This document shows positions 1 through 64,000 of a stretch of 64,000 nt of DNA, one piece after another (positions within the stretch are counted from its first letter, which is position 1; each line of letters begins with the position of its first letter). Below the pieces are notes generated by a model. That model had not been told where the DNA came from, did no database searches, and was given only the letters and a program-made list of their open reading frames with translations. Source of the DNA: an uncultured Spirochaetales bacterium (GTDB lineage Bacteria; Spirochaetota; Spirochaetia; Sphaerochaetales; Sphaerochaetaceae); assembly GCA_949285145.1 (NCBI GenBank), contig CASDXQ010000018.1, positions 1-64,000 on the forward strand, written 5' to 3'. The translations under genes were made by a program, and so were the position numbers.

Positions 1-1
1 A

Positions 2-157
2 GAGGAATATGAGGAAATGAAGAAGATGATGGGCAATGCCTCAATCCATATGTTCAAACATGGAGGCCATCCTGCAATACTCAGCAATGCAGAGGAATTA
101 GCTGAGATTTCAAAGGATTTCATCAAGAGACATGTGCCTCTTCAGATGATGCCGTGA
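2..157 (+). CDS. C-terminal end of an alpha/beta hydrolase (partial)
   Basis: Only the last 51 codons are inside the window, ending at TGA 155-157. The segment HGGHPAILSNAEELAEISK resembles the C-terminal strand and helix of alpha/beta-fold hydrolases, where the catalytic histidine sits in a GGHP-type loop and is followed by a helix. The nucleophile and the rest of the fold lie outside the window, so substrate and exact family cannot be given. Confidence 0.55.
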   Translation, partial: EEYEEMKKMMGNASIHMFKHGGHPAILSNAEELAEISKDFIKRHVPLQMMP

Positions 158-166
158 TTCACCTGA

Positions 167-182
167 CCACCCTGAAGGGTGG
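167..182. terminator. Short GC-rich hairpin between convergent genes
   Basis: CCACCC-TGAA-GGGTGG forms a 6-bp stem with a 4-nt loop in the 91-bp gap between two convergent genes. No T-run follows on either strand, so it is at best a weak bidirectional terminator. Nothing else is visible in the gap. Confidence 0.3.
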
Positions 183-248
183 CAGCTATTTCACGGATTT
201 GTTGTATAGCATAAAGAAGAAAAGGAACTATGGAATCATTCACAAAAT

Positions 249-2540
249 CTACTGCAGCATGACATACGTCTTTCCCATTCCACCGTCTTCAGGATTGGCG
301 AAATAGTAATCCTTCACATCCTTCTGTTTCTTCAGGTATGCATGTATGCCCTGTGAAAGAATTCCGTTGCCATAGCCGTGAATAATGGAGAATGAAGAGA
401 CTGAATGGACAAGACAGGCCTCGATCTCCTCTGCTATCGCATCAAGAGCCTCAGCAAGAGTCTTTCCCCTGAGATCAAGAGTCAGTGACGGCATCTTCGT
501 AGTGGACTTGAACGGGGAAACCGTTGCCTTTTTCTCTTCAGGCGCAGGTCTGAGATCTGAGGAAGGAAGTGTTATCTTCATGGAATCGATCGACACCTGA
601 TAGCGCCCCTTGCCCAGTGCTCTGAGGATTATGCCGCGGCGGGAAAAGCTACCGCACAGAACCTCATCTCCCGGCTTGAAATCACGGTCAGCATCCACAT
701 TCGCCTTTTCAAGCTGCCTGTCAACTTCGGCATCAAGAGCGCTGCTTTTTTCCTCAAGAGAGGAAATGAATGAGCGCACAGCCTTTGTCTTTTCCTTTGT
801 AAGAGCTCCTGTGCTCACATCCTTCACAAGGTGCTCAAGCTCACGACGCTTGTCTTTCATCCAGACTCTGAGCTCATCTGCACCTTCCTTCTGGAGACGA
901 AGACGCATTTCATCAAGTTCCCTTTCCTTCTCCTCACTCTTCTTTATCTGGGCTTCAAGCTTCTTCTTCTCAAGCGAGAGCTCGCTCACTTTTCTGTCAA
1001 GGGCACGGGATTTTCCGTTCAGGGCGGAAATAAGCGATGCGACAGAAGACGATGAGGACAGGCTTTCCTTCGCCTGCTTTATTATGACAGGAGGAAGTCC
1101 CATCTTCTTTGCCGTCGCAATGGCATGGGAATCGCCGGGGAGTCCTGCAATGACCCGGAATGTCGGCCTGCTTGATGATTCATCAAAGTCCATTGACGCA
1201 TTCAGCATTGCCTTGTCACTGTAGGCATGCATTTTCACCTGCGAATAATGCGAAGTGATGAAAAGCATGCTGCCTTTTGTCTTGAAATAATCGAGGATGC
1301 TGTCAGTGAGGGCTGCGCCTTCAGATGGATCTGTTCCGCTTCCGATCTCGTCAAGCAGGACAAGTGAATCAGCATCTGCATCCCTGCATATTGATGCCAC
1401 GTTGGCCATGTGGGACGAGAATGTGGAGAAGTTCTCAAGAATCGACTGCCCGTCTCCAATGTCAGTATAGACTGATGTGAAAAGAGGAAGAGTGCTGCCT
1501 TCATCAAAAGGAGCAAAGCCGCAGGTCTGTGCAAGCAGGGAGAAAAGAGCCGCGGTTTTCATCGTAACCGTCTTTCCTCCTGCGTTCGGGCCTGAGAGAA
1601 CGACAATTCTGATGCCTTCCCCAAGAGACAGGCTTATGGGAACAGCTTTGTCGAAAAGCAGCGGATGACGTGCATTCCTAAGGTTCATGAGACTGGAGAA
1701 AGTGACTCTGCTGCTTCTGGTTTCCTTTACGAAAAGCGCAAAGGAATAGTGGAAATCGAAATCAGATGCATAGGCATCAAGTTCCCTGAGGCTTGTGATC
1801 ACATTCCTCACCTTTCTTGAAAGATCAGATAGGATCTTATGTTTCATCCTCACTATCTCATCCTCGGCAAGCACGACCTTGTTGTTAAGCTCGACAAGCT
1901 CGAAAGGCTCGACGAAAAGAGTCGATCCTGTTGCGGATGACCCCTGGACATAGCCTGCAACCTCGCTTTTTCTCTCCCTTTTCACAGGAAGGACAATACG
2001 CTCATTCCTGTACACTGCCTCACCGGACTGGAACAGAGATGAATTTGCAACCATGAAGGACTGGGCATAGCTCTGCCTTCTCAGTCGCTCGCTTTCAAGC
2101 GCCCTGTAAAGAGGCCTGAGCAGAGGATGGGTTTCAAGAACGCTGCCATCAGGTGAGAGTGATGATGATATTTCCTTTCCGAGAGAGAGCAGCTCATCAG
2201 AAACCAGTGAATCATTTTCCTCGAAGGCTGCAAGAAGATTGGCAGCTGAGATGAATGATGAGACAAGGTAGATGTCAGGGCCGTCAAAATCGGGAATCTT
2301 CCTCTCATATGCATCGAAAATGGATGAAAGCGATACAAAAGGAGAAAGGGACACCTTTCCTTCCCTTATCCTTTCCAGTATTTCCTCAATTCTGGAGGCA
2401 CGGGATGCGATGAGGCTCTCATCGCTTGTGAATGCAGAGGGACTTATCTTCTCTTTTCCTCCATCACTCAGGCTGTGACGCCTGACAAGCGAGAGCACCT
2501 GCTCAAATTCAAGATCCGCGATTGTTCTTTCTCTTATCAT
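249..2540 (-). CDS. mutS2: Endonuclease MutS2 (RqcU-type ATPase with Smr domain)
   Basis: A 763-residue protein of normal MutS2 length. It has a clamp/lever region (about 1-300), the ABC-type ATPase core with Walker A GPNAGGKT at 317-324, the STFSSHM signature near 372-378 and Walker B followed by DEIGSGTDP near 396. A long charged coiled coil (about 510-620) follows, and a C-terminal Smr domain (from about 680) carries LDLRGKTLAEALDAI and HGYGNGIL. The family suppresses homologous recombination and, in Firmicutes, rescues collided ribosomes. Its ATG overlaps the TGA of rsgA as ATGA, so translation is probably coupled to that ribosome-maturation GTPase, which fits a ribosome-linked role. Confidence 0.95.
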   Translation of the reverse strand: MIRERTIADLEFEQVLSLVRRHSLSDGGKEKISPSAFTSDESLIASRASRIEEILERIREGKVSLSPFVSLSSIFDAYERKIPDFDGPDIYLVSSFISAANLLAAFEENDSLVSDELLSLGKEISSSLSPDGSVLETHPLLRPLYRALESERLRRQSYAQSFMVANSSLFQSGEAVYRNERIVLPVKRERKSEVAGYVQGSSATGSTLFVEPFELVELNNKVVLAEDEIVRMKHKILSDLSRKVRNVITSLRELDAYASDFDFHYSFALFVKETRSSRVTFSSLMNLRNARHPLLFDKAVPISLSLGEGIRIVVLSGPNAGGKTVTMKTAALFSLLAQTCGFAPFDEGSTLPLFTSVYTDIGDGQSILENFSTFSSHMANVASICRDADADSLVLLDEIGSGTDPSEGAALTDSILDYFKTKGSMLFITSHYSQVKMHAYSDKAMLNASMDFDESSSRPTFRVIAGLPGDSHAIATAKKMGLPPVIIKQAKESLSSSSSVASLISALNGKSRALDRKVSELSLEKKKLEAQIKKSEEKERELDEMRLRLQKEGADELRVWMKDKRRELEHLVKDVSTGALTKEKTKAVRSFISSLEEKSSALDAEVDRQLEKANVDADRDFKPGDEVLCGSFSRRGIILRALGKGRYQVSIDSMKITLPSSDLRPAPEEKKATVSPFKSTTKMPSLTLDLRGKTLAEALDAIAEEIEACLVHSVSSFSIIHGYGNGILSQGIHAYLKKQKDVKDYYFANPEDGGMGKTYVMLQ

Positions 2541-3478
2541 TGTTTGTTCTTTCTGAATTTAGTGCGAAGATACCCCGGCTTTCTTGACTCAAGGCTTTCA
2601 AGCAGTCCGAGGTAGCTTGTATAACGGTCGGAATCGATGAGTCCGTCCTCAAGTGCTTTTATCACGGCACAGCCGGGCTCTGTTGAATGGGTGCAGGATG
2701 AGTATTCGCATTCACCTGCGTAACGTGAGAACTCAATGAAGCTGTCTGAAAGGACGCTTTTATCCTCATATGGAACAAGAAGCTCTCTCACCCCCGGAGT
2801 GTCTATTATCCGGATGTCATCCCTTTCCAGATAAAGAGCATGATTCGTCGTATGCCTGCCCCTCTGGTATTTCTGGCTGATTTCCCCTGTGATCTGCTTT
2901 TTCTCCGGCCTGATTATGAGATTGACAAGAGAACTCTTTCCGACCCCGCTCTGACCGACGAAGGCTGTGGTCCGTCCTTTCAGCAGACTTTTGAATTCTT
3001 CAATGTTTTCTCCTGTGGCGGCACTGACGGCAATGATCCTGTATCCAAGCTTATGATAAAGCGCCCAGCGGTCAAACTCATCCTCAGTCAGGTCAAAGTC
3101 GCATTTGTTCATCACTATGATTACATCGCAGGACTGCACGCAGCTGAGCGCCCGGTCCAGAAAACGCGGGCGGAAAGGCGGCTCAAATGCACTTGTTATG
3201 ATCGCAGCCTGATCCATGTTCGCCGCAATCGTCTGGTTCTTCTCGAGTTTCACGTTCCAGCGCACGAAAGCACTCTTCCTCTCAAGACGTGCCGTTATAA
3301 GACCTTCAGTCTCACTGTAAGGTGTGAATTCCACATAGTCACCGACAGCAAGAGGATTGTACTCAAAGTCCTCAAGAGGAAGTTTCTTTCCCTTGATACG
3401 CAGTCTATAGTGTCTTCCACCCTCTTCATCATATGCGTCATAAAGATTGTTGATCGCTTTTCTGATCTGTGCTTTCAC
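2537..3478 (-). CDS. rsgA: Small-subunit biogenesis GTPase RsgA
   Basis: Circularly permuted GTPase with the motif order G4 (NKCD), G5 (SAA), G1 (GQSGVGKS), switch region RGRHTT, then G3 (DTPG). The C-terminal zinc finger is C-x4-C-x-H-x5-C (CEYSSCTHSTEPGC). An N-terminal OB fold precedes the GTPase. It matures the 30S subunit. The open frame extends to 3526, but homology to the OB-fold start favours GTG at 3478 (product begins VKAQIRKAINN, 313 residues). That GTG has no Shine-Dalgarno site and lies 8 nt after a -10 box, so the mRNA may be leaderless. It overlaps mutS2 by 4 bp at its 3' end. Confidence 0.93.
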   Translation of the reverse strand: MKAQIRKAINNLYDAYDEEGGRHYRLRIKGKKLPLEDFEYNPLAVGDYVEFTPYSETEGLITARLERKSAFVRWNVKLEKNQTIAANMDQAAIITSAFEPPFRPRFLDRALSCVQSCDVIIVMNKCDFDLTEDEFDRWALYHKLGYRIIAVSAATGENIEEFKSLLKGRTTAFVGQSGVGKSSLVNLIIRPEKKQITGEISQKYQRGRHTTNHALYLERDDIRIIDTPGVRELLVPYEDKSVLSDSFIEFSRYAGECEYSSCTHSTEPGCAVIKALEDGLIDSDRYTSYLGLLESLESRKPGYLRTKFRKNKQ

Positions 3479-3483
3479 AGAAG

Positions 3484-4155
3484 ATGAGTGTAGCACAAGT
3501 GATGCTGATTGACAAACCTCAATCAAGGCCTGATCCTTATGGTATGTTCAGTGCACAGATCTGTTCCCATCCGGGCTGCAACAGCTATGTCAGCCCGCCT
3601 TTTGATACCTGCTTCCACCATTCAGAGAGCGAGGAGAGGAAGATAATTCTCGGCAATCTGGAAAAGATTCTCAGCCAGAAGAAAAACATAAAGGACATCA
3701 CGATAGTCGGCGGGGATTTTGAGAACGTCAATGTCAGGGAAAGACGGCTCACCGCATCCAATTTCGCCTTTTCCACATTCACCGGATGCGATTTCTCATA
3801 CTGTGACATGTACACCTGTTTCTTTGACATGTGCATATTCATAAACTGCCGCTTTGACAGTCTGGAGGCAAGTTACTCCATTTTCTCCGGTTCCGACTTC
3901 AGAGGCTGTTCCTTCACCGGTTCATCTCTGATCAGCTGCAACTTCATGGGAATAGACAGCGTCGGCAACGATTTCTCCCATTCGGATCTCTATTTCTCCA
4001 ATTTCAGCATGAGCAAGATATTCAATACTGATTTCGAAGACTGCAACCTCAAGAGGGTCAATTTCCGTGCAAGTGCGATAAAGAATGTCTCATTCCGCTA
4101 TTCAAATCCGGAAGAGGCTTTCTTCAAGAATGAGGTGGAGGATGTGATGTCATGA
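3484..4155 (+). CDS. Pentapeptide-repeat protein with N-terminal Cys/His cluster
   Basis: About 223 residues. After an N-terminal C-x4-C-x8-C-x2-HH cluster (CSHPGCNSYVSPPFDTCFHH), which could bind a metal, the chain is a run of five-residue repeats with Phe or Leu at the centre (ANFAF, STFTG, CDFSY, SDFRG, CSFTG and so on), predicting a right-handed quadrilateral beta-helix. Function is unknown; some pentapeptide proteins mimic DNA, but nothing here shows that. The start is uncertain: ATG 3484 is used here, and ATG 3543 (MFSAQICSHPGC) is also possible and would free the rsgA promoter. Its stop overlaps the next start as ATGA, so the two genes form an operon. Confidence 0.75.
   Translation: MSVAQVMLIDKPQSRPDPYGMFSAQICSHPGCNSYVSPPFDTCFHHSESEERKIILGNLEKILSQKKNIKDITIVGGDFENVNVRERRLTASNFAFSTFTGCDFSYCDMYTCFFDMCIFINCRFDSLEASYSIFSGSDFRGCSFTGSSLISCNFMGIDSVGNDFSHSDLYFSNFSMSKIFNTDFEDCNLKRVNFRASAIKNVSFRYSNPEEAFFKNEVEDVMS
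3487..3515 (-). promoter_or_regulatory. Candidate leaderless promoter of rsgA
   Basis: Reading the minus strand, TTGTCA (3515-3510) is followed after exactly 17 nt by TACACT (3492-3487). The proposed GTG start of rsgA is only 8 nt further on, so transcription would begin at or next to the start codon. Confidence 0.5.
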
Positions 4156-4748
4156 AAATATTCTCCCATTTCTGTCCTCAGGGACAGGTGAACACATATC
4201 TTGTAACAGAGGGAAAGAGAAACTGCGATGCCCTCATAATAGATCCGGCAGATCTGGATGGCGGCCTCATTTCCATAATAGAGAAGTATGAACTGAACAT
4301 AGCGGGGCTTCTTGTAACACATGATCACGAGCAGCATGTGAGGGGAATCGGAAAAATAGAGAAAGTATACCCGTGTCCTGTCTATGCCTTCAAGGATTCG
4401 GTACAGGGTTTTGACTGCGTGAGGCTGAGAGAAGGCAAAAACATAAGAATCGCGGATTTCACGCTGGACATCCTCTATGTTCCGGGGCACTCACCCGACT
4501 CGCTTGCATACGTCATCGGCAACTGCATCTTCACCGGTGACACGCTTGCGGCCGGAAGGGTCTCAACGACGATAAACAATTTCGCACATGCGATACTTGT
4601 AAGGAACATATCGGAAAAGATAATGACTTATGATGACAACTTCCTGATCTTCCCCGGACATGGATGTCCGACAAAGATCAGAATTGAACGTCTTTTCAAT
4701 CATGATCTGCTGGAAAGCGAGGTGCAGCTAAGCGAGAATCTGTTTTAG
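4152..4748 (+). CDS. Metallo-beta-lactamase-fold hydrolase
   Basis: A 198-residue glyoxalase-II-like hydrolase. Metal ligands seen are the motif THDHEQH, His in VPGHSPDS, Asp in FTGDT and His in FPGHG. The canonical HxHxDH motif reads HDHEQH here, so the aspartate that binds the second metal is a glutamine, which may mean a single-metal or altered site. The family hydrolyses thioesters, phosphodiesters or lactams, and the substrate here is unknown. Start ATG overlaps the pentapeptide gene by 4 bp. The 3' end overlaps the convergent pseudouridine synthase gene by 21 bp. Confidence 0.85.
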   Translation: MKIFSHFCPQGQVNTYLVTEGKRNCDALIIDPADLDGGLISIIEKYELNIAGLLVTHDHEQHVRGIGKIEKVYPCPVYAFKDSVQGFDCVRLREGKNIRIADFTLDILYVPGHSPDSLAYVIGNCIFTGDTLAAGRVSTTINNFAHAILVRNISEKIMTYDDNFLIFPGHGCPTKIRIERLFNHDLLESEVQLSENLF

Positions 4749-5642
4749 CACGGCTCTTATTCTTTCAGGCATACGTGCATAGAACGTCATTCTCTCCCCG
4801 CTGACAGGATGGTCGAAGCTGAGGGAAAGTGCATGAAGGCACAGCTGGAGGGAAGGGAAATTTCCGTCCCTGTTTGAATATATGTCATCACCTAAGAGAG
4901 GATGATTGATGCTTTTCATGTGAACACGTATCTGATGGGTGCGTCCGGTCTCGATCCTGATGCGCAGAAACGCATAATGCTGACTCTGTCTGAGGACGGT
5001 GTAATGAGTCACTGCGCTCTTTCCCTTCTTCGCATCATCACATGTCACAAAGCTTTTCCTGTCAGCCGGATTCCTCACGATATTCTTATCTATCGTTCCC
5101 CTTTTCTTTCCAAAATACCCTTTTGCAATGGCAATATATGTTTTTTCAGTGGTATGGGAGGCAAACTGAGATGCAAGATTCCTGTGAGCCTCACCCGTCT
5201 TTGCGATCACCATGACACCGGATGTGTCCTTGTCCAGACGGTGAACTATTCCGGGCCGCATCAGGTTCACTTCCTCATCCTCGCTAGTGGCGAAATCATC
5301 GCCGTACCGGTACAGAAGCGCATTGACAAGAGTACCGGACCAGTTGCCGGCGCCGGGGTGCACAACCATGCCGCAGGGCTTGTTTATGACAAGCAGCGAA
5401 TCGTCTTCGTACAGGATATCCAAAGGAATATCCTCACCTCTCAGTCCTTCAAAAACTTCCTCATTCCAGCTTACCGTCACGATATCGCCTTTTTTCACAC
5501 GGAAACTCTTCTTCACAATCCTGTCATTCACAAAAACCGTGCATGAAGGATATGAGAAAACAGAACGCGGAAGATCATAGACTGCCTTGTCAACACGTCC
5601 TTCAGTCTGTGCGGTACAGGAAAAACTCTCCTTTCTGATCAT
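4728..5642 (-). CDS. RluD-family pseudouridine synthase
   Basis: A 304-residue protein with an N-terminal S4 RNA-binding domain (about 15-60) and a catalytic domain bearing HRLDKDTSGVMVIAKT, with the nucleophilic aspartate of HRLD near residue 137. VINKPCGMVVHPG near 85-97 is also typical of the RluA/C/D group. It isomerises uridines in 23S rRNA; the exact target positions cannot be read from sequence. The start overlaps the stop of the preceding small secreted-protein gene by 4 bp (ATGA). It is the last gene of the operon led by the PF06541 membrane protein. Confidence 0.92.
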   Translation of the reverse strand: MIRKESFSCTAQTEGRVDKAVYDLPRSVFSYPSCTVFVNDRIVKKSFRVKKGDIVTVSWNEEVFEGLRGEDIPLDILYEDDSLLVINKPCGMVVHPGAGNWSGTLVNALLYRYGDDFATSEDEEVNLMRPGIVHRLDKDTSGVMVIAKTGEAHRNLASQFASHTTEKTYIAIAKGYFGKKRGTIDKNIVRNPADRKSFVTCDDAKKGKSAVTHYTVLRQSQHYAFLRIRIETGRTHQIRVHMKSINHPLLGDDIYSNRDGNFPSLQLCLHALSLSFDHPVSGERMTFYARMPERIRAVLKQILA

Positions 5643-5962
5643 CCTTCAATTTCCCCTATTATCCAGTCAGCGGCTGAAATGGATAATGAAAGGCCTCCGG
5701 CAATAAGCATCTGCCAGCCGAATTCCTGCATTCCGTCCGCACTCACCCATCCGGCCTTCTCCATCAGATTCCAGGAAAGTACGGAAAGCGGCAGCGTGAT
5801 GACAAATGAACCGAAGAAAAGGCTTTCAGCCCTTCTGAGCTTCATGGTCCAGATGGGGAACTCATCTTCTCCATATGGTTCATAGCTGAGTTTTGCCTCG
5901 GCAGCAAGAGGTGAAAGAGCAATTGCCATGACGAGAAAGAAAGCAATGAATTTCTTAAACAT
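5639..5962 (-). CDS. Small secreted or membrane protein, unknown
   Basis: About 107 residues. The start chosen, the second of two adjacent ATGs (5965 and 5962), is preceded by AAGGAAGT. The N-terminus MFKKFIAFFLVMAIALSPLAAEA is a clear signal peptide with an Ala-x-Ala cleavage site, followed by a short polar stretch and two hydrophobic segments. I do not recognise a family. It is translated from within an operon, with its start overlapping the yggS stop and its stop overlapping the rluD-type start. Confidence 0.7.
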   Translation of the reverse strand: MFKKFIAFFLVMAIALSPLAAEAKLSYEPYGEDEFPIWTMKLRRAESLFFGSFVITLPLSVLSWNLMEKAGWVSADGMQEFGWQMLIAGGLSLSISAADWIIGEIEG

Positions 5963-6635
5963 CATACTTCCTTGCTCCGAAGATCGCGCTTCCAATCCTC
6001 ACTTCATTGCTTCCTTCTTCTATCGCCTGTCTGTAGTCCGCACTCATGCCCATGCTCAGAACTGAAAGCGGATAGCCTTCATCATTGAGCTTGTCGTAAA
6101 GGCTTTTCACATATCTGAAAGCTTTCCGGTTCTTCACCTCATCAAAACCAAGAGGGCCGACCGTCATGAGACCGCACAGTCTCAGATGCGGACAAACTGA
6201 AAGATGGGACACTCCGTTCATTAGCTCTTCTTCATCAGCGAAACCAGATTTCCGCTCTTCCCCTGAAGAATTCACTTCAAAGAGTATGTCCATCACACGA
6301 TCTGTCCCGTCAAGATGCTTTTCAAGCTCGTCCATGAGAGGAATCGAATCCACACTGTCTATGCGGTCGACAAGAGAAAGTGCTTTTTTCGCCTTGTTGC
6401 GCTGCAAATGTCCTATGAGACACAGTTTCATTCCATCCGGACGATCACAGAGAGGAGGAAACTTCGACTCGATCTCCTGCACCCTGTTCTCTCCGAAGAG
6501 CCGCTGACCCTGATCATATGCCTCAAGAATATCCTCATAAGGATGCGTCTTGCTGACAGCCATGAGTACAACATCATGGCTGCAGGCTGCGGCACATTCA
6601 TCAATATCATTTCTGACAGTTTTTATGTTAACCAT
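5955..6635 (-). CDS. yggS: YggS/PLPBP pyridoxal-phosphate homeostasis protein
   Basis: A 226-residue single-domain alanine-racemase-like barrel. The PLP-binding lysine is in VSKTHP (about residue 29), followed by FGENRVQE and, near the C-terminus, SMGMSADYRQAIEEGS and RIGSAIFG, all diagnostic of the family. It binds PLP without known catalysis and keeps free PLP and keto-acid metabolism balanced. An AAGGAAAG Shine-Dalgarno precedes ATG 6635, which overlaps the end of the upstream membrane-protein gene by 8 bp. Confidence 0.95.
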   Translation of the reverse strand: MVNIKTVRNDIDECAAACSHDVVLMAVSKTHPYEDILEAYDQGQRLFGENRVQEIESKFPPLCDRPDGMKLCLIGHLQRNKAKKALSLVDRIDSVDSIPLMDELEKHLDGTDRVMDILFEVNSSGEERKSGFADEEELMNGVSHLSVCPHLRLCGLMTVGPLGFDEVKNRKAFRYVKSLYDKLNDEGYPLSVLSMGMSADYRQAIEEGSNEVRIGSAIFGARKYDV

Positions 6636-7455
6636 TATTCTTTCTTTCCTTGCTGGCTTTCTTTGCAGCCTTATGCCCGGCTTTCTTTGCTTTGTACTCT
6701 TCTTTCAGCTCATTGACAAGAGCACGGGCCTTTTCAAGCTGCTCCGCACCATCGCGCAGCGTGAGAGACGGGTTGCTTTCGAAAATTCTCTTTCCATAAG
6801 AATAGTAACGCTTCTTGCGGCCTTCAAGCTCAAGGGCGAATCTTTCCTTCGCCTGTGCGAAACTTTCAGGAGAAAGAGTTGATCTGAGGGCCTTGAGGGA
6901 TGCTTCCGCATTGGCCTTTGCCACGTTGATTTCCTTCACGAATGCCTGGAACTTGCTCATCTTCGATACAGACACGGCTGTGTCTGCGGACATGACGCCC
7001 ACGATAGCAAGTGACAGGACATTGACCAGCGTCATGTTCAGCCCTGCAAGGAAATTGTATATCGGATCATTAACGACATAGACAATGAAAAGGCAGAGGA
7101 GTCCGAAAAGCGTTGAATTCAAGGCACATACTCTTCCGTTTATGTTCAGAGGATAAGTTGAATAGTCCCACAGCTTCACATGAAAAAGCTTCTCAAGTGC
7201 AAAGCTCGTGAAGTATTCAAGAACTGACGTAAGTATTACTCCGCATACAAAAACAAGATACCAGTGTTCACGGAAAGGATACAGAACCACAATCACGATC
7301 ATGGCGCCGAAACCGTAAATTGGAAGATACGGTCCTATGAGAAAACCGCGGTTTACGAATCTCTTCTTGGGAAGAGAGCAGTACACGACTTCACATATCC
7401 AGCCGAGCACGCAGTAAATGAAGAAACTGAGAACAAAGGTGTCAACACTGTACAT
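6628..7455 (-). CDS. PF06541-type polytopic membrane protein (putative ABC transporter permease family)
   Basis: About 275 residues. Several membrane segments fill residues 1-180; the motif of a first helix followed by LGWICEVVYCSLPKKRFVNRG and GPYLPIYGFG is typical of the CmpB-like family PF06541. The C-terminal 90 residues are charged and coiled-coil-like, ending in a Lys/Ala-rich tail. The open frame continues upstream through the tRNA-Val gene read on the same strand, which is an artefact. The true start is ATG 7455 with GGAGG four bases upstream. The SD begins only a few bases after the T-run of the tRNA terminator, so the operon has no room for its own promoter there. Biological role is unknown. 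Confidence 0.85.
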   Translation of the reverse strand: MYSVDTFVLSFFIYCVLGWICEVVYCSLPKKRFVNRGFLIGPYLPIYGFGAMIVIVVLYPFREHWYLVFVCGVILTSVLEYFTSFALEKLFHVKLWDYSTYPLNINGRVCALNSTLFGLLCLFIVYVVNDPIYNFLAGLNMTLVNVLSLAIVGVMSADTAVSVSKMSKFQAFVKEINVAKANAEASLKALRSTLSPESFAQAKERFALELEGRKKRYYSYGKRIFESNPSLTLRDGAEQLEKARALVNELKEEYKAKKAGHKAAKKASKERKNNG

Positions 7456-7468
7456 ACCGCCTCCAGAT

Positions 7469-7498
7469 AAAAAAAAGTCAGGCAGCATGTACCTGACT
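7469..7498 (-). terminator. Intrinsic terminator of tRNA-Val
   Basis: On the minus strand AGTCAGG (7498-7492) pairs with CCTGACT (7482-7476) around a 9-nt loop, followed by eight T. It ends 13 nt before the ATG of the next gene, so it would also attenuate that operon. Confidence 0.85.
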
Positions 7499-7503
7499 TC
7501 CAG

Positions 7504-7575
7504 TGGAGGATACAAGGATTGAACTTGTGACATCCTGCTTGTAAGGCAGGCGCTCTCCCGCTGAGCTAATCCTCC
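7504..7575 (-). tRNA. tRNA-Val (anticodon TAC)
   Basis: A 72-nt cloverleaf on the minus strand. The acceptor stem is GGAGGAT/ATCCTCC with discriminator A; D-arm GCTC-AGCGGGA-GAGC; anticodon arm CCTGC-CTTACAA-GCAGG giving TAC; T-arm with TTCAATC. The 3' CCA is not encoded (CTG follows the discriminator), so it must be added by CCA-transferase. Confidence 0.96.
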
Positions 7576-7588
7576 GTAATTGCCTGAT

Positions 7589-7686
7589 CTTTCAGCAACG
7601 CTGATTAACTTAGCAGAAAATCTCATTTTAAGTCAATAGAAAACCGATTAAAAATGAGAAATCCAGATAAGCCGTGTTGCTGAAAG
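7589..7686. repeat. Nested inverted repeats around the tRNA-Val promoter
   Basis: CTTTCAGCAAC (7589-7599) is repeated in perfect inversion as GTTGCTGAAAG (7676-7686). Inside it TCTCATTTTA (7621-7630) faces TAAAAATGAGA (7649-7659) with one extra base. The inner pair flanks the -35 box of the tRNA promoter. It could be an operator, a cruciform or a remnant; no function can be assigned. Confidence 0.45.
7607..7636 (-). promoter_or_regulatory. Promoter of tRNA-Val and probably the downstream operon
   Basis: TTGACT (7636-7631), an 18-nt spacer and TAAGTT (7612-7607) on the minus strand, ending 31 nt before the tRNA 5' end. Confidence 0.55.
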
Positions 7687-7791
7687 CAAATACATTGACC
7701 TCAAGTACTGTTTTCTTTATTCAGATTAATACGCCGAAGACAAATTGGCAAGGATTTCCGGTTCTGAGGAAAACTATTTTCCCTCCCTCAA

Positions 7792-7820
7792 TTGAATTTT
7801 TTCACTCTCCCTGCTAATAC
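7792..7820 (+). promoter_or_regulatory. Candidate leaderless promoter of the first MATE gene
   Basis: TTGAAT (7792-7797), a 17-nt spacer and TAATAC (7815-7820) with an extended TGC just before it. ATG 7828 follows after 7 nt. A second possible promoter, TTGACC-17-TATTCA, lies at 7695-7723 and would give a leader of about 100 nt without an SD site. Confidence 0.55.
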
Positions 7821-7827
7821 TGATTCC

Positions 7828-9210
7828 ATGACCGAACAACGCCTTATGCTATTTGAGAGCGAAAGAGTCCCGCAAGCCGTGCTCAAGCTGGCCATACCTA
7901 CGGTACTCTCATCTCTTGTAATGACAATATATTCGCTTGCCGACACTTTCTTTGTGGGAATGCTTAACAACAGTGTCGAAAACGCAGCAGTCACGCTTTC
8001 CGCGCCTGTCCTTCTTGCGTTCAATGCCGTCAACAACCTTTTCGGTGTCGGTTCTTCCTCGATGATGAGCCGGGCGCTGGGACGCAAGGACTACAGAACC
8101 GCATACAGGAGCTCGGCATTCGGCTTCTACTGCTCAATCGTCAGCGGCATTCTTTTCTCATCACTCTGCTTTTTCTTCAATGACGGGCTGCTTGTGCTGA
8201 TCGGCGCAGATGCATCCACAATGGAAACTACACGGGCATACCTGAAATGGACGGTCCTATTCGGAGCATCTCCGTCAATCCTCAACGTAGTCTTCGCCTA
8301 CCTTGTCCGCGCCGAAGGCTCTGCAATGCATGCAAGCATAGGTACAATGAGCGGCTGTGCTCTTAACATTATTCTCGACCCCATTTTCGTACTTCCGCAG
8401 TTTGCGGGCATGGGAGCGGAAGGCGCCGGACTTGCAACACTCATATCAAACTGTTTTGCCGTACTTTATTTCCTTATCCTCATAACAGTCAGGAAAGGAA
8501 AGACCTACGTCACCATAAGTCCCAGGCACGTCTGCCTGAAACGGTATATTGTCCTGGGGGTCTGCGCGGTCGGCATTCCTGCATCCATACAGAATCTGCT
8601 GAATGTGACGGGAATGACGCTTCTGAACAATTTCACATCCGTCTACGGTGCCGATGCCGTTGCCGCAATGGGAATAGCACAGAGGCTGAACAACGTCCCC
8701 TACAGCATTGCCAGCGGCTTCACGCAGGGAGTGATGCCGCTTGTCAGCTATACATTTGCAAGCGGGAATCACAAAAGAATGAAGGAGGCGATAATATTCG
8801 CGGCAAAGGTGGTAGTCACATCGCTTCTTGCCGTAACAGTCATATACAGCATCGAATCTCCTTTTTTCATCTCTCTTTTCATGTCAGACGGCACTGTGGT
8901 CTCCTACGGAACACGCTTCATCAGAGGCTTCTGCCTGGGCATTCCCCTTCTTGCCGTTGACTTTCTTGCCGTCGGCGTTTTCCAGGCTGTGGGGAAAGGC
9001 TTCTATTCACTCTGTTTCGCAATAATGAGGAAGATCATCCTTGAAATTCCGGCGATCATAATACTCAATACGCTTTTCCCGCTTTACGGTCTTGCCTATT
9101 CACAGGCGGCGGCGGAATCCGTCATGGCTCTTCTTGCCGTCATAACGCTGACAAGGCTTGTGAGGAAGATCAGCGAAGGAAAGCCGGTCGACTGCGCAGG
9201 GCGCAGCTGA
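7828..9210 (+). CDS. MATE family efflux transporter
   Basis: About 460 residues with some twelve hydrophobic segments and the MATE pattern in both halves: the first helix AVLKLAIPTVLSSLVMTIYSLADTFFVG and the second-half VGIPASIQNLLN. Such proteins export cationic drugs or metabolites using Na+ or H+. Start chosen is ATG 7828; the frame is open to a TTG at 7792 that overlaps the -35 box. No Shine-Dalgarno is present before 7828, which fits the leaderless promoter. The 3' end overlaps the convergent pdxA by 41 bp. Confidence 0.92.
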   Translation: MTEQRLMLFESERVPQAVLKLAIPTVLSSLVMTIYSLADTFFVGMLNNSVENAAVTLSAPVLLAFNAVNNLFGVGSSSMMSRALGRKDYRTAYRSSAFGFYCSIVSGILFSSLCFFFNDGLLVLIGADASTMETTRAYLKWTVLFGASPSILNVVFAYLVRAEGSAMHASIGTMSGCALNIILDPIFVLPQFAGMGAEGAGLATLISNCFAVLYFLILITVRKGKTYVTISPRHVCLKRYIVLGVCAVGIPASIQNLLNVTGMTLLNNFTSVYGADAVAAMGIAQRLNNVPYSIASGFTQGVMPLVSYTFASGNHKRMKEAIIFAAKVVVTSLLAVTVIYSIESPFFISLFMSDGTVVSYGTRFIRGFCLGIPLLAVDFLAVGVFQAVGKGFYSLCFAIMRKIILEIPAIIILNTLFPLYGLAYSQAAAESVMALLAVITLTRLVRKISEGKPVDCAGRS

Positions 9211-10135
9211 GAGTCTCCTTCATGCCTGTCTCATCGGCAATGCCGCATCCGGCGATATCGAAAGCTGTGCCGTGATCAACAGATATTCTGAGAACCGGCA
9301 TGCCGAGAGTAAGGCTTATTGTCCTGTCGAAATTGTACGTCTTCGCCGCGATATGCCCCTGGTCGTGGTAAAGGCTCAGCACAGCTGAATACTTTCCTTT
9401 CAGGCACTGATGGAAGACGCTGTCCGCACTCACGGGGCCCGCGACATCAAGTCCAATCCTGCGGCATTCATCCACTGCCCTTTCTATTTCCTTTTCCTCA
9501 TCACCGAAAAGACCTCCGTCAGAGCTGTGTGGATTAAGGCCTGCAACTGCAAAAGTCCCTCTGACACCAAGTCTTTCCAGCTCTTTCATGCAGCGGGGTA
9601 TGTAATCCGTCAGACGCTGATATGTCACCATATCGCAGGCCTTTCTGAGAGCCACATGGCGAGAGAGGAAGAATATCCTCATGTTATCAACCTGGAACAT
9701 GGTAAGCGGATCGTCAGTACCGGTAAGAGATGCGAATATTTCAGTGTGTCCTATGTACGGGACTCCTGCCATTCTGAGTGAGACCTTGTTTATCGGGGCA
9801 GTGCATACACTCTCAACCTTTCCCTCCAGTGCATCTTTCACGGCCTTCTCTATGCATTCATAAGATGCCCTGCCGCATAAGGCAGACTCCTCTCCCATCG
9901 TGAAATCTGATGGGGAAAGATTATGAAGATCCATGACATTCACCATCCCCTTCACGCACTGGCTGACATCGCTTACCGCATTGAAGACATAGTCAAAGCC
10001 AAGCGCCTTGTTCTCTTTTTCCAGAATGCGCGTATCGCCGTAAATGAGAAAATCTTCAGTACTGAAAAATTTAAGTGCCTTGAGAATGATCTCAGGCCCG
10101 ATGCCTGCTGCGTCTCCAAGAGTGAGTGCAATCAT
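9170..10135 (-). CDS. pdxA: PdxA-family 4-phosphate dehydrogenase
   Basis: A 321-residue protein with family motifs LTLGDAAGIGPEI at the N-terminus, metal-site histidines in IGHTE, NPHSSDGG and DHGTAFDIAG, and YHDQGHI. PdxA oxidises 4-phosphohydroxy-L-threonine in vitamin B6 synthesis. The close paralogue PdxA2 acts on D-threonate or D-erythronate 4-phosphate and cannot be ruled out, because no other pdx gene and no DUF1537 kinase lies nearby. AAGGAG precedes ATG 10135. Convergent overlap with the MATE gene is 41 bp. Confidence 0.88.
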   Translation of the reverse strand: MIALTLGDAAGIGPEIILKALKFFSTEDFLIYGDTRILEKENKALGFDYVFNAVSDVSQCVKGMVNVMDLHNLSPSDFTMGEESALCGRASYECIEKAVKDALEGKVESVCTAPINKVSLRMAGVPYIGHTEIFASLTGTDDPLTMFQVDNMRIFFLSRHVALRKACDMVTYQRLTDYIPRCMKELERLGVRGTFAVAGLNPHSSDGGLFGDEEKEIERAVDECRRIGLDVAGPVSADSVFHQCLKGKYSAVLSLYHDQGHIAAKTYNFDRTISLTLGMPVLRISVDHGTAFDIAGCGIADETGMKETLSCALRSRPAFLR

Positions 10136-10254
10136 GAAAAACTCCTTATTGTTTTTTCAAGTCTATCACCATTTGTCTTTCTTGGATACATTTTCACATA
10201 TATTCTAAATATTTTATTATATTGAAAATAATTAAAAAAATACAAAAAAATTTG

Positions 10255-10284
10255 TTGACAACTTTCAAAATAGCCCTTTAAGAT
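10255..10284 (+). promoter_or_regulatory. Strong sigma70-type promoter of an orphan RNA
   Basis: A perfect TTGACA (10255-10260), an 18-nt spacer and TAAGAT (10279-10284), preceded by a very AT-rich tract (10201-10254) that could act as an UP element. Transcription would begin near 10291. No protein gene follows on this strand for almost 2 kb. Confidence 0.65.
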
Positions 10285-10290
10285 GTAAGC

Positions 10291-10525
10291 ACAGGGAGGC
10301 AATAGAGATAAGAACTCTAGCAGCTCATAAAAGAAAAAGCATCATAAGCCCATGATGGTGTGTAAACCGGAAAGGATAGCTTGGTGCTGATAGACATGAG
10401 CAGGCTGCCAGAATGAGAACAAAATCTCTATTATAAAGAACAAGCCTCCAGGACAGATGAGAGCCCGGACAATTGTTCATGAAGCAAAGTGAACGATAAA
10501 ACAGAAGTCCGGGCTGTATTTTTGC
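10291..10525 (+). ncRNA. Unassigned structured RNA of about 235 nt
   Basis: Starts just after a consensus promoter. GGAGGC+AATAGAGAT (10295-10309) pairs with ATCTCTATT (10424-10432) and GCCTCC (10444-10449), leaving an 11-nt bulge. The enclosed part has CAGCTCAT (10321-10328) facing ATGAGC...CTG (10396-10407) and a CATCAT/ATGATG hairpin (10340-10357). A separate 3' hairpin AGCCCGGAC/GTCCGGGCT (10462-10470, 10507-10515), with an inner GTTCA/TGAAC helix, is followed by GTATTTTTG, as in a terminator. No convincing reading frame is present. It does not match my recollection of RNase P, tmRNA, SRP or a common riboswitch. A 6S-like closing stem and bubble is conceivable, but the inner part looks branched. 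Confidence 0.55.
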
Positions 10526-10616
10526 CCTTTTCCCGAGGACAAAATTCATCTTCCGTGAATACAGAATAGCGTTTCATCTTTTTTTAGTAAAAAACTATTG
10601 AATTTGCATTCATTAT

Positions 10617-10760
10617 GAGTGAACCTCCCCACATTATAGAATGTGGTGCTTCCCGCTACACGGCTCTTGCCGTGCCTGCTCCTTTAGGGAGCGGGGACTT
10701 CCCTTCCACCGCCTGGTCTTCTCTCAGTTCAAGCCGAAGCTCTCACCGCAAGAAGACTGA
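10617..10760 (-). ncRNA. Probable TnpB omega-RNA (reRNA) scaffold
   Basis: Overlaps the tnpB 3' end and runs to the right end of the element. Minus-strand hairpins in order: GCTCC-CTAAA-GGAGC, CACGGC-AAGA-GCCGTG, an enclosing CCCGCT/AGCGGG helix, and CCACATT-CTAT-AATGTGG. The scaffold ends in GGAGGTTCACTC (10628-10617), the position where known TnpB guide RNAs switch from element to flanking DNA. The guide would be the flanking bases read downwards from about 10616 to 10597. The 5' end is not defined by sequence alone. Confidence 0.6.
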
Positions 10761-12048
10761 TATAGGTGGACAGGGTGCATGTGGCCCGTGCGGATAAGCC
10801 TGGAACTTTTGCCTTGGCCTCCGACGCCTCCGTCTCCGGACACGTTTTCAAGGTTTCCCTTATGAAAAACCTTGATCCTATATTGTACGACGCCGACAAG
10901 TCGGTGTTGTACCTTTTTCCATTACTGAATGTGCACTGCGACCAGTTGTCTTTATCTCTCTTTACCTGACCAGAACCATCAAAGGCATACTTCGATGTTC
11001 CTGCTGCCCAGACCGTCGAGAATCTCATACCTTTTCTGTGGGCAAGTGCCTCCACTCGTTTTGCAACATCCTTCTTTCTCCACAGATGAAGCCGCTCCTT
11101 CTTTGAACCTTTCACCTTTCCTTTGATACTCAGCTTCTCCATGACAATCACTGAGGCTCCTTCAGATGAAGCAAACTCCACTATTGCTGAAGAAGTAAGC
11201 CTTGCAAGGTTCTCATTATGGTTCTTCAAAAACCGGTCCAGTCTGTATGTTCTGCACTTTGATAAGGAATGTGCCTTCTTTCTCTCATTCACAATCCGGT
11301 TGAAACGGTCTTCTTCTCCTGTGAAGGTGATGAACCTCCTTGCAGTGACAGTACCGTCCTCATTCATGATTGAGCAGACAGCCGCATTGTTGATGCCGAT
11401 GTCCACAGCACATATCGAATATTCCTTCTTATCCTTCTTTGGAAGCTCTGCATCCGTCTCAAAGGCAAAGGAAAGAGTGAAGCGATGTCCGTGCTTCTTC
11501 AGTACAGGACATTTCGCCTCTGACAGGTCGAACTCTTTTTCGATGCTCCTGACATCTGCCTGTGACAGCTCAAACACATGCCACTTCCAGTCACCATCCC
11601 TGAAGAGTTTAAGCCTTGCCATGTACACTCCATCCTTTTTATCGAGTATGAACATATTGTCCCTGTAGAAGGCAGGCATGACATTTCTCTTCCTCTTCAG
11701 GAATGGCTTCTTATTAAGCTTATCTGAAACTTCCCACTCTGCAAGGTTCTTCCTGTAGAGCGTGACGGCGGCAATCGCCTCCATGATCGCCGCACGGCGG
11801 AGATATGACGGAAGCTTGTGGAAGCGGGTGTCGAATGATGGATAGAGGGCCTGCCTCCTGGCTGTGGAATGCACGAACCTTTCGACAAGCGCCATTGCAC
11901 TGTGGGACTGAAACATACCGACTTCCTCGAAGTGATCCTCGGCAACACCGATGAGGAAGGAGACCGCTTCTTGATAGACTGTGACGGTATCCAGGAACGG
12001 CTTAAACGCGTCCTTTATCCTGACCTCTCTCGACACCATTAACTTCAT
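10729..12048 (-). CDS. tnpB: RNA-guided endonuclease TnpB (IS605 OrfB family)
   Basis: A 439-residue TnpB. The split RuvC nuclease triad is intact: Asp216 in CAVDIGINN, Glu304 in VIVMEKLS and Asp383 in RYNTDLSASYNI. The zinc ribbon between the second and third motifs is degenerate: the usual two CxxC pairs are replaced by TSKYAFDGSG and SQCTFSNG with one cysteine, as in a clostridial-type TnpB branch I remember. It should cut DNA next to a short target-adjacent motif using RNA from its own 3' end. A promoter with TTGTAA-17-TAGTAT ends 6 nt before ATG, with no Shine-Dalgarno. Confidence 0.9.
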   Translation of the reverse strand: MKLMVSREVRIKDAFKPFLDTVTVYQEAVSFLIGVAEDHFEEVGMFQSHSAMALVERFVHSTARRQALYPSFDTRFHKLPSYLRRAAIMEAIAAVTLYRKNLAEWEVSDKLNKKPFLKRKRNVMPAFYRDNMFILDKKDGVYMARLKLFRDGDWKWHVFELSQADVRSIEKEFDLSEAKCPVLKKHGHRFTLSFAFETDAELPKKDKKEYSICAVDIGINNAAVCSIMNEDGTVTARRFITFTGEEDRFNRIVNERKKAHSLSKCRTYRLDRFLKNHNENLARLTSSAIVEFASSEGASVIVMEKLSIKGKVKGSKKERLHLWRKKDVAKRVEALAHRKGMRFSTVWAAGTSKYAFDGSGQVKRDKDNWSQCTFSNGKRYNTDLSASYNIGSRFFIRETLKTCPETEASEAKAKVPGLSARATCTLSTYISLLAVRASA

Positions 12049-12054
12049 ATCTAA

Positions 12055-12083
12055 ATACTAGCATAAAAAAGAGATATTTACAA
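12055..12083 (-). promoter_or_regulatory. Candidate leaderless promoter of tnpB
   Basis: Minus strand TTGTAA (12083-12078), 17 nt, TAGTAT (12060-12055) with extended TGC, then 6 nt to the ATG at 12048. Confidence 0.5.
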
Positions 12084-12264
12084 TCAAAAACGCATTATTT
12101 TTTGCTTTCTCCACATCACAGAAGATGGAGACTGCGCGGTGGTATTGGGTTCAAACTTGCTTTAAAACTGCCGCTTTTATTATTCTCAGACTCTATTTCC
12201 CCCTCCCTGAGCTGAGAAAAAGCGGCGGCTTTTCAAAATCTGCTTCATGACTATAATCATTGTC

Positions 12265-12816
12265 ATGACTATCCGCTTTGCTACAAAGGAAGACGCACCT
12301 GCCCTTCTCGGCATCTATAATCAGTATATTGATACTCCCATAACATTTGAGACGGCTCTTCCATCTCTTGATGAATTCGTCAGCAGAATCGAAACTTATT
12401 CCTCATTCTATCCCTATCTTGTCTCTGAAAATGATAATGGAAAGATAACAGGCTATGCCTATGCCCACAGGATTTTCGAGCGTGCAAGCTACCGTTTCGA
12501 TGTGGAAACCACAATATATGTCGCTCAGAAAGCGCATCATAACGGAACGGCAAAGATGCTGTACGATACTCTTCTCTCATATCTGAAAAAGATGAATGTC
12601 ATAAATGCATATGCCCTTGTGACAGGTCCGAACAAGCAGTCAATACACTTTCACAGAAAATGCGGCTTCAAGGACTTTGCGACATTCAGTGAAAGCGGAA
12701 TAAAGAACGGCAGGTGGATTGACGTCATCTGGTTCGTGAAAGTGCTCAACGAAAAAACATTTAATCCGCCTGAGCTGAAAAGCATAAAAGAAGTCCTGGC
12801 AGAGCAGGACTTGTGA
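12265..12816 (+). CDS. Phosphinothricin-acetyltransferase-like GNAT enzyme
   Basis: About 183 residues. The N-terminal MTIRFATKEDAPALLGIYNQYI and the central GYAYAHRIFERASYRFDVETTIYV followed by the acetyl-CoA helix and NKQSIHFHRKCGFKD match the Pat/YncA group, which N-acetylates phosphinothricin, methionine sulfoximine or similar amino acids. The substrate here is unknown. ATG 12265 is preferred over 12247 because TATAAT (12252-12257) ends 7 nt before it and no SD is present. The last codons form a hairpin that also serves as the guaB terminator. Confidence 0.85.
   Translation: MTIRFATKEDAPALLGIYNQYIDTPITFETALPSLDEFVSRIETYSSFYPYLVSENDNGKITGYAYAHRIFERASYRFDVETTIYVAQKAHHNGTAKMLYDTLLSYLKKMNVINAYALVTGPNKQSIHFHRKCGFKDFATFSESGIKNGRWIDVIWFVKVLNEKTFNPPELKSIKEVLAEQDL
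12783..12812 (-). terminator. guaB terminator embedded in the end of the acetyltransferase gene
   Basis: AAGTCCTG (12791-12798) pairs with CAGGACTT (12805-12812) around a 6-nt loop. Read on the minus strand it is followed by CTTTTATGCTTTT. The whole hairpin is inside the coding end of the convergent acetyltransferase. Confidence 0.65.
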
Positions 12817-12819
12817 ATC

Positions 12820-14331
12820 TCATTTGATTTCGAATTTCTGATGATCCTTGAGGACAACATCGTGGGCACCGCCCTCGACTATTGAAGTCGGGCTGACTAT
12901 TGTCAGCTTGGCCTTCTCCTTGAATTCATCAAGGCTGAGTGCGCCGCAGTTACACATAGTCGACTTTATCTTCAGAATGGTAAGAGCAACATTCTCCTTA
13001 AGGCTTCCGGCATACGGCACGTAGGAATCGACACCTTCAACAAAGCTGAGCTTCTTCTCTCCGCCCAGGTCATAACGCTGCCAGTTGCGGGCACGTGCTG
13101 AACCTTCTCCCCAGTATTCCTTCATGTAGTTGCCGTTGATTGACACAAGATTCGACGGGGATTCGTCAAAACGTGCGAAATAACGGCCGAGCATCAGGAA
13201 ATCAGCACCCATGGCAAGAGCAAGCGTCATATGATAATCATAGACAATTCCGCCGTCAGAACAGACAGGAATGTAGACACCTGTCCTCTGGAAATACTCA
13301 TCGCGTGCCCTGACGACATCTATAAGTGCACTTGCCTGTCCGCGACCGATTCCCTTTGTCTCTCTCGTGATGCAGATCGAACCGCCTCCGATACCGACTT
13401 TAACGAAGTCGGCACCGCACTTTGCAAGGAAGTTGAAACCTTCGGCATCAACAACATTCCCGGCACCGACCTTCACGCTGTCTCCGTATTTTTCACGGAT
13501 CCAGGAGAGAGTCCTCTTCTGCCACTCCGAGAAGCCTTCGGAAGAATCGATGCACAGCACATCCGCACCTGCAGCGACAAGAGCAGGCACTCTTTCCTCA
13601 TAATCTCTGGTGTTTATACCGGCACCAATGATGTATCTCTTATACTGATCAAGCAGTTCGTTTGGGTTTTCCTTGTGAATTGAATAGTCCTTCCTGAAGA
13701 CGAAGGCGACAAGATGTCCGTCTTCAGTGACGACAGGAAGCTGGTTAAGCTTATGTTCCCATATGATATCATTGGCCTGAGAAAGTGTGATTCCCTCTTT
13801 CCCAATTATAAGCTTGCTGAACGGTGTCATGAAAGATTCGACCTTCTCATCTCCGCTCATTCTTGAAATTCTGTAATCCCTGCTTGTGACGACTCCTAGA
13901 AGCTTTCCGTCGCACTCGCCGTTGTCAGTAACGGCAATGGTCGAATGTCCGGTTCTCTTCGTAAGGGCAAGAATATCATTCAGCGTCGCATCAGGCTTTA
14001 TATTTGAATCAGAAACAACGAAACCGGCCTTATAGCTTTTGACACGTGCGACCATCCTTGCCTCGTCTTCCACACTCTGTGAGCCGTAGATGAATGCAAG
14101 TCCGCCTTCACGGGCCAGCGCCTGTCCCATCTTCTCGCCGGAAACAGCCTGCATGATGGCACTCACCATCGGGATATTGAGTGAGAGCGAACACTCCTCC
14201 TGTCCTTTTCTGTATTTCACGAGCGGGGTTTTCAATGAAACATTCTGAGGAATGCACTGTGATGAAGAATAACCGGGAATAAGCAGGTATTCTGAAAAAG
14301 TCCTGCTCAGCTCTTCGTAGTAATAAGCCAT
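12820..14331 (-). CDS. guaB: IMP dehydrogenase, trichomonad-like type
   Basis: A 503-residue enzyme that oxidises IMP to XMP, the committed step of GMP synthesis. It has a Bateman (CBS-pair) insertion about residues 95-220, the catalytic loop [18 protein letters not shown], the phosphate loop [12 protein letters not shown] and the C-terminal VEGGAHDV. The frame is open to 14442, but ATG 14331 has AAGGAG eight bases upstream. From memory, length and many segments ([59 protein letters not shown]) are nearly the same as in the Tritrichomonas foetus enzyme, and unlike the usual bacterial type. Confidence 0.95.
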
Positions 14332-14554
14332 GTATAAAACTCCTTGACCAATTATTGAGATTACGAACCATTTGTGCAACAGACATGCATCATTTTCTGT
14401 GGAAATGTGAGAGAAAGTCATAAAAACGCAACATAGAAGCAACGTACAAAGATTTATGTTTTCAGAATTATCTCAGCTGTATCGAATAGTTTGAATTATT
14501 AATACATAATAAATATACCATTTTAGGTATATATATTTTTTGTTTACATCCATG

Positions 14555-14588
14555 AAAAAAAAAGAGACAGACTGCTGAATCTGTCTCT
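14555..14588 (-). terminator. Terminator of the GH13 gene
   Basis: AGAGACAGA/TCTGTCTCT stem (14563-14571, 14580-14588) with an 8-nt loop, followed on the minus strand by nine T. The 230 bases from here to guaB are very AT-rich and hold no gene I can see. Confidence 0.88.
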
Positions 14589-14613
14589 GCTATATTGGCA
14601 TTATGATTGAAAC

Positions 14614-16449
14614 TTATTTTTCAAGAATGAAGAGTTGGGATGTGTTATCACCAAGGCTGAAAGTCCAGCCACTGCCGCAGTGTGCATCATTATACGGAGA
14701 AGACTCAACCTTATAGCCGTCAAGAAGGAATGATGAAAGCTTTACATCCCTTGCTTTACCTTTGTTCAGGACCAGAAGCCATGCTTTGTCTTCAGTACGG
14801 CGGAGGATTGCCAGAGCATCATCATCAAGAGGAATGAAGTAAACGGATGCAAAGGCAAGATCCTTGTCCTTCCTGATCTTTCCCATGAGACGATGAACAA
14901 AAAGTGTATCCTTGTTCCACTTCTTCTCATCCCACCACATCGGATAACGGCTGCCTTCAACGCTGCCCATCTCGCCATCCAGCCCCACTTCATCTCCGTA
15001 ATATATATTCGGCATGCCGGGAAGAAGGCAGAGTGCCATCACGACACCTTCGTACTTTTTCTGATTGTAAATGGCAAGATGATTATGAAGACGCGGAGTG
15101 TCGTGAGAATCGTAAAGATTCATCCTGAAGTAGCGTGAAAGATCAAAACCCGCATCCATGCTTGCCTGCAGTGCATCTGCAAGTTCATACGCATTGTACG
15201 GGATATCAACTTCGGGACTGTGTCCCCATGCCTCAGTCAGATAGCGGTCCCTTTCTCCCAGCCATGAACGGAGAGGCCGTCCGCTGCCGTAGTAATTCAT
15301 GGTTGCATCCCACATATCGCCTTCAAGATACTCGCTTGCATCATTCCAGTCTTCACCGACAAGATAAATATCCTTGTTCACGGCCTTGATGTACTGATGC
15401 ACTTCCCTCCATACTTCCTTGCAGAGCTGGTCATTCCCGTTACGTCCGAGTTCAGGTGCGACATCGAGCCTCCAGCCGTCCTGATTGAAAGGCTTTCTGA
15501 GAAATTTCTGCATTACGGAATCTTCATTTCTGTACAGTCTGTCACGCAGCTTCTGACTGTTGAAATTGAGCTGGGGCATTGTATCAACACCCGCCCAGGA
15601 AGCAAAATTCCCGTCTTTGTCTATGTAATAGTAGCCGGCTTCCTCGCTTTCCGGATCTGATGATGCTTTTTTAAACCACTCATTTTCCGTCGAGGTATGG
15701 TTTATTGAGATATCGACAATGACACGGATTCCCTTCTCATGTGCCTTTTTGATAAGGCTCACAAGAGCCTCATCTCCGCCAAGTTTCTCATCAACATGGA
15801 AATAATCTGTTGTGTCAAAACGGTGAACAGTATACGATCTGCCGATCGGATTGAGATAAATGCAGGAAACACCGAGAGATACAAGGTAATCAAGCTTATC
15901 TTCAACCCCCTTTAGGTCACCGTTGTAGAAATCAACGCAGCGTGCCTTCTCGTAACCCTCCGGCTTCTGATCAAAACTGCGGCTGGTGACATATGTTCCG
16001 TTATAGAAATACTCGCCGTCTTTCACATCGTTGGAAGCATCGCCGTTGCAGAACCGGTCAGGGAATATCTGATAGCAGTAGCTAGATGCAATCCATCCGG
16101 GACTTTCCAGAGAAGGTGTTACGGTGAAATGATTCTTCGCCTCGGGAGGGAAGATGCTCACACCTCTCTTTGAATAATAATAGAAACGTCCGCCTGTACG
16201 GAAAATAAAGTAATAGCGCAGGCTCTCCGGTCTGTATGCAGCCTGCAGAGAGAAATAATACCTGCCATCCTCATGTCTGGATGCAGCGGTGCGCCAGTTG
16301 ACACCATTATGATTTGATGCACAGTAGCATGCATCCACGCAAAGCTCAGGAGAGAAAAGAATTGAGACCTCCATATCCTCCCCGTCCGCCGGGAAAAGCG
16401 GTTTTACGAATTCTTCTGATACCTGTGAATAGACAAGACCTTCAAACAT
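14614..16449 (-). CDS. GH13 alpha-glucosidase (cyclomaltodextrinase/neopullulanase-like)
   Basis: A 611-residue cytoplasmic enzyme (no signal peptide). An N-terminal beta-sandwich (about 1-110, CBM34-like) precedes the catalytic barrel. Conserved regions: DISINHTS near 247-254, nucleophile Asp329 in GWRLDVAPE, acid Glu366 in LVGEDW and Asp450 in YDSHD. A C-terminal beta domain (about 535-611) closes the chain. The N-terminal domain plus MPQLNFNS is typical of enzymes that hydrolyse cyclodextrins, pullulan or imported maltodextrins. An AGGAG site lies 7 nt before ATG 16449. No sugar transporter is adjacent. Confidence 0.92.
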   Translation of the reverse strand: MFEGLVYSQVSEEFVKPLFPADGEDMEVSILFSPELCVDACYCASNHNGVNWRTAASRHEDGRYYFSLQAAYRPESLRYYFIFRTGGRFYYYSKRGVSIFPPEAKNHFTVTPSLESPGWIASSYCYQIFPDRFCNGDASNDVKDGEYFYNGTYVTSRSFDQKPEGYEKARCVDFYNGDLKGVEDKLDYLVSLGVSCIYLNPIGRSYTVHRFDTTDYFHVDEKLGGDEALVSLIKKAHEKGIRVIVDISINHTSTENEWFKKASSDPESEEAGYYYIDKDGNFASWAGVDTMPQLNFNSQKLRDRLYRNEDSVMQKFLRKPFNQDGWRLDVAPELGRNGNDQLCKEVWREVHQYIKAVNKDIYLVGEDWNDASEYLEGDMWDATMNYYGSGRPLRSWLGERDRYLTEAWGHSPEVDIPYNAYELADALQASMDAGFDLSRYFRMNLYDSHDTPRLHNHLAIYNQKKYEGVVMALCLLPGMPNIYYGDEVGLDGEMGSVEGSRYPMWWDEKKWNKDTLFVHRLMGKIRKDKDLAFASVYFIPLDDDALAILRRTEDKAWLLVLNKGKARDVKLSSFLLDGYKVESSPYNDAHCGSGWTFSLGDNTSQLFILEK

Positions 16450-16496
16450 ATCATGACTCCTGTTGCAATGATATCAGCTTATGAAAAAGGAGGCTT

Positions 16497-16540
16497 CTTT
16501 CTTTCTGACAAAAGGTTCAGCGCTTTTGCCAGAAAGAAAG
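16497..16540. repeat. Long perfect-but-one hairpin between adk and the GH13 gene
   Basis: CTTTCTTTCTGACAAAAG (16497-16514) faces CTTTTGCCAGAAAGAAAG (16523-16540) with one mismatch and an 8-nt loop. On the minus strand it is followed at a few bases by CCTTTTT, so it may end the adk transcript. A second small stem (GCAGTG/CACTGC, about 16542-16563) lies between it and adk. It would also sit in any leader of the GH13 mRNA. Confidence 0.6.
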
Positions 16541-16569
16541 CAGTGCCGCAGTGGACACTGCCGTATTTT

Positions 16570-17196
16570 TCACCTGAGAGCATCAACCATGCTTTTCAGA
16601 ACTTCGTCAGGACTTGCCGATGCGTCGATGTCGACAAGAAGACCTTTCTCCCTGTAGTAGCTGATGAGAGGTGCTGTGGAAGCTTCATATACCTCAAGAC
16701 GGTTTCTGATAGCCTCTTCCTTGTCATCATCCCTCTGGATGAGAGGCTCTCCGGTCTCATCATCAATTCCCTCAACCTTGGGAGGATTGTAAAGGATATG
16801 ATATGTTCTGCCGGTTGACTTGCATACTCTCCTGCCAGACAGACGTCTGATGATGTCTTCCTTGTCAAGGACGAAGTTGACGACCTTGTCAAGAGAGGAA
16901 ATCGTTTCAAGGGCATCTGCCTGTGCGATAGTGCGCGGGAAACCGTCAAGGATGAAGCCGTTTGAAGCATCATCTGATGCGAGTCTGTCCTTCACCATGG
17001 CGATCGTGACTTCATCCGGAACGAGATCACCGGCTGCAAGGATCGCCTTCACTTTCTTTCCCAGCTCCGTTTCCCTTTTGATGTTGTCCCTGAAAAGATC
17101 ACCTGTTGAAATATGGGGGATGGAATAAACATCCTTTGCTTTTGCGGCTATTGTGCCCTTTCCAGCTCCCGGAGGGCCTAAAAACACTAGTTTCAT
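16570..17196 (-). CDS. adk: Adenylate kinase
   Basis: A 208-residue enzyme interconverting ATP+AMP and 2 ADP. P-loop GPPGAGKGT at 7-15, AMP-site ISTGDLFRDN, LDGFPRTIAQA and a full-length LID domain (about 120-158: GRRVCKSTGRTYH ... IQRDDDKEEAIRNRL). The LID lacks the four-cysteine zinc site. AGAGG is 7 nt before ATG. It is transcribed divergently from the uracil phosphoribosyltransferase gene. Confidence 0.96.
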   Translation of the reverse strand: MKLVFLGPPGAGKGTIAAKAKDVYSIPHISTGDLFRDNIKRETELGKKVKAILAAGDLVPDEVTIAMVKDRLASDDASNGFILDGFPRTIAQADALETISSLDKVVNFVLDKEDIIRRLSGRRVCKSTGRTYHILYNPPKVEGIDDETGEPLIQRDDDKEEAIRNRLEVYEASTAPLISYYREKGLLVDIDASASPDEVLKSMVDALR

Positions 17197-17276
17197 GAAA
17201 AAACCTCTTTAAAAATCTTTTGTTAAAGAATACACAATACTTTCTTTTTTTGGTAGTAGTGGTTTATGCTTCACCT

Positions 17277-18317
17277 ATGAGTAAGACAATAAGTTTGCAT
17301 GCGCATGATCTTGACGGATACCTGACAGAGAGAGACAATGCCGCTCTTGATGAAATGAAGGTGCTGTATGATTCATATCTTGAGGACTGCCGCAAAGCAG
17401 AGGAAGGCGGCGATACTGATGTTCTTGTGAGGAAAATGAAGACAATCACAAAGAAGATGCAGGAAATAACAGGCGCTGAAGACAGGATTCACGTATATTC
17501 GTTTGAAGCTCCGCGAGAACAGCATGCACAGGCAAGCCGGCTCATAGCACACCTCAGAGATCCGGAGACAAAGCATGAAGAATTCGTGTATTACATACAG
17601 AGAGCCTATGAACTGCTTTTCAACAGTGTATTCACGAACAGAGCTCTTTCCTCAAAGCGCCAGATAATCCAGAAGACTCCTGTGACGGATCCCTGCCGCA
17701 ATTATGCGGTTCACAGTATTCCCGACATTGATCCGCTCGTTCATGATTCGGTCATGTGCGTGATGCTGCGCGGTGCACTTCTTCCCAGTATGATCATCTC
17801 AAAGGCAATTGAGGAATACTCTTCCGCTTCATATATAACGCCGTTCGCGCTTTTCAGAATAAAAAGAGATGAAAGCTGCAGCGAGAAGGAAATGCGCTAT
17901 GTGCTTGACCTTGACAAGTCTTTTTTCTCTTTAAAGCAGCTTGACGGAAAGAATCTCATTTTCGCAGACCCCATGAATGCCACAGGAGGAAGTCTTGTGA
18001 CAATCATGAAATACCTTGAGGAAAAAGGCGTCAGGCCGAAGAGTGTCAGGTTCATCAATGTGATTGCCGCCCTCAAAGGCTGTCTCAGGGTTGTACGCGC
18101 ACTTGAGAATGCAGAAGTCCATACACTGTGGCTGGATCCCGTGCTGAATGACAAGGCATATATAATGCCTGGGCTGGGCGATGCCGGTGACAGGCTTAAC
18201 GGCAGGGACGGCGAAAGACAGAGAAACATAATCCAGCTTATTGCCGATTACGGGCAGAATATCGTGAATCTATACAGAAACCAGGTGAGAGAAATTGAAG
18301 AGACTGTACTGCCTTAG
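17277..18317 (+). CDS. upp: Uracil phosphoribosyltransferase with N-terminal extension
   Basis: A 346-residue protein whose C-terminal 215 residues are a phosphoribosyltransferase domain: PRPP loop DPMNATGGS at 231-239 and the uracil-binding YIMPGLGDAGDR at 295-306. The MLRGALLPS segment replaces the usual PILRAGLG. The first 130 residues are an extra, mainly helical region not found in the 208-residue bacterial Upp; I do not recognise it. The reaction would be uracil+PRPP to UMP. Start ATG 17277 has no SD; TATGCT (17265-17270) ends 6 nt upstream. The lipoprotein gene starts inside its 3' end. Confidence 0.88.
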   Translation: MSKTISLHAHDLDGYLTERDNAALDEMKVLYDSYLEDCRKAEEGGDTDVLVRKMKTITKKMQEITGAEDRIHVYSFEAPREQHAQASRLIAHLRDPETKHEEFVYYIQRAYELLFNSVFTNRALSSKRQIIQKTPVTDPCRNYAVHSIPDIDPLVHDSVMCVMLRGALLPSMIISKAIEEYSSASYITPFALFRIKRDESCSEKEMRYVLDLDKSFFSLKQLDGKNLIFADPMNATGGSLVTIMKYLEEKGVRPKSVRFINVIAALKGCLRVVRALENAEVHTLWLDPVLNDKAYIMPGLGDAGDRLNGRDGERQRNIIQLIADYGQNIVNLYRNQVREIEETVLP

Positions 18318-18942
18318 CCTGTTTTTCACCCTGCTGCTGACCACAGCATGCACTTCGCTTGACAATGTCAGCGTGGAAAGCCTCCTGTATGCAAAAGAAA
18401 CAGGAGAAGAGAGTTTTGCAAGCACACAGGAAGCCTATCTTCTCTATCCTGATGATGAAAGGGTTCTCTACAACTATGCCTACATGCTGCTTTATTACGG
18501 GCGTTATGATGATGCTGTGAGGATATGTGACGAGGCACTGTCCGCATCTCCCCGCTCACTGCGTTTTCTGTATCTGAAAGCTGAGGCTCTGAAGGATGAA
18601 GGACGTCATCAGAGTTTCATATCGACCCTTGAATACATTCTTTCGTTTGACGCGGCGAACACTGATGTGATGCTTGAGCTTGCCGGTTATTACGACACAT
18701 TCTTCAAAAAGGATGAAGCCGTGCGCTATGCATCAGAGGTGCTTGAATTTGAACCGGAGAACAAGGAAGCAATGATGATACTTGCTCATTATGATGAATA
18801 CTTCGCCTCAATCGCAGGAGAGGAAAAAGAAGAAAAGCCAGCTGATGGGAAATACGGGAAAAGACGCATACCTGAGCTGGATATGGCGCAGGCGGCAGAT
18901 CTTTTCTCAGCATATTACAGCAAGGAAGAAATTCTCATCTGA
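18295..18942 (+). CDS. TPR lipoprotein
   Basis: A 215-residue protein with a lipoprotein signal ending in LTTAC (Cys19 lipidated). Residues 45-165 contain three or four tetratricopeptide repeats (for example DERVLYNYAYMLLYYGRYDDA and PENKEAMMILAHYDEYFAS). The start is TTG at 18295, with AGGTGAG a few bases upstream, 23 bp inside upp, so the two genes are co-transcribed. A role in envelope assembly is plausible but unproven. The 3' end overlaps rnhA by 8 bp. Confidence 0.82.
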   Translation: MKRLYCLSLFFTLLLTTACTSLDNVSVESLLYAKETGEESFASTQEAYLLYPDDERVLYNYAYMLLYYGRYDDAVRICDEALSASPRSLRFLYLKAEALKDEGRHQSFISTLEYILSFDAANTDVMLELAGYYDTFFKKDEAVRYASEVLEFEPENKEAMMILAHYDEYFASIAGEEKEEKPADGKYGKRRIPELDMAQAADLFSAYYSKEEILI

Positions 18943-19372
18943 ATTTTTTCCATTCACCGACTGCAAGCTTGTCGCAGCGGTTGTTGTACTCATTTGAGTC
19001 GTGGCCCTTTACCCAGATGAAGGTGACACGATGCACTGAAAGAAGCTCAAGCAGCCTAAGCCAGAGATCCTTGTTCGGCACTGCCTGGTTACGGGCTTTC
19101 ACCCAGTTTTTGGCCTTCCATGAATGAAGCCATCCCTTTGTAACAGAATCGACAAGATACCTGCTGTCGCTGTAGAGATTCACCGCACATGGACGCTTGA
19201 GCGCCGCAAGAGCCATGATCGCAGCCGTCAGCTCCATGCGGTTGTTGGTCGTAACGGCCTCGCCGCCGGAAAGCTCTTTCTCATTTTCTCCCTTTTTCAG
19301 GATGGCAGCCCAGCCACCCGGCCCGGGATTGCCTGAGCATGCACCGTCTGTGTAGATATCAACAGTATCCAT
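18935..19372 (-). CDS. rnhA: Ribonuclease HI
   Basis: A 145-residue RNase H that cuts RNA in RNA-DNA hybrids. Catalytic residues are visible: Asp9 in YTDGACSGNPGPGGW, Glu47 in NRMELTA, Asp69 in YSDSRYLV and Asp134 in NNRCDKLA. The basic handle WLHSWKAKNWVKARN is present. Its ATG overlaps the TGA of ppiC by one base (TGATG), which suggests coupled translation. Confidence 0.96.
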   Translation of the reverse strand: MDTVDIYTDGACSGNPGPGGWAAILKKGENEKELSGGEAVTTNNRMELTAAIMALAALKRPCAVNLYSDSRYLVDSVTKGWLHSWKAKNWVKARNQAVPNKDLWLRLLELLSVHRVTFIWVKGHDSNEYNNRCDKLAVGEWKKFR

Positions 19373-19650
19373 CAGTCCTTAACACCCGTTTTTTTTATTA
19401 TGTGATAGCCGAATTTCGTTCTCACCGGACGGCTTATGCCGCCGCTTGGAAGCCTGAAGGCCTCCCTTTCAAATTCCTTCACCATCTGTCCTTCGCCGAA
19501 AAAACCGAGATCTCCGCCTTTTGAACGGCTTGGACAGGTTGAATAACGATGAGCCAGAGCGGAAAACGATGCCCCGCTTTTAAGCTCTGCATAGATTCTG
19601 TCGGCCAGTGCCTTGTCTTTTACGAGAATATGTGATGCTCTTACCTGCAT
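19372..19650 (-). CDS. Parvulin-type peptidyl-prolyl isomerase
   Basis: A 92-residue single parvulin domain without signal peptide, similar to PpiC. It shows RASHILVKD, FSALAHRYSTCPSRSKGGDLGFFGEGQMV and FGYHIIKK. It isomerises peptidyl-proline bonds in the cytoplasm. ATG 19650 has no SD; TATATT (minus strand, 19663-19658) ends 7 nt before it, another leaderless candidate. Confidence 0.93.
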   Translation of the reverse strand: MQVRASHILVKDKALADRIYAELKSGASFSALAHRYSTCPSRSKGGDLGFFGEGQMVKEFEREAFRLPSGGISRPVRTKFGYHIIKKTGVKD

Positions 19651-19714
19651 GAAAATGAATATAGCTGAAAAGTATCTTTTGTGCTAGATTTGTCCTGACG
19701 ATGAGGTACATGGT

Positions 19715-20386
19715 TTGAAGGCTGTTGCGAAATTCCTGCATGGTGTCTACAGAATCGGAGTGAGAATCTTTCTCTCCATCGGCTATGACTTCTACACATG
19801 GAAGGAAGAAGAACTGCCGGCGGGAGCAAAACTGTTTGTCTCGAATCATTTCTCATCTTCCGATGCCCATTTCGTCACAACGCTGATGAAGGATCCCCTT
19901 CACATGGTGATCGGTCCGGGCTTCAATGTACCGCTTCTGAAATACTATCTCAACTGGACAGAACAGATCAGTGCGAACACAAAGGAGACGAGATCCTGCG
20001 TAGTTGAGAAATGCGTGAAATACATAAATGAAGGCGACAGCATATATATTTTTCCGGAGGGCATGCTCAATACAGGAGACAGCATGCTTCCATTTCACAA
20101 AGGGGCGGCAAGGATATATCTTGAAACAGGAGTTCCTGTCATTCCTGTCGGTCTCATAGCACCGATGAGACGGATGAAGAAGAAAAACAGCAGCTTTGTA
20201 GGACACACAATGACGGTGGTTTCAAAGAACTACTATGCGAATATAGGACGGGCGATGACATTTGAGAGAGAGATGGAACTTGCCAGGACGGACAGAGCAA
20301 AAGCAGAGGAAATCATAACGGATAAAATAAAACAAGAGGTGCAGTTCCTCATCGATGATATAAAGCAGAATAAATTCTGGAGTTGA
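19715..20386 (+). CDS. 1-acyl-glycerol-3-phosphate acyltransferase (PlsC family)
   Basis: A 223-residue acyltransferase with the HX4D motif in SNHFSSSDAHF and the substrate motif FPEGMLN, followed by GVPVIPVGLIA. It would acylate lysophosphatidate in phospholipid synthesis at the membrane. The start is TTG 19715 with GAGG about 8 nt upstream. Directly followed by the membrane-protein frame at 20391. Confidence 0.9.
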   Translation: MKAVAKFLHGVYRIGVRIFLSIGYDFYTWKEEELPAGAKLFVSNHFSSSDAHFVTTLMKDPLHMVIGPGFNVPLLKYYLNWTEQISANTKETRSCVVEKCVKYINEGDSIYIFPEGMLNTGDSMLPFHKGAARIYLETGVPVIPVGLIAPMRRMKKKNSSFVGHTMTVVSKNYYANIGRAMTFEREMELARTDRAKAEEIITDKIKQEVQFLIDDIKQNKFWS

Positions 20387-20390
20387 AGGT

Positions 20391-20600
20391 ATGGAAAAAA
20401 AGGAAGTTTTCAGTCAGTTCAATGAAAAAGTCAGTGAAATAACACAGCATTATGAAGAAATCGAGGAAATGAAGTTCGATGCGAAGCTGAAAAACGGAAC
20501 TCAGCGTGTTCAATGCCGTTGTCGATATACTTTCAGCATGTGCTGCGCTTGCACTGATGGTTCTCTGGTTTGTGCATTCAGCAGCATTCCCTGCCGCTGA
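20391..20600 (+). CDS. N-terminal part of a frameshifted membrane protein
   Basis: This frame reads MEKKEVFSQFNEKVSEITQH and continues as a helical acidic region to about GTQR (20507), after which it turns into Cys-rich nonsense ending at 20600. A +1 shift at 20508 joins it to the hydrophobic frame beginning FNAVVDILS, giving one protein of about 228 residues. The 95-bp overlap of the two frames is not a natural operon overlap, so a one-base insertion or a sequencing error is likely. Confidence 0.55.
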   Translation: MEKKEVFSQFNEKVSEITQHYEEIEEMKFDAKLKNGTQRVQCRCRYTFSMCCACTDGSLVCAFSSIPCR

Positions 20601-21075
20601 GAGAATCTGCTTCACACTTGTCTTCATCATCTTCCCCGTATTCTTCATTACAAGCTCGGTCTATCATTTTCTTGACGAAGAGCTTACAAGAGCCGTGAAA
20701 GCCATGTTCATCGTCAGAATGGGGCTGCTCATAGCTTCATCCGCGCTCCTTTGCACCGCATTCTGCCTGTACAGAGGATTTCTGTACACACTCATATATC
20801 TCATCCTCGCCGCTCTGTCGCTCATGCTGCTGTCTTTCGGCACAAAGAACGGGTTCAGGGCATCCAGCCTGATAATGGCAGCAGGTTATCTGATCATACT
20901 CTTCTTCTGCCGCACGCCGGGAGCATCTGCAACGGCAGTCACAGGAGCTTTCGCATCACTGTTTCCTGTTTTCATCCCCGTCTCCGGTGTGAAAAGGATA
21001 AGTAACGCAAGAACAATAGGAATATTCTATCTCGTGACACTCATATCCTGTTTCCAGGCTTTAAGCATTTCCTGA
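20506..21075 (+). CDS. C-terminal part of a frameshifted polytopic membrane protein
   Basis: About 189 residues with six or seven hydrophobic helices (for example SACAALALMVLWFVHSAA and FTLVFIIFPVFFITSSVY) and no recognised motif. It could start alone at GTG 20506, but no SD precedes it and the helical N-terminal region in the neighbouring frame fits directly before it. Family unknown. The end overlaps the convergent CYTH gene by 49 bp. Confidence 0.6.
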   Translation: MFNAVVDILSACAALALMVLWFVHSAAFPAAERICFTLVFIIFPVFFITSSVYHFLDEELTRAVKAMFIVRMGLLIASSALLCTAFCLYRGFLYTLIYLILAALSLMLLSFGTKNGFRASSLIMAAGYLIILFFCRTPGASATAVTGAFASLFPVFIPVSGVKRISNARTIGIFYLVTLISCFQALSIS

Positions 21076-21581
21076 TAGGATCTGGCTTCAACCTCATCTT
21101 TGCCGACACCGATGTCAGAAAGGATTTCATAAAGCCTGTCATAGTTGTCCTTGTTGTTTTCAAAACCGGGCTTATCGGAGATTATCTCCATTTCAAGAAA
21201 CCATCCAAGATGCTTCACATCCAACAGCTCAATGTGAACATCTGAAAGCATCCATGACCAGCCTTTTTTGTATTTGTGTATGAAAACCTTGTAGCCAAGC
21301 AGCGCTGCCATATCTTCCATCACACGCTGGTCTTCTGTATTGTCATGACGGAACTCAAGCTCTTCATTGCACTCAAGTCCGCCTTCTCTGTGATTGCGTT
21401 TTGCCGAAATGAGAAGAAAGTCATTCTCCCTTCTTATCCTGAAACGGGGAACTTCATCACCGTCAAAGGCGTAATAAGTGTCTTCCTTTATTACTTCCTC
21501 TCCCGTCTGCGATGTGTATGCATCTATCTTTTCCTTCAGACTTTCACCGGCATGCGCCTTTATTTCAACTTCGTATGCCAT
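21027..21581 (-). CDS. CYTH-domain protein (CyaB / class IV adenylate cyclase-like)
   Basis: About 184 residues. The CYTH signature ExExK is present as YEVEIKAH at the N-terminus, followed by alternating charged strands (PRFRIRREND, LLISAKR, ECNEELEF, LEMEI) that build the tunnel fold. Members hydrolyse tripolyphosphate or thiamine triphosphate or make cAMP; which applies cannot be told. Start ATG 21581 (MAYEVE) has GGAAG upstream inside the frame that begins at 21593. Confidence 0.85.
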   Translation of the reverse strand: MAYEVEIKAHAGESLKEKIDAYTSQTGEEVIKEDTYYAFDGDEVPRFRIRRENDFLLISAKRNHREGGLECNEELEFRHDNTEDQRVMEDMAALLGYKVFIHKYKKGWSWMLSDVHIELLDVKHLGWFLEMEIISDKPGFENNKDNYDRLYEILSDIGVGKDEVEARSYQEMLKAWKQDMSVTR

Positions 21582-21583
21582 GC

Positions 21584-22357
21584 CTACTTCCACGGGAATA
21601 TCATATTCTTGAAGGATCTCGGACCGACCTTTTCCTCTTCGTCAAAAAGAATGTCCGCCCAGGGAAGATGCTTTCTGTCGGCATCAGGATTCTCCTCAAG
21701 GTAATCGTACTTCATCATCAGAAGACGTACGGCGTCATGACTTGCAAGATTCATACCGGCAACACCCGGAATCAGACCGACGGTGAAAATCGTGAGAAGA
21801 ACACATACTATATTGTAAAACAGAAAGAAAATGCTGAAGCCCATATTGTCGCCCATTATGATGAAGCATTTTTTCAGCGTCTTGAGCGGCCTGTCGCCCG
21901 GCAGATATGAAGAGAGTGCGAAATAATACGGCAGAGCCATGACGCTGAAGATCACGAGCCAGATGAGAATCACGGAAATGACAGCCCCGATTATGCCGAA
22001 ATTGCCCATATAGAACGGAATGATGAACATTGTCAGCAGTGCCATCACCACATAGATCAGGAACATAAGCAGGGAGTGCCTGAAATAGCGGCTGAAACCA
22101 CTCTTCAGGTCAGTCCATGTATCTCTTCTGTAATCCGAATAACCGTATGCGACATTGCTTACCGCACCCGAGAAAACAGCAGTGACAAAAAGAAGAGAGA
22201 TGATGGAAAGAAAAAACGGCAGAGGGCCGTAATCAACCAGAGCGAATGAAGAAACCATAAGAAAGAATATTGCAATGTAAACAATATTCAGAAGAACCAT
22301 GCCGATGAGATTATCCCAGCCGTCAAAAAAAGCCTTTTTTATAAAAAATCCTTTCAT
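21584..22357 (-). CDS. Polytopic membrane protein, unknown
   Basis: About 257 residues with five or six membrane helices and a polar C-terminal tail (about 210-257). The first residues MKGFFIKKAFFDGWDNL look like a positive-inside start, so ATG 22357 is preferred over 22441. No strong SD is seen. I do not recognise a family. The stop lies 2 bp before the CYTH start, so the two are an operon. Confidence 0.7.
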   Translation of the reverse strand: MKGFFIKKAFFDGWDNLIGMVLLNIVYIAIFFLMVSSFALVDYGPLPFFLSIISLLFVTAVFSGAVSNVAYGYSDYRRDTWTDLKSGFSRYFRHSLLMFLIYVVMALLTMFIIPFYMGNFGIIGAVISVILIWLVIFSVMALPYYFALSSYLPGDRPLKTLKKCFIIMGDNMGFSIFFLFYNIVCVLLTIFTVGLIPGVAGMNLASHDAVRLLMMKYDYLEENPDADRKHLPWADILFDEEEKVGPRSFKNMIFPWK

Positions 22358-22527
22358 ACATATGAATGTACAAAACTGCACGTCATTGTTCAAGGTCATG
22401 ATTACGGAATATTCTTTCATATTTTTCTTAAAATTTTGCATAAATATTTAAAAACTACTTGTATATTTTCTTTTTATATGCATAATCATGAATACATTCT
22501 AAAAAAAACGATGGAGAGAAAAATAAA

Positions 22528-23763
22528 ATGTCAAAAGATAAAGTCATTCTTGCATATTCCGGCGGCCTCGATACCTCAGTCATTCTCAAGTGGCTTGCAA
22601 ACAAAGGTTTTGACGTCATTGCATATGTCGCAGACGTAGGACAGAAGGAAGACTTCAAGGCTGTCGAGGAAAAGGCCTACGCGACAGGTGCGAGCAAGGT
22701 TTACATAGAAGATCTGAAAAAAGAGCTTGTTACAGACTACATCTTCCCATGTCTCAAGGCAAACACGATCTATGAAGGCACATACATGCTGGGTACATCC
22801 ATCGCCCGCCCTATCATCGCAAAGCGCCATATCGAAATCGCGAAGGCGGAAGGCACAAAATACGTTGCGCACGGTGCGACAGGAAAAGGCAACGATCAGG
22901 TGAGATTCGAATTCGGCTATTACATGAACATGAGCGATGTGAAGATCATCTCTCCATGGAAAGATCCCGAATGGCTGGGTCAGTTTGAAGGCAGAAGCGA
23001 CATGCTTGCCTATGCCGAGAAATACAACATTCCGGTAAAGGCAAGTCTCAAGAAACCTTACAGCGAAGACGAGAACCTCATCCACATCTCGCATGAGGCG
23101 GGAATTCTTGAAGACCCCGCAAAGAGATGTCCTGAAGACGTCTACTCTCTCACAGTCAGCCCGCATGATGCACCGGAAGAAGAAACTCTCCTTGAAATCG
23201 AATTCGTCTCAGGCGTACCTGTAAAGGTGACGAATCTCAATACAGACGAGACTGTCACAGATCCGCTTGAAATGATTCTCTACCTCAACAAGATGGGGCA
23301 CGACAATGCAATCGGACGTGTCGACATGGTGGAGAACAGATTCATCGGCATCAAGTCCCGCGGCGTCTATGAGACTCCGGGCTGCGAGATTCTCTGGAAG
23401 GCTCACCACAACCTTGAAGGTCTGTGCATGGATAAAGAGGCAATGCATCTTAGAGACATGCTCTCGCCAAAATATGCCGAGCTGATCTACAACGGTTACT
23501 GGGGAGCACCGGAATTCAACATGCTCACTGCCCTCTTCGATGAGAGCCAGAAGTATGTCACCGGAAAGGCAACCGTAGCCCTTTACAAAGGCAATGTAAT
23601 CAACGCAGGAATCACTTCTCCTCTTTCTCTCTACAACGAGGATCTGGGTTCGATGGATAAAGCCGGCGGCTATCATCCGGTTGACTGCAAGGGTTTCATC
23701 AACATCAATGCAATCCGCCTTATGGCCAATGCGGAAAGAGAGGCAAAGGCAAAGGCACTCTGA
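22528..23763 (+). CDS. argG: Argininosuccinate synthase
   Basis: A 411-residue ATP-dependent ligase joining citrulline and aspartate. The ATP loop is AYSGGLDTS (about 9-17). Other conserved segments are [38 protein letters not shown] and [13 protein letters not shown]. argH and other arginine genes are not nearby. A GGAG-containing site lies upstream of ATG. The 86-bp leader is AT-rich with the inverted repeat GAAT-AC-ATTC, too short in the middle to be called an ARG box. Confidence 0.97.
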
Positions 23764-23804
23764 CTTTGATTCAGATAAACATGAAGCTGAAATAAGTTTA
23801 TGCA

Positions 23805-23833
23805 AAGACGCTGCCCAGGGCCGGCAGCGTCTT
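23805..23833. terminator. Hairpin between argG and a convergent gene
   Basis: AAGACGCTGCC (23805-23815) pairs with GGCAGCGTCTT (23823-23833), an 11-bp GC-rich stem with a 7-nt loop. T-tracts are weak on both sides, so it probably works as a bidirectional terminator for argG and the gene at 23859-24611. Confidence 0.65.
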
Positions 23834-23858
23834 CATTATTCACTTCTGTTATTGTCTT

Positions 23859-24611
23859 TCATTTCCTGTAATTATCGAACACAAAGTAATCAGACATCGT
23901 CTCACTCACCGAGAAGTTCACGATGTCATAGACATCATTGCTTCCTCCAGCTTTCATGTAGAAACAGCCTTCTGTTGTCACGTTTGATGGAACAGTGTAT
24001 TCTTCCCCGTCCACGGTAACTGTCATGAAGTCTGTATTCTGTGTGATTGTCACTGCTTCCGGCTCCTTGCGCTCAACTGTCATCTCCTGACGGACCAGTC
24101 TGCTGTCCTTGTCAATATAGACCTTCACATGCACCTCGTCGGAAGCGAAGTCGTTTTCATCCTCATCCCAGCCTAGAATGTTTCCATCCGATGATTCTCT
24201 GTAGAACACATCCTCACCGAGCTTCACATCATACTCATACACACTCATGCCATCTTCCTCGTATGTGTCAGTGACATCGAAGTCAAGAATGCTGTCATAA
24301 TATGGAGTCACGACATAGCCGTCATACAGACTGTCGAGAAGTGCGAACACTTCCCTGTCACCGCTGAGTACCCTTTTCACCATCGCTGTATTACTTGCAC
24401 CCTGTACTGCAGATGCGCTGTATTCGTTCACAGCATTTCCATTCATGTCATACAGTGTGAAAGATGCATCTCTTGTTCCCGGTACCAGGTCTGTGGAAGC
24501 GTCAATTGCCTCATCCGCATAGAATGCAGGTCCGAATGATGAAGTCGATGCGAAGAGAGATACAGAAAGTGCAATGCACATCAGAAGTGTAAACAGAATT
24601 TTCTTTTTCAT
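23859..24611 (-). CDS. Secreted protein of unknown function
   Basis: A 250-residue protein with a signal peptide (MKKKILFTLLMCIALSVSLFAS). The mature part is acidic and beta-rich (FTLYDMNGNAVNEYSAS, DGYVVTPYYDSILDFDVTDTY, VHVKVYIDKDSRLVRQEM), similar in feel to periplasmic lipid-binding or DUF-type proteins, but I do not recognise it. AAGGAG lies upstream of ATG 24611. Possibly anchored or periplasmic. Confidence 0.75.
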   Translation of the reverse strand: MKKKILFTLLMCIALSVSLFASTSSFGPAFYADEAIDASTDLVPGTRDASFTLYDMNGNAVNEYSASAVQGASNTAMVKRVLSGDREVFALLDSLYDGYVVTPYYDSILDFDVTDTYEEDGMSVYEYDVKLGEDVFYRESSDGNILGWDEDENDFASDEVHVKVYIDKDSRLVRQEMTVERKEPEAVTITQNTDFMTVTVDGEEYTVPSNVTTEGCFYMKAGGSNDVYDIVNFSVSETMSDYFVFDNYRK

Positions 24612-24981
24612 TTCTTTTTCTCCTTGTCCGTTTTATGGATACAGACAACTTAACAGTGGAAAAAGTAGAACCACTGTAAAGAGATTGGACAAATGATGAA
24701 GAAATATGGAGACATGCGGGCGAATGAGAAGAACAGATGAACAGCACCTGAGGGTATATGGTTATCCTGCCTGTGCCGGCATTGCGTCTTCTCAGTGACA
24801 GTTCCTCATAAGTCCATAATATATAAGAAGTTATTCATATGCAATCTGACTATTTTCCCCTTCTTTCTACATATTAGGCACAAAAGCTCACACAGACGAC
24901 AATTTAATTCAGGAAAAACAGAAACCTTCCTCTCATTCTCTCCACCTTGTCTGTTCATTTTTGCAGTCAGGAGAAAACAAA
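24612..24981. other. 370-bp intergenic region between divergent envelope genes
   Basis: Must hold promoters for the secreted protein (minus) and the efflux operon (plus). The only structure I see is ACAGTGG (24653-24659) facing CCACTGT (24671-24677), a possible operator close to the minus-strand gene. No convincing -35/-10 pair or reading frame was found. Confidence 0.5.
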
Positions 24982-26298
24982 ATGAAACACTTTTCAAAGT
25001 TGTTCATCCTTCTGCTCCTGGCGGCATTTCAGCTGCCGGCTTCATCCGTGATAACTCTGAAAGAAGCCGTGGAGAGCGCGATGGAGAACAACACGGACCT
25101 TGCAACAGCTCAGGTAAGTCTTCAGACAGCGATACGGAACAACAGCCTGTCATCGTCATTCATCCCCGACATTTCAATTGAAGGCGGAGTATCGCTGTCA
25201 GGCATGAGCATCACGGACAGGACTGCCGGCACACTTGGCACCGATGTATCGCTGGGTATTTCCCTTTCCCTGGATTCTTCAGTCATTTCAGAAGCGAAGA
25301 TCAATGCAATTGCAGAAGAAAGCGCATTGCTTTCCTCTATCATGGCAGCAGAATCCGTTGAGGAATCAGTGACGCTTGCCTACTGGAACATTGCACTCAT
25401 AAAGGACAGCATCCACAGCGCAGAACTTGCACTGCAGGATGCCAGTGAAAGGCTTAAATCACTTGAAAGCCAGTACGAAGCGGGCTCTCAGGACCTCATG
25501 GATGTTAGAAACGCCGAACTCGATGTGCTGAATTATGAGAACAGTCTGGCAGGCTATGAAGCCCAGCTGGAGCTGGCGTACATAGCATTCAGCCAGCTGA
25601 CCGGAATCACCTCACGTGATTTCGAAACAGAGGAAATACCGGTGCTGCCAAAGCTGAATCTGCCGGATGCAAAGACACTTGAGGCTTTATACAGCAGTAA
25701 CAGCACAATGCTTAAAAGCCTCGAGAAAAACATTGAAAGCGCACAGGCCCAGAAGGACAGCACAAAATCATCCCTGCAGCTTCCATCAGTATCGATTTCA
25801 GCTTCCTATGACTTAGGCCCGACTGTTCCTGCCGGCAGCTGGAATGATTACCACACGGACAGAGGATCTGTCACGGTGGGCTTCACAATTCCAGTTTCCG
25901 CATGGATTCCCGGTTCAGATGAGGATCTGAGCGTGAAAGCGGCACAGGATGAGGTGACGAAGGCCGCAATCAGTCTTGAAGACGGCAAGAATGAGTTTCT
26001 CTATTCCCTTGAAGAAGCCCTCTCTTCATACAATCAGGCACTGCTCAGTCTCAGTATAGCAGAAAGGACACTCAGCATAGCAGAAGAAACATACAGACTT
26101 GCTCAGGAACGCTATGAAGCCGGACTTATCAGTCTTGAGGATGTCTCTGAAGTACAACGTGACATGCTTGATGCTGAGCTTCAGGTATCAGGATGCAGGA
26201 TTGAAATCCTTACGAGCCTGTATTCAATAGCTTTCGATACCGGTCTTGAACTTGATGATCTCGTCACACTTTACACAGCGGAGGAAACAAATGAATAA
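24982..26298 (+). CDS. TolC-like outer membrane efflux protein
   Basis: About 438 residues. Signal peptide MKHFSKLFILLLLAAFQLPASS, then two repeated OEP domains of long helices: LKEAVESAMENNTDLATAQ near the N-terminus and the second repeat from about residue 210, with AEETYRLAQERYEAGLISLEDV near the C-terminus. It forms the outer membrane channel of the tripartite pump encoded next. AGGAG lies 8 nt before ATG 24982. The stop overlaps the adaptor start by 8 bp. Confidence 0.92.
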   Translation: MKHFSKLFILLLLAAFQLPASSVITLKEAVESAMENNTDLATAQVSLQTAIRNNSLSSSFIPDISIEGGVSLSGMSITDRTAGTLGTDVSLGISLSLDSSVISEAKINAIAEESALLSSIMAAESVEESVTLAYWNIALIKDSIHSAELALQDASERLKSLESQYEAGSQDLMDVRNAELDVLNYENSLAGYEAQLELAYIAFSQLTGITSRDFETEEIPVLPKLNLPDAKTLEALYSSNSTMLKSLEKNIESAQAQKDSTKSSLQLPSVSISASYDLGPTVPAGSWNDYHTDRGSVTVGFTIPVSAWIPGSDEDLSVKAAQDEVTKAAISLEDGKNEFLYSLEEALSSYNQALLSLSIAERTLSIAEETYRLAQERYEAGLISLEDVSEVQRDMLDAELQVSGCRIEILTSLYSIAFDTGLELDDLVTLYTAEETNE

Positions 26299-27226
26299 AG
26301 AAGGACACAATTCATCACTCTTTGACAGGGTGATGACACTCATCATAACGGCAATATGTCTCATAACGGCATTCTTCATCATAATGAACATTCTGAAACC
26401 GGAAGAAGAGACTCTTTCAATCCGGATGGAAAACAATGAGGAGAGCGTCACAAATGTAAGTGTTGAATATGCACAGTACTCATCTCTCACTTCATACACC
26501 CGTCTCTACGGCGATATCGTCAGCTGTGATGAACCTGTTGACATCTATGCCGATGTTCCGGGAAAGGTAACATCAGTGCTCGTCAGGAAAGGCGACATGG
26601 TTGAAAAAGGTCAGACTATCGCTTATGTGAGCCAGAATAAGGCAGGCTACAGCTATCAGGACAGTCCGGTGGTCAGCACCGTGAGCGGAGAAGTGCTCAC
26701 TCTCAACGTCGCACAGGGCGACAACATCACGGCATCAGAGGCAGTTGCCGGCATACTCACGGACAGCGGGCTTAAAATACAGACAGAAGTCCCCGAGCGC
26801 TATATAGCTGTGCTGGAGAAAGGAGAAACATCCACCTTCACCGTCAGATCTTATCCTGAACGGGTGTATGAAGGGCGCCTTTCATATATAGCACCGGTTG
26901 TCGACACCTCCACCCGTACGGTCAGTATTGAGCTGAGTGTGGAAGGTGATGACGAAGGCCTTATGCCCGGCATGGCGGCAACAGTATCCCTTGCCGTCGA
27001 GTCTGTATCAGACGTGATCACTCTTCCGCTCAGCGCTGTTGAAGAAGATATCAGCGGCAGCTATGTGTATGTCGTCACCGGCGGCATCAGTGAAAAGCGC
27101 TATGTTGAGACGGGTCTTGATGACGGAGAGCGCATTGCAGTCATTTCCGGCCTGAACGAAGGCGAGGCTGTCATTGTATCAGGTGCAGCATCAGATGGCA
27201 CCGGTGTTCAGATTGTGGAGGCTTGA
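26291..27226 (+). CDS. RND efflux periplasmic adaptor (HlyD/AcrA family)
   Basis: A 311-residue membrane-fusion protein with an N-terminal anchor (about 13-35). The lipoyl halves are DVPGKVTSVLVRKGDMVEKGQ and STVSGEVLTLNVAQGDNI with almost no helical hairpin between them, followed by a beta-barrel domain (about 170-240) and the C-terminal membrane-proximal domain. GGAGG precedes ATG 26291, inside the end of the outer membrane factor gene. The stop overlaps the pump start by 4 bp. Confidence 0.92.
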   Translation: MNKEGHNSSLFDRVMTLIITAICLITAFFIIMNILKPEEETLSIRMENNEESVTNVSVEYAQYSSLTSYTRLYGDIVSCDEPVDIYADVPGKVTSVLVRKGDMVEKGQTIAYVSQNKAGYSYQDSPVVSTVSGEVLTLNVAQGDNITASEAVAGILTDSGLKIQTEVPERYIAVLEKGETSTFTVRSYPERVYEGRLSYIAPVVDTSTRTVSIELSVEGDDEGLMPGMAATVSLAVESVSDVITLPLSAVEEDISGSYVYVVTGGISEKRYVETGLDDGERIAVISGLNEGEAVIVSGAASDGTGVQIVEA

Positions 27227-28131
27227 TCATGACAGTTTCAGAATTATCAGTAAGACGACCGGTGCTGATGACGATGATCTATGTGCTCATCGCCATCATT
27301 GCCGCAATATTCCTCACCCGCCTTGAAATCGCACTTTTCCCTGAAACGGACATGCCTGTCATCTCGGTCATGGTCAGCTGTGAGGATGCGGGACCTGAGC
27401 TTATCGAGCAGCAGGTGACAAAAACACTTGAAGATTCGCTTTCATCCCTTGAGAACATCGACACGATGACAAGCATGTCCAGTGAAGGAAATGCGGTTAT
27501 TGTTCTTGAATTCGATTACGGCACGGATCTTGATGAAGCGGAGGAAGACATCAACAGCATTGTCACAATGCTGTCAAGAATGCTGCCTGACTGGGCGGAC
27601 AGTCCACAGGTCATGAGAATGGATTCGATTTCAACCTCAACTGTAATGACACTCTCATTTACAGGAAACTATGATCCGGACACCCTGCAGATGATCGCAG
27701 AAGATGACATCGCGCCGCTTCTTGAAAGAGTCGAAGGCGTTGCTCAGGCTGAAGTCTCCGGCGGCGGGGAAAGATCATACCGGATACAGCTTGATGAGGA
27801 ACGTATTCACTCATATGGACTGACTGTATCTCAGGTGATGAGTGCTGTATCAGGAGAGAATATACAGGCTTCGAACGGAGAAATCATTCAAAACGGACTG
27901 GATTACAAGATATCCATGGATGAAAGATATTCTTCCATGCAGGATATCGAGGACACTGTCATAACAGTGAGGAACGGAATCCCCATAAAGGTAAGCGATG
28001 TCGCAACTGTCAGCATGGATGAAGATGACAATGCAAGGGAAAGCTACCTTGACGGAGAGAGGATCATATCGATATCCGTCCCGTCACAGCAGATTCAGAA
28101 AGCAATGAGACAACTGTCGCAAAGGCTGTGA
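27223..28131 (+). CDS. RND efflux pump, N-terminal part (frameshifted)
   Basis: Encodes residues 1 to about 286 of an RND inner membrane pump: the first helix (VRRPVLMTMIYVLIAIIAAIF), then the porter domain PN1/PN2 (DIAPLLERVEGVAQAEVSGG). After ISISV (28080) the frame reads SQQIQKAMRQ and stops at 28131. The neighbouring frame continues the family sequence with VTADSESNETTVAKAVREALP. One base appears to be missing near 28081-28083. Unless corrected, the product cannot be a pump. Confidence 0.85.
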   Translation: MIMTVSELSVRRPVLMTMIYVLIAIIAAIFLTRLEIALFPETDMPVISVMVSCEDAGPELIEQQVTKTLEDSLSSLENIDTMTSMSSEGNAVIVLEFDYGTDLDEAEEDINSIVTMLSRMLPDWADSPQVMRMDSISTSTVMTLSFTGNYDPDTLQMIAEDDIAPLLERVEGVAQAEVSGGGERSYRIQLDEERIHSYGLTVSQVMSAVSGENIQASNGEIIQNGLDYKISMDERYSSMQDIEDTVITVRNGIPIKVSDVATVSMDEDDNARESYLDGERIISISVPSQQIQKAMRQLSQRL

Positions 28132-30383
28132 GGGAAGCCCTCCCCTCCATTCAGGCAACACTTGATGAAGGTCTGAAGCTGGAAATAGAGAGAGACTCCA
28201 CAACAATGATCAGCGACACGATGGATGAAGTCTACAACTCCGCTGTGCAGGGTGTTCTCTTTGCAGCCCTTGTGATCTTCATCTTCCTTCGCGGCATCAA
28301 GAGCACGATAATCATCTCGCTGTCAATGCCGGTGTGTATCCTGATAACACTCATGTGCATGTCAGTCGCAGGCATCACGGTCAACAGCATGAGCATGGCA
28401 GGACTGATCCTCGGAATCGGAATGATCGTTGATGCTTCGATCATCATTCTTGAAAACACATATGCACTGCGTCTGAAAGGAGAACAGAGTGCAGCCTCCG
28501 CCATACTGGGCAGCCGGAACATGTTCAATGCGATTCTCGCATCCACCCTGACAACAATCTGCGTGTTCCTACCCATCCTCATATTCCAGAATGAACTCGG
28601 CATGATCGGCATAATGTTCCGCGATCTCATCATAACGGTATGCATCTCTCTCGCCTGTTCCATATTCGTGGCCGTCACCCTCGTGCCTGCCCTCTGCGGT
28701 TCCATCCTGCGTCTTACGACACGAACGCAGAAACCGCTCAGGAACAAACTGCTCAGGAGGATTGACGATGCCTGCATAACATTTGAGAACATGCTGAGGA
28801 GTGCATATGCGAAAGTACTCAGCTACTTCCTTGACCACAAGTCAAGACTCATCATCCCACTTGTGCTTCTCTTCATCCTCAGTGTACAGAGCCTCGGTTC
28901 TCTCGGTATCTCGCTCACACCTCAGATGACAAGTGACGATGAAGTCTCTCTTTCCCTCACAATGCCGCCCGGAACGACAAAATCCGTCGTAAGGGAGGCT
29001 CTCTTTGAGATGTATGACAGGATTCTTGATACTCTCCCCGGGGATGCATATGAATCAATATCTGTGAACACATCACAGTCCGCCTCAGGCTCGATAAATA
29101 TCAATCTGCCCGATATCACAGAGCAGTTGTACTCACCATCGGAAATTGAGGAAATGATAAGACCGCTCTTCACTAGTACAGACAGCGGGCAGACCTGGAT
29201 ATTCTCAGGAGGAAGAGGACTGTCCTCCAGCGGCATTGACGTGGAAATCAGAAGCGATGACACAGATGCGGCAAAGGTTGCAAGCGACAGCATAGCTGAA
29301 ATCCTTTCCCAGGTTGATGGAACAGACAATATTGAAAGTGACCTTGAAGACGGAGCTCCGCAATATACGGTAAAGATGAATAAGGATGCGGCACAGGATC
29401 TGGGAATCAGCACATCTGATGTCTCCGATGCGCTGACAACTGCCCTGACCGGAATGACGGTAAGCGAACTTACAGCATTCAACAATGAAGACACATATGA
29501 TCTTGACATCATCTATCAGGAAGAAGATGTGAACACGCTTGAAAAGCTTGAAAGCCTGCTCATCGAAACAGGAAGCGGTGTATCTGTACGCCTTGACAGC
29601 GTAGCCGAAATCGAAGAATCGAGTGCCCCCAGAACCATCATGAGAGAAGACAAGATGAGAATCAACCATGTCACTGCCGACATCATGGACGGTTACAGTG
29701 CAAGCGATGTGCAGAATGCCGTGAACCAGGCACTTGATGAAAAACTCGTCATTCCCGAAGGTGTGACGATATCACAGGGCGGCGAGATGAGCGACTTCAT
29801 GGAATACGTCCCTACACTTGTTGTGATAGTCCTTCTGGCCCTGCTCCTCGTATATGCGGTCATGGCGGCACAGTTTGAATCTCTCATCGATCCGCTGATC
29901 ATATTCGCAACCGTGCCTCTCCTTCTCATCGGCGTAGTGTTCATACACATCACATACAATCAGGATTTCACGCTCTTCAGTTTTGTGGGAATCATCGCAC
30001 TGATCGGTGTTGTCGTGAACAACGGCATCGTGCTCGTCGACTGGATCAACCAGCTGGTAAGACATGAACGCATCGATGTCCGCACGGCCTGTCTGTCGGC
30101 AGCACGCTCAAGACTGCGGCCGATCCTCATGACGACACTCACAACGATCATCGGTCTCATCCCGATGGCATTCTTCCCCGGAGAAGGTTCTGAAATGCTC
30201 CAGCCAATCGCACTCACATTCATCGGCGGAATAACAACCGGAGCCTTCCTCACACTGCTTCTCTCACCTGTCCTCTACTCAATACTCAACAGAAAAAGAG
30301 CAGAGAAAGTCAGCAATCCAGAATCCCTTGAAAACCAGCTGCTCTCATTCGACGAGAGGAGAAGAAAGGGAGAATTCAGTTAA
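28128..30383 (+). CDS. RND efflux pump, C-terminal part (frameshifted)
   Basis: 751 residues from GTG 28128 holding the remaining eleven membrane helices, the second porter domain and the docking loops. It includes GIGMIVDASIIILENTYALR (the proton-relay helix has Asp but Ala-Ser where many pumps have Asn) and GVVVNNGIVLVDWINQL. GTG overlaps the preceding stop as GTGA, but starting inside the first porter domain makes no structural sense, so this is the second half of a broken gene of about 1040 residues. Confidence 0.85.
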   Translation: MREALPSIQATLDEGLKLEIERDSTTMISDTMDEVYNSAVQGVLFAALVIFIFLRGIKSTIIISLSMPVCILITLMCMSVAGITVNSMSMAGLILGIGMIVDASIIILENTYALRLKGEQSAASAILGSRNMFNAILASTLTTICVFLPILIFQNELGMIGIMFRDLIITVCISLACSIFVAVTLVPALCGSILRLTTRTQKPLRNKLLRRIDDACITFENMLRSAYAKVLSYFLDHKSRLIIPLVLLFILSVQSLGSLGISLTPQMTSDDEVSLSLTMPPGTTKSVVREALFEMYDRILDTLPGDAYESISVNTSQSASGSININLPDITEQLYSPSEIEEMIRPLFTSTDSGQTWIFSGGRGLSSSGIDVEIRSDDTDAAKVASDSIAEILSQVDGTDNIESDLEDGAPQYTVKMNKDAAQDLGISTSDVSDALTTALTGMTVSELTAFNNEDTYDLDIIYQEEDVNTLEKLESLLIETGSGVSVRLDSVAEIEESSAPRTIMREDKMRINHVTADIMDGYSASDVQNAVNQALDEKLVIPEGVTISQGGEMSDFMEYVPTLVVIVLLALLLVYAVMAAQFESLIDPLIIFATVPLLLIGVVFIHITYNQDFTLFSFVGIIALIGVVVNNGIVLVDWINQLVRHERIDVRTACLSAARSRLRPILMTTLTTIIGLIPMAFFPGEGSEMLQPIALTFIGGITTGAFLTLLLSPVLYSILNRKRAEKVSNPESLENQLLSFDERRRKGEFS

Positions 30384-30418
30384 GGAAAAACCTGTATTTC
30401 TGTACGGTTATCCATATT

Positions 30419-30457
30419 GCCGGTCAGACGTCCCCTTCTGGCCGGCTCTTTCATTTT
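30419..30457 (+). terminator. Terminator of the efflux operon
   Basis: GCCGGTCAGA (30419-30428) pairs with TCTGGCCGGC (30437-30446), including one G-T pair, followed by TCTTTCATTTT. Confidence 0.78.
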
Positions 30458-30602
30458 CAGGATCAGAGGTACCATGCATGCACAGATGAAAGCATCATTC
30501 AGAACACCTGAAAACAGTACATTCCATCATTCTTTTCAGAATTGACATGCAAAATTCATTTTCAAACATAAGGAACACATAATGTGCAAATAACTTATAT
30601 TC

Positions 30603-31307
30603 ATGATAAGAATATTCATACTTGATGAAAACGAAAAAGACAGACTGGATATCTCCAAGTATCTGGCATTGTTCGAATATGATGTCACACCCTACCTGAC
30701 AAGCGGTGAATTCCTCACTGCACTGAACCGCAAGATTCCTGATGTCGCGATAATCAGTCTTGATATGTCTGATACCGACGGTTTTCAGCTTTTAAAGACA
30801 ATGAAACAGAAATATGATTTCCCGGTTATCGTCATCACTGAAAAGAAAAGCGAATCAGACCGCATTCTGAGTTTTGAACTCGGCTGTGAAGACTACCTCA
30901 TAAAACCGTTGTCGAAAAAAGAACTTGTCCTGCGCATCAATGTCATATTCAGAAGAATGTCCCGGGAAGAAGGCAGTGAAGATCTCAATCTCCACACATG
31001 GAAACTGAGGAATTCGCAACTCACACAGAATACGAAGTCACATAAATTCACTCTGGACGGAGAACCGCTTGAGCTCACAAATGCAGAATGGCGCGTCCTT
31101 TCATATCTGAGCACGAATGCCGGCATACTGCTGACCCGTGAGCAGATAATAGACAACTGTTTCGATTACCGCTCTGACTCCTATGACAGAATAGTTGACA
31201 CACATGTGAAAAATATAAGGAAAATGCTGGGATCCTATGCACAGGAATGGATTGAGACTGTGCGCGGATACGGTTACCGTTTTTCAGGACAGCCTGTGAA
31301 AATATAA
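30603..31307 (+). CDS. OmpR-family response regulator with atypical receiver
   Basis: 234 residues: receiver domain (1-118) and C-terminal winged helix (about 140-230) with LTNAEWRVLSYLSTNAG, TREQI and VDTHVKNIRKML, and GYGYRF. In the receiver, acidic residues Asp8/Glu9, Thr79-type switch and the Lys of IKPL are present. The phosphoacceptor position in PDVAIISLDMSDTDG aligns to Ser52 rather than Asp; Asp54 is two residues away. It may therefore work without phosphorylation. No histidine kinase gene is near. It lies between the efflux operon and the porin gene, both possible targets. Confidence 0.88.
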   Translation: MIRIFILDENEKDRLDISKYLALFEYDVTPYLTSGEFLTALNRKIPDVAIISLDMSDTDGFQLLKTMKQKYDFPVIVITEKKSESDRILSFELGCEDYLIKPLSKKELVLRINVIFRRMSREEGSEDLNLHTWKLRNSQLTQNTKSHKFTLDGEPLELTNAEWRVLSYLSTNAGILLTREQIIDNCFDYRSDSYDRIVDTHVKNIRKMLGSYAQEWIETVRGYGYRFSGQPVKI

Positions 31308-31448
31308 GAAATCTCCATGTTTCTACAAAAATCACATTTTGTTCAAAATTCATCTCATTTTTTTCACTTCAACTCTTTACCTTTCACATTTCTTCTACAC
31401 TGAAGGATGTGAGAATTCAGGTATTCTACACAAAAAAATGGAGATTAA

Positions 31449-32531
31449 ATGATGAAAAAAATTCTCGCATTGGTACTGGTAATCTCACTTGTAAGTGCAA
31501 GTGTGTTTGCCGGTGTGTCTTTCAGCGGCAGTGCAACTGCAGGCTTCCAGTTCAACTATGACGAAGAGAACTGGGAAACACACCTCTACGGTGATGACGG
31601 CGATGACACAGATACCGCATCTGTTAACCTTTCAATCGCAGATGACAACGGACTGTGGACAGTACTTCTTGAAGGCACACCAGCACTTGATTCGTCAGGT
31701 TCTCTTGCAGGAGACGTGACAGTCGATTTCGGCAAGATGATCTTCGGTGCCGACTCTCCCTTCTCCCTGACAGCAGGAATGGCGGCAAACGACAGGTCAA
31801 CAACACTGAGAGCTTATTCAAACCAGTCCGGAAAAAGCTTTGACCGTGTGAGAACAGCCGACAATGGTTATTTCGCCACACTCGGTTTCGCATATGGCGA
31901 CCTTGTGCAGGTTCAAACTGCACTTGCTCCGAAACTCACTGGTTCCAAGACTGTCCAGAAAGCAGATCTCACAACAGGGGTTGTTTCCGAAGTAAAAGAA
32001 ACCGATACAATCTACAGAGGTGACTTCACGGCATCTGCACTTGTGACACCGGTTGACGGTATCGCAGTTTCCGTGGACTATGTCCTCAACGGTGAAGACG
32101 ATCAGGATAACGGTATTTTCGGCGCTGCTGCCGATATCAATATCGGTAAACTGCTTGGAACAGACTTCACAGCCGGTGTTTCCGTTGCAGACAGATACAA
32201 CTTCGAGAAAGGCAATGATTTCGCAGTCACAGTGTACGGCGGCATTGATCTCATCGAAGTCGCTGTTGAATATGCATACACAAAGGATGAAGCTCACTCA
32301 CTGTATGCGGGCATCGACCTGAACCTCATCGATAACCTCGGAATCGGTCTTTACACAGGTGCTGATGATGTCACTGACTATGAAAACACATATTATGTCG
32401 GAACGGATCTTTCCTACACATACACCAACATTACTTTCGGCTTCGGCCTTGAGTATGCTGAAGCAGCAGCCGGATTCAATTATGACAACGGCGGCCTCAA
32501 CATCGTTCCTTACGTATCAGTCGCATGGTAA
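31449..32531 (+). CDS. Beta-barrel outer membrane porin-like protein
   Basis: A 360-residue protein with a signal peptide (MMKKILALVLVISLVSASVFA) and alternating amphipathic strands to a C-terminal aromatic residue (PYVSVAW), the usual outer membrane sorting end. Short Asp/Gly-rich turns separate the strands. It resembles porins abundant in Sphaerochaeta-type spirochetes, but I cannot name it. GGAG is 5 nt before ATG 31449. A strong terminator follows. Confidence 0.82.
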   Translation: MMKKILALVLVISLVSASVFAGVSFSGSATAGFQFNYDEENWETHLYGDDGDDTDTASVNLSIADDNGLWTVLLEGTPALDSSGSLAGDVTVDFGKMIFGADSPFSLTAGMAANDRSTTLRAYSNQSGKSFDRVRTADNGYFATLGFAYGDLVQVQTALAPKLTGSKTVQKADLTTGVVSEVKETDTIYRGDFTASALVTPVDGIAVSVDYVLNGEDDQDNGIFGAAADINIGKLLGTDFTAGVSVADRYNFEKGNDFAVTVYGGIDLIEVAVEYAYTKDEAHSLYAGIDLNLIDNLGIGLYTGADDVTDYENTYYVGTDLSYTYTNITFGFGLEYAEAAAGFNYDNGGLNIVPYVSVAW

Positions 32532-32571
32532 TGGTTACGTTATCATAATTCCTATTTGATTAATCTTTTCT

Positions 32572-32611
32572 GCGGCAGCGGACGGTTTCTCCCCGCTGCC
32601 GCTTTCTTATT
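32572..32611 (+). terminator. Terminator of the porin gene
   Basis: GCGGCAGCGG (32572-32581) pairs with CCGCTGCCGC (32593-32602), then TTTCTTATT. Confidence 0.88.
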
Positions 32612-32646
32612 CGCACCCTCTGAAGGAAATGTTATATAATGATGCC

Positions 32647-33204
32647 ATGCAGGCATTCAGTGAAGACATAATTACAGAAAGGCTGTGTCTCAGCAGGATT
32701 CGGGAAAGCGACAGGAAACACATCGCCCCCATACTGCAGAACAAAGATGTGATGTATGCATGGGGACATGCCTTCAGCGATGATGAGGTTGACAGATGGA
32801 TTGCAAACCAGCTCAGACGCTACAGGGAAGAAGACGGACTGGGCCTTCTTGCCGTAAGGCTGAAGAAAAACAGAAGCTTCATCGGCCAGTGCGGCCTGAC
32901 TTACCAGATGGTGAGAGATGAAAAAGTCGTTGAGGCCGGTTATGTCTTTTCCGATAAAGCATGGCACAAAGGCTATGCGACAGAAGCGGCATCAGCTGCA
33001 GTTGACTATGGATTCAGCAAACTGTCTCTTCCTGAGATATGGGCAATAATAAAGGAAGACAACTTTGCCAGCATGAAAGTCGCTGAAAGACTCGGCATGA
33101 AGCCTTGCACCAGGATTGACAAGGTGTACAAAGGAAGGACCATGCCTCATATATGTTATAGAATTACAAAGGAAGAATGGGAAAAACCTGACGCTGAATC
33201 ATGA
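32647..33204 (+). CDS. RimJ/RimL-type GNAT acetyltransferase
   Basis: About 185 residues. The N-terminal ITERLCLSRI, the central EAGYVFSDKAWHKGYATEAASAAVDYGF and NFASMKVAERLGM are typical of the ribosomal-protein-alanine acetyltransferase-like branch; the acceptor is unknown. ATG 32647 is preferred: TATAAT (32635-32640) ends 6 nt before it and no SD is at a workable distance. The frame is open to ATG 32629. The 3' end overlaps the DUF5655 gene by 6 bp. Confidence 0.85.
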   Translation: MQAFSEDIITERLCLSRIRESDRKHIAPILQNKDVMYAWGHAFSDDEVDRWIANQLRRYREEDGLGLLAVRLKKNRSFIGQCGLTYQMVRDEKVVEAGYVFSDKAWHKGYATEAASAAVDYGFSKLSLPEIWAIIKEDNFASMKVAERLGMKPCTRIDKVYKGRTMPHICYRITKEEWEKPDAES

Positions 33205-33567
33205 AGCGGCATCTGCTGCCTCATTAATCCAGATCATGAGTTCATCATCAATGTCGCATAAGTTCCTTACAAGAACATGATGTGTAAAGCGCCCCGGACA
33301 GGGATTGCTGCACACACATCTTTCATTACCATTCATATACGGAAGGGAAAATGTCACCGTGATGAACACATCTCCCCTTTCCGCCTTCCTTTTCACTGGA
33401 AGGAATGACACGCATGCAAACATGCGGGAGAGAAAAAAAGATATCTGGGTTTTCGAAACCTTTACTCTTGCATCAGGGACATCATGCATCAGCCTCTGCC
33501 TGAAAACCTCATACAGGTGCAATGACTCATTTCTGCCGGCAAAAAACAGTTTTTCCTCTTCATTCAT
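33199..33567 (-). CDS. DUF5655-type protein
   Basis: About 122 residues beginning MNEEEKLFFAG. The pattern of a short helical region, KTQISFFLSRMFACVSFLP, ITVTFSLPYM and THHVLVRN, then DDELMIWINEA, matches my memory of DUF5655 domains, small proteins of unknown function often said to be nuclease- or transporter-associated. ATG 33567 lacks an SD; TACAGT ends 6 nt upstream on the minus strand. The frame is open to 33603. Confidence 0.7.
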   Translation of the reverse strand: MNEEEKLFFAGRNESLHLYEVFRQRLMHDVPDARVKVSKTQISFFLSRMFACVSFLPVKRKAERGDVFITVTFSLPYMNGNERCVCSNPCPGRFTHHVLVRNLCDIDDELMIWINEAADAAS

Positions 33568-33714
33568 GCTATTACTGTAACATTTTTGACACCCTCTTCC
33601 CACCGTAAAATTTAACTTTGAATATCTGATTGGATTTAAAAATTTTACTTGCAGGCGATTTGTACACGGATTTAGAATTATTCCAACAGAACAAACACAC
33701 TAAGGAGGCAGAAA

Positions 33715-35088
33715 ATGTCGGGAATTGGTTTAATCATTTCCTTCATCATCGCAATTATCGTGATGATTGTCGCAATCAGCAAGTTTAAGGTTCATCCGTT
33801 CATCGCACTGATGGGTATTTCCCTTATTCTTGCCATCGTCGTCGGTATCCCGCTTGCAAACATACCGAACATGATCGGTGCAGGCTTCTCGGGAACATTC
33901 AGCAGCATCGGTATCGTCATCATTCTCGGTGCCCTCATCGGTACTATCCTTGAGAAGACCGGCGGTGCGCTCAAGCTTGCAGAGATGGTCGTACGCCTTG
34001 TCGGCAAGAAGCACCCCGACCTTGCAGTGGAGCTCATGGGCTGGGTTGTTTCAATCCCTGTATTCTGTGATTCCGGCTTCGTTATCCTCGATCCGATCAG
34101 AAGCGCACTTCAGAAGAGAACAGGATATTCATCAGTTGCACTCACCGTTGCTCTTTCAGCAGGTCTTTACACATCACACGTATTCATCCCGCCAACACCG
34201 GGTCCGATCGCAGCCGCAAGCTCACTGGGAGTCGGCGACCATCTTCTCATGGTAATGGGCATCGGCGCTCTTGTTTCAATTCCGTGTCTCATTGCAGCAT
34301 ACTTCTATGCAAACTATATCGGAAAGAGAGTCAAGACAGTTGAAGACAAGAATGACGTAAGTGCAGAAGAATACGAAAAGCTTCTCAAGAGCTTCGGCAA
34401 GCTTCCAAACGGCTTCATGGCTCTTGCCCCGATCATCATCCCGATCATCTGCATGGCTCTCGGTTCAATTTCCTCAATGGCCGGATGGAGTGGTGCTGCA
34501 GCAACATTCTTCACATTCATCGGTACTCCTATCATCGCACTTGCAGTCGGTACTGTCTTCGGTGTCATCCTTCTTGCACAGAGAAAGCAGATGAAGGATT
34601 TCTACAGCATCTGTGACGATACACTCAAGACTGTAGGACCGATCCTCTTCATCACAGCAGCCGGCGGCGTTCTGGGAAAGGTAATCTCAGAAGCCGGTTT
34701 CGTGGAATACATGCAGCAGAATGCAGCAATCCTCTCCACAATCGGAATCTTCTTCCCGTTCATCGTATCTGCAATCCTCAAGACAGCTCAGGGTTCCTCA
34801 ACTGTCGCCCTTACGACAACAGCAGGCATCATGGGCTCAATTGCTGATCCGGGTTCAATGATGACACTCCTCGGCCTTACAACTCCGCTTGCAGGCACGC
34901 TCACAGTCATGGCTATCGCTGCCGGTGCAATGACAGTATCCCATGCAAACGACTCCTACTTCTGGGTTGTGACAAAATTCGGTCACATCGATATGCAGGA
35001 CGGCTACAGGACACAGTCTGCAGTAACCGGCATCATGGGTGTTGTAGGAATGATCTTTGTGTTCATTCTCTCACTCTTCATGATCTGA
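33715..35088 (+). CDS. GntP-family permease, probably for glycerate
   Basis: A 457-residue transporter with about twelve membrane segments. GntP features are FIALMGISLILAIVVGIPL, IPVFCDSGFVILDPI, SHVFIPPTPGPIAAAS, AQGSSTVALTT and SHANDSYFWVVTKF. The family takes up gluconate and related sugar acids with protons. The glycerate kinase gene 10 bp downstream suggests glycerate as substrate here. AAGGAGG is a strong Shine-Dalgarno. The 110-bp region upstream is AT-rich without a clear promoter pair. Confidence 0.92.
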   Translation: MSGIGLIISFIIAIIVMIVAISKFKVHPFIALMGISLILAIVVGIPLANIPNMIGAGFSGTFSSIGIVIILGALIGTILEKTGGALKLAEMVVRLVGKKHPDLAVELMGWVVSIPVFCDSGFVILDPIRSALQKRTGYSSVALTVALSAGLYTSHVFIPPTPGPIAAASSLGVGDHLLMVMGIGALVSIPCLIAAYFYANYIGKRVKTVEDKNDVSAEEYEKLLKSFGKLPNGFMALAPIIIPIICMALGSISSMAGWSGAAATFFTFIGTPIIALAVGTVFGVILLAQRKQMKDFYSICDDTLKTVGPILFITAAGGVLGKVISEAGFVEYMQQNAAILSTIGIFFPFIVSAILKTAQGSSTVALTTTAGIMGSIADPGSMMTLLGLTTPLAGTLTVMAIAAGAMTVSHANDSYFWVVTKFGHIDMQDGYRTQSAVTGIMGVVGMIFVFILSLFMI

Positions 35089-35098
35089 GTCAGGGCCT

Positions 35099-36229
35099 AT
35101 GAAAAAAGTTGTTTTGATTCCTGATTCGTTCAAGGGAACGATGTCCAGCAGCCAGATAATAGAGACAATGAAGGAGCGCATCCTTCACTATCATCCGGGC
35201 TGTCAGGTGGTCAGTGTTCCTGTGGCTGACGGAGGGGAAGGAAGCGTCGACTCCTTCCTCACCGCCCTTGGCGGAGAGAAAATAAGAATAAAGACAAAAG
35301 GTTCATGGGGCGAGGAAATCGACAGCTTCTACGGAATGCTGCCTGACGGCACAGCAGTCATCGAAATGGCGGCCAGTGCAGGTCTTCCCCAGGTCGGAGA
35401 CAGGAAGGATCCTTCAACAACAACATATGGTGTTGGTGAACTTATTCTTGATGCTGCGAGAAAGGGAGCTAAGCGTCTTGTCATCGGGCTGGGAGGCAGT
35501 TCCACGAACGATGCAGGCTGCGGAGCTGCAGCCGCATGCGGTGTGACCTTCCTCAACAAGGAAGGAAAGAGCTTCACCCCCGTAGGCGGAACGCTTGACA
35601 AGATCACGCATATCGACGTATCCACGATGGATCCTGCGGTCAGGGCTCTTCCCATCACGGCAATGTGCGATATCGACAACCCGTTCTACGGTCCCACTGG
35701 AGCAGCAGCCGTTTACGGACCGCAGAAAGGTGCAGATGATGCCATGGTCGCATCGCTTGATGCCAAAATGGTATATCTTGCCGGCCTTATAAAGAGGGAG
35801 CTGGGAGAGGATCTCCAGGCCCTTCCGGGAAGCGGAGCCGCAGGCGGAATGGGAGGAGGAATGAAGGCTTTCTTCTCCGCACGTCTCCAAATGGGTATTG
35901 ACACTGTACTTGATGTGACTGGATTCGACTCTCTGGCATCAGGCGCTGACATGGTCTTCACAGGAGAAGGAAAGATCGACGGACAGTCGCTGAGGGGAAA
36001 AGTCGTCATCGGTGTTGCAAGAAAAGCAAAGAAGCTCGGTGTTCCCGTAATCGCACTCGTCGGTGATATCGCAGATGATATCGAAGCGGCGTACGATGAA
36101 GGTGTCACAGGCATCTTCTCCATAAACAGGGTGGCTGTTCCCTATAAGGAAGCACGTTTAAGAGCCCAAAGCGACCTTTCGCTTACAATGGACAACATAC
36201 TGCGCTTCATGAAAAGCATGAAGCTCTGA
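35099..36229 (+). CDS. Glycerate kinase (GarK/GlxK type)
   Basis: A 376-residue class-II glycerate kinase: IPDSFKGTMSS at the N-terminus, VPVADGGEGSVDSF, GLGGSSTNDAGCGAAAA, DIDNPFYGPTGAA and FTGEGKIDGQS. It phosphorylates glycerate (2-phosphoglycerate in characterised GarK-type enzymes) and feeds lower glycolysis, where pyruvate kinase (47.2 kb) acts. It is co-transcribed with the GntP permease. Confidence 0.94.
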   Translation: MKKVVLIPDSFKGTMSSSQIIETMKERILHYHPGCQVVSVPVADGGEGSVDSFLTALGGEKIRIKTKGSWGEEIDSFYGMLPDGTAVIEMAASAGLPQVGDRKDPSTTTYGVGELILDAARKGAKRLVIGLGGSSTNDAGCGAAAACGVTFLNKEGKSFTPVGGTLDKITHIDVSTMDPAVRALPITAMCDIDNPFYGPTGAAAVYGPQKGADDAMVASLDAKMVYLAGLIKRELGEDLQALPGSGAAGGMGGGMKAFFSARLQMGIDTVLDVTGFDSLASGADMVFTGEGKIDGQSLRGKVVIGVARKAKKLGVPVIALVGDIADDIEAAYDEGVTGIFSINRVAVPYKEARLRAQSDLSLTMDNILRFMKSMKL

Positions 36230-36235
36230 TTCAAT

Positions 36236-36268
36236 GGCCGCATCGCTTGTCCGATGCGGCCTGTTTTT
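36236..36268 (+). terminator. Terminator of the glycerate operon
   Basis: GGCCGCATCG (36236-36245) pairs perfectly with CGATGCGGCC (36252-36261) around a 6-nt loop and is followed by TGTTTTT. Confidence 0.93.
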
Positions 36269-36284
36269 CACATTCTCCCCTCTC

Positions 36285-36314
36285 TTGATTAAATTTCCCT
36301 TTTCCGTATATATT
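36285..36314 (+). promoter_or_regulatory. Promoter of the rpsB-tsf operon
   Basis: TTGATT (36285-36290), 18-nt spacer, TATATT (36309-36314), giving a leader of about 100 nt before rpsB. Confidence 0.6.
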
Positions 36315-36320
36315 AGAGCC

Positions 36321-36421
36321 ACTGTGTTCGTAGAACATGGAATTTCCGGCCGGTTATCCGGTACGAGACGTAGAGTAAGGGGTCATTCCTGAACAAAGGA
36401 TGACAAATCAGGAGAATTACT
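36321..36421 (+). promoter_or_regulatory. Structured leader of rpsB, possible ribosomal-protein autoregulation
   Basis: The leader contains TGTTC-GTA-GAACA (36325-36337), a CCGG/CCGG-rich stem (about 36346-36361) and GTCATTCCT facing AGGATGAC with a bulge (36382-36404) just before the AGGAG site. S2 represses its own mRNA through such leaders in other bacteria; I cannot confirm the motif by eye. Confidence 0.4.
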
Positions 36422-37279
36422 ATGGCAGTAGTAACAATGAAAAGCCTGTTGGAATCAGGCGTACACTTTGGACATCAGACAAAGAGATGGAATCCAAAGA
36501 TGGCTCGTTTCATCTTCACAGAGAGAAACGGTATTCACATTATTGACCTTCAGAAGACTTCAGCCTGCATCGTAGAGGCTTATGAAGCTGTAAGAGCACA
36601 GGTCAAGAACAACAAACAGATTTTATTTGTCGGCACAAAGAAGCAGGCACAGCAGACAATCGAGGCTGAAGCAAAGAGATGCGGCATGCCTTATGTCAAC
36701 AACCGCTGGCTCGGCGGCATGCTCACAAACTTCTCAACAATCAAGAAGAGCATCGCAAAGCTCAAGAAGATTGAGAAGATGGAAGCTGACGGAACATTTG
36801 AATCCCTCACAAAAAAAGAAGTCGCACTCCTCACAAAGGAGAAGGCAAAGCTTGAGAAGAACCTCGGCGGTATCAAGGACATGAAAGAGCTCCCGGGCGC
36901 ACTTTTCATCATCGACACAAAGAAGGAAGCTCTTGCTGTTGCAGAAGCAAAGAGACTCGGCATTCCTGTAATCGCAGTTGTCGATACAAACTGTGATCCC
37001 ACAAACATCACATATCCTATTCCGGGCAACGATGATGCAATCAGAGCTATCCAGCTCTTTGTCGAGATCTTCGCAAACGCTGTAATCGATGCCGACAATG
37101 AAGCTGGCATCCAGATCATCGAATCTCTTGATGACGAAGAAGAAGCAGTGAACAGCACTCCTGTCGAAAACAAGGATGAGGAGATCAGCGAGGAAGATTA
37201 CGCAAACTACAGCGGAGAAGAAGCTGTACAGGCTGAAGAAGAGACAAGCGAAGAAGAGGATGACCTCTATACAAAGTAA
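36422..37279 (+). CDS. rpsB: Ribosomal protein uS2
   Basis: 285 residues. The S2 core (about 1-230) starts [27 protein letters not shown] and includes [12 protein letters not shown] and AVVDTNCDP. The last 50 residues form an acidic tail (ending [14 protein letters not shown]) that is longer than in most bacteria. First gene of the block that also makes EF-Ts. Confidence 0.98.
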
Positions 37280-37290
37280 GGAGAAGATTT

Positions 37291-38133
37291 ATGGCTATAA
37301 CAGCAGCAGATGTTAAAAAGCTCCGTGATATCACAGGAGCTGGTATGATGGACTGCAAGAAAGCTCTTGCAGAAGCTGGCGGCGATATGGCACAGGCTGA
37401 GAAGATACTCAAGGAAATGGGTCTTGCTGCAGTTGCAAAGAGACAGGACAGAGCAACTGAGAACGGCCGTGTATTCACAAAGGTCGCAAACGGCAAGGCT
37501 GTTCTTCTCGAGCTCAGCTGCGAGACTGACTTCGTTGCAAAGAACGACCAGTTCAAGGCGCTCGGTGAGAAGATGTGCGACGTTGTTCTTGAGAAGGGTT
37601 ATACAGAACCCAACGATGAGCTCAAGAGCATGGTTGACGGACTCATTGCGACAATCAAGGAGAACATGAACCTCAAGAGACTCTGTGTAATTGATGTTCC
37701 TGCAAACGGTTATGCAGCAACATACGTACACGGTGAAGGTGCTGTCGCAGTTGTTGTCGTCTTCACAAGCGACAATGCAGCAGCTTTCGAGAACGAGACA
37801 GTCAGGGAATTCACACACGACTGTGCCCTCCATGTCGCGGCATTCAAGCCTCAGTTCCTCAACACAGCAAGTGTTTCAAAGGAATATGAAGCTGAGCAGC
37901 TTTCAATCTTCAAGGCTCAGGTCGCAACAATGGACAAGCCGGAGAAGGTTCTCGAAGGTATCGTACGCGGTAAGCTCAACAAGCTTTACAGCGAGGTCTG
38001 CTTCCTCAACCAGCCGTTCGTAAAGGACGACTCAATGTCTGTTGAGAAGAAAATGGCAGAAGTCGGCAAGGCTGCCGGTGCAAAACTCGAGATCAGCGCT
38101 TACAAGTTCTTCCAGGCCGGTGTAGACGCCTAA
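37291..38133 (+). CDS. tsf: Elongation factor Ts
   Basis: 280 residues; nucleotide-exchange factor of EF-Tu. N-terminal module AADVKKLRDITGAGMMDCKKALAEAGGDMAQAEKIL and the core motif ELSCETDFVAKNDQFKAL are diagnostic. AAGGAG precedes ATG 37291, 11 bp after rpsB. Confidence 0.98.
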   Translation: MAITAADVKKLRDITGAGMMDCKKALAEAGGDMAQAEKILKEMGLAAVAKRQDRATENGRVFTKVANGKAVLLELSCETDFVAKNDQFKALGEKMCDVVLEKGYTEPNDELKSMVDGLIATIKENMNLKRLCVIDVPANGYAATYVHGEGAVAVVVVFTSDNAAAFENETVREFTHDCALHVAAFKPQFLNTASVSKEYEAEQLSIFKAQVATMDKPEKVLEGIVRGKLNKLYSEVCFLNQPFVKDDSMSVEKKMAEVGKAAGAKLEISAYKFFQAGVDA

Positions 38134-38145
38134 GGAGCAGAAGCC

Positions 38146-38621
38146 ATGCAGGACGTACTCAACAACTGCGAAAGCAGAATGAACAAGTGCATTTCTTCTC
38201 TTGAGGGACACCGCTTAACCAGGTTGCCTCAATTTCCAGCCCGGAAGCAAGACTCATTGTCATCCAGCCGTGGGACAAGAGTGTTCTTTCCGCCATCGAA
38301 AAGGCAATTCAGAAGAGCGAGCTCGGACTCAATCCGAATAATGACGGCAAACTCATCCGCGTAAGCTTCCCGCCTCTGACACAGGAGAGAAGAAAGGAGC
38401 TCGCAAAAAGCGCAAAGGCAAGTGCCGAAGGCGCCAGGGTTGCCATCAGGAATGTCCGCCGCGACGCAATGGAAGAACTTAAGAAGCTCCAGAAGAACGG
38501 CGATATCAGCGAGGATCAGCAGAAAGATGGAGAAAACAAAATCCAGAAAATGACTGACAAAGCCATTGAGCAGGTGGCAAAGGTCGCTGAAACAAAAGAA
38601 AAGGAAATCATGGAAATCTGA
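38146..38621 (+). pseudogene. frr: Ribosome recycling factor gene with internal deletion
   Basis: The first frame from ATG 38146 (AAGGAG upstream, directly after tsf) reads 22 typical RRF residues, MQDVLNNCESRMNKCISSLE then GH. From 38214 the family sequence continues in another frame: LNQVASISSPEARLIVIQP through LGLNPNNDGKLIRVSFPPLT to KEIMEI, stop 38619-38621. Compared with the E. coli protein, the 27 residues carrying RTGR and the YYGTPTP hinge are gone. The arithmetic fits a 79-bp loss, with an ACAC(C) microhomology at the junction. The uninterrupted first frame ends after 72 residues. RRF is normally essential, so this is either an assembly error, a mixed-strain artefact, or a dead copy. 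Confidence 0.85.
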
Positions 38622-38627
38622 TTTTCA

Positions 38628-38651
38628 AAGCAGGGTATTTGTACCCTGCTT
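38628..38651 (+). terminator. Hairpin between frr and uppS
   Basis: AAGCAGGGTA (38628-38637) pairs with TACCCTGCTT (38642-38651) around TTTG. The following ATGTTTTAT is a weak T-tract, so it may act as an attenuator or RNA-processing barrier ahead of uppS. Confidence 0.6.
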
Positions 38652-38677
38652 ATGTTTTATACGGGGACGGGTCGGTA

Positions 38678-39367
38678 ATGAGAAACATACCACAGCATAT
38701 AGGTTTTATCATGGACGGGAACGGCCGCTGGGCAAAATCACGTTTTCTTCCACGCACTGCCGGACATCTTGCAGGACTGAAGGCTCTCAAGAGAGTGATA
38801 CTCGGCTGCATCGATGAAGGAGTCAGTTTTGCAACGCTGTACTGTTTTTCTACAGAAAACTGGCGCCGTCCCCAAGATGAAGTCAACTATCTGATGAGTC
38901 TTTTCAGTGAGAAGATCATGGGAGAATTTCCGTTTTATGAGAAAAACGGAATCCGCATTCTCACACTTGGTGACATTTCAGTCCTTCCTGAAGACGCGGC
39001 AAAGGCTCTTGAGGAAGTGAAAGAAGCAACAAAGAATTTTGACAGAATCTGTGTGCAGCTGGCCATAAACTACGGAGGACAGACAGAGATCTGTCAGGCC
39101 GTGAATGCAGCTATCAGGGAAGGAACCATGGAAATAACGCCGCAGATCATCAGATCACATTTCCAAAATCCGCAGGTTCCTCCTGTGGATCTGATCGTCC
39201 GTTCTGCCGGAGAATTCCGGATTTCCAACTTCCTTTTGTTCGATAGTGCCTATGCTGAATTCATATTTTGTGATAAACTCTGGCCAGACTGGGGAGAAAA
39301 GGACGTAAGTGAAGTCATCGACACTTACAATACCAGAGTTCGCAGATTTGGAGGCGTTGTCCAGTGA
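38678..39367 (+). CDS. uppS: Isoprenyl transferase (undecaprenyl diphosphate synthase)
   Basis: About 229 residues starting MRNIPQHIGFIMDGNGRWAK, with catalytic Asp13. YCFSTENWRRP, INYGGQTEI and RSAGEFRISNFLLFDSAYAEF are family motifs (canonical GExRxSNFLLWQ). It makes the C55 carrier lipid for peptidoglycan. The frame is open to 38639, inside the hairpin. The stop overlaps cdsA as GTGA. Confidence 0.96.
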   Translation: MRNIPQHIGFIMDGNGRWAKSRFLPRTAGHLAGLKALKRVILGCIDEGVSFATLYCFSTENWRRPQDEVNYLMSLFSEKIMGEFPFYEKNGIRILTLGDISVLPEDAAKALEEVKEATKNFDRICVQLAINYGGQTEICQAVNAAIREGTMEITPQIIRSHFQNPQVPPVDLIVRSAGEFRISNFLLFDSAYAEFIFCDKLWPDWGEKDVSEVIDTYNTRVRRFGGVVQ

Positions 39368-40212
39368 CATCGAACGGACAGAGAGTATTAACAGGCTTCA
39401 TAGCCGTACCATTGTTACTACTTATTATTCTTTTCATGCCGTATTACCATCATGCAGTTTTCTGCATTCTGGTTCTTGCTGTTTGCGTGATCGGCTCAAA
39501 CGAAATACATAATATTCTTGTGCATGACAAGCCTGATATCAAGCTTCCAGTCCCATACTGGACAGGTGCATTTCTGCCGATAGCCGCATACGTGGAGTAT
39601 TCACTTGACGGCAATAATGCGATCATTCTCTATACCTGCATAGGTATTCTCTCCCTTATTTTCCTTATTGAGACAATAACAGGTTATAAAGATAATTTCC
39701 GTCTTACACGCGACAGGATTGCCTATTCTGTCATACAGTTTCTCTACCCTAACCTGTTTGGAATATTCCTTATAAGGCTCTGCTTTCTGCAGAACGCCGC
39801 AATGTGGTTGCTTACTTTCTTCCTTCTTGTTTTCTCTTCTGACACATTCGCATATTTCTTCGGCCTGTTGTTTGGAAAAAACAATAAAGGAATTGTAAAA
39901 GTAAGTCCAAACAAGAGCGTTGCAGGATTTATCGCAGGAGCATTCATCCCATCCCTTATCGCACTCCTTCTGTGTGCATTCATTGGCAGCTACACTCTTA
40001 TGTGGTGGGAAGGCGCACTTGTCGGTCTCCTTACTGCATGTGCGGGCATCTGCGGCGACCTGATTGAGTCAGCTTTCAAACGTTCCAGCGGACTGAAAGA
40101 TTCGGGCAATGCAATTCCGGGAAGAGGCGGCATGCTTGATTCCATTGATTCAATCGCAATAGCGGCACCTGTCTATATGGCAGTCCTTCACTTATTCCAG
40201 GTGACAATCTGA
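39364..40212 (+). CDS. cdsA: Phosphatidate cytidylyltransferase
   Basis: 282-residue integral membrane enzyme making CDP-diacylglycerol. It has several hydrophobic helices and the C-terminal signature SAFKRSSGLKDSGNAIPGRGGMLDSID. Two signature positions differ from the usual HGG...DR, here RGG...DS. GTG start within the uppS stop. Confidence 0.93.
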   Translation: MTSNGQRVLTGFIAVPLLLLIILFMPYYHHAVFCILVLAVCVIGSNEIHNILVHDKPDIKLPVPYWTGAFLPIAAYVEYSLDGNNAIILYTCIGILSLIFLIETITGYKDNFRLTRDRIAYSVIQFLYPNLFGIFLIRLCFLQNAAMWLLTFFLLVFSSDTFAYFFGLLFGKNNKGIVKVSPNKSVAGFIAGAFIPSLIALLLCAFIGSYTLMWWEGALVGLLTACAGICGDLIESAFKRSSGLKDSGNAIPGRGGMLDSIDSIAIAAPVYMAVLHLFQVTI

Positions 40213-40213
40213 A

Positions 40214-41296
40214 ATGAGAAAAGTTCTCATACTCGGCGCAACTGGATCAATAGGAACAACAGCACTCAATGCTGTCAGGGGTGGCAAGCTTGATGCAGAG
40301 ATCACAGGTCTTGCAGCACTCCATAATGAGGATAAGCTGAAGGCTCTTGCAGATGAATTCAACTGCCCTTATATCATTAATGACAATGCAGAAAAACTTG
40401 ATGATTTCATAGCATCCTCTGATTCAGACATTGCACTGAACGGCATTGCCGGCAGCAGCGGACTTGAAGCGAGTCTGCTATGCATAAAGCATTCAATTGA
40501 TCTTGCTCTTGCCAACAAGGAATCAGTCGTGATGGGTGGCTCTTTACTCTTTAAAAGTGCAGCACAGAACGGATCAAAAATCATTCCGGTAGACAGTGAG
40601 CACAGTGCAATATATAACCTGCTCGGCGGACATGGAAATGAGGTCTCAAAGCTTATCATCACAGCATCGGGAGGACCGTTTCTGAACCGCAGTGATCTTG
40701 AACACGTTACTGTTGAAGAAGCCTGCAACCACCCTACATGGAAAATGGGAAAGAAAATATCGATTGACAGCAGCACTCTTGCAAACAAGGGGCTTGAAGT
40801 CATAGAAGCCGGCTTCCTTTTCAATATGCCTGCCGAGAAGATTGAAGTCACCATCCACCCTCAGTCAATTGTCCACTCAATGATCAGACTTGAAAACGGT
40901 GCTGTTTATGCACAGCTCTCCCCTCCGGATATGACGCTTCCTATCATAAGCGCACTCAATGACGGGCATCAGGATCTTCACAATGTTGTAAAGCCACTTT
41001 CATTTGAGAATCTTACCCTTACCTTTTCATCCTGGGACAGAAATCAGTTTCCTCTGCTCTCTCTGGCATACAATGTCCTTTCAGGCAAAGCAGCCTACCC
41101 CATTGCTTTCAATGCAGCAGATGAAGTTGCGGTTGCTGCGTTTATCGAAGGCAGGATCAGATACACGCAGATTGCAGAAGTTGTGGAAAAAGTGCTTGAC
41201 CATGACTGGAGTGAAAACGCACATTCATTTGAGGAAATAAAATATTTCGACAGTCTTGCTAGAGAGAGGGCATCCTCATGTCTGGCATCCTTCTGA
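40214..41296 (+). CDS. dxr: 1-deoxy-D-xylulose 5-phosphate reductoisomerase
   Basis: A 360-residue MEP-pathway enzyme using NADPH to make 2-C-methylerythritol 4-phosphate. LGATGSIGTTAL is the dinucleotide fold, NKESVVMGG, PVDSEHSAIYNLL and ASGGPFLN form the substrate and metal site, and NHPTWKMGKKISIDS follows. It starts 1 bp after the cdsA stop and overlaps rseP by 19 bp. Confidence 0.97.
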   Translation: MRKVLILGATGSIGTTALNAVRGGKLDAEITGLAALHNEDKLKALADEFNCPYIINDNAEKLDDFIASSDSDIALNGIAGSSGLEASLLCIKHSIDLALANKESVVMGGSLLFKSAAQNGSKIIPVDSEHSAIYNLLGGHGNEVSKLIITASGGPFLNRSDLEHVTVEEACNHPTWKMGKKISIDSSTLANKGLEVIEAGFLFNMPAEKIEVTIHPQSIVHSMIRLENGAVYAQLSPPDMTLPIISALNDGHQDLHNVVKPLSFENLTLTFSSWDRNQFPLLSLAYNVLSGKAAYPIAFNAADEVAVAAFIEGRIRYTQIAEVVEKVLDHDWSENAHSFEEIKYFDSLARERASSCLASF

Positions 41297-42612
41297 CAAT
41301 ACTGAAATACGCATTGGGTCTTATTGGAATAGGCTTCGTCATACTTGTTCACGAACTTGGACACTTCATTGCTGCAAAGGCAATGGGAGTACAGGTTGAG
41401 ACTCTGGGCATAGGCATGGGGCCTGCATTATTCACAATCCACGGCAAAAACACAGACTACAGATTTTCCCTGATACCTTTCGGCGGATACTGCCAGATGG
41501 AAGGCTCAATTGACCTTATAAAAGCTCTGAGAGATGATGAGAAAACTTTCAGCAAGGCTGAATACGGTTCTTATTTTACAACCACTCCGCTGACAAGAAT
41601 AATCATATTCACAGCCGGACCGCTTATCAATTTTCTTCTTGCAATCCTGCTTTTCTTCATTGTCTCCATGATTCCGGCATGGCAGGCTGTGCATGATCCG
41701 AGAATCGTAATAGTATCGGACTACCCTTCACTTTTCGGCTCTGACATCACACAAGCTGAGCTCAGAACAGGCGATTATATAATTTCCGTTGACGGAGAGT
41801 CTGTCAGCACTTTTGAGGAAGCTGAAGACATTATCTCAACTGCTGACAAGGCTGTACTTCCGATGACCGTGGAAAGGAACGGTGAAATCATTGATGTGAA
41901 TGCATACGGCATTCTGGACGGCGGTACTTACCGTTACGGCATCGCCCTGTATCAGGAACCTGTGATAGGAAGGGTTGAAGGTGCACAGCTTTTTCAAAGC
42001 GGCGATGTAATATCATCAGTAAACGGACATCCTGTTACAAATGCATATGATCTTTATCAGGTTTCAGACAGTGACATGAACATAAAGCTCATCAGGAATG
42101 GAAAGGAAACAGATGTTTTTCTTCCTTCCTCTTCCTCATTTCCGTTTGCGTGGCAGAGCCGTCTGATTCCGCTGGAAAGAGAAGGATTCTTTAAAAGCAT
42201 TGCCTCATCACTTATGAAAGCGGCAGAGGCAATAAAAGACACAGTAACCAGTCTGCTTAACCTTGTTAATCTGAACAGGGAAGAAGTAAGAAATGAAATC
42301 ACAGGACCGGCAAGAGCTGCACTGACAATCGGAACAATCACAACACTAGGCATCCAGACTGATTTCCTGACCGGACTCAGAGCCTTCATATATCTTCTGA
42401 GTCTTGTTTCAGTATCACTGTGCGTGGCAAACCTCATACCTATTCCGACGTTTGACGGCGGTCAGATCCTGATAAACATCTATCAGATAATAAGCGGAAG
42501 AGAAATGAAACCGAAAAGCTATGTAATATTCCATATCATCGGTCTTGTGTTCACACTCGTCATTCTTGCGGCAATGTACAGTCTTGACATACTGCACTAC
42601 ATGAACACTTAA
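41278..42612 (+). CDS. rseP: RseP-type site-2 intramembrane metalloprotease
   Basis: 444 residues. The HELGH zinc motif at 25-29 is in the first membrane helix, two PDZ-like domains lie in the middle (about 125-290), and the C-terminal helices carry NLIPIPTFDGGQI, the LDG-like motif with the third zinc ligand. It cuts membrane-bound anti-sigma factors or remnant signal peptides. The stop overlaps the convergent dnaB end by 4 bp. Confidence 0.96.
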   Translation: MSGILLTILKYALGLIGIGFVILVHELGHFIAAKAMGVQVETLGIGMGPALFTIHGKNTDYRFSLIPFGGYCQMEGSIDLIKALRDDEKTFSKAEYGSYFTTTPLTRIIIFTAGPLINFLLAILLFFIVSMIPAWQAVHDPRIVIVSDYPSLFGSDITQAELRTGDYIISVDGESVSTFEEAEDIISTADKAVLPMTVERNGEIIDVNAYGILDGGTYRYGIALYQEPVIGRVEGAQLFQSGDVISSVNGHPVTNAYDLYQVSDSDMNIKLIRNGKETDVFLPSSSSFPFAWQSRLIPLEREGFFKSIASSLMKAAEAIKDTVTSLLNLVNLNREEVRNEITGPARAALTIGTITTLGIQTDFLTGLRAFIYLLSLVSVSLCVANLIPIPTFDGGQILINIYQIISGREMKPKSYVIFHIIGLVFTLVILAAMYSLDILHYMNT

Positions 42613-44000
42613 ACAGACCAGGCACCATCAGCAAGCGTCTCAAAGCTTGCAGTGCTCGGTTTGAAGCCTACATAGAACTCACCTGTCTCACCGTTTCTCT
42701 GCTTTGCAACGATCACCTTGGTCGGCTGGAGCGCCTTCTCGCCTTTCTGGTCCTTCACAAGATTGTCAGCATCAACCTTGCGGCTCCTATGCAGGAACAT
42801 CACCATATCGGCATCCTGTTCAATTGCACCGGAATCCCTCAGGTTATTAAGCTGAGGCTCGTTTTTATCTCCTTCAGCATCACGTGTGACCTGACAGAGA
42901 ACGATAACAGGAATCTCAAGCTCACGGGCAAGACTCTTAAGTGCTTTCGAAATTTCAGTAACCTGCTCAAACTTCTTGCTGGCAGCGGGCATTTCAGCAT
43001 CAATAAGACCGATATAGTCAATGAATATAGCCTGAATGTTCTGCTCCCTTCTGAGTCTTCTCGCAGTTGTCCTGATCTCAGAAAGCTTCATATTAGGAGT
43101 ATCAAGGATGAAGAGTTTTGTCTCGAAAAGTTTCTGGGCAGCGTTCATCACATGATTGAATTTCGGATCTCTCTGGTTTGCAAAGCTTGCGTTTCTCAGC
43201 ATTTTCAGGGGAACTTTTGAGACCCCTGAAATCAGTCGCTGGGAAACCTGAATTCCACTCATTTCAAGACTGAAAAATGCAACTGAATAATTTCGGGGCG
43301 CACATATCATATTCTGCACAATGCTTGTAGCAAATGCGGTCTTACCTATTGAAGGACGGGCGGCAATAATAATGAAATCAGTAGGATGAAAACCTCCATC
43401 TGTAAGAGAGTCGAGCTTGTCAAAACCGGTTTCAAGATTTCCGGAAGGCGTTCCAGCCATTCTTTCCCCAAGATTCTCAAGAGCCTTTGATACGAAGTGT
43501 CCGATAGAACAGTCCTTGTTCGCATCACCTGTTCCCTGTGCAAGACTGGTGAGTTTTACCAGACTCTCATCAAGCAGCTTTATGATTTCCTGACTTTCAT
43601 CATATCCTGCAATGGAAAACTCATTTGAAAGCAGAATATACTGTCTTCTGAGAGACAGGGCATGAATAATCTGGCTGTGAACACCGACAGAAGCGGTTGT
43701 TGAGACGTTTTCAGTCAGCGATGAAATATATGCGACACCGCCGCACTGTTCAAGTTCATCACGAGATTTCAGAAAATCGATAATGGAAATAAGATCAAGG
43801 GTCTTCAGCGGATTTGAATCAGAATATGCGATAAAAGCCGCAAAGAGCACTCTGTGCCCCGTATGATAGAAATCAGATGGGCTTACCAGCTCCATTGCAG
43901 TTTCAAGGGAATTCGCATTCAGAAGAATTGAACCAAGAACCGCGCGTTCAGCATCTTCATTATGTGGCAATGTACGTCCTCTTTCTGTGAATTCATCCAT
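42609..44000 (-). CDS. dnaB: Replicative DNA helicase
   Basis: A 463-residue hexameric helicase: N-terminal DnaG-binding domain (PHNEDAERAVLGSILLN onward) and RecA-like C-terminal domain with Walker A ARPSIGKTAFA, IFIDYIGLID and RDSGAIEQDADMVMFLHR. Start ATG 44000 has GGGAG upstream; the frame is open to 44042 inside the rplI terminator. It follows the ribosomal operon on the same strand and probably depends on read-through or an unseen promoter. Confidence 0.96.
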   Translation of the reverse strand: MDEFTERGRTLPHNEDAERAVLGSILLNANSLETAMELVSPSDFYHTGHRVLFAAFIAYSDSNPLKTLDLISIIDFLKSRDELEQCGGVAYISSLTENVSTTASVGVHSQIIHALSLRRQYILLSNEFSIAGYDESQEIIKLLDESLVKLTSLAQGTGDANKDCSIGHFVSKALENLGERMAGTPSGNLETGFDKLDSLTDGGFHPTDFIIIAARPSIGKTAFATSIVQNMICAPRNYSVAFFSLEMSGIQVSQRLISGVSKVPLKMLRNASFANQRDPKFNHVMNAAQKLFETKLFILDTPNMKLSEIRTTARRLRREQNIQAIFIDYIGLIDAEMPAASKKFEQVTEISKALKSLARELEIPVIVLCQVTRDAEGDKNEPQLNNLRDSGAIEQDADMVMFLHRSRKVDADNLVKDQKGEKALQPTKVIVAKQRNGETGEFYVGFKPSTASFETLADGAWSV

Positions 44001-44015
44001 ATGCAGACTCCCTTG

Positions 44016-44058
44016 GAAAAAAATACCCATACAGTATAGCATGAAGCTTCTGTATGGG
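44016..44058 (-). terminator. Terminator after rplI, directly before dnaB
   Basis: On the minus strand CCCATACAG (44058-44050) pairs with CTGTATGGG (44034-44026), then TATTTTTTT. The T-run ends about 16 nt before the dnaB ATG. Confidence 0.85.
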
Positions 44059-44077
44059 CATCATCAAATATAAGAAA

Positions 44078-44689
44078 TCAGTTCTCTTCGCCTGTCTGAG
44101 CTTCTTCAGCAGGTTCAGCTTCCTCGCCTGCTTCTGTTGCAGCTTCTTCTGCTGCTTTCTCAGCTGCCTCAGCTTCTGCCTTGGCCTTTGCCTCAGCTTC
44201 TGCCTTCTCTCTGGCTTCCTTGGCCTTTCTTTCTTTGACCATAGCTTCGGATTCAACGACAAGCTTCACATGTGAGACTTCATTTTCATAAAGATGTACG
44301 ACAACTGAATATGTGCCTACCATCTTGATTGCATGTGTTGCAACCTCAATCTTCTTTCTCTCAACTTCAATACCCTGCTTGCTGAGAGCTTCCTGAACCA
44401 TAGCTGCTGTAATTGAACCGAAGAGCTTTCCGGATTCGCCTGCTGTGACCACAAGGTTCACAACTGTAGCATCAAGCTTCTCCTTGAGAGATGCGCTCTG
44501 AGCTCTTTTCTCGGCCTTTCTCTTCTCAATCTGTGCAGCACGGGATGCGAAGATCGCGGCATTGGTCTTGTTGTAAAGAACTGCAGCTCCTGTAGGAAGG
44601 AGATAGTTACGTGCATAACCATCCTTTACTACTACTACGTCACCCTCTTCACCGAGGTTGACTACGTCCTGATTAAGAATAATCTTCAT
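44078..44689 (-). CDS. rplI: Ribosomal protein bL9 with Ala/Glu-rich tail
   Basis: 203 residues. The N-terminal L9 motif [31 protein letters not shown], connecting helix and C-terminal domain (to about 150) are normal. The last 50 residues are an unusual Ala/Glu/Lys-rich low-complexity extension ending EEAQTGEEN. The start overlaps the membrane-protein gene upstream by 17 bp. Confidence 0.97.
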   Translation of the reverse strand: MKIILNQDVVNLGEEGDVVVVKDGYARNYLLPTGAAVLYNKTNAAIFASRAAQIEKRKAEKRAQSASLKEKLDATVVNLVVTAGESGKLFGSITAAMVQEALSKQGIEVERKKIEVATHAIKMVGTYSVVVHLYENEVSHVKLVVESEAMVKERKAKEAREKAEAEAKAKAEAEAAEKAAEEAATEAGEEAEPAEEAQTGEEN

Positions 44690-45650
44690 TTGAAAACTCC
44701 TTACGTTTTCTTAAATTGACCCAGTTCTCAAGCACGCCTGCAAAAGACAGACCGAGAACCAGAATTAGGTTCACCACCTGAAAGATGATCAGAATGAGCA
44801 TAAGCCAGCTTGCAAGTCTGAAACTTGTCATATCCGGTTTTCTCATCCTCACATTATAGCAAGCTATGGCAAACCCCTGGACAAAGTAAAACAGCATGCT
44901 CACTACCGCAAAACCCAGAACAGGAACAGAAACCCACTGAGGAACTGCGACAAAGTAGAACAGCAGTACAAGAGCCCACAGGCCAAGAAAGATATAGATG
45001 AAAAAATCAGGAATCCTGAAATTCATCACCTTCCTCTCAAACTCCTCTGATCCAGGATGAGTTATCGCTTCATAAATGTACACGATACCGTAAAGGTTCA
45101 TGAACAGGAAAGGAAGCAGCATGCTCACTATGGTAAGCATCACAAGGAATGCAAAGATATCAGTATCAACACCTGCAGATGCGAAAAGCGGAGCAAGTAT
45201 TGCATTGATCATCTCTGTATATCCTGCGGCTACGACGCTTGCCATATCACTGAAAACAGCGAAGAAAATGCCATAGGCTGCAAAGAGGATAACTGCCGGA
45301 ATGAAAGAATAAACCATCCGCAGGAAAATACTCTCTGCATCATCTTTGTTCACCCATACCACAGCGCAAAGCACGAGTGAAAGCGGAATGAACATATTTA
45401 CCATAATGAAGACCCACGTTAGGCTTTGGTTGAGAATATCCATACTGAACAAAATATTCCTGAGCAAAACCAGCACCAGAGCTGCAACGCAGGCGGTGTC
45501 CGTGATTTTCTTCGGGTAGCGCTTATCCAACATCAGCAAGGGCAGGACGAAGAACATTGAGCCGACCGGGATCTCATGCAGTATGAATGCACAGATAACG
45601 CTCAGGCCGACTCTGATCAAATCGCCTTTCTCAAGCTTTCCGTCGTTCAT
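44673..45650 (-). CDS. Polytopic membrane protein (YybS/DUF2232-like)
   Basis: 325 residues, about nine hydrophobic helices, ending in a short charged tail. Its place between rpsR and rplI is that of the DUF2232/YybS proteins in many bacteria, which supports the assignment more than any motif does. Function unknown. The start overlaps the rpsR stop by 4 bp (ATGA). Confidence 0.75.
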
Positions 45651-45928
45651 TTTTTCTCAAAAGGAAGATATGCAAGCACACGTGCCTTCTTGATCTCGGC
45701 ATTGAGAGCTCTCTGGTGCTTTGCGCATGTCCCTGTAATTCTTGCCGGAAGAATCTTGCCGCGCTCTGTTATATAGCGGCGGAGCATGTCGGGGTTCTTG
45801 TAATCAGCCATCTGTGCGCCGGGCTGACAGAACTTGCATACTTTCTTCTTGAAACCTGTCTTTCTCATGCCAGGCTTTCTTCCTGCAGAATCCTTGTCAT
45901 TTACAAAAGCTTCATTATCATCACGCAT
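45647..45928 (-). CDS. rpsR: Ribosomal protein bS18
   Basis: 93 residues with a 20-residue extra N-terminus. The core reads [43 protein letters not shown]. The cysteines (CxxC plus TCAKH) fit a zinc-binding C+ form. CAGGAG lies upstream of ATG. Confidence 0.97.
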
Positions 45929-45948
45929 TTTTAAATTCTCCTGAAAAA

Positions 45949-46530
45949 TTAAAATGGTACATCGTCATCGCCATAACTTTCCGGCCCCAGACCATAATCA
46001 TTTGAGACACTCTCCTGCTGAGGGGTTCTAGAAAAATTACCTGAAAAACGATTCTGATTAGAAGGAGCTGCTTCTCCCATGGAACCACCCTGCTGCGGCG
46101 TGTTTCCGTATTGAGGAGCCTGTGCATAGGAAGCCTGCCTGCCGCTTCCCCCTTCATAGTATGCACTGTTATTGCTGCCTCCAGCATTTTCACTGCGGGA
46201 GCCGCCCAGAAAATTCAACTGGCCAACAACAATCTCAACTTTGGATCTTGACTGTCCGTCCTGTTCCCAGCGGTTCTGCCTGAGCTCGCCCGAAATTGAA
46301 ACCTGGCGGCCTTTTTCCAAATACTGGTTGACAGACTCGGCAGCACGTCCAAAATAGACACAATCAAAGAAATTCGCCTCTTCTTCCCAAGAATTCCCGT
46401 CAGCAGACCTCTTTCTTCTGTTAACAGCAATGGAGAAACGGACAACCGCCCCGCCTCCGCCCTGTGAATAGCGGATCTCAGCTTGTCTTGTCAGACGCCC
46501 TGTAAGACAGACATTGTTTAAATCAGCCAC
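45949..46530 (-). CDS. ssb: Single-stranded DNA-binding protein
   Basis: 193 residues: OB fold (about 1-110; [31 protein letters not shown]), a long Gly/Asn/Gln/Ser-rich linker, and the acidic tip DDDVPF that recruits partner proteins. It lies in the rpsF operon, where single-stranded-DNA and ribosomal genes are traditionally linked. Confidence 0.97.
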
Positions 46531-46562
46531 TTTGAAATCCTCCTGTTAAAAAAATCTCCGGT

Positions 46563-46844
46563 TTATTTCTCGGGATTTACAAACAAGAATTTAAGTACGA
46601 GTGTGCTTAACTGGAATGAATGGCTGAGCTTTGCAATGGAAGCCGGATCAGCAGAGAGCTCAAAATAAACATAATGGCCCTTGTCCTGCTTGTTGATCTG
46701 GTAAGCAAGAGTCTTGATTCCAAGGTCATCCTGCTTTGTGATCTGTGCACCTGCCTTAGCTAAAGAGTCGGTAACGAATGCCAACCCTTCCTTCATCTTC
46801 TCGTCATTTGCGTCAAAGATGACTGTGAACTCATAATTTCTCAT
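46563..46844 (-). CDS. rpsF: Ribosomal protein bS6
   Basis: 93 residues starting MRNYEFTVIFDANDEKMKEG, with KTLAYQINKQDKGHYVYFEL typical of S6. AAGGAGG lies just before ATG. S6 pairs with S18 in the 30S platform. First gene of the operon and preceded by a leader of about 280 nt. Confidence 0.97.
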   Translation of the reverse strand: MRNYEFTVIFDANDEKMKEGLAFVTDSLAKAGAQITKQDDLGIKTLAYQINKQDKGHYVYFELSADPASIAKLSHSFQLSTLVLKFLFVNPEK

Positions 46845-47126
46845 AGTTCCTCCTTGTGGACTTATATTTGATCCGCCTCAACGAAGCGGATAAAGAGGCT
46901 TATATGAACCGCCGCCACCCCGAAGGATGGAAGCTTCCGGTCTCACAGCAGAATGCCCCGATATCTCTTGCGTGGTATCTGAGTCTGGAACCGCTCCTCC
47001 GGAATACCCATGTGTTCCTCATGGGGGCAGGACATCATATGCCGGCCTGCAGGCAGCAGTGTTTTCGCACCTTTCATTTCAGCAATTCATCTCACATCCT
47101 GAAAGGCGTGGGCTTTTTGCTGAATC
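46845..47126 (-). promoter_or_regulatory. Long structured leader of the rpsF operon
   Basis: Read on the minus strand, several hairpins follow one another: TGAAAGGTG-type stem (47108-47100 with 47076-47068), CCCATG/CATGGG (47025-47007), GGTAT/ATACC enclosing TTCCGGAGGAGCGG, and ATCCGC/GCGGAT near 46863-46890. The last, near the start codon, has the CCG-containing stem expected of the S6:S18 autoregulatory site known in many bacteria. The plus-strand frames here have no family and no SD, so I do not call a gene. Confidence 0.5.
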
Positions 47127-47132
47127 CTTTGT

Positions 47133-47162
47133 AAAATATCATAGAAAATGAATTTAGGTCAA
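47133..47162 (-). promoter_or_regulatory. Promoter of the rpsF operon
   Basis: Minus strand TTGACC (47162-47157), 18 nt, TATTTT (47138-47133), in an AT-rich tract directly behind the pyk terminator. Confidence 0.5.
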
Positions 47163-47182
47163 TAAAGCAAAAAAATAAAATT

Positions 47183-47224
47183 CAAAATACAAAACCATTG
47201 TCCGGCCACGGAAACCGAGGCCGG
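47183..47224 (-). terminator. Terminator of pyk
   Basis: Minus strand CCGGCC-TCGG/CCG-TGGCCGG stem (47224-47202) with short loop, then ACAATGGTTTTGTATTTTG. Confidence 0.7.
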
Positions 47225-47237
47225 CTGTGATCGCTTT

Positions 47238-48656
47238 TCAGAGTTTTGTAATCTGCATGCAGTCTGAGGAATAAGAACCGCCTGTCGTTGAACCGGTGAT
47301 GAGGACAACAAGGTCATCCTTTTTCACTATATTCGTTTTCAGTGCAGTCTCAATCGCCAGAGCTTTCATAAAATCCATGTCTTCAATCAGACGTGCCATT
47401 ACAGGATGAATGCCGTAACCAAGATTAAGCTGGCGGGCGGCTTTCTCATCAGTCACACACGCAATTACAGGACATGAAGGACGATAATAACTGGTGACCA
47501 TAGCTGTCCGTCCGGAAACCGTCATGCAGACTATTGCTTTCAGATCCAGGAAGAAAGAAGCTTCGACTGCGGCGCTTGCAACTGTATTCATGATATCCGA
47601 ATTAAGCTTGAGCTGTGATTTGAAGAATCGGTTCTTATAGTCAATCTCATTCTCTGTGTATGAAGCGATATCAGACATTGTCCTGACTGCAAGCACCGGA
47701 TATTTTCCGGCAGCTGTCTCTCCTGAGAGCATAAGGCATGTAGTGCCGTCATAAATCGCATTGGCCACATCAGAAACTTCAGCACGGGTCGGGCGCGGAT
47801 GCTCGCTCATTGACTCAAGCATCTGCGTCGCCGTGACCACTATCTTGCCTTTGTTATAGCATGTCCTGATTATTTTCTTCTGGATTGACGGCAGCTGGCG
47901 GAAAGGTATCTCAACTCCCATATCTCCGCGGGCAACCATTATACCATCGACAATCTCAAGTATCTCATCAAGATTTCTCACCCCCGAAGCGTTCTCGATC
48001 TTTGCGATTATCTGGATCCTTTCCCCACCGTTTACGTTAAGAAGCTTTCTGAGTTTTTTCGCATCATCGGCACTTCTCATGAAACTGGCTGCAATGAAAT
48101 CAACATCATTCTCGATTCCGAAAAGAATGTCATCACGATCGCTCTTTGAGATATACGGCTGATCAATGCTGACTCCGGGGATGTTAATTGATTTATGATC
48201 CGAAACCCTTCCGGGGTTATCAACACGGCAGATTATATTTGTTCCGTCAATCTCCGTTACTGTAAGGGAAACAAGTCCGTCATCAATTAAGATGACATTG
48301 CCCTTCTCCACATCTTCAGCAAGATACGGATATGTCACACCGGCCCCGTCTTTGTTTCCGGAGGCTTCACAGTCGCTGTACAGAGTAAACGTCTGCCCTT
48401 CTTCAAGAACCACAGAACCGTTTTCAAAACATCCGACACGTATTTCAGGACCTCTCGTATCAAGAATCAGAGGAATATGAACAGCGAGCTTCTCTCTCAC
48501 TCTCTTCACTCTGTCAAGCCTTACCTTATGTTCTTCATGTGATCCATGTGAAAAATTGAAACGTGCGGCATCCATACCGTTGCAGATGAGTTTTTCAACC
48601 ATCTCGTCGCTGTCAACAGCCGGCCCCATTGTACATATAATCTTTGTCTTTCTCAT
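47238..48656 (-). CDS. pyk: Pyruvate kinase
   Basis: 472 residues; phosphoenolpyruvate+ADP to pyruvate+ATP. RKTKIICTMGPA and ARFNFSHGSHEEH at the N-terminus, LDTRGPEIR, the catalytic IIAKIENASG, MVARGDMGVEIP and ATQMLESM, then the C-terminal domain with SGRTA. No extra PEP-utiliser domain. AAGGAA is before ATG. Single gene with its own terminator. Confidence 0.97.
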   Translation of the reverse strand: MRKTKIICTMGPAVDSDEMVEKLICNGMDAARFNFSHGSHEEHKVRLDRVKRVREKLAVHIPLILDTRGPEIRVGCFENGSVVLEEGQTFTLYSDCEASGNKDGAGVTYPYLAEDVEKGNVILIDDGLVSLTVTEIDGTNIICRVDNPGRVSDHKSINIPGVSIDQPYISKSDRDDILFGIENDVDFIAASFMRSADDAKKLRKLLNVNGGERIQIIAKIENASGVRNLDEILEIVDGIMVARGDMGVEIPFRQLPSIQKKIIRTCYNKGKIVVTATQMLESMSEHPRPTRAEVSDVANAIYDGTTCLMLSGETAAGKYPVLAVRTMSDIASYTENEIDYKNRFFKSQLKLNSDIMNTVASAAVEASFFLDLKAIVCMTVSGRTAMVTSYYRPSCPVIACVTDEKAARQLNLGYGIHPVMARLIEDMDFMKALAIETALKTNIVKKDDLVVLITGSTTGGSYSSDCMQITKL

Positions 48657-48714
48657 ATAAATTCCTTATCAGACAGAATATTAGCGGAAGAAGGGAACAA
48701 GGAAAACAGGAAAA

Positions 48715-50739
48715 TCAAAAATCTGGCAGACCTAGCAATTTTCTAAAATCGCCAACACTGACGGGAGGCGAATAGAAAAATCCCTGTATCACGGCTTTTT
48801 CAAAATTGCATACATACTCATAGCCTTCAACCGTTTCTATTCCCTCGAATATGACTTTATAGCCCAGGGAAGAGAAACATGAAACCACAGAACGCAGGAA
48901 AACGTCATTCTTTCTGTCATTCATTGCCGCCTTTATGAATGAACGGTCGATCTTGACACATTCAAACGGGAGGCTGATGTATCTTGAAATGTTTGCGTAT
49001 CCTGACCCGAAATCATCAAGATAAAATCCGAGACCGCAGGCCATCATCTGCTCCATAACATGTCTGACTTTGGTAAAATTCGCGATTATATTAGTCTCTG
49101 TAATCTCAATTTTAATATATTCTGCAGGAATCCCATATGATCTGATCAGATTTATCACATCATCCACAAGATCCGGAGAATAGAACTGCCGGGCAGAAAA
49201 ATTCACTGATATCGTCGGAACCGGAAGGCAATTGTCAATACATTCCCTTATCATCCTGCAGCTTCGTGAGAGTACAAACAATCCGATCCTGTCAATATAA
49301 CCTTCACTTTCTGCTACAGGAATGAACTCAGCAGGACTGACATAATGCCCATAACGTTTGTCGTACAGCCTGATCAGGCATTCCGCGAGGTTGCAGAAAT
49401 TTCCCCCTGTATCGAAAACAGGCTGGAATTCAACTTCAAAAAGCTCTTTCTCACAAGCTTCCCTGATCAGTTTGACAATATAGTTTCTCCTGTTGAGCAG
49501 TTCTTTGAGACGCAGATCACAAACAATGAAACTGAAGAAATCGTTTCTTATCGAATAATATGAAGCTGAAAGGTTTTTAAGATCGACTTTCTTTTCCGAA
49601 AAGAAAGCCAGCATGTCAAAAACTTCGCTCCTGCTGCTTGCGACAACAGGACATGGAATAAGATAAATATCACCTTTTAGATTGAAAGTCGTCCTGTCTA
49701 TCACATATGTTCTGGCAAATATATCGACAATCTGAGTACACAGTATCCTGCACCCCTGATCAGAAGGTGCCGGCCCGATCAGGACAAAATTATTCTCAGA
49801 GATACGGAACACCTGCTGGATAAGTTCAAGGCCTGCAAATTCGTCTCCTATCATTTTTATCAGTGCATCAACAGATTTGACATCAAAATCCATATGCATT
49901 CTGCTGTAATCTTGAATCTTAACCGTAATGACTGAAAAACGGACTCCCTTGCTGAAATAATAGGAAAGGAAAGAAGACATGTACTTCAGATTTCCGAATC
50001 CTGTCAGATTGTCTATGAGGAATGAAGATGTGGTGAGATTTGTAAAACAATAGAACAGCAGTACTGAAACAAGAATCAGCAGAGCCTCGCTTTTGGGATA
50101 AATGATCTGCAGAACAACCAGAACCGCTATTATGAATGGCACGTATGATGCCATTCTCCTTATCTGGGGAAGCATGCTGTCTCTTTCAAGGAAGATTACA
50201 GCAAATGTGATCACGGCAGATAAAGACATAAGCAGGAAATGAAAAAAATACAGAGGCCCGAACTCTACCGCTCCGCCTTCAGGCGGGAATGAGAATGCGA
50301 TTCCGGTTCTTATGTTTACCACGAAAAAAGTGACTGACGCGCATGTCAGTATCAGCGCTGCATAAACAACAGGCTTCAGATCTTTTGTCCTTGCAAAACT
50401 GTTCCTGGAATCCTTCACTATATAAAACATAAGCATATTTGCTATCACCTGACTGAAAACAGCATGGACTGTCGCAATGATCAGGCTGACAGACGGAGAA
50501 AAGACATTTTCAGAATTAAGTGCGATATCCATGGGAATGCATACCAGAGAATATACAAAGCAGACAGAAAGAAGGAAAAAGAACGGCTTTCTCTGTCTTG
50601 CCACATACAGATCTTTCTCGAATACAATGTAAATTCCCATACAGAGAATCGTTATTGCCGAAAATATATCGGGCAGTAGATATGTGATACCGACCATGTT
50701 TACAGTATGAGCCAGTTCAGAATCAATTTCTAGAAACAT
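48715..50739 (-). CDS. Membrane-bound EAL phosphodiesterase with degenerate GGDEF domain
   Basis: 674 residues: seven or eight membrane helices (1-235), a GGDEF-like domain without a GGDEF motif (from DNLTGFGNLKYM, about 240-390), and an EAL domain (about 420-674). The EAL core reads FQPVFD, AECLIRL (ECL in place of EAL, Glu kept), SVNFSARQF, ITETN, LDDFGSGYANI, VKIDRSFI, FEGIETV and QGFFYSPPV, so the residues for c-di-GMP hydrolysis appear present. It would lower c-di-GMP in response to a membrane signal. The start (50739 or 50697) lacks a clear SD. Confidence 0.9.
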   Translation of the reverse strand: MFLEIDSELAHTVNMVGITYLLPDIFSAITILCMGIYIVFEKDLYVARQRKPFFFLLSVCFVYSLVCIPMDIALNSENVFSPSVSLIIATVHAVFSQVIANMLMFYIVKDSRNSFARTKDLKPVVYAALILTCASVTFFVVNIRTGIAFSFPPEGGAVEFGPLYFFHFLLMSLSAVITFAVIFLERDSMLPQIRRMASYVPFIIAVLVVLQIIYPKSEALLILVSVLLFYCFTNLTTSSFLIDNLTGFGNLKYMSSFLSYYFSKGVRFSVITVKIQDYSRMHMDFDVKSVDALIKMIGDEFAGLELIQQVFRISENNFVLIGPAPSDQGCRILCTQIVDIFARTYVIDRTTFNLKGDIYLIPCPVVASSRSEVFDMLAFFSEKKVDLKNLSASYYSIRNDFFSFIVCDLRLKELLNRRNYIVKLIREACEKELFEVEFQPVFDTGGNFCNLAECLIRLYDKRYGHYVSPAEFIPVAESEGYIDRIGLFVLSRSCRMIRECIDNCLPVPTISVNFSARQFYSPDLVDDVINLIRSYGIPAEYIKIEITETNIIANFTKVRHVMEQMMACGLGFYLDDFGSGYANISRYISLPFECVKIDRSFIKAAMNDRKNDVFLRSVVSCFSSLGYKVIFEGIETVEGYEYVCNFEKAVIQGFFYSPPVSVGDFRKLLGLPDF

Positions 50740-50765
50740 TTCTGTTTTTTTTATATTATTTTCTC

Positions 50766-51380
50766 ATGTTTGACGCACACGCTCATATCGGTGAATACAG
50801 AAATGACGCGATAATCTGCACATCGGATGTCAGCGAATATGCTGATGCGGAGAAATATCCGCTTCACAGCTACGGCATTTTATCTCAGGATGAAAGCGCC
50901 ATCCGGATCATTGAAAATCTTCTTGAGAAAGACAGATCTGCATTCATCGGCGAGTTCGGACTGGATGCACGCTGTTTCTGCAGCATCGGTCTCATACGGA
51001 CACTGCTTGAGCTTGCAAAAACATACTCGCGTCCTTTCACTCTTCATGTGGTCAGACGTCACAATGAGATGTTGCGGCTTCTCAAGGAAATAAGGCCGGG
51101 AAAGCCATTTATTGTACATGCATTTACATCATCAGCGGAAATCGCTGATGAATACGAAAAGCTCGGAGGCCTCATATCACTGGGTAAAAGAAGCCTCAGG
51201 ACAAAAGATTTCAGCCGTCTGATCAGGAAAGGCTTTCTCATTGAAAGCGATATGCCATGCGGCCCGGATGCCGACAAAGCACTTGAAGAAGTTTATAATG
51301 CGATTGCATCCAGTATGAGAATAAGTACTGAAAGACTTGAGGAAATGACAGATGAGAGAAGAACAGTTTTTACGCCTTGA
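50766..51380 (+). CDS. TatD-family metal-dependent hydrolase
   Basis: 204 residues, shorter than the usual 255. Metal-site motifs DAHAHIG, IGEFGLDAR, TLHVVR, IVHAF and ESDMPCG are all present. TatD proteins are 3'-5' DNA or RNA exonucleases or D-aminoacyl-tRNA-type deacylases; activity here is unknown. Only 26 bp separate it from the divergent EAL gene. TATTAT (50754-50759) ends 6 nt before ATG and there is no SD, so it may be leaderless. The end overlaps tcdA by 29 bp. Confidence 0.88.
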   Translation: MFDAHAHIGEYRNDAIICTSDVSEYADAEKYPLHSYGILSQDESAIRIIENLLEKDRSAFIGEFGLDARCFCSIGLIRTLLELAKTYSRPFTLHVVRRHNEMLRLLKEIRPGKPFIVHAFTSSAEIADEYEKLGGLISLGKRSLRTKDFSRLIRKGFLIESDMPCGPDADKALEEVYNAIASSMRISTERLEEMTDERRTVFTP

Positions 51381-52068
51381 GATGCTGCTTGGAAAGGAAA
51401 ACGTCACACAGCTTCACAGAAAGAAAATCACCATTATCGGCGCAGGCGCGGTGGGAGGCTATGCATTTGAAAGCCTTGTACGTTCAGGCATAGGATTCAT
51501 ACGCATTGTCGATTCTGACACTTTCTGCCTTTCGAATCTCAACCGGCAGATACTTGCGACTTACGATACGCTGGGAATGCCAAAGGTTGAGGCGGCAAAG
51601 GCCAGGGCTCTTTCCATAAATCCTGAAATAAAAATAGATGCAGTGAATGCTTTTGCCGATGAATCAAACTGCAGGGATCTTGTAAAAGATTCGGATCTTG
51701 TGATTGACTGCATAGACACTGTCGCCTCAAAAGCATGCCTGATGAAAATCTGCCAGGAGGAGAACATTCCCCTGATTTCATCAATGGGTGCTGCGCTCAG
51801 ACGTGATATCTCGCGCATCAGGGTTGCAACTCTCGATAAAACCCATGTCTGTCCTCTTGCGAAAGCCGTCAGGACACAGGCCAGAAAGCTTGGCGTGGAT
51901 CTGAGCCGTGTCAAAGCCGTATTCTCAGATGAAGAAGCCGTATTCACCTATGAAGGGAAAAGCGCCCTCGGTAGCCTCGCTCCTGTAACCGCCGTTTTCG
52001 GGCAGAACATAGCAAACGAGGCACTGAAGATTCTGATCGGGGAAGATGAATTCTTCGCCCTACACTAA
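51352..52068 (+). CDS. tcdA: tRNA threonylcarbamoyladenosine dehydratase (TcdA/CsdL)
   Basis: 238-residue E1-like enzyme that cyclises t6A to ct6A at tRNA position 37 using ATP. ITIIGAGAVGGYAFESLVRSG is the nucleotide site, then DSDTFCLSNLNRQIL, DCIDTVASKACLM, SSMGAALRRDISRI and APVTAVFGQNIANEAL. It resembles ThiF/MoeB but lacks a ThiS or MoaD partner nearby. Translated from inside the TatD gene, so probably coupled. Confidence 0.92.
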   Translation: MREEQFLRLEMLLGKENVTQLHRKKITIIGAGAVGGYAFESLVRSGIGFIRIVDSDTFCLSNLNRQILATYDTLGMPKVEAAKARALSINPEIKIDAVNAFADESNCRDLVKDSDLVIDCIDTVASKACLMKICQEENIPLISSMGAALRRDISRIRVATLDKTHVCPLAKAVRTQARKLGVDLSRVKAVFSDEEAVFTYEGKSALGSLAPVTAVFGQNIANEALKILIGEDEFFALH

Positions 52069-52626
52069 AGAGGCGGCTTTGAAAAAGGCAGGGCAGTGAA
52101 AATCAGGAGATGGCAGAGAAATATCAAAAAGAGAAAGGAAATGCGGCTTTTTCAGTCCGTCCCCGCACTTGTAGGCATTGAAATATATCTCGTCATCTTC
52201 ACTTCCGATTATTCCCAGACCCTTCAGATCAATTGATGCAGCCAGTATCCAGTGGCTTCCCTTATTGCTGTTTTCAAGAATGCTTACGCTGTCAGTTATA
52301 CAGCCTCTCTCTTCATTGGTATAACGCACTCTGTCTTTCCTTCCGCTTCCATGGCATGCGAGAAAAGCCCCGGATGCGCTGAATTCGAAATTGGAATATT
52401 CAACGGAGCTGCTGTTTTTGATGAATATCTCAACACAGCTGTCTGTCCATACCGGACCATTTGCCTCCCAGACCATCCGTCTGAGTTCTTTTTCTTCCAC
52501 ATCAAAAACCACATTCAGCACACAGCCGTCATGAGACAATGACAGGCAGACCTTCACATCGTCTTCACAACTGCCCCACAAATAGTTCGCAAGATAAACT
52601 TCTGTTTTTTCTTTTCCGATTCTCAT
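52060..52626 (-). CDS. CBM9-like carbohydrate-binding protein
   Basis: About 188 residues without signal peptide. The segments VWTDSCVEIFI, NFEFSASGAFLACHG and NAYKCGDGLKKPHFLS match the CBM9-like stand-alone proteins I remember (family 9 carbohydrate-binding fold). Ligand and role are unknown. ATG 52626 has no SD, but TATCAT (minus strand 52638-52633, with extended TGC) ends 6 nt upstream, between the preceding terminator and the start. The frame is open to 52680. Confidence 0.75.
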   Translation of the reverse strand: MRIGKEKTEVYLANYLWGSCEDDVKVCLSLSHDGCVLNVVFDVEEKELRRMVWEANGPVWTDSCVEIFIKNSSSVEYSNFEFSASGAFLACHGSGRKDRVRYTNEERGCITDSVSILENSNKGSHWILAASIDLKGLGIIGSEDDEIYFNAYKCGDGLKKPHFLSLFDISLPSPDFHCPAFFKAASLV

Positions 52627-52648
52627 ATTGTCATGATAGCACAAAACA

Positions 52649-52677
52649 TAAAAAAAACACAGGAGCCGGAACTCCTG
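52649..52677 (-). terminator. Terminator of the small basic protein gene
   Basis: Minus strand CAGGAG-TTCCGG-CTCCTG stem (52677-52660), then TGTTTTTTTT. Confidence 0.88.
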
Positions 52678-52705
52678 CATTTTCAGATCAACACTAAGTC
52701 AAGAC

Positions 52706-52795
52706 TTACTTCTTCTTGTGTCTGTTAGCTCTAAGTCTCTTCTTTCTCTTGTGTGTTGCAATCTTATGTTTTTTTCTTTTCTTACCGCAAGGCAC
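52706..52795 (-). CDS. AURKAIP1/COX24-domain small basic protein (ribosome-associated)
   Basis: A 29-residue protein, too short for most gene callers: VPCGKKRKKHKIATHKRKKR then LRANRHKKK. It matches the AURKAIP1/COX24 (mS38-like) peptides known from spirochetes and Bacteroidetes, which sit on the ribosome. Start GTG 52795 has AGGAG seven bases upstream; stop TAA 52708-52706. It has its own promoter and terminator, as expected of a highly expressed gene. Confidence 0.88.
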   Translation of the reverse strand: MPCGKKRKKHKIATHKRKKRLRANRHKKK

Positions 52796-52845
52796 AGTAT
52801 TGCTCCTTATATCCAATTGGAATTTTTTTGTAATTACAGTCTGAC

Positions 52846-52875
52846 ATTATTGCGCCCTTAGGCGTTTTTGGTCAA
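52846..52875 (-). promoter_or_regulatory. Promoter of the small basic protein gene
   Basis: Minus strand TTGACC (52875-52870), 18 nt, AATAAT (52851-52846), giving a leader of about 45 nt with an SD site. Confidence 0.6.
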
Positions 52876-52887
52876 TATGCCTGAAGT

Positions 52888-54156
52888 CTAAAAGAGTATT
52901 TTTCCACCGACTATTTTATGAACCACAGGCTTGCTGCTTTCAAGATATGCGTATCGTTCCACTCTTTCTGCGACTGAAAGATCCTGAACGGCACTTGAAA
53001 TCGATGAATCATCCAGCACGACGACATCAGCTTCATAACCTTCCTCGAAACTTCCGAGCCTGCCGAAAAAAGACCCTCCGAGTTTTGTCGCCATATAAAA
53101 CGCTTCATTGAAACTCAATGCCCTGAATGAAGAATCCACAAGCCTGTAATACAGCTTGCTGCATCTGACTGCATCAGTAACAGCACGGAAAATGGACAGA
53201 CTCACACCTCCTGCGACATCGGAACCAAGACCTGTCTTATATCCGTTGTCAAGAAAATACCGAACGGGCATGATGCCGGATGAAAGATTTGTGTTTGAGT
53301 CAGGACAGTGAGCAATATACACGTTGCTGTTTTTAAGAAGTTCCTCTTCCCTTCCAAAAGAATGGACACAATGTGCCATTATTGTCTTCCGGCTGCCAAG
53401 CAGACCAAGCCTTCTATACGCGTCTGCGTAATTTTCCGAGTCGGGAGACAGGCTCGCGACCCATTCGATTTCGCTCAGATTTTCAGAAAGATGACTTTGA
53501 ACAGGAAGCTCTTCTCTTAAGGCAATTGCCGCAAGAGACCGGCTCAGCCTGTCGCTGCAGCTTGGAAGAAAGCGCGGTGTTATGATCGGCTTTACATACG
53601 TGAACCTTCTCTTTACTTCGTCAACATACGCCAGAGTCTCGTTTATTGACTCATCCGTATCCTCAACAAGCATGTCCGGTGAATTCCTGTCCATGTTCAC
53701 TTTGCCGACAAAGCACGGCATGGACAGTTTCTCAAGCATCCCGCACAGGAGCAGAGTCGCGCTTCTGTGTATCGTTGCAAAAATGCATGCTCTGCCTGTT
53801 GCACTTGTGTAAAGATCCCGCGTGAAAATTTCATAAGCCTTTTCAGCATATTCAGTATCTTTGTATTTCGCTTCTTCAGGAAATGTATGGTTGTTCAGCC
53901 ATGACAGAAGCTCCTCATCCATCCACAGCCCCCTGAACTGGTACTGACTCGCATGTACATGAAGATCATACAATGCAGGTATGACAAGCTTTCCGCCGCA
54001 CTCCAGCAGACTAAGCGAACTGTATTTATCCGGAATACTGTCAAAGCATCCTTCTATCCTTCCGTCTGCCACAACAAGATATGAATCCGCTCTGGACACA
54101 CTCCTGTCCTTTTCAGGTGTATAGAAAACATCACCGTGAATGATAAAGCTACTCAT
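52888..54156 (-). CDS. guaD: Guanine deaminase
   Basis: 422-residue amidohydrolase turning guanine into xanthine. Zinc ligands: His pair in YDLHVHASQ, His in QSHLSEN, His in AHCVHS and Asp in LGSDVAGG. FRGLWMDEELLSWLNNHTFPEE, GKVNMDRNSPD, TPRFLPSCS and IAHCPDSNTNLSSGIMPVR are guanine deaminase hallmarks. GGAGG lies 4 nt before ATG. No other purine catabolism gene is adjacent; guaB at 13 kb is the nearest purine gene. Confidence 0.94.
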   Translation of the reverse strand: MSSFIIHGDVFYTPEKDRSVSRADSYLVVADGRIEGCFDSIPDKYSSLSLLECGGKLVIPALYDLHVHASQYQFRGLWMDEELLSWLNNHTFPEEAKYKDTEYAEKAYEIFTRDLYTSATGRACIFATIHRSATLLLCGMLEKLSMPCFVGKVNMDRNSPDMLVEDTDESINETLAYVDEVKRRFTYVKPIITPRFLPSCSDRLSRSLAAIALREELPVQSHLSENLSEIEWVASLSPDSENYADAYRRLGLLGSRKTIMAHCVHSFGREEELLKNSNVYIAHCPDSNTNLSSGIMPVRYFLDNGYKTGLGSDVAGGVSLSIFRAVTDAVRCSKLYYRLVDSSFRALSFNEAFYMATKLGGSFFGRLGSFEEGYEADVVVLDDSSISSAVQDLSVAERVERYAYLESSKPVVHKIVGGKILF

Positions 54157-54331
54157 AGAACCTCCACTGTCGTAACAGCCAGGAGCATTGCCGGAAAACC
54201 ATGCCGCCCCGCAGATACAGAATCCGGAGAAAGATTCACTATCTACAGGTATTTTATCACGGAATGTGAAAATTACAAAAAAAACTTGTATTTTGAAGCT
54301 AAATCCTCCACAGTGTGTTATATTATATAAG

Positions 54332-54351
54332 CCGGATCAGCGATGATCCGG
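54332..54351 (+). promoter_or_regulatory. GNRA-capped hairpin in the murD leader
   Basis: CCGGATCA-GCGA-TGATCCGG, an 8-bp perfect stem with a GCGA tetraloop, 23 nt before murD and just after a TATATTATATAA tract that could be its -10 region. No T-run, so not a terminator; it may shape the leader. Nothing else is seen between guaD and murD. Confidence 0.45.
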
Positions 54352-54374
54352 ATTGATGAAGGGATTTCCGGACG

Positions 54375-55736
54375 ATGAAAGTTCTTGTTTTAGGTCTTGG
54401 TATCAATGGCGGCGGCCGTGCTGCCTGTCTTTATTTTGCCAGACGGGACGGTTATGAAGTGCGCGTTTCTGATGTTTCTCCGCGCTCATCGTTCGGTCTT
54501 GTCCCGCAGGAACTTGAAAAACTGAATGTGAAGTGCTTTTTCGAAGACAAGGATCCGAAGGAAAATATCAAATGGGCTGATCTTGTGATAAAAAACCCCG
54601 CCGTTCCCACATCCCTTCCCCAGCTGTCTCTCGCGAAAAGGATAGGCAATGATTTCTCCTTCCTTTTCTCGTCTCCGCAGATAAAGAGAATCAAGCTGAT
54701 CGCGGTCACGGGAACAAAAGGAAAGACAACAACTGTCTCCGCAATCAGCCATGCGCTCAGTGAACTTGGAAAAGACACTCTCGTCTGTGGCAATATCGGT
54801 ATTTCCGCATTCACTGTCCTTGAAGAAATCGAAAGAAGAAAGGCTGAAGGGAAAGCCAGTCCGGAATATATTGTCATGGAACTTTCCAGCTGGCAGATTC
54901 ACGACACCTATATTGCACTCAATGGTCATATGCCTCACTTCACGATGACAATATTCACAAGCAAATATGCCGATCATCAGAACAGCTACAGCAATGTGAA
55001 TGACTACTATGATGACAAGCTTAAGCTTTTCACGCCTGAATGCGACACCATACTTGTGAACAGCAGCAACAAAGACTTCCTCGTGAGTCATACTTTCGGA
55101 CTCAAAAAACTTATAAAAACCTTTCCCGGCTATTATAACCCGTTCAAGGAAAAGAAAATGGAATTGCAGTGCGCTTACTGTGCACTCAGGCTTCTCGGTT
55201 TCAACAGAAAAGACACGATAAGGGTTCTGTCATCCTATAAGGGGATGCCTCACAGAATTGAGCAGGTAGCGCTTTATGATGACATAATGTTCATCAATGA
55301 TTCTGCGGCCACCATTGCCGAGGCTGTGAATTTCTCAATGAAGAACATTTCCCCGCTCCCCGTTCATCTCATATGCGGAGGAACAGATAAAAACCTCAAG
55401 GCTTCAGGCATGCTAGATGCGCTCAGAAGTGCAGACAGCATAAGTCTGCTTGCCGGCTCGTTCACCGACAATCAGCTGATTCCTCTTCTAGAAAAGAACA
55501 ACTTGAAATATGAAGGACCTTTCACGTCCATGAAGGAGGCTTTCAACGATGCTGTGGAAAAAGCCGAAGAGAAACGGAATGAATTCAGACAGGTGCAATG
55601 CGTCCTTTTATCGCCGGGGGCTGCATCTTTCGAATACTTCAAAAATGAATTTGACAGGGGAACACAGTTTAAAGCACTTGTAAGACTTTACACGGCAAGG
55701 AAAAGCGGTAAAAAGACATTTCCTCTTGACAGCTAG
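54375..55736 (+). CDS. murD: UDP-N-acetylmuramoylalanine--D-glutamate ligase
   Basis: 453 residues; ATP-dependent addition of D-Glu to UDP-MurNAc-L-Ala in the cytoplasm. LVLGLGINGGG starts the UDP-binding domain, the ATP loop is AVTGTKGKTTTVS, and CGNIG, ELSSWQ, the Asp-His-Gln motif YADHQNSY and LSPGAASFEYFKNEFDRG follow. Where E. coli has NDSKATN this protein has NDSAATI, so the active-site Lys is Ala, as I think occurs in some spirochete and Thermotoga MurDs. The end overlaps the femX-like gene by 4 bp. Confidence 0.94.
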   Translation: MKVLVLGLGINGGGRAACLYFARRDGYEVRVSDVSPRSSFGLVPQELEKLNVKCFFEDKDPKENIKWADLVIKNPAVPTSLPQLSLAKRIGNDFSFLFSSPQIKRIKLIAVTGTKGKTTTVSAISHALSELGKDTLVCGNIGISAFTVLEEIERRKAEGKASPEYIVMELSSWQIHDTYIALNGHMPHFTMTIFTSKYADHQNSYSNVNDYYDDKLKLFTPECDTILVNSSNKDFLVSHTFGLKKLIKTFPGYYNPFKEKKMELQCAYCALRLLGFNRKDTIRVLSSYKGMPHRIEQVALYDDIMFINDSAATIAEAVNFSMKNISPLPVHLICGGTDKNLKASGMLDALRSADSISLLAGSFTDNQLIPLLEKNNLKYEGPFTSMKEAFNDAVEKAEEKRNEFRQVQCVLLSPGAASFEYFKNEFDRGTQFKALVRLYTARKSGKKTFPLDS

Positions 55737-56698
55737 ATGCGGCTGCGCCTTGCAAGCTTGTAACGCAGAGAGTCAATTACACGGAAGACATGACCTGCCG
55801 GTTTGTAAATGTAATCAAGAGTCGGCATACGGTACATTTTCACTCCTCCGAATGCGGTTTTGAATGTTGTCAGTGATGAAAGATGGCTGTTTTCCTCTTT
55901 CTTCCCTTCTATTCCGAAAAGGTCATATTCTTTCACGCCATCTTCTTTTGCCCTGAAGAGAGCTTCTGCCTGAAGAGCATAGCCGCATGAAATATTTCCG
56001 GTATGCCTGACTGACGATCCGAAAAGGTACAATTCCTCATTTCTTCCTCTCAGATTCACAATGCCTCCCGAAATCTCACCATCGCTGTACGCAATATAAA
56101 GACGCGGTTCAACATCATAACCCCGCAGAGAAAATATTGAACGGATATATTCATAGCTGCGTGTTGAGAAATGATCCCTTAGTGCTGTATGCACATAAGT
56201 GTCATACCATCTGGAGAATGTTTCCTCATCGCCATCCCAGAGCCGGACTACTATACCCTCTTCTTTTTTCAGGTTTCTTCTGGCTCTGTCCTTGAATGAC
56301 AGATCCTGTGCAAGATTTATTCTCACGGTGCCAAGGGGCTGGACTGAAAAACGGCATTTCCTCAGTTTTCTGATTACAAGAGAATCGGGGCAGTCCCAGT
56401 TCAGATCGAAACGCAGAAGAATGCATGAGGATGGCAGATGCTTCCTGACTTCCTTCGCAAAGGCTATCAGATGCTGTTCCCCGACTCCTTCTGAAAACCC
56501 CATAGGAATATATGCAATAGAAAAAAAGGGAAAACTCTTTATGAGTACAAGAACATCACAGCCGTAGCCTTCCATCGAGAAACGGAAGGCTGCCGGCTTC
56601 CACGAATTCTGTTTTTTGACTTCGGCCCAGAATCTGCTCTGGAAAATGCTTTTCCCTTCCAGAGCAGTCAGGTCTATCTCATTAACCGACAGGGCCAT
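55733..56698 (-). CDS. FemAB/FemX-like peptidoglycan bridge aminoacyltransferase
   Basis: 321 residues with two GNAT-like halves. RRNLKKEEGIVVR, LYIAYSDGEISGGIVNLRGRNEELYLFG, and the C-terminal YDLFGIEG, FKTAFGGVKMYRMPTLDYIY are typical. Family members transfer amino acids from aminoacyl-tRNA to the lipid II stem peptide. Convergent with murD and partly inside the metG end (17-bp overlap), which supports a cell-wall role. Confidence 0.88.
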   Translation of the reverse strand: MALSVNEIDLTALEGKSIFQSRFWAEVKKQNSWKPAAFRFSMEGYGCDVLVLIKSFPFFSIAYIPMGFSEGVGEQHLIAFAKEVRKHLPSSCILLRFDLNWDCPDSLVIRKLRKCRFSVQPLGTVRINLAQDLSFKDRARRNLKKEEGIVVRLWDGDEETFSRWYDTYVHTALRDHFSTRSYEYIRSIFSLRGYDVEPRLYIAYSDGEISGGIVNLRGRNEELYLFGSSVRHTGNISCGYALQAEALFRAKEDGVKEYDLFGIEGKKEENSHLSSLTTFKTAFGGVKMYRMPTLDYIYKPAGHVFRVIDSLRYKLARRSRI

Positions 56699-58916
56699 CT
56701 GTATATTTATGACTCTTTATCTGATGACCATCCGCAAGGATCTCCTTGCCGTCAATCATCAGAACACCGCCTTTAGTGTAAAGCGGCATCGCGAAGAAAT
56801 GATCAGGTTTGATATAAGTAGTGACCTTCTCAACTTCTCCCTGATCAGCCACCTTCAGAACTGTTCCCTCAGGAATGCTGTCATCTGCAAACAGAACTTC
56901 GCAGGTTGTATGTTCAGGAGCATCAGGATCACTTGCGGCAAGCAGCATACCGCATGATTTGACTCCCCTGAAGTTTGCCGGCTTGAGATTTGCCACGACA
57001 ATGATCTTCCTGCCATCAAGCTCCTCAGCCTTGTAATAAGGAACAATAGAAGAGACAATGGTGCGGCCTTCCTCTGTACCGTCATCCAGATGCAGGATAT
57101 AAAGAAGATCACCGTTGGGATGCTTCTCCACTTCTGCGATTCTGGCCACTTTCAGAGTGACACGACGTTCAAACTGATGAGCTGTTGTCTCATTCTCTAT
57201 TACAGTATTGTTGTTCATTTTCTTTTCCTCTTTCTTGTTTTCTGCTTTCTTTTCCTTTCTTTCTTCCTGACTTCCGGAAAAACGTTCTTTCAGTGAATTC
57301 ACAAAATCATCTTCAAGCTTGGAGAAGAGAAGAGAGATATCGCCGACAGAATCAGGTGAACCGTCATCAAAAGATCCCAGATCCTGCCATGTCCACTTCC
57401 TGTCACCGAAGAATGAGAAAATCTTGGCGCTTGTTGAAGGCATGAAAGGCTCGATCATTATCCCAAGATCCCGAATAAGGAAGCAGAGCGTTCTTAAAAG
57501 GCTTGCCGCCTTTTCAGGATTTTCCTTTCTCATCTTCCATGGTTCTCCGTCCTGGAATGCCTTGTTGCCGGCATCCGAGAGCACAAGCACAGCCCTGAGA
57601 GCACTTCTTTCTTCCACATTGTTCATGAGATCCGTGATCTCAGCTTCGCTCTTTCTAATAACCTCAAGAAGTCCCTCATCGAGAGAAGCAGCAGCGGGAA
57701 TCATGCCGTCATAGAATTTTCTTACAAAGCTCAGAGTCCTGTTCACAAGATTTGAAAGGTTGCCGATCAGCTCACCGTTGACCTTATCCTGGAAATCAGA
57801 CCAGGAGAAATTGAAATCGTTCTTTTCCGGTCTGTTGAAGAAAAGATAGAAGCGCCATACATCAGCAGGGATTCCCGTACTCTGCACATCATCTCCGAAA
57901 ATGCCTGTCCCGTGGCTCTTTGAGAATTTACCGCCTTCATAATTCAGATACTCGCTTGAAGACATCTGGTAAAGCATGGTCCACTTCTCTCCGGTGCACA
58001 GGAGCGTTGCAGGGAATATGACTGTATGGAATGGTATATTGTCCTTACCTATGAACTGTATGAGCTGGGTGTCCTCTGGATTCTTCCACCAGCGCTGCCA
58101 GTCATCCAGAGCTTCCGCAGTCATGGAAATATAACCGATGGGAGCATCAAACCAGACATAGAATACCTTGTCCTCGTAACCTTTCACAGGAACCGGTATA
58201 CCCCATTTAAGATCACGTGTGATGCATCTTTCCCTCAGGCCGTCACGAAACCAAGAGGTCGTCACATTCACTGCGTTTTTTGACCAGTTGTTATTTCTGA
58301 AAGCATCCTCAGTCCATTCCTGAAGCAGCGGAAGTGCCTTTGGAAGATCAATGTACAGATGCTTTGTTTTCTTCAGAACCGGAGTTGTCCCGCACACTGA
58401 ACAGCGAGGATCTACCAGCTCGGTGGGATCAAGAAGTGTCTGGCAGGCATCGCACTGGTCACCGCGTGCATCTGTGCTGCCACAGTGCGGGCATGTACCG
58501 TTTACATAGCGGTCGGCAAGAAATCGTCCGCAGTGCGGGCAGAAAAGCTGCTCGCTCTCCTCTTCTCTGATATATCCGTTTTTATTGATTTCATTGAAAA
58601 TATCCTGAACGATCTCGGTGTGGCGCTGTGTACTTGTACGCCCGAAATAATCAAATGAGATATTGAACCACTCGTAAATCGCTTTGTGGATCTTATGGTA
58701 ATGATCGCACAGTTCTCTCGGAGTAACACCTTCCTGCAGCGCTCTGGTCTCGCTTGCAGTACCGTATTCATCTGTTCCGCAAACATAAAATGTCTCAACT
58801 CCGTAAGAACGGGAGAAACGTGCGAAAACATCCGCAGAGAGAACCTGTATCAGATTTCCCAGATGAGGAATGTTGTTGACATATGGAAGAGCTGATGTTA
58901 TGAGTCTTTTTTTCAC
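56682..58916 (-). CDS. metG: Methionyl-tRNA synthetase with C-terminal tRNA-binding domain
   Basis: 744 residues: class I catalytic core (SALPYVNNIPHLGN as the HIGH motif), zinc-knuckle insertion with four CxxC pairs (FCPHCG, TCPHCG, QCDACQ, RCSVCG), KFSKSHG as KMSKS, helical anticodon domain and a C-terminal EMAP/Arc1p-like domain (about 640-744) behind a Lys/Glu-rich linker. The frame begins at 58934, but AAGGAG with GTG 58916 seven nt further is the better start (KKRLITSALPY). Confidence 0.96.
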   Translation of the reverse strand: MKKRLITSALPYVNNIPHLGNLIQVLSADVFARFSRSYGVETFYVCGTDEYGTASETRALQEGVTPRELCDHYHKIHKAIYEWFNISFDYFGRTSTQRHTEIVQDIFNEINKNGYIREEESEQLFCPHCGRFLADRYVNGTCPHCGSTDARGDQCDACQTLLDPTELVDPRCSVCGTTPVLKKTKHLYIDLPKALPLLQEWTEDAFRNNNWSKNAVNVTTSWFRDGLRERCITRDLKWGIPVPVKGYEDKVFYVWFDAPIGYISMTAEALDDWQRWWKNPEDTQLIQFIGKDNIPFHTVIFPATLLCTGEKWTMLYQMSSSEYLNYEGGKFSKSHGTGIFGDDVQSTGIPADVWRFYLFFNRPEKNDFNFSWSDFQDKVNGELIGNLSNLVNRTLSFVRKFYDGMIPAAASLDEGLLEVIRKSEAEITDLMNNVEERSALRAVLVLSDAGNKAFQDGEPWKMRKENPEKAASLLRTLCFLIRDLGIMIEPFMPSTSAKIFSFFGDRKWTWQDLGSFDDGSPDSVGDISLLFSKLEDDFVNSLKERFSGSQEERKEKKAENKKEEKKMNNNTVIENETTAHQFERRVTLKVARIAEVEKHPNGDLLYILHLDDGTEEGRTIVSSIVPYYKAEELDGRKIIVVANLKPANFRGVKSCGMLLAASDPDAPEHTTCEVLFADDSIPEGTVLKVADQGEVEKVTTYIKPDHFFAMPLYTKGGVLMIDGKEILADGHQIKSHKYTDGPVG

Positions 58917-59043
58917 GATTTTACTCCTTGTCATGAATGGCAGAGTGAATTATAGCCAGTTTGAAGTTAATTTTCTACTACGGCGAAAAAGAGAAATTCT
59001 GCAATATCTTCTCTTTGCATCTGTAGGAAAGCTATTGCCGCTC

Positions 59044-59052
59044 TGCTATAAT
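59044..59052 (+). promoter_or_regulatory. Extended -10 promoter of hflK
   Basis: TGC-TATAAT (59044-59052) with no good -35. The start would be about 13 nt before ATG 59072, leaving a very short leader with no SD site. Confidence 0.45.
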
Positions 59053-59071
59053 TTCCATATCTTTCAAAACT

Positions 59072-60058
59072 ATGAGCGACGAAGAAAAAATTGTAAAACC
59101 GGCCAGGGGAGCAGGATTCTCCTTCAGCCCTAAAATCATTATCGTTGTTTTGATCGCAGTTTTCCTGATCATTGCGGCTCTTTCCTCGTTCTTTGTTGTT
59201 GACCAGACTGAGCAGGCTGTCGTGCTCAGACTCGGACGCTACAGCAGAACAGTCGGCCCTGGACTGCAGACAAAACTTCCTTTTGGTCTTGAACAGAGCT
59301 ACAATGTCCCGACGCAGCTTGTGCAGACTCTCACATTCGGGTACAGATCAAATGATCTGACCGGTACGGGGCTTGCCGGTGCAAGCGCATATGAAGATGA
59401 GTCTGTGATGCTCACAGGGGATCTGAATATAGTCGATGTTGAATGGATCGTACAGTACAGGATCAATGATCCGATGAAATGGCTTTTCAACGTAGAAGAC
59501 AAGGAGACAACCATCCGGGATATTTCACAGTCCGTCATGAATGCCCTTGTCGGCGACCTTCCCATACTCTCTGTCATGACAAATCTGAGAACACAGATCG
59601 AGATTGATGCGCAGGAGAACATGCAGCGGATTTTTGACGGCTATGATTTCGGTATAGAAATCGTAACTGTGAAACTGCAGAACATTGTCCCTCCTGAAGG
59701 TGAAGTCCAGGATGCTTTCGAGGATGTGAACAAGGCTATTCAGGATATGAACCGCTTCATAAACGAGGGAAAAGAATATTACAACACTGCAATTCCTGAA
59801 GCCCAGGGAAAAGCAAGCAGGATAATCCTACAGGCCGAAGGCTATGCCGCACAGAGGGTCAATGAGGCTCAGGGCGATGTTGCCGCATTCAACTCCATGA
59901 GAGAAGCATATGAAAACAATGAGGAAGTGACGGAAAAGAGAATCTACATTGAGACAATGGACGACATCTACTCATCAGAAGGATCCTCCCCTCTCACACT
60001 TATTGATTCCTCCCTTGAGAATTTCCTGCCTGTCCAGAATATAGGAGGTGCAAAATGA
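59072..60058 (+). CDS. hflK: HflK, SPFH-domain FtsH regulator
   Basis: 328 residues with one N-terminal membrane anchor (about 22-45) and an SPFH/prohibitin domain (TEQAVVLRLGRYSRTVGPGLQTKLPF; later VKLQNIVPPEGEVQDAFEDVNKA, typical of HflK). With HflC it forms a cage around the FtsH protease. The stop overlaps hflC by 4 bp. Confidence 0.94.
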   Translation: MSDEEKIVKPARGAGFSFSPKIIIVVLIAVFLIIAALSSFFVVDQTEQAVVLRLGRYSRTVGPGLQTKLPFGLEQSYNVPTQLVQTLTFGYRSNDLTGTGLAGASAYEDESVMLTGDLNIVDVEWIVQYRINDPMKWLFNVEDKETTIRDISQSVMNALVGDLPILSVMTNLRTQIEIDAQENMQRIFDGYDFGIEIVTVKLQNIVPPEGEVQDAFEDVNKAIQDMNRFINEGKEYYNTAIPEAQGKASRIILQAEGYAAQRVNEAQGDVAAFNSMREAYENNEEVTEKRIYIETMDDIYSSEGSSPLTLIDSSLENFLPVQNIGGAK

Positions 60059-61020
60059 AAAAACTCATAACAGTACTTGTCATCCTCGCACTTCTTCTCA
60101 CCGTCTTCCTTCTTATGGGGCCATTCTATATTCTCAGTGAAGGCGAACAGGCTGTGGTCACACGATTCGGGAAAATAGTGGACACCCAGACTGAATCAGG
60201 CCTTAAATTCAAGATGCCTCTTGTAGACAATGTTGTCAAATATTCATCAAAGCTTCAGAGCTGGGACGGAGAAGCTCAGAGAATACCTACTAGCGAAAAT
60301 CAGTTCATCTGGGTTGATGCAACTGCCCGGTGGTATATTGCGGATCCGGCACTGTTCTATGAAACAGTCGGAACTGTCTCGTCTGGACTCGGCCGTCTTA
60401 ACGATATCATTGATTCGACAATCAGGACGGTTATCTCGGAGAACAACCTCAATGAAGCTGTGCGTTCGACAAACCAGATCAATGAGATAAACGTAGTCGA
60501 GGACTTCCAGGATGTGGATTCTGCAGAGGATGCACAGACATTGCAGAACCTGACTGCGACGACAAGCGTGCAGCAGAGCATTGAAATCGGAAGAGAGGGA
60601 ATCTCGAACAAGATTCTTGAACAGGCTTCCGAATTCACGGATACCTACGGAATTGCGCTTGAAGATGTGATCATACGTCAGATCCGCTATTCAGATGATC
60701 TCACTGAATCTGTTTATGAAAGAATGATCAAGGAAAGAAACCAGATTGCAGAAGCATACCGCTCCTACGGTCGCGGCCAGCTTGCAGAATGGCAGGGAAC
60801 AACAGAAAGAGACATGAATACCATTCTCTCTGAAGCAGAAGCTGAAGCGGCACGCATAAGAGGAGAAGCGGATGCCAGGGCAAGTCGTATATATGCTGAA
60901 AGCTACAGCGCAAATCCTGCTTTCTTTGAATTCTACAGTACAATGCAGTCATACAGGAATACTCTTCCGTCAATGAACAAGATACTCTCAACAGGAAGCG
61001 AGTATTTCAAATATCTCTGA
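60055..61020 (+). CDS. hflC: HflC, SPFH-domain FtsH regulator
   Basis: 321 residues. Anchor helix at 5-25, then EGEQAVVTRFGKIVDTQTESGLKFKMP, VDATARWYIADPALFYE, RTVISENNLNEAVR, and the coiled coil IKERNQIAEAYRSYGRGQLAEWQGTTERD that is characteristic of HflC. Operon partner of hflK. A terminator follows at once. Confidence 0.95.
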   Translation: MKKLITVLVILALLLTVFLLMGPFYILSEGEQAVVTRFGKIVDTQTESGLKFKMPLVDNVVKYSSKLQSWDGEAQRIPTSENQFIWVDATARWYIADPALFYETVGTVSSGLGRLNDIIDSTIRTVISENNLNEAVRSTNQINEINVVEDFQDVDSAEDAQTLQNLTATTSVQQSIEIGREGISNKILEQASEFTDTYGIALEDVIIRQIRYSDDLTESVYERMIKERNQIAEAYRSYGRGQLAEWQGTTERDMNTILSEAEAEAARIRGEADARASRIYAESYSANPAFFEFYSTMQSYRNTLPSMNKILSTGSEYFKYL

Positions 61021-61034
61021 TACTTACCCAAACT

Positions 61035-61064
61035 GATCCTGTCTGCAGCGGCAGGATCTTTTTT
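61035..61064 (+). terminator. hflKC terminator touching the next start codon
   Basis: GATCCTG (61035-61041) pairs with CAGGATC (61052-61058), then six T. The ATG of the next gene is at 61068, and the only SD-like bases (AGGA) lie in the 3' arm of the stem. Confidence 0.88.
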
Positions 61065-61067
61065 ATT

Positions 61068-61667
61068 ATGAAGACAGATTATACAAACGAAGCGAACCTC
61101 ATAATCCCGGCTGCATTCATCAGCGGCGACGACATCCTTTATGATGACGGAAAGACAATCGCACTTAATCTTCACGGACATCTGTTCATAACATCCGAGT
61201 GTGACGGCCGTTTTGAAAAGCTGATCAGGGATCCGTCTTTCAGCACGGTACTTTACCCTTCTGAGGAAAACGTCAACAGATATCTGCTGTACAAAAACAG
61301 GGAGAAAACCGATAAAGCGGAAAAGATTCCTTCTTCGCATCAGATGGAGGAATTCTATTTATCATGTACAACGTGGAATACAGATGAAGAGTATCTGAAA
61401 TCCCTCATTGATGCCGGAGAGGAAATCTTTGCAGTATGGGAGAAAGACATTCTCGTCTCGCTTGCTTACAGCACCAAAGGCCGCAGGCAGCTTTCTTCTT
61501 TCTTCACGAGAAAAGAATACAGAGGAAAAGGATACGGCAGCAGACTGCTTGAACAGACAGGTTCCATATATCTTTTCACTGATGACCAAAATCTTCTCAG
61601 CTTCTATACTGATAGAGGATTTGTGATAAAGCAGACCTACCATTTCATTGACAGGAGAGCAAAATGA
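61068..61667 (+). CDS. GNAT acetyltransferase, unknown acceptor
   Basis: 199 residues. The C-terminal half has the acetyl-CoA motif LSSFFTRKEYRGKGYGSRLLEQ and SFYTDRGF. The N-terminal 95 residues are distinct and unrecognised. Start ATG 61068 lies 3 nt after the hflKC terminator T-run, so translation needs read-through, with the hairpin melted, or an unseen start. It overlaps the FAH gene by 4 bp. Confidence 0.85.
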   Translation: MKTDYTNEANLIIPAAFISGDDILYDDGKTIALNLHGHLFITSECDGRFEKLIRDPSFSTVLYPSEENVNRYLLYKNREKTDKAEKIPSSHQMEEFYLSCTTWNTDEEYLKSLIDAGEEIFAVWEKDILVSLAYSTKGRRQLSSFFTRKEYRGKGYGSRLLEQTGSIYLFTDDQNLLSFYTDRGFVIKQTYHFIDRRAK

Positions 61668-62434
61668 AAATAGCGGCATTCGTACCATTTGATGCAGAAA
61701 CAATCTGCTATGGCCTGATAGATGGAGAAAACATAAGGGAGATAAACGACCCGTTTGCAGGAGAAGAAATAAAAGAAAGCGGGAAAGTATATAAAAGAGC
61801 TGATGTGATACTTGTAAACCCGGCATTCCCTGTAAAAGCACTGTGCATTGGTCTTAATTACCGCGACCATGCAGAGGAATTCGGACTGCCAGTTCCTGAA
61901 AAACCGGTCGTATTCATGAAAAGCGAGAACACAGTGATTGGACCGGAAGACTACATCATCAAGCCGAAAATGTGCACAGATCTTGATCATGAAGCAGAAC
62001 TTGCCGTTGTCATAAAGAAAGAATGCAGGAACATAAACGAAGATGAAGTTTATGACTATATACTGGGCTACTGCTGCGCAAATGATGTGACAGCACGCGA
62101 TCTGCAACCTAAGAACGGGCAGTGGACAATTGCAAAAGGCTTTGACACATTTCTTCCGCTGGGTCCGTTCATCAGTGACGAAGTCGATCCGGCCTCTCTG
62201 GAAATCACATGTCGGCTGAACGGAAAAACTGTACAGAAGTCAAACACTGAAAATCTTATCTTTTCTGTCCCGTATCTTGTCAGCTATCTTTCAAGATGCA
62301 TGACGCTGAGAGCCGGAGATGTGATTCTCACAGGAACCCCGTCAGGAACCGGACATATGAAAAGCGGGGACGTGGTTGAAGTGGAGATTGAAGGACTTGG
62401 CATACTTAGAAACACAGTAGAAGATGAATCCTGA
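61664..62434 (+). CDS. Fumarylacetoacetate hydrolase family protein
   Basis: 256 residues; FAH fold: LCIGLNYRDHAEEFGLPVPEKPVVFMKSENTVIGP, metal ligands in DHEAELAVVI, and the distal GYCCANDVTARDLQ, KGFDTFLPLGPF, GDVILTGTPSGTG. Members cleave acylpyruvates or decarboxylate oxaloacetate; the substrate cannot be told. ATGA overlap with the acetyltransferase links the two. Confidence 0.92.
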   Translation: MKIAAFVPFDAETICYGLIDGENIREINDPFAGEEIKESGKVYKRADVILVNPAFPVKALCIGLNYRDHAEEFGLPVPEKPVVFMKSENTVIGPEDYIIKPKMCTDLDHEAELAVVIKKECRNINEDEVYDYILGYCCANDVTARDLQPKNGQWTIAKGFDTFLPLGPFISDEVDPASLEITCRLNGKTVQKSNTENLIFSVPYLVSYLSRCMTLRAGDVILTGTPSGTGHMKSGDVVEVEIEGLGILRNTVEDES

Positions 62435-62435
62435 C

Positions 62436-63806
62436 TCATACAGCTTGGCTTCTCTTCATTTCCCTTTTCTCGAGGCCGTGTATCCAGTCGGCTCTGAACA
62501 TGTAAATAATGAAAATTACAGAGCTGACTGTCCATGTCAGAGGATAAGCAGAGTATACTATTTCAATATGGTGCCAGAAATGCAGCACAACCGTCAGATA
62601 CGTCACACGCAGAGCGCACCATGAACCGAACATTATAAGCATTGGTATGCTTGCCTTTCCTGCACCCCTGAGAATACCGGCAATGCAATGCGAAAGAGCA
62701 AGAAAACAGTAGAAGAATCCTTCTATCCTGCATTGTCTTGCACCGTAAGCGACAACTTCAGGATCATTGTTGAATGCACTGATAAGCACAGGAGCCAGAA
62801 GGAAAACCGCAAGTCCTATGAGCTCTGCAAGCGTAATTGAACAGAAAATCCCAAAAGCAGCGCTTTTTCTTGCCCGCCCATATTCTTTCGCACCGAGATT
62901 CTGCCCTATGCATGTTGTAAGTGCAAGTGAGAAACTCGTGATTGGAAGGAAGGCGAATCCCTCGATCTTGCTGTATGCTCCGCTACCTGCAACGGCGGCA
63001 GAAGCGAATGAATTGATATTTGTCTGTACGACAAGATTAGCAATTCCGATAACGGAATTCTGTACTCCGGAAGGCAGCCCGAACCTGAGAATCTCTCTGA
63101 GAGTCTGTCTGTGAAAACGTATTTTCCTTATTTCAACTTTATAAAGCCCGTCCTGACCGCGGAAAAGACGCATGAGGGAGAGAATTACGGAAAGCGCCTG
63201 ACTGATGATTGTTGCAAAAGCCGCAGAACCTACCCCTCCGCCCAGAAACCCGACAAAGAGAATGTCAAGAACAACATTCGTTATTGATGAAATAATCAGA
63301 TAATAAAGCGAATGCCTGCTGTCTCCCAGCGCATTCATAATTCCCATGCATGTGTTATAAAGAAGTGAGAATATTATACCAAGGCAATAGATGCGGAAAT
63401 ATTCGATACTGTTCGGCATGATATCAGATGGAGTCTGCATCAAGGAAAGTATTGACGGCGTGAAGATGCTTCCTGCTATCGTAAGGAAGATTCCGGCCAC
63501 AATCGAGAATGCCAGATCAGTATGAATCGCCCTGTCCAGGCCTTTTTTATCGCGTGCGCCGAAATTTCTTGATATTATCACGCCTGCACCGATTGCCATA
63601 CCGTTGAAGAACCCGACCATCATATTTATAAGAGGAGATGAGGAGGAGACGGCAGCCAGAGCTCCGCGTCCGAGATAATTGCCGACTATCAGGGAATCAG
63701 CTGCGTTGTACATCTGCTGAAAAAGATTTCCCAGGAACAGAGGAAATGCGAATGCGATAAGATTTTTCTGTATTGAACCCTGTGTGAAATCTATTGAGCG
63801 CGCCAT
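62436..63806 (-). CDS. MATE family efflux transporter
   Basis: 456 residues with some twelve helices. FTQGSIQKNLIAFAFPLFLGNLFQQMYNAADSLIVGNYLG opens the first half, and LREILRFGLPSGVQNSVIGIANLVVQ opens the second, the duplicate MATE pattern (subfamily of NorM/DinF-like pumps). It is a second copy in the window, only distantly like the one at 7.8 kb. ATG 63806 lies 7 nt after a -10 box and lacks an SD. Confidence 0.93.
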   Translation of the reverse strand: MARSIDFTQGSIQKNLIAFAFPLFLGNLFQQMYNAADSLIVGNYLGRGALAAVSSSSPLINMMVGFFNGMAIGAGVIISRNFGARDKKGLDRAIHTDLAFSIVAGIFLTIAGSIFTPSILSLMQTPSDIMPNSIEYFRIYCLGIIFSLLYNTCMGIMNALGDSRHSLYYLIISSITNVVLDILFVGFLGGGVGSAAFATIISQALSVILSLMRLFRGQDGLYKVEIRKIRFHRQTLREILRFGLPSGVQNSVIGIANLVVQTNINSFASAAVAGSGAYSKIEGFAFLPITSFSLALTTCIGQNLGAKEYGRARKSAAFGIFCSITLAELIGLAVFLLAPVLISAFNNDPEVVAYGARQCRIEGFFYCFLALSHCIAGILRGAGKASIPMLIMFGSWCALRVTYLTVVLHFWHHIEIVYSAYPLTWTVSSVIFIIYMFRADWIHGLEKREMKRSQAV

Positions 63807-63813
63807 GTGTTAT

Positions 63814-63842
63814 GGTTTAGCATTGCAGAATAAAAATTTCAA
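63814..63842 (-). promoter_or_regulatory. Candidate leaderless promoter of the second MATE gene
   Basis: Minus strand TTGAAA (63842-63837), 17 nt, TAAACC (63819-63814) with TGC before it, then 7 nt to ATG. Confidence 0.45.
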
Positions 63843-63860
63843 TCAGGAACTGAAACAAAA

Positions 63861-64000
63861 ATGACAGCAAAGGAAGAAACAGCAAAACAGTTGCATCTCA
63901 GACGCAAACTGCTTTTCACAAAAGCAAATCCCCTTTTCTTGCCGCTTGAGGAAAAGCTGTCGTCAGCCTCCCGCATCGCAGTTGCTCTCTGGGCATTTGA
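63861..64000 (+). CDS. Start of an unidentified protein (cut by window end)
   Basis: 46 codons from ATG 63861: MTAKEETAKQLHLRRKLLFT, then KANPLFLPLEEKL and ASRIAVALWAF. AGGA lies 12 nt upstream. The pattern PLEEKL...IAVALWAF faintly resembles the Imm-5-like putative immunity-protein family, but this is a guess; the rest is outside the window. Confidence 0.45.
   Translation, partial: MTAKEETAKQLHLRRKLLFTKANPLFLPLEEKLSSASRIAVALWAF

Follow-up and report, generated by a model that had tools for sequence, protein, structure and literature searches.

Large bacterial RNAs whose folds are well conserved often serve basic functions, and comparison revealed many such families long before it was known what they do. 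Among the described systems closest to the locus considered here, 6S RNA (RF00013) resembles it as the product of a single autonomous noncoding RNA gene, of similar length, with a long closing helix and an interrupted rod. CsrB/RsmY-type RNAs hold a protein in trans, as the present RNA would. Hfq-dependent trans-encoded small RNAs share with it a promoter of their own, an intrinsic terminator and a conserved unpaired segment, but are usually smaller and less elaborately structured. The omega RNA of a TnpB element is its physical neighbour in this one genome. The locus occupies positions 10255–10525 on the plus strand of the window (the whole stretch of 64,000 nucleotides analysed). There the sequence reads as a TTGACA promoter leading into an RNA folded as a rod, with an intrinsic terminator at its end.

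The RNA matches no catalogued family. At gathering scores Rfam returned a tRNA and nothing else across the whole window; when the threshold was relaxed, the RNA region gave weak, unrelated matches only (E up to 10) and eight homologous loci gave one irrelevant match (E up to 5). Models for tmRNA, RNase P RNA and SRP RNA matched neither the region nor the homologous loci, and ARAGORN reported no tmRNA in the window. The initial annotation, which had called the family unknown, is thus upheld by the Rfam check, with no credible match even at E up to 10. The RNA was likewise not found described in the literature, although the search reached few subscription papers and is therefore weak evidence of absence; passages of a structured-RNA survey of 26 genomes including Spirochaetes (PMC8632094) and of a small-RNA review (PMC9029176) hold no description that we could find, and the one mention of Aphodenecus came from a chicken-gut survey.

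The locus resembles the gene of an autonomous, highly transcribed RNA. Its sigma-70-type promoter, TTGACA-18-TAAGAT (10255–10284, plus strand), found by sequence and by a promoter scan, comprises TTGACA (10255–10260), an 18-nt spacer and TAAGAT (10279–10284), and agrees with the consensus at 10 of 12 positions. Directly 5′ of the −35 box lies an A/T-rich stretch (10225–10254, plus strand) that may act as an UP element; A/T tracts precede the box, by eye, in most of the ten copies of the gene described below. The promoter match taken alone is weak, because a scan of 3 kb turned up 7 promoter-like sites where shuffled sequence yields 4.1 ± 2.0. A −35 box and a terminator are nonetheless seen in all ten copies, the box reading TTGACA in nine and TTGACG in G009. 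The promoter spacer (10261–10278 and its equivalents in other copies) is rather conserved, and in several copies (G001, G002, G005, G011) contains a small dyad like TTTC-GAAA, possibly an operator.

The predicted RNA runs from 10291 to 10523 on the plus strand, its 5′ end being placed from the −10 box and its extent by folding and by a covariance model match (10293–10461, 171.4 bits). It closes with an intrinsic terminator (10463–10523, plus strand; sequence and folding), a GC-rich hairpin with stem 10463–10470/10507–10514 followed by UGUAUUUUU, the T's lying at 10519–10523; in the other copies the terminator is kept, with base changes. A simple terminator scan did not list this hairpin, whose loop exceeds the scan's 8-nt limit. 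Several copies allow the terminator stem to be extended by UACA/UGUA-type pairing (within 10450–10523), which leaves GAUGAG as a bulge; this extension was not seen in G008 and G009. The promoter and terminator read from the window at the outset are therefore borne out at these positions. So is the absence of a reading frame: the longest closed ATG frame within the window RNA has 12 codons. A small encoded peptide was considered and rejected: the longest closed ATG frames vary among the copies, between 12 and 61 codons, and by eye suggest no common product. In the window, no annotatable plus-strand gene was seen after the RNA until an ArsN1/PPT-like acetyltransferase at 12247, in keeping with the earlier statement that no gene lies downstream on that strand. 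We infer that the RNA is expressed: transcription would begin at its own strong-looking promoter and end at its own intrinsic terminator.

The window RNA has a folding energy of −75.6 kcal/mol, compared with −49.4 ± 4.6 for shuffled sequences (z −5.7; 0 of 200 shuffles as low). Since the minus strand of the same region also folds well (z −3.65), folding energy alone is no proof of strand, which promoter, terminator and unpaired conservation indicate better. Single-sequence folding is also uneven over the ten copies, from z −6.1 in G000, the genome of the window, to z −1.0 in G015; folded alone, this last copy and that of G011 (z −1.6) do little better than shuffles.

The predicted fold is a rod, P1-P2-P3-P4-P5-P6, closed by P1, all of its parts lying on the plus strand. 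Pair counts on alignments place P1 at 10295–10300/10444–10449; the initial annotation had noted a long closing stem. The 5′ strand of P2 (10301–10309) pairs with 10424–10432, as judged by folding and pair counts, and double-sided change is present in 5 of 5 counted pairs. Within the 5′ strand of P3 (10315–10325), CUC pairs with 10415–10417 and GCAGCU with 10403–10408, the conserved A10319 standing in between; the 3′ strand of P3 and its internal loop span 10403–10417, with C10409 and A10413 invariant in the loop. The 5′ strands of P4 and P5 (GCAUC, AAGC, CC; 10339–10351) were placed by pair counts and alignment, and the 3′ strands of P5 and P4 (10374–10387) by pair counts; between them lies the P6 hairpin (10357–10368), whose loop GUGUAA reads GNGUAA in most copies. 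AGAC (10392–10395) is unpaired and conserved in 9 of 9 alignment rows. Just 5′ of the 3′ strand of P1 runs an A-rich single-stranded linker (AUAAAGAACAA, 10433–10443) of varying length, longer with AAAGAAC-like repeats in some copies and short in others; AAAGAA is in excess in six of the ten copies, which hold two or three, and is absent from four. The linker between P1 and the terminator (10450–10461) contains ACAGAUGAG at 10453–10461, which is invariant in all ten copies (the nine alignment rows plus G014), is single-stranded in the predicted fold and, adjoining the terminator, forms the longest invariant stretch of the RNA. In addition to ACAGAUGAG and AGAC, the unpaired invariant positions are A10293, A10319, A10336, A10402, C10409, A10413 and G10451.

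Of the 16 Candidatus Aphodenecus genomes, 10 carry a copy of the gene. In a plain DNA search covering the window's own genome and 60 relatives, two genomes of the same genus matched strongly (98% and 95% identity) and four further genomes more weakly; one of these four, G054, belongs to another family, and its match falls within a protein-coding frame and seems, by eye, to be due to chance. The pdxA gene, divergent from the RNA in the window, served as an anchor for reading the same place in other species. A covariance model built from four copies (R1) matched nine of the 16 genus genomes at E 4.4e-7 or better, including, outside its seed, G012, G002, G011, G009 and G015. Because G012 is nearly identical to the window, the informative unseen copies are four: G002 (1.3e-17), G011 (1.2e-13), G009 (1.9e-8) and G015 (4.4e-7). 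The tenth copy, in G014, was recognised by its promoter, linker, terminator and position, its model score being only 12.3 bits. No copy was found in G003, G004, G006, G007, G010 or G013 (completeness 94, 92, 96, 97, 86 and 62%, respectively); eight perfect 11-nt linker sites in G006, G010 and G013 were rejected, since no site combines the terminator with a suitably spaced TTGAC box.

A search of 139 genomes from 22 genera of the family, run with the stricter filters applied above 40 genomes, yielded no convincing match in other genera (best E 0.14 with R1 and 0.58 with model R2). In a tree of the TPR protein encoded beside 6S RNA, available for 10 of the 16 genomes, one branch parts five RNA-bearing from five RNA-lacking genomes with modest support (85/85). 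A scan of a genome collection, in which an exact pattern blind to some variants could miss a more distant relative, found seven stretches, six of them in spirochaete records, including Candidatus Aphodenecus pullistercoris; the seventh, in an Acidobacteria record, gains no support from the model (13.5 bits). No copies turned up in collections of phages, plasmids and viruses. The RNA is restricted to one branch of the genus.

Across the alignment rows, which are 54–98% identical, copies at 54–58% identity still keep the fold. In alignment A5 (nine rows fitted to R1 and the hand-drawn structure, G014 being left out), double-sided change is found in 17 of 35 pairs, as against 7.3 ± 1.8 in shuffles (none of 500 reaching that number), and paired cells make up 93.5%, as against 84.6%; when partners are slid by 1–3 columns, pairing falls to 28–45% and double-changed pairs to 1–5. 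Counts on A5 lean towards the structure, and we therefore recounted on A1, a plain MAFFT sequence alignment of eight rows that serves as an unfitted control. Here 13 of 34 pairs show double-sided change (shuffles 6.2 ± 1.6) and 82.6% of cells are paired (shuffles 74.8%; 31–50%, with 3–7 double-changed pairs, after sliding by 1–3 columns); P4 is partly misaligned in A1, at some cost in signal. Other seed alignments were dropped, MAFFT having shifted P1, P3 or P4 in some rows. Natural selection thus appears to have maintained the fold in a single branch of uncultured spirochaetes of the gut. That an intergenic region should fold this way by chance is conceivable in principle, promoter-like and hairpin matches being common in AT-rich spacers, but conservation across species with compensatory changes leaves that explanation hardly any probability. 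The call for homologues and covarying pairs that accompanied the initial annotation is answered by the ten genomes and by compensatory changes above shuffles, and its orphan structured RNA is supported by covariation, by conserved promoter and terminator and by the lack of an Rfam match. From these comparisons we hold with high confidence that the locus encodes a real, autonomous structured noncoding RNA.

The likeness to 6S RNA raises the question of whether this could be the 6S RNA of the lineage, too diverged for Rfam. A long closing stem, a promoter of its own and a similar size speak for such an identity, as does the failure of Rfam's 6S model to give a match above its cut-off anywhere in the genus (0 of 16 genomes); in the family the same model scores above cut-off in 8 of 139 genomes and at E up to 0.1 in 46 of 139. 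Eleven sub-threshold Rfam 6S matches are present in the genus, ten of which were compared with ten better loci from the family (L023 was left out), and a gene for a TPR protein flanks all 20 compared loci. A 6S model built from 12 family sequences (R3) recognises 6S RNA at every one of the 10 genus loci tested, G000:C33 among them, at E 1e-22 to 6e-16, and so finds the 6S RNA of the genus that is missed at Rfam's cut-off. The window's own genome carries its 6S RNA at G000:C33:15440-15623 on the minus strand (locus L021), beside the TPR-protein gene, as in nine other genomes of the genus; this locus scores 12.0 bits with the Rfam model, below cut-off, versus E 2e-21 with the family-built model. 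In contrast, R3 finds nothing at E up to 10 in eight loci of the present RNA, RF00013 has no match in the region (E up to 10) or in eight homologous loci (E up to 5), and the RNA lies at pdxA/guaB or elsewhere, outside the conserved TPR-gene neighbourhood of 6S RNA. Unlike a 6S RNA, then, it coexists with a separate 6S gene and is matched by neither 6S model; an identity with 6S RNA has next to no probability, and the earlier suggestion of a 6S-like regulator is refuted as family membership by a genuine 6S RNA at another locus.

The TnpB element (about 10617–12149) lies between the RNA and the acetyltransferase gene, with tnpB on the minus strand and no tnpA seen among the listed frames. With only about 90 bp separating the two, the RNA might be imagined as the element's omega RNA or as another part of the transposon. 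The RNA lies outside the element on the opposite (plus) strand, as had been noted from the start, whereas the omega RNA belongs to the element's right end on the tnpB strand. Moreover, G012 carries a 98% identical RNA with no TnpB beside it and represents an unoccupied site, both flanks of the element standing side by side, two bases apart; by eye, the other copies also have no TnpB-like neighbour among their predicted frames. TnpB is a later insertion beside an RNA that exists independently of it, and a link between the two is the least probable of the explanations considered. The three guesses first offered for this locus accordingly part ways: a new small RNA stands, whereas membership of the 6S family and a part in a transposon-linked system, the latter refuted by the G012 site, fall.

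The usual gene order is pdxA (minus strand), the RNA (plus), the acetyltransferase (plus) or another gene, and the IMP dehydrogenase gene (minus), genes in other genomes having been named by eye from predicted frames. With its conserved core and the terminator behind it, the locus is laid out like a riboswitch, and the RNA could accordingly be a cis-acting leader, a riboswitch or attenuator whose terminator controls the gene downstream, mostly the ArsN1/PPT-like acetyltransferase. In G008, G009 and G014 that gene indeed comes next, on the strand of the RNA; in G000 it lies beyond TnpB, in G015 its start can be seen after the terminator, and in G002 and G005 it is found further on. Yet in the window TnpB separates it from the RNA; in G008 and G009 it is preceded, past the terminator, by its own promoter-like sites; a different gene, which we take from its appearance to be an AzlC-type permease, comes next in G002 and G011; and the next gene is convergent in G001, G012 and G005. 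Overall, about half of the copies are followed by the acetyltransferase, directly or with TnpB in between, two by another gene and three by a convergent gene. In G001 (L010) the RNA lies about 11 kb from pdxA, by eye among transporter and regulator genes, and this copy keeps its own promoter and terminator. The RNA is independent of any one neighbour; with such varied genes downstream, some of them convergent, a role as a cis leader is improbable.

An action in trans is, by contrast with a leader function, strongly expected. CsrA was detected in none of the 16 genus drafts by a search positive in three control genomes, and Hfq in none of the 16 by a search positive in five, drafts being a setting in which genes and small proteins can be missed. 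A sponge for CsrA was rejected on this ground and because GGA counts lie near shuffled means: unlike in CsrB/RsmY-type RNAs, GGA motifs show no clear enrichment (exceeding shuffles by about 1.9 SD at most), and the predicted folds place most of them in pairs. An Hfq-dependent small RNA is not favoured either, given the non-detection of Hfq.

Two modes of action in trans remain to be weighed, of which protein binding has, in our estimate, an even chance of being the main one. The transcript would fold into the P1–P6 rod, carrying conserved nucleotides in internal and hairpin loops and leaving ACAGAUGAG single-stranded; acting in trans, it would bind a protein through its internal loops and the linker, so as to sequester or scaffold it. 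Two observations lead us to favour this mode: the conserved unpaired bases are distributed among several loops of the rod, and in four species a perfect complement of the 11-nt linker is confined to the gene itself. Against it, CsrA and Hfq, the partners that would first come to mind, went undetected in all 16 drafts. The main rival is base pairing in trans, in which ACAGAUGAG, the GNGUAA loop or the A-rich linker would act as a seed for one or more mRNAs or a stable RNA. The longest invariant stretch is unpaired and stands beside the terminator, and its frozen sequence would be explained because a seed meeting many targets would be held fixed. In a genome-wide search for perfect 11-nt matches, complements of the linker occur outside the gene, on either strand, in G001 (5), G005 (2), G008 (2) and G015 (1). 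However, they occur only at the RNA gene in G002, G009, G011 and G014, and a reversed 11-nt pattern gives control counts of the same order; within the window the 9-mer complement has two matches, one being the gene itself, against 1.15 expected. The non-detection of Hfq also counts against base pairing, as does a conserved and elaborate fold that exceeds the needs of a seed. Base pairing is the less probable mode, though quite a plausible one. Protein binding remains the preferred reading, and the full statement, an autonomous noncoding RNA of about 235 nt with its own promoter and terminator that acts in trans and most likely binds a protein, we rate at slightly below even when all its parts are taken together.

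The RNA is well delimited, it occurs in bacteria in which Hfq and CsrA went undetected, and its invariant ACAGAUGAG motif makes its mode of action testable. More tentatively still, it may represent a new class of regulatory RNA in one branch of Candidatus Aphodenecus, forming the core of an RNP in which a dedicated, uncharacterised protein would recognise the internal loops and ACAGAUGAG. If that is so, these bacteria would possess a global regulator in the apparent absence of both Hfq and CsrA.
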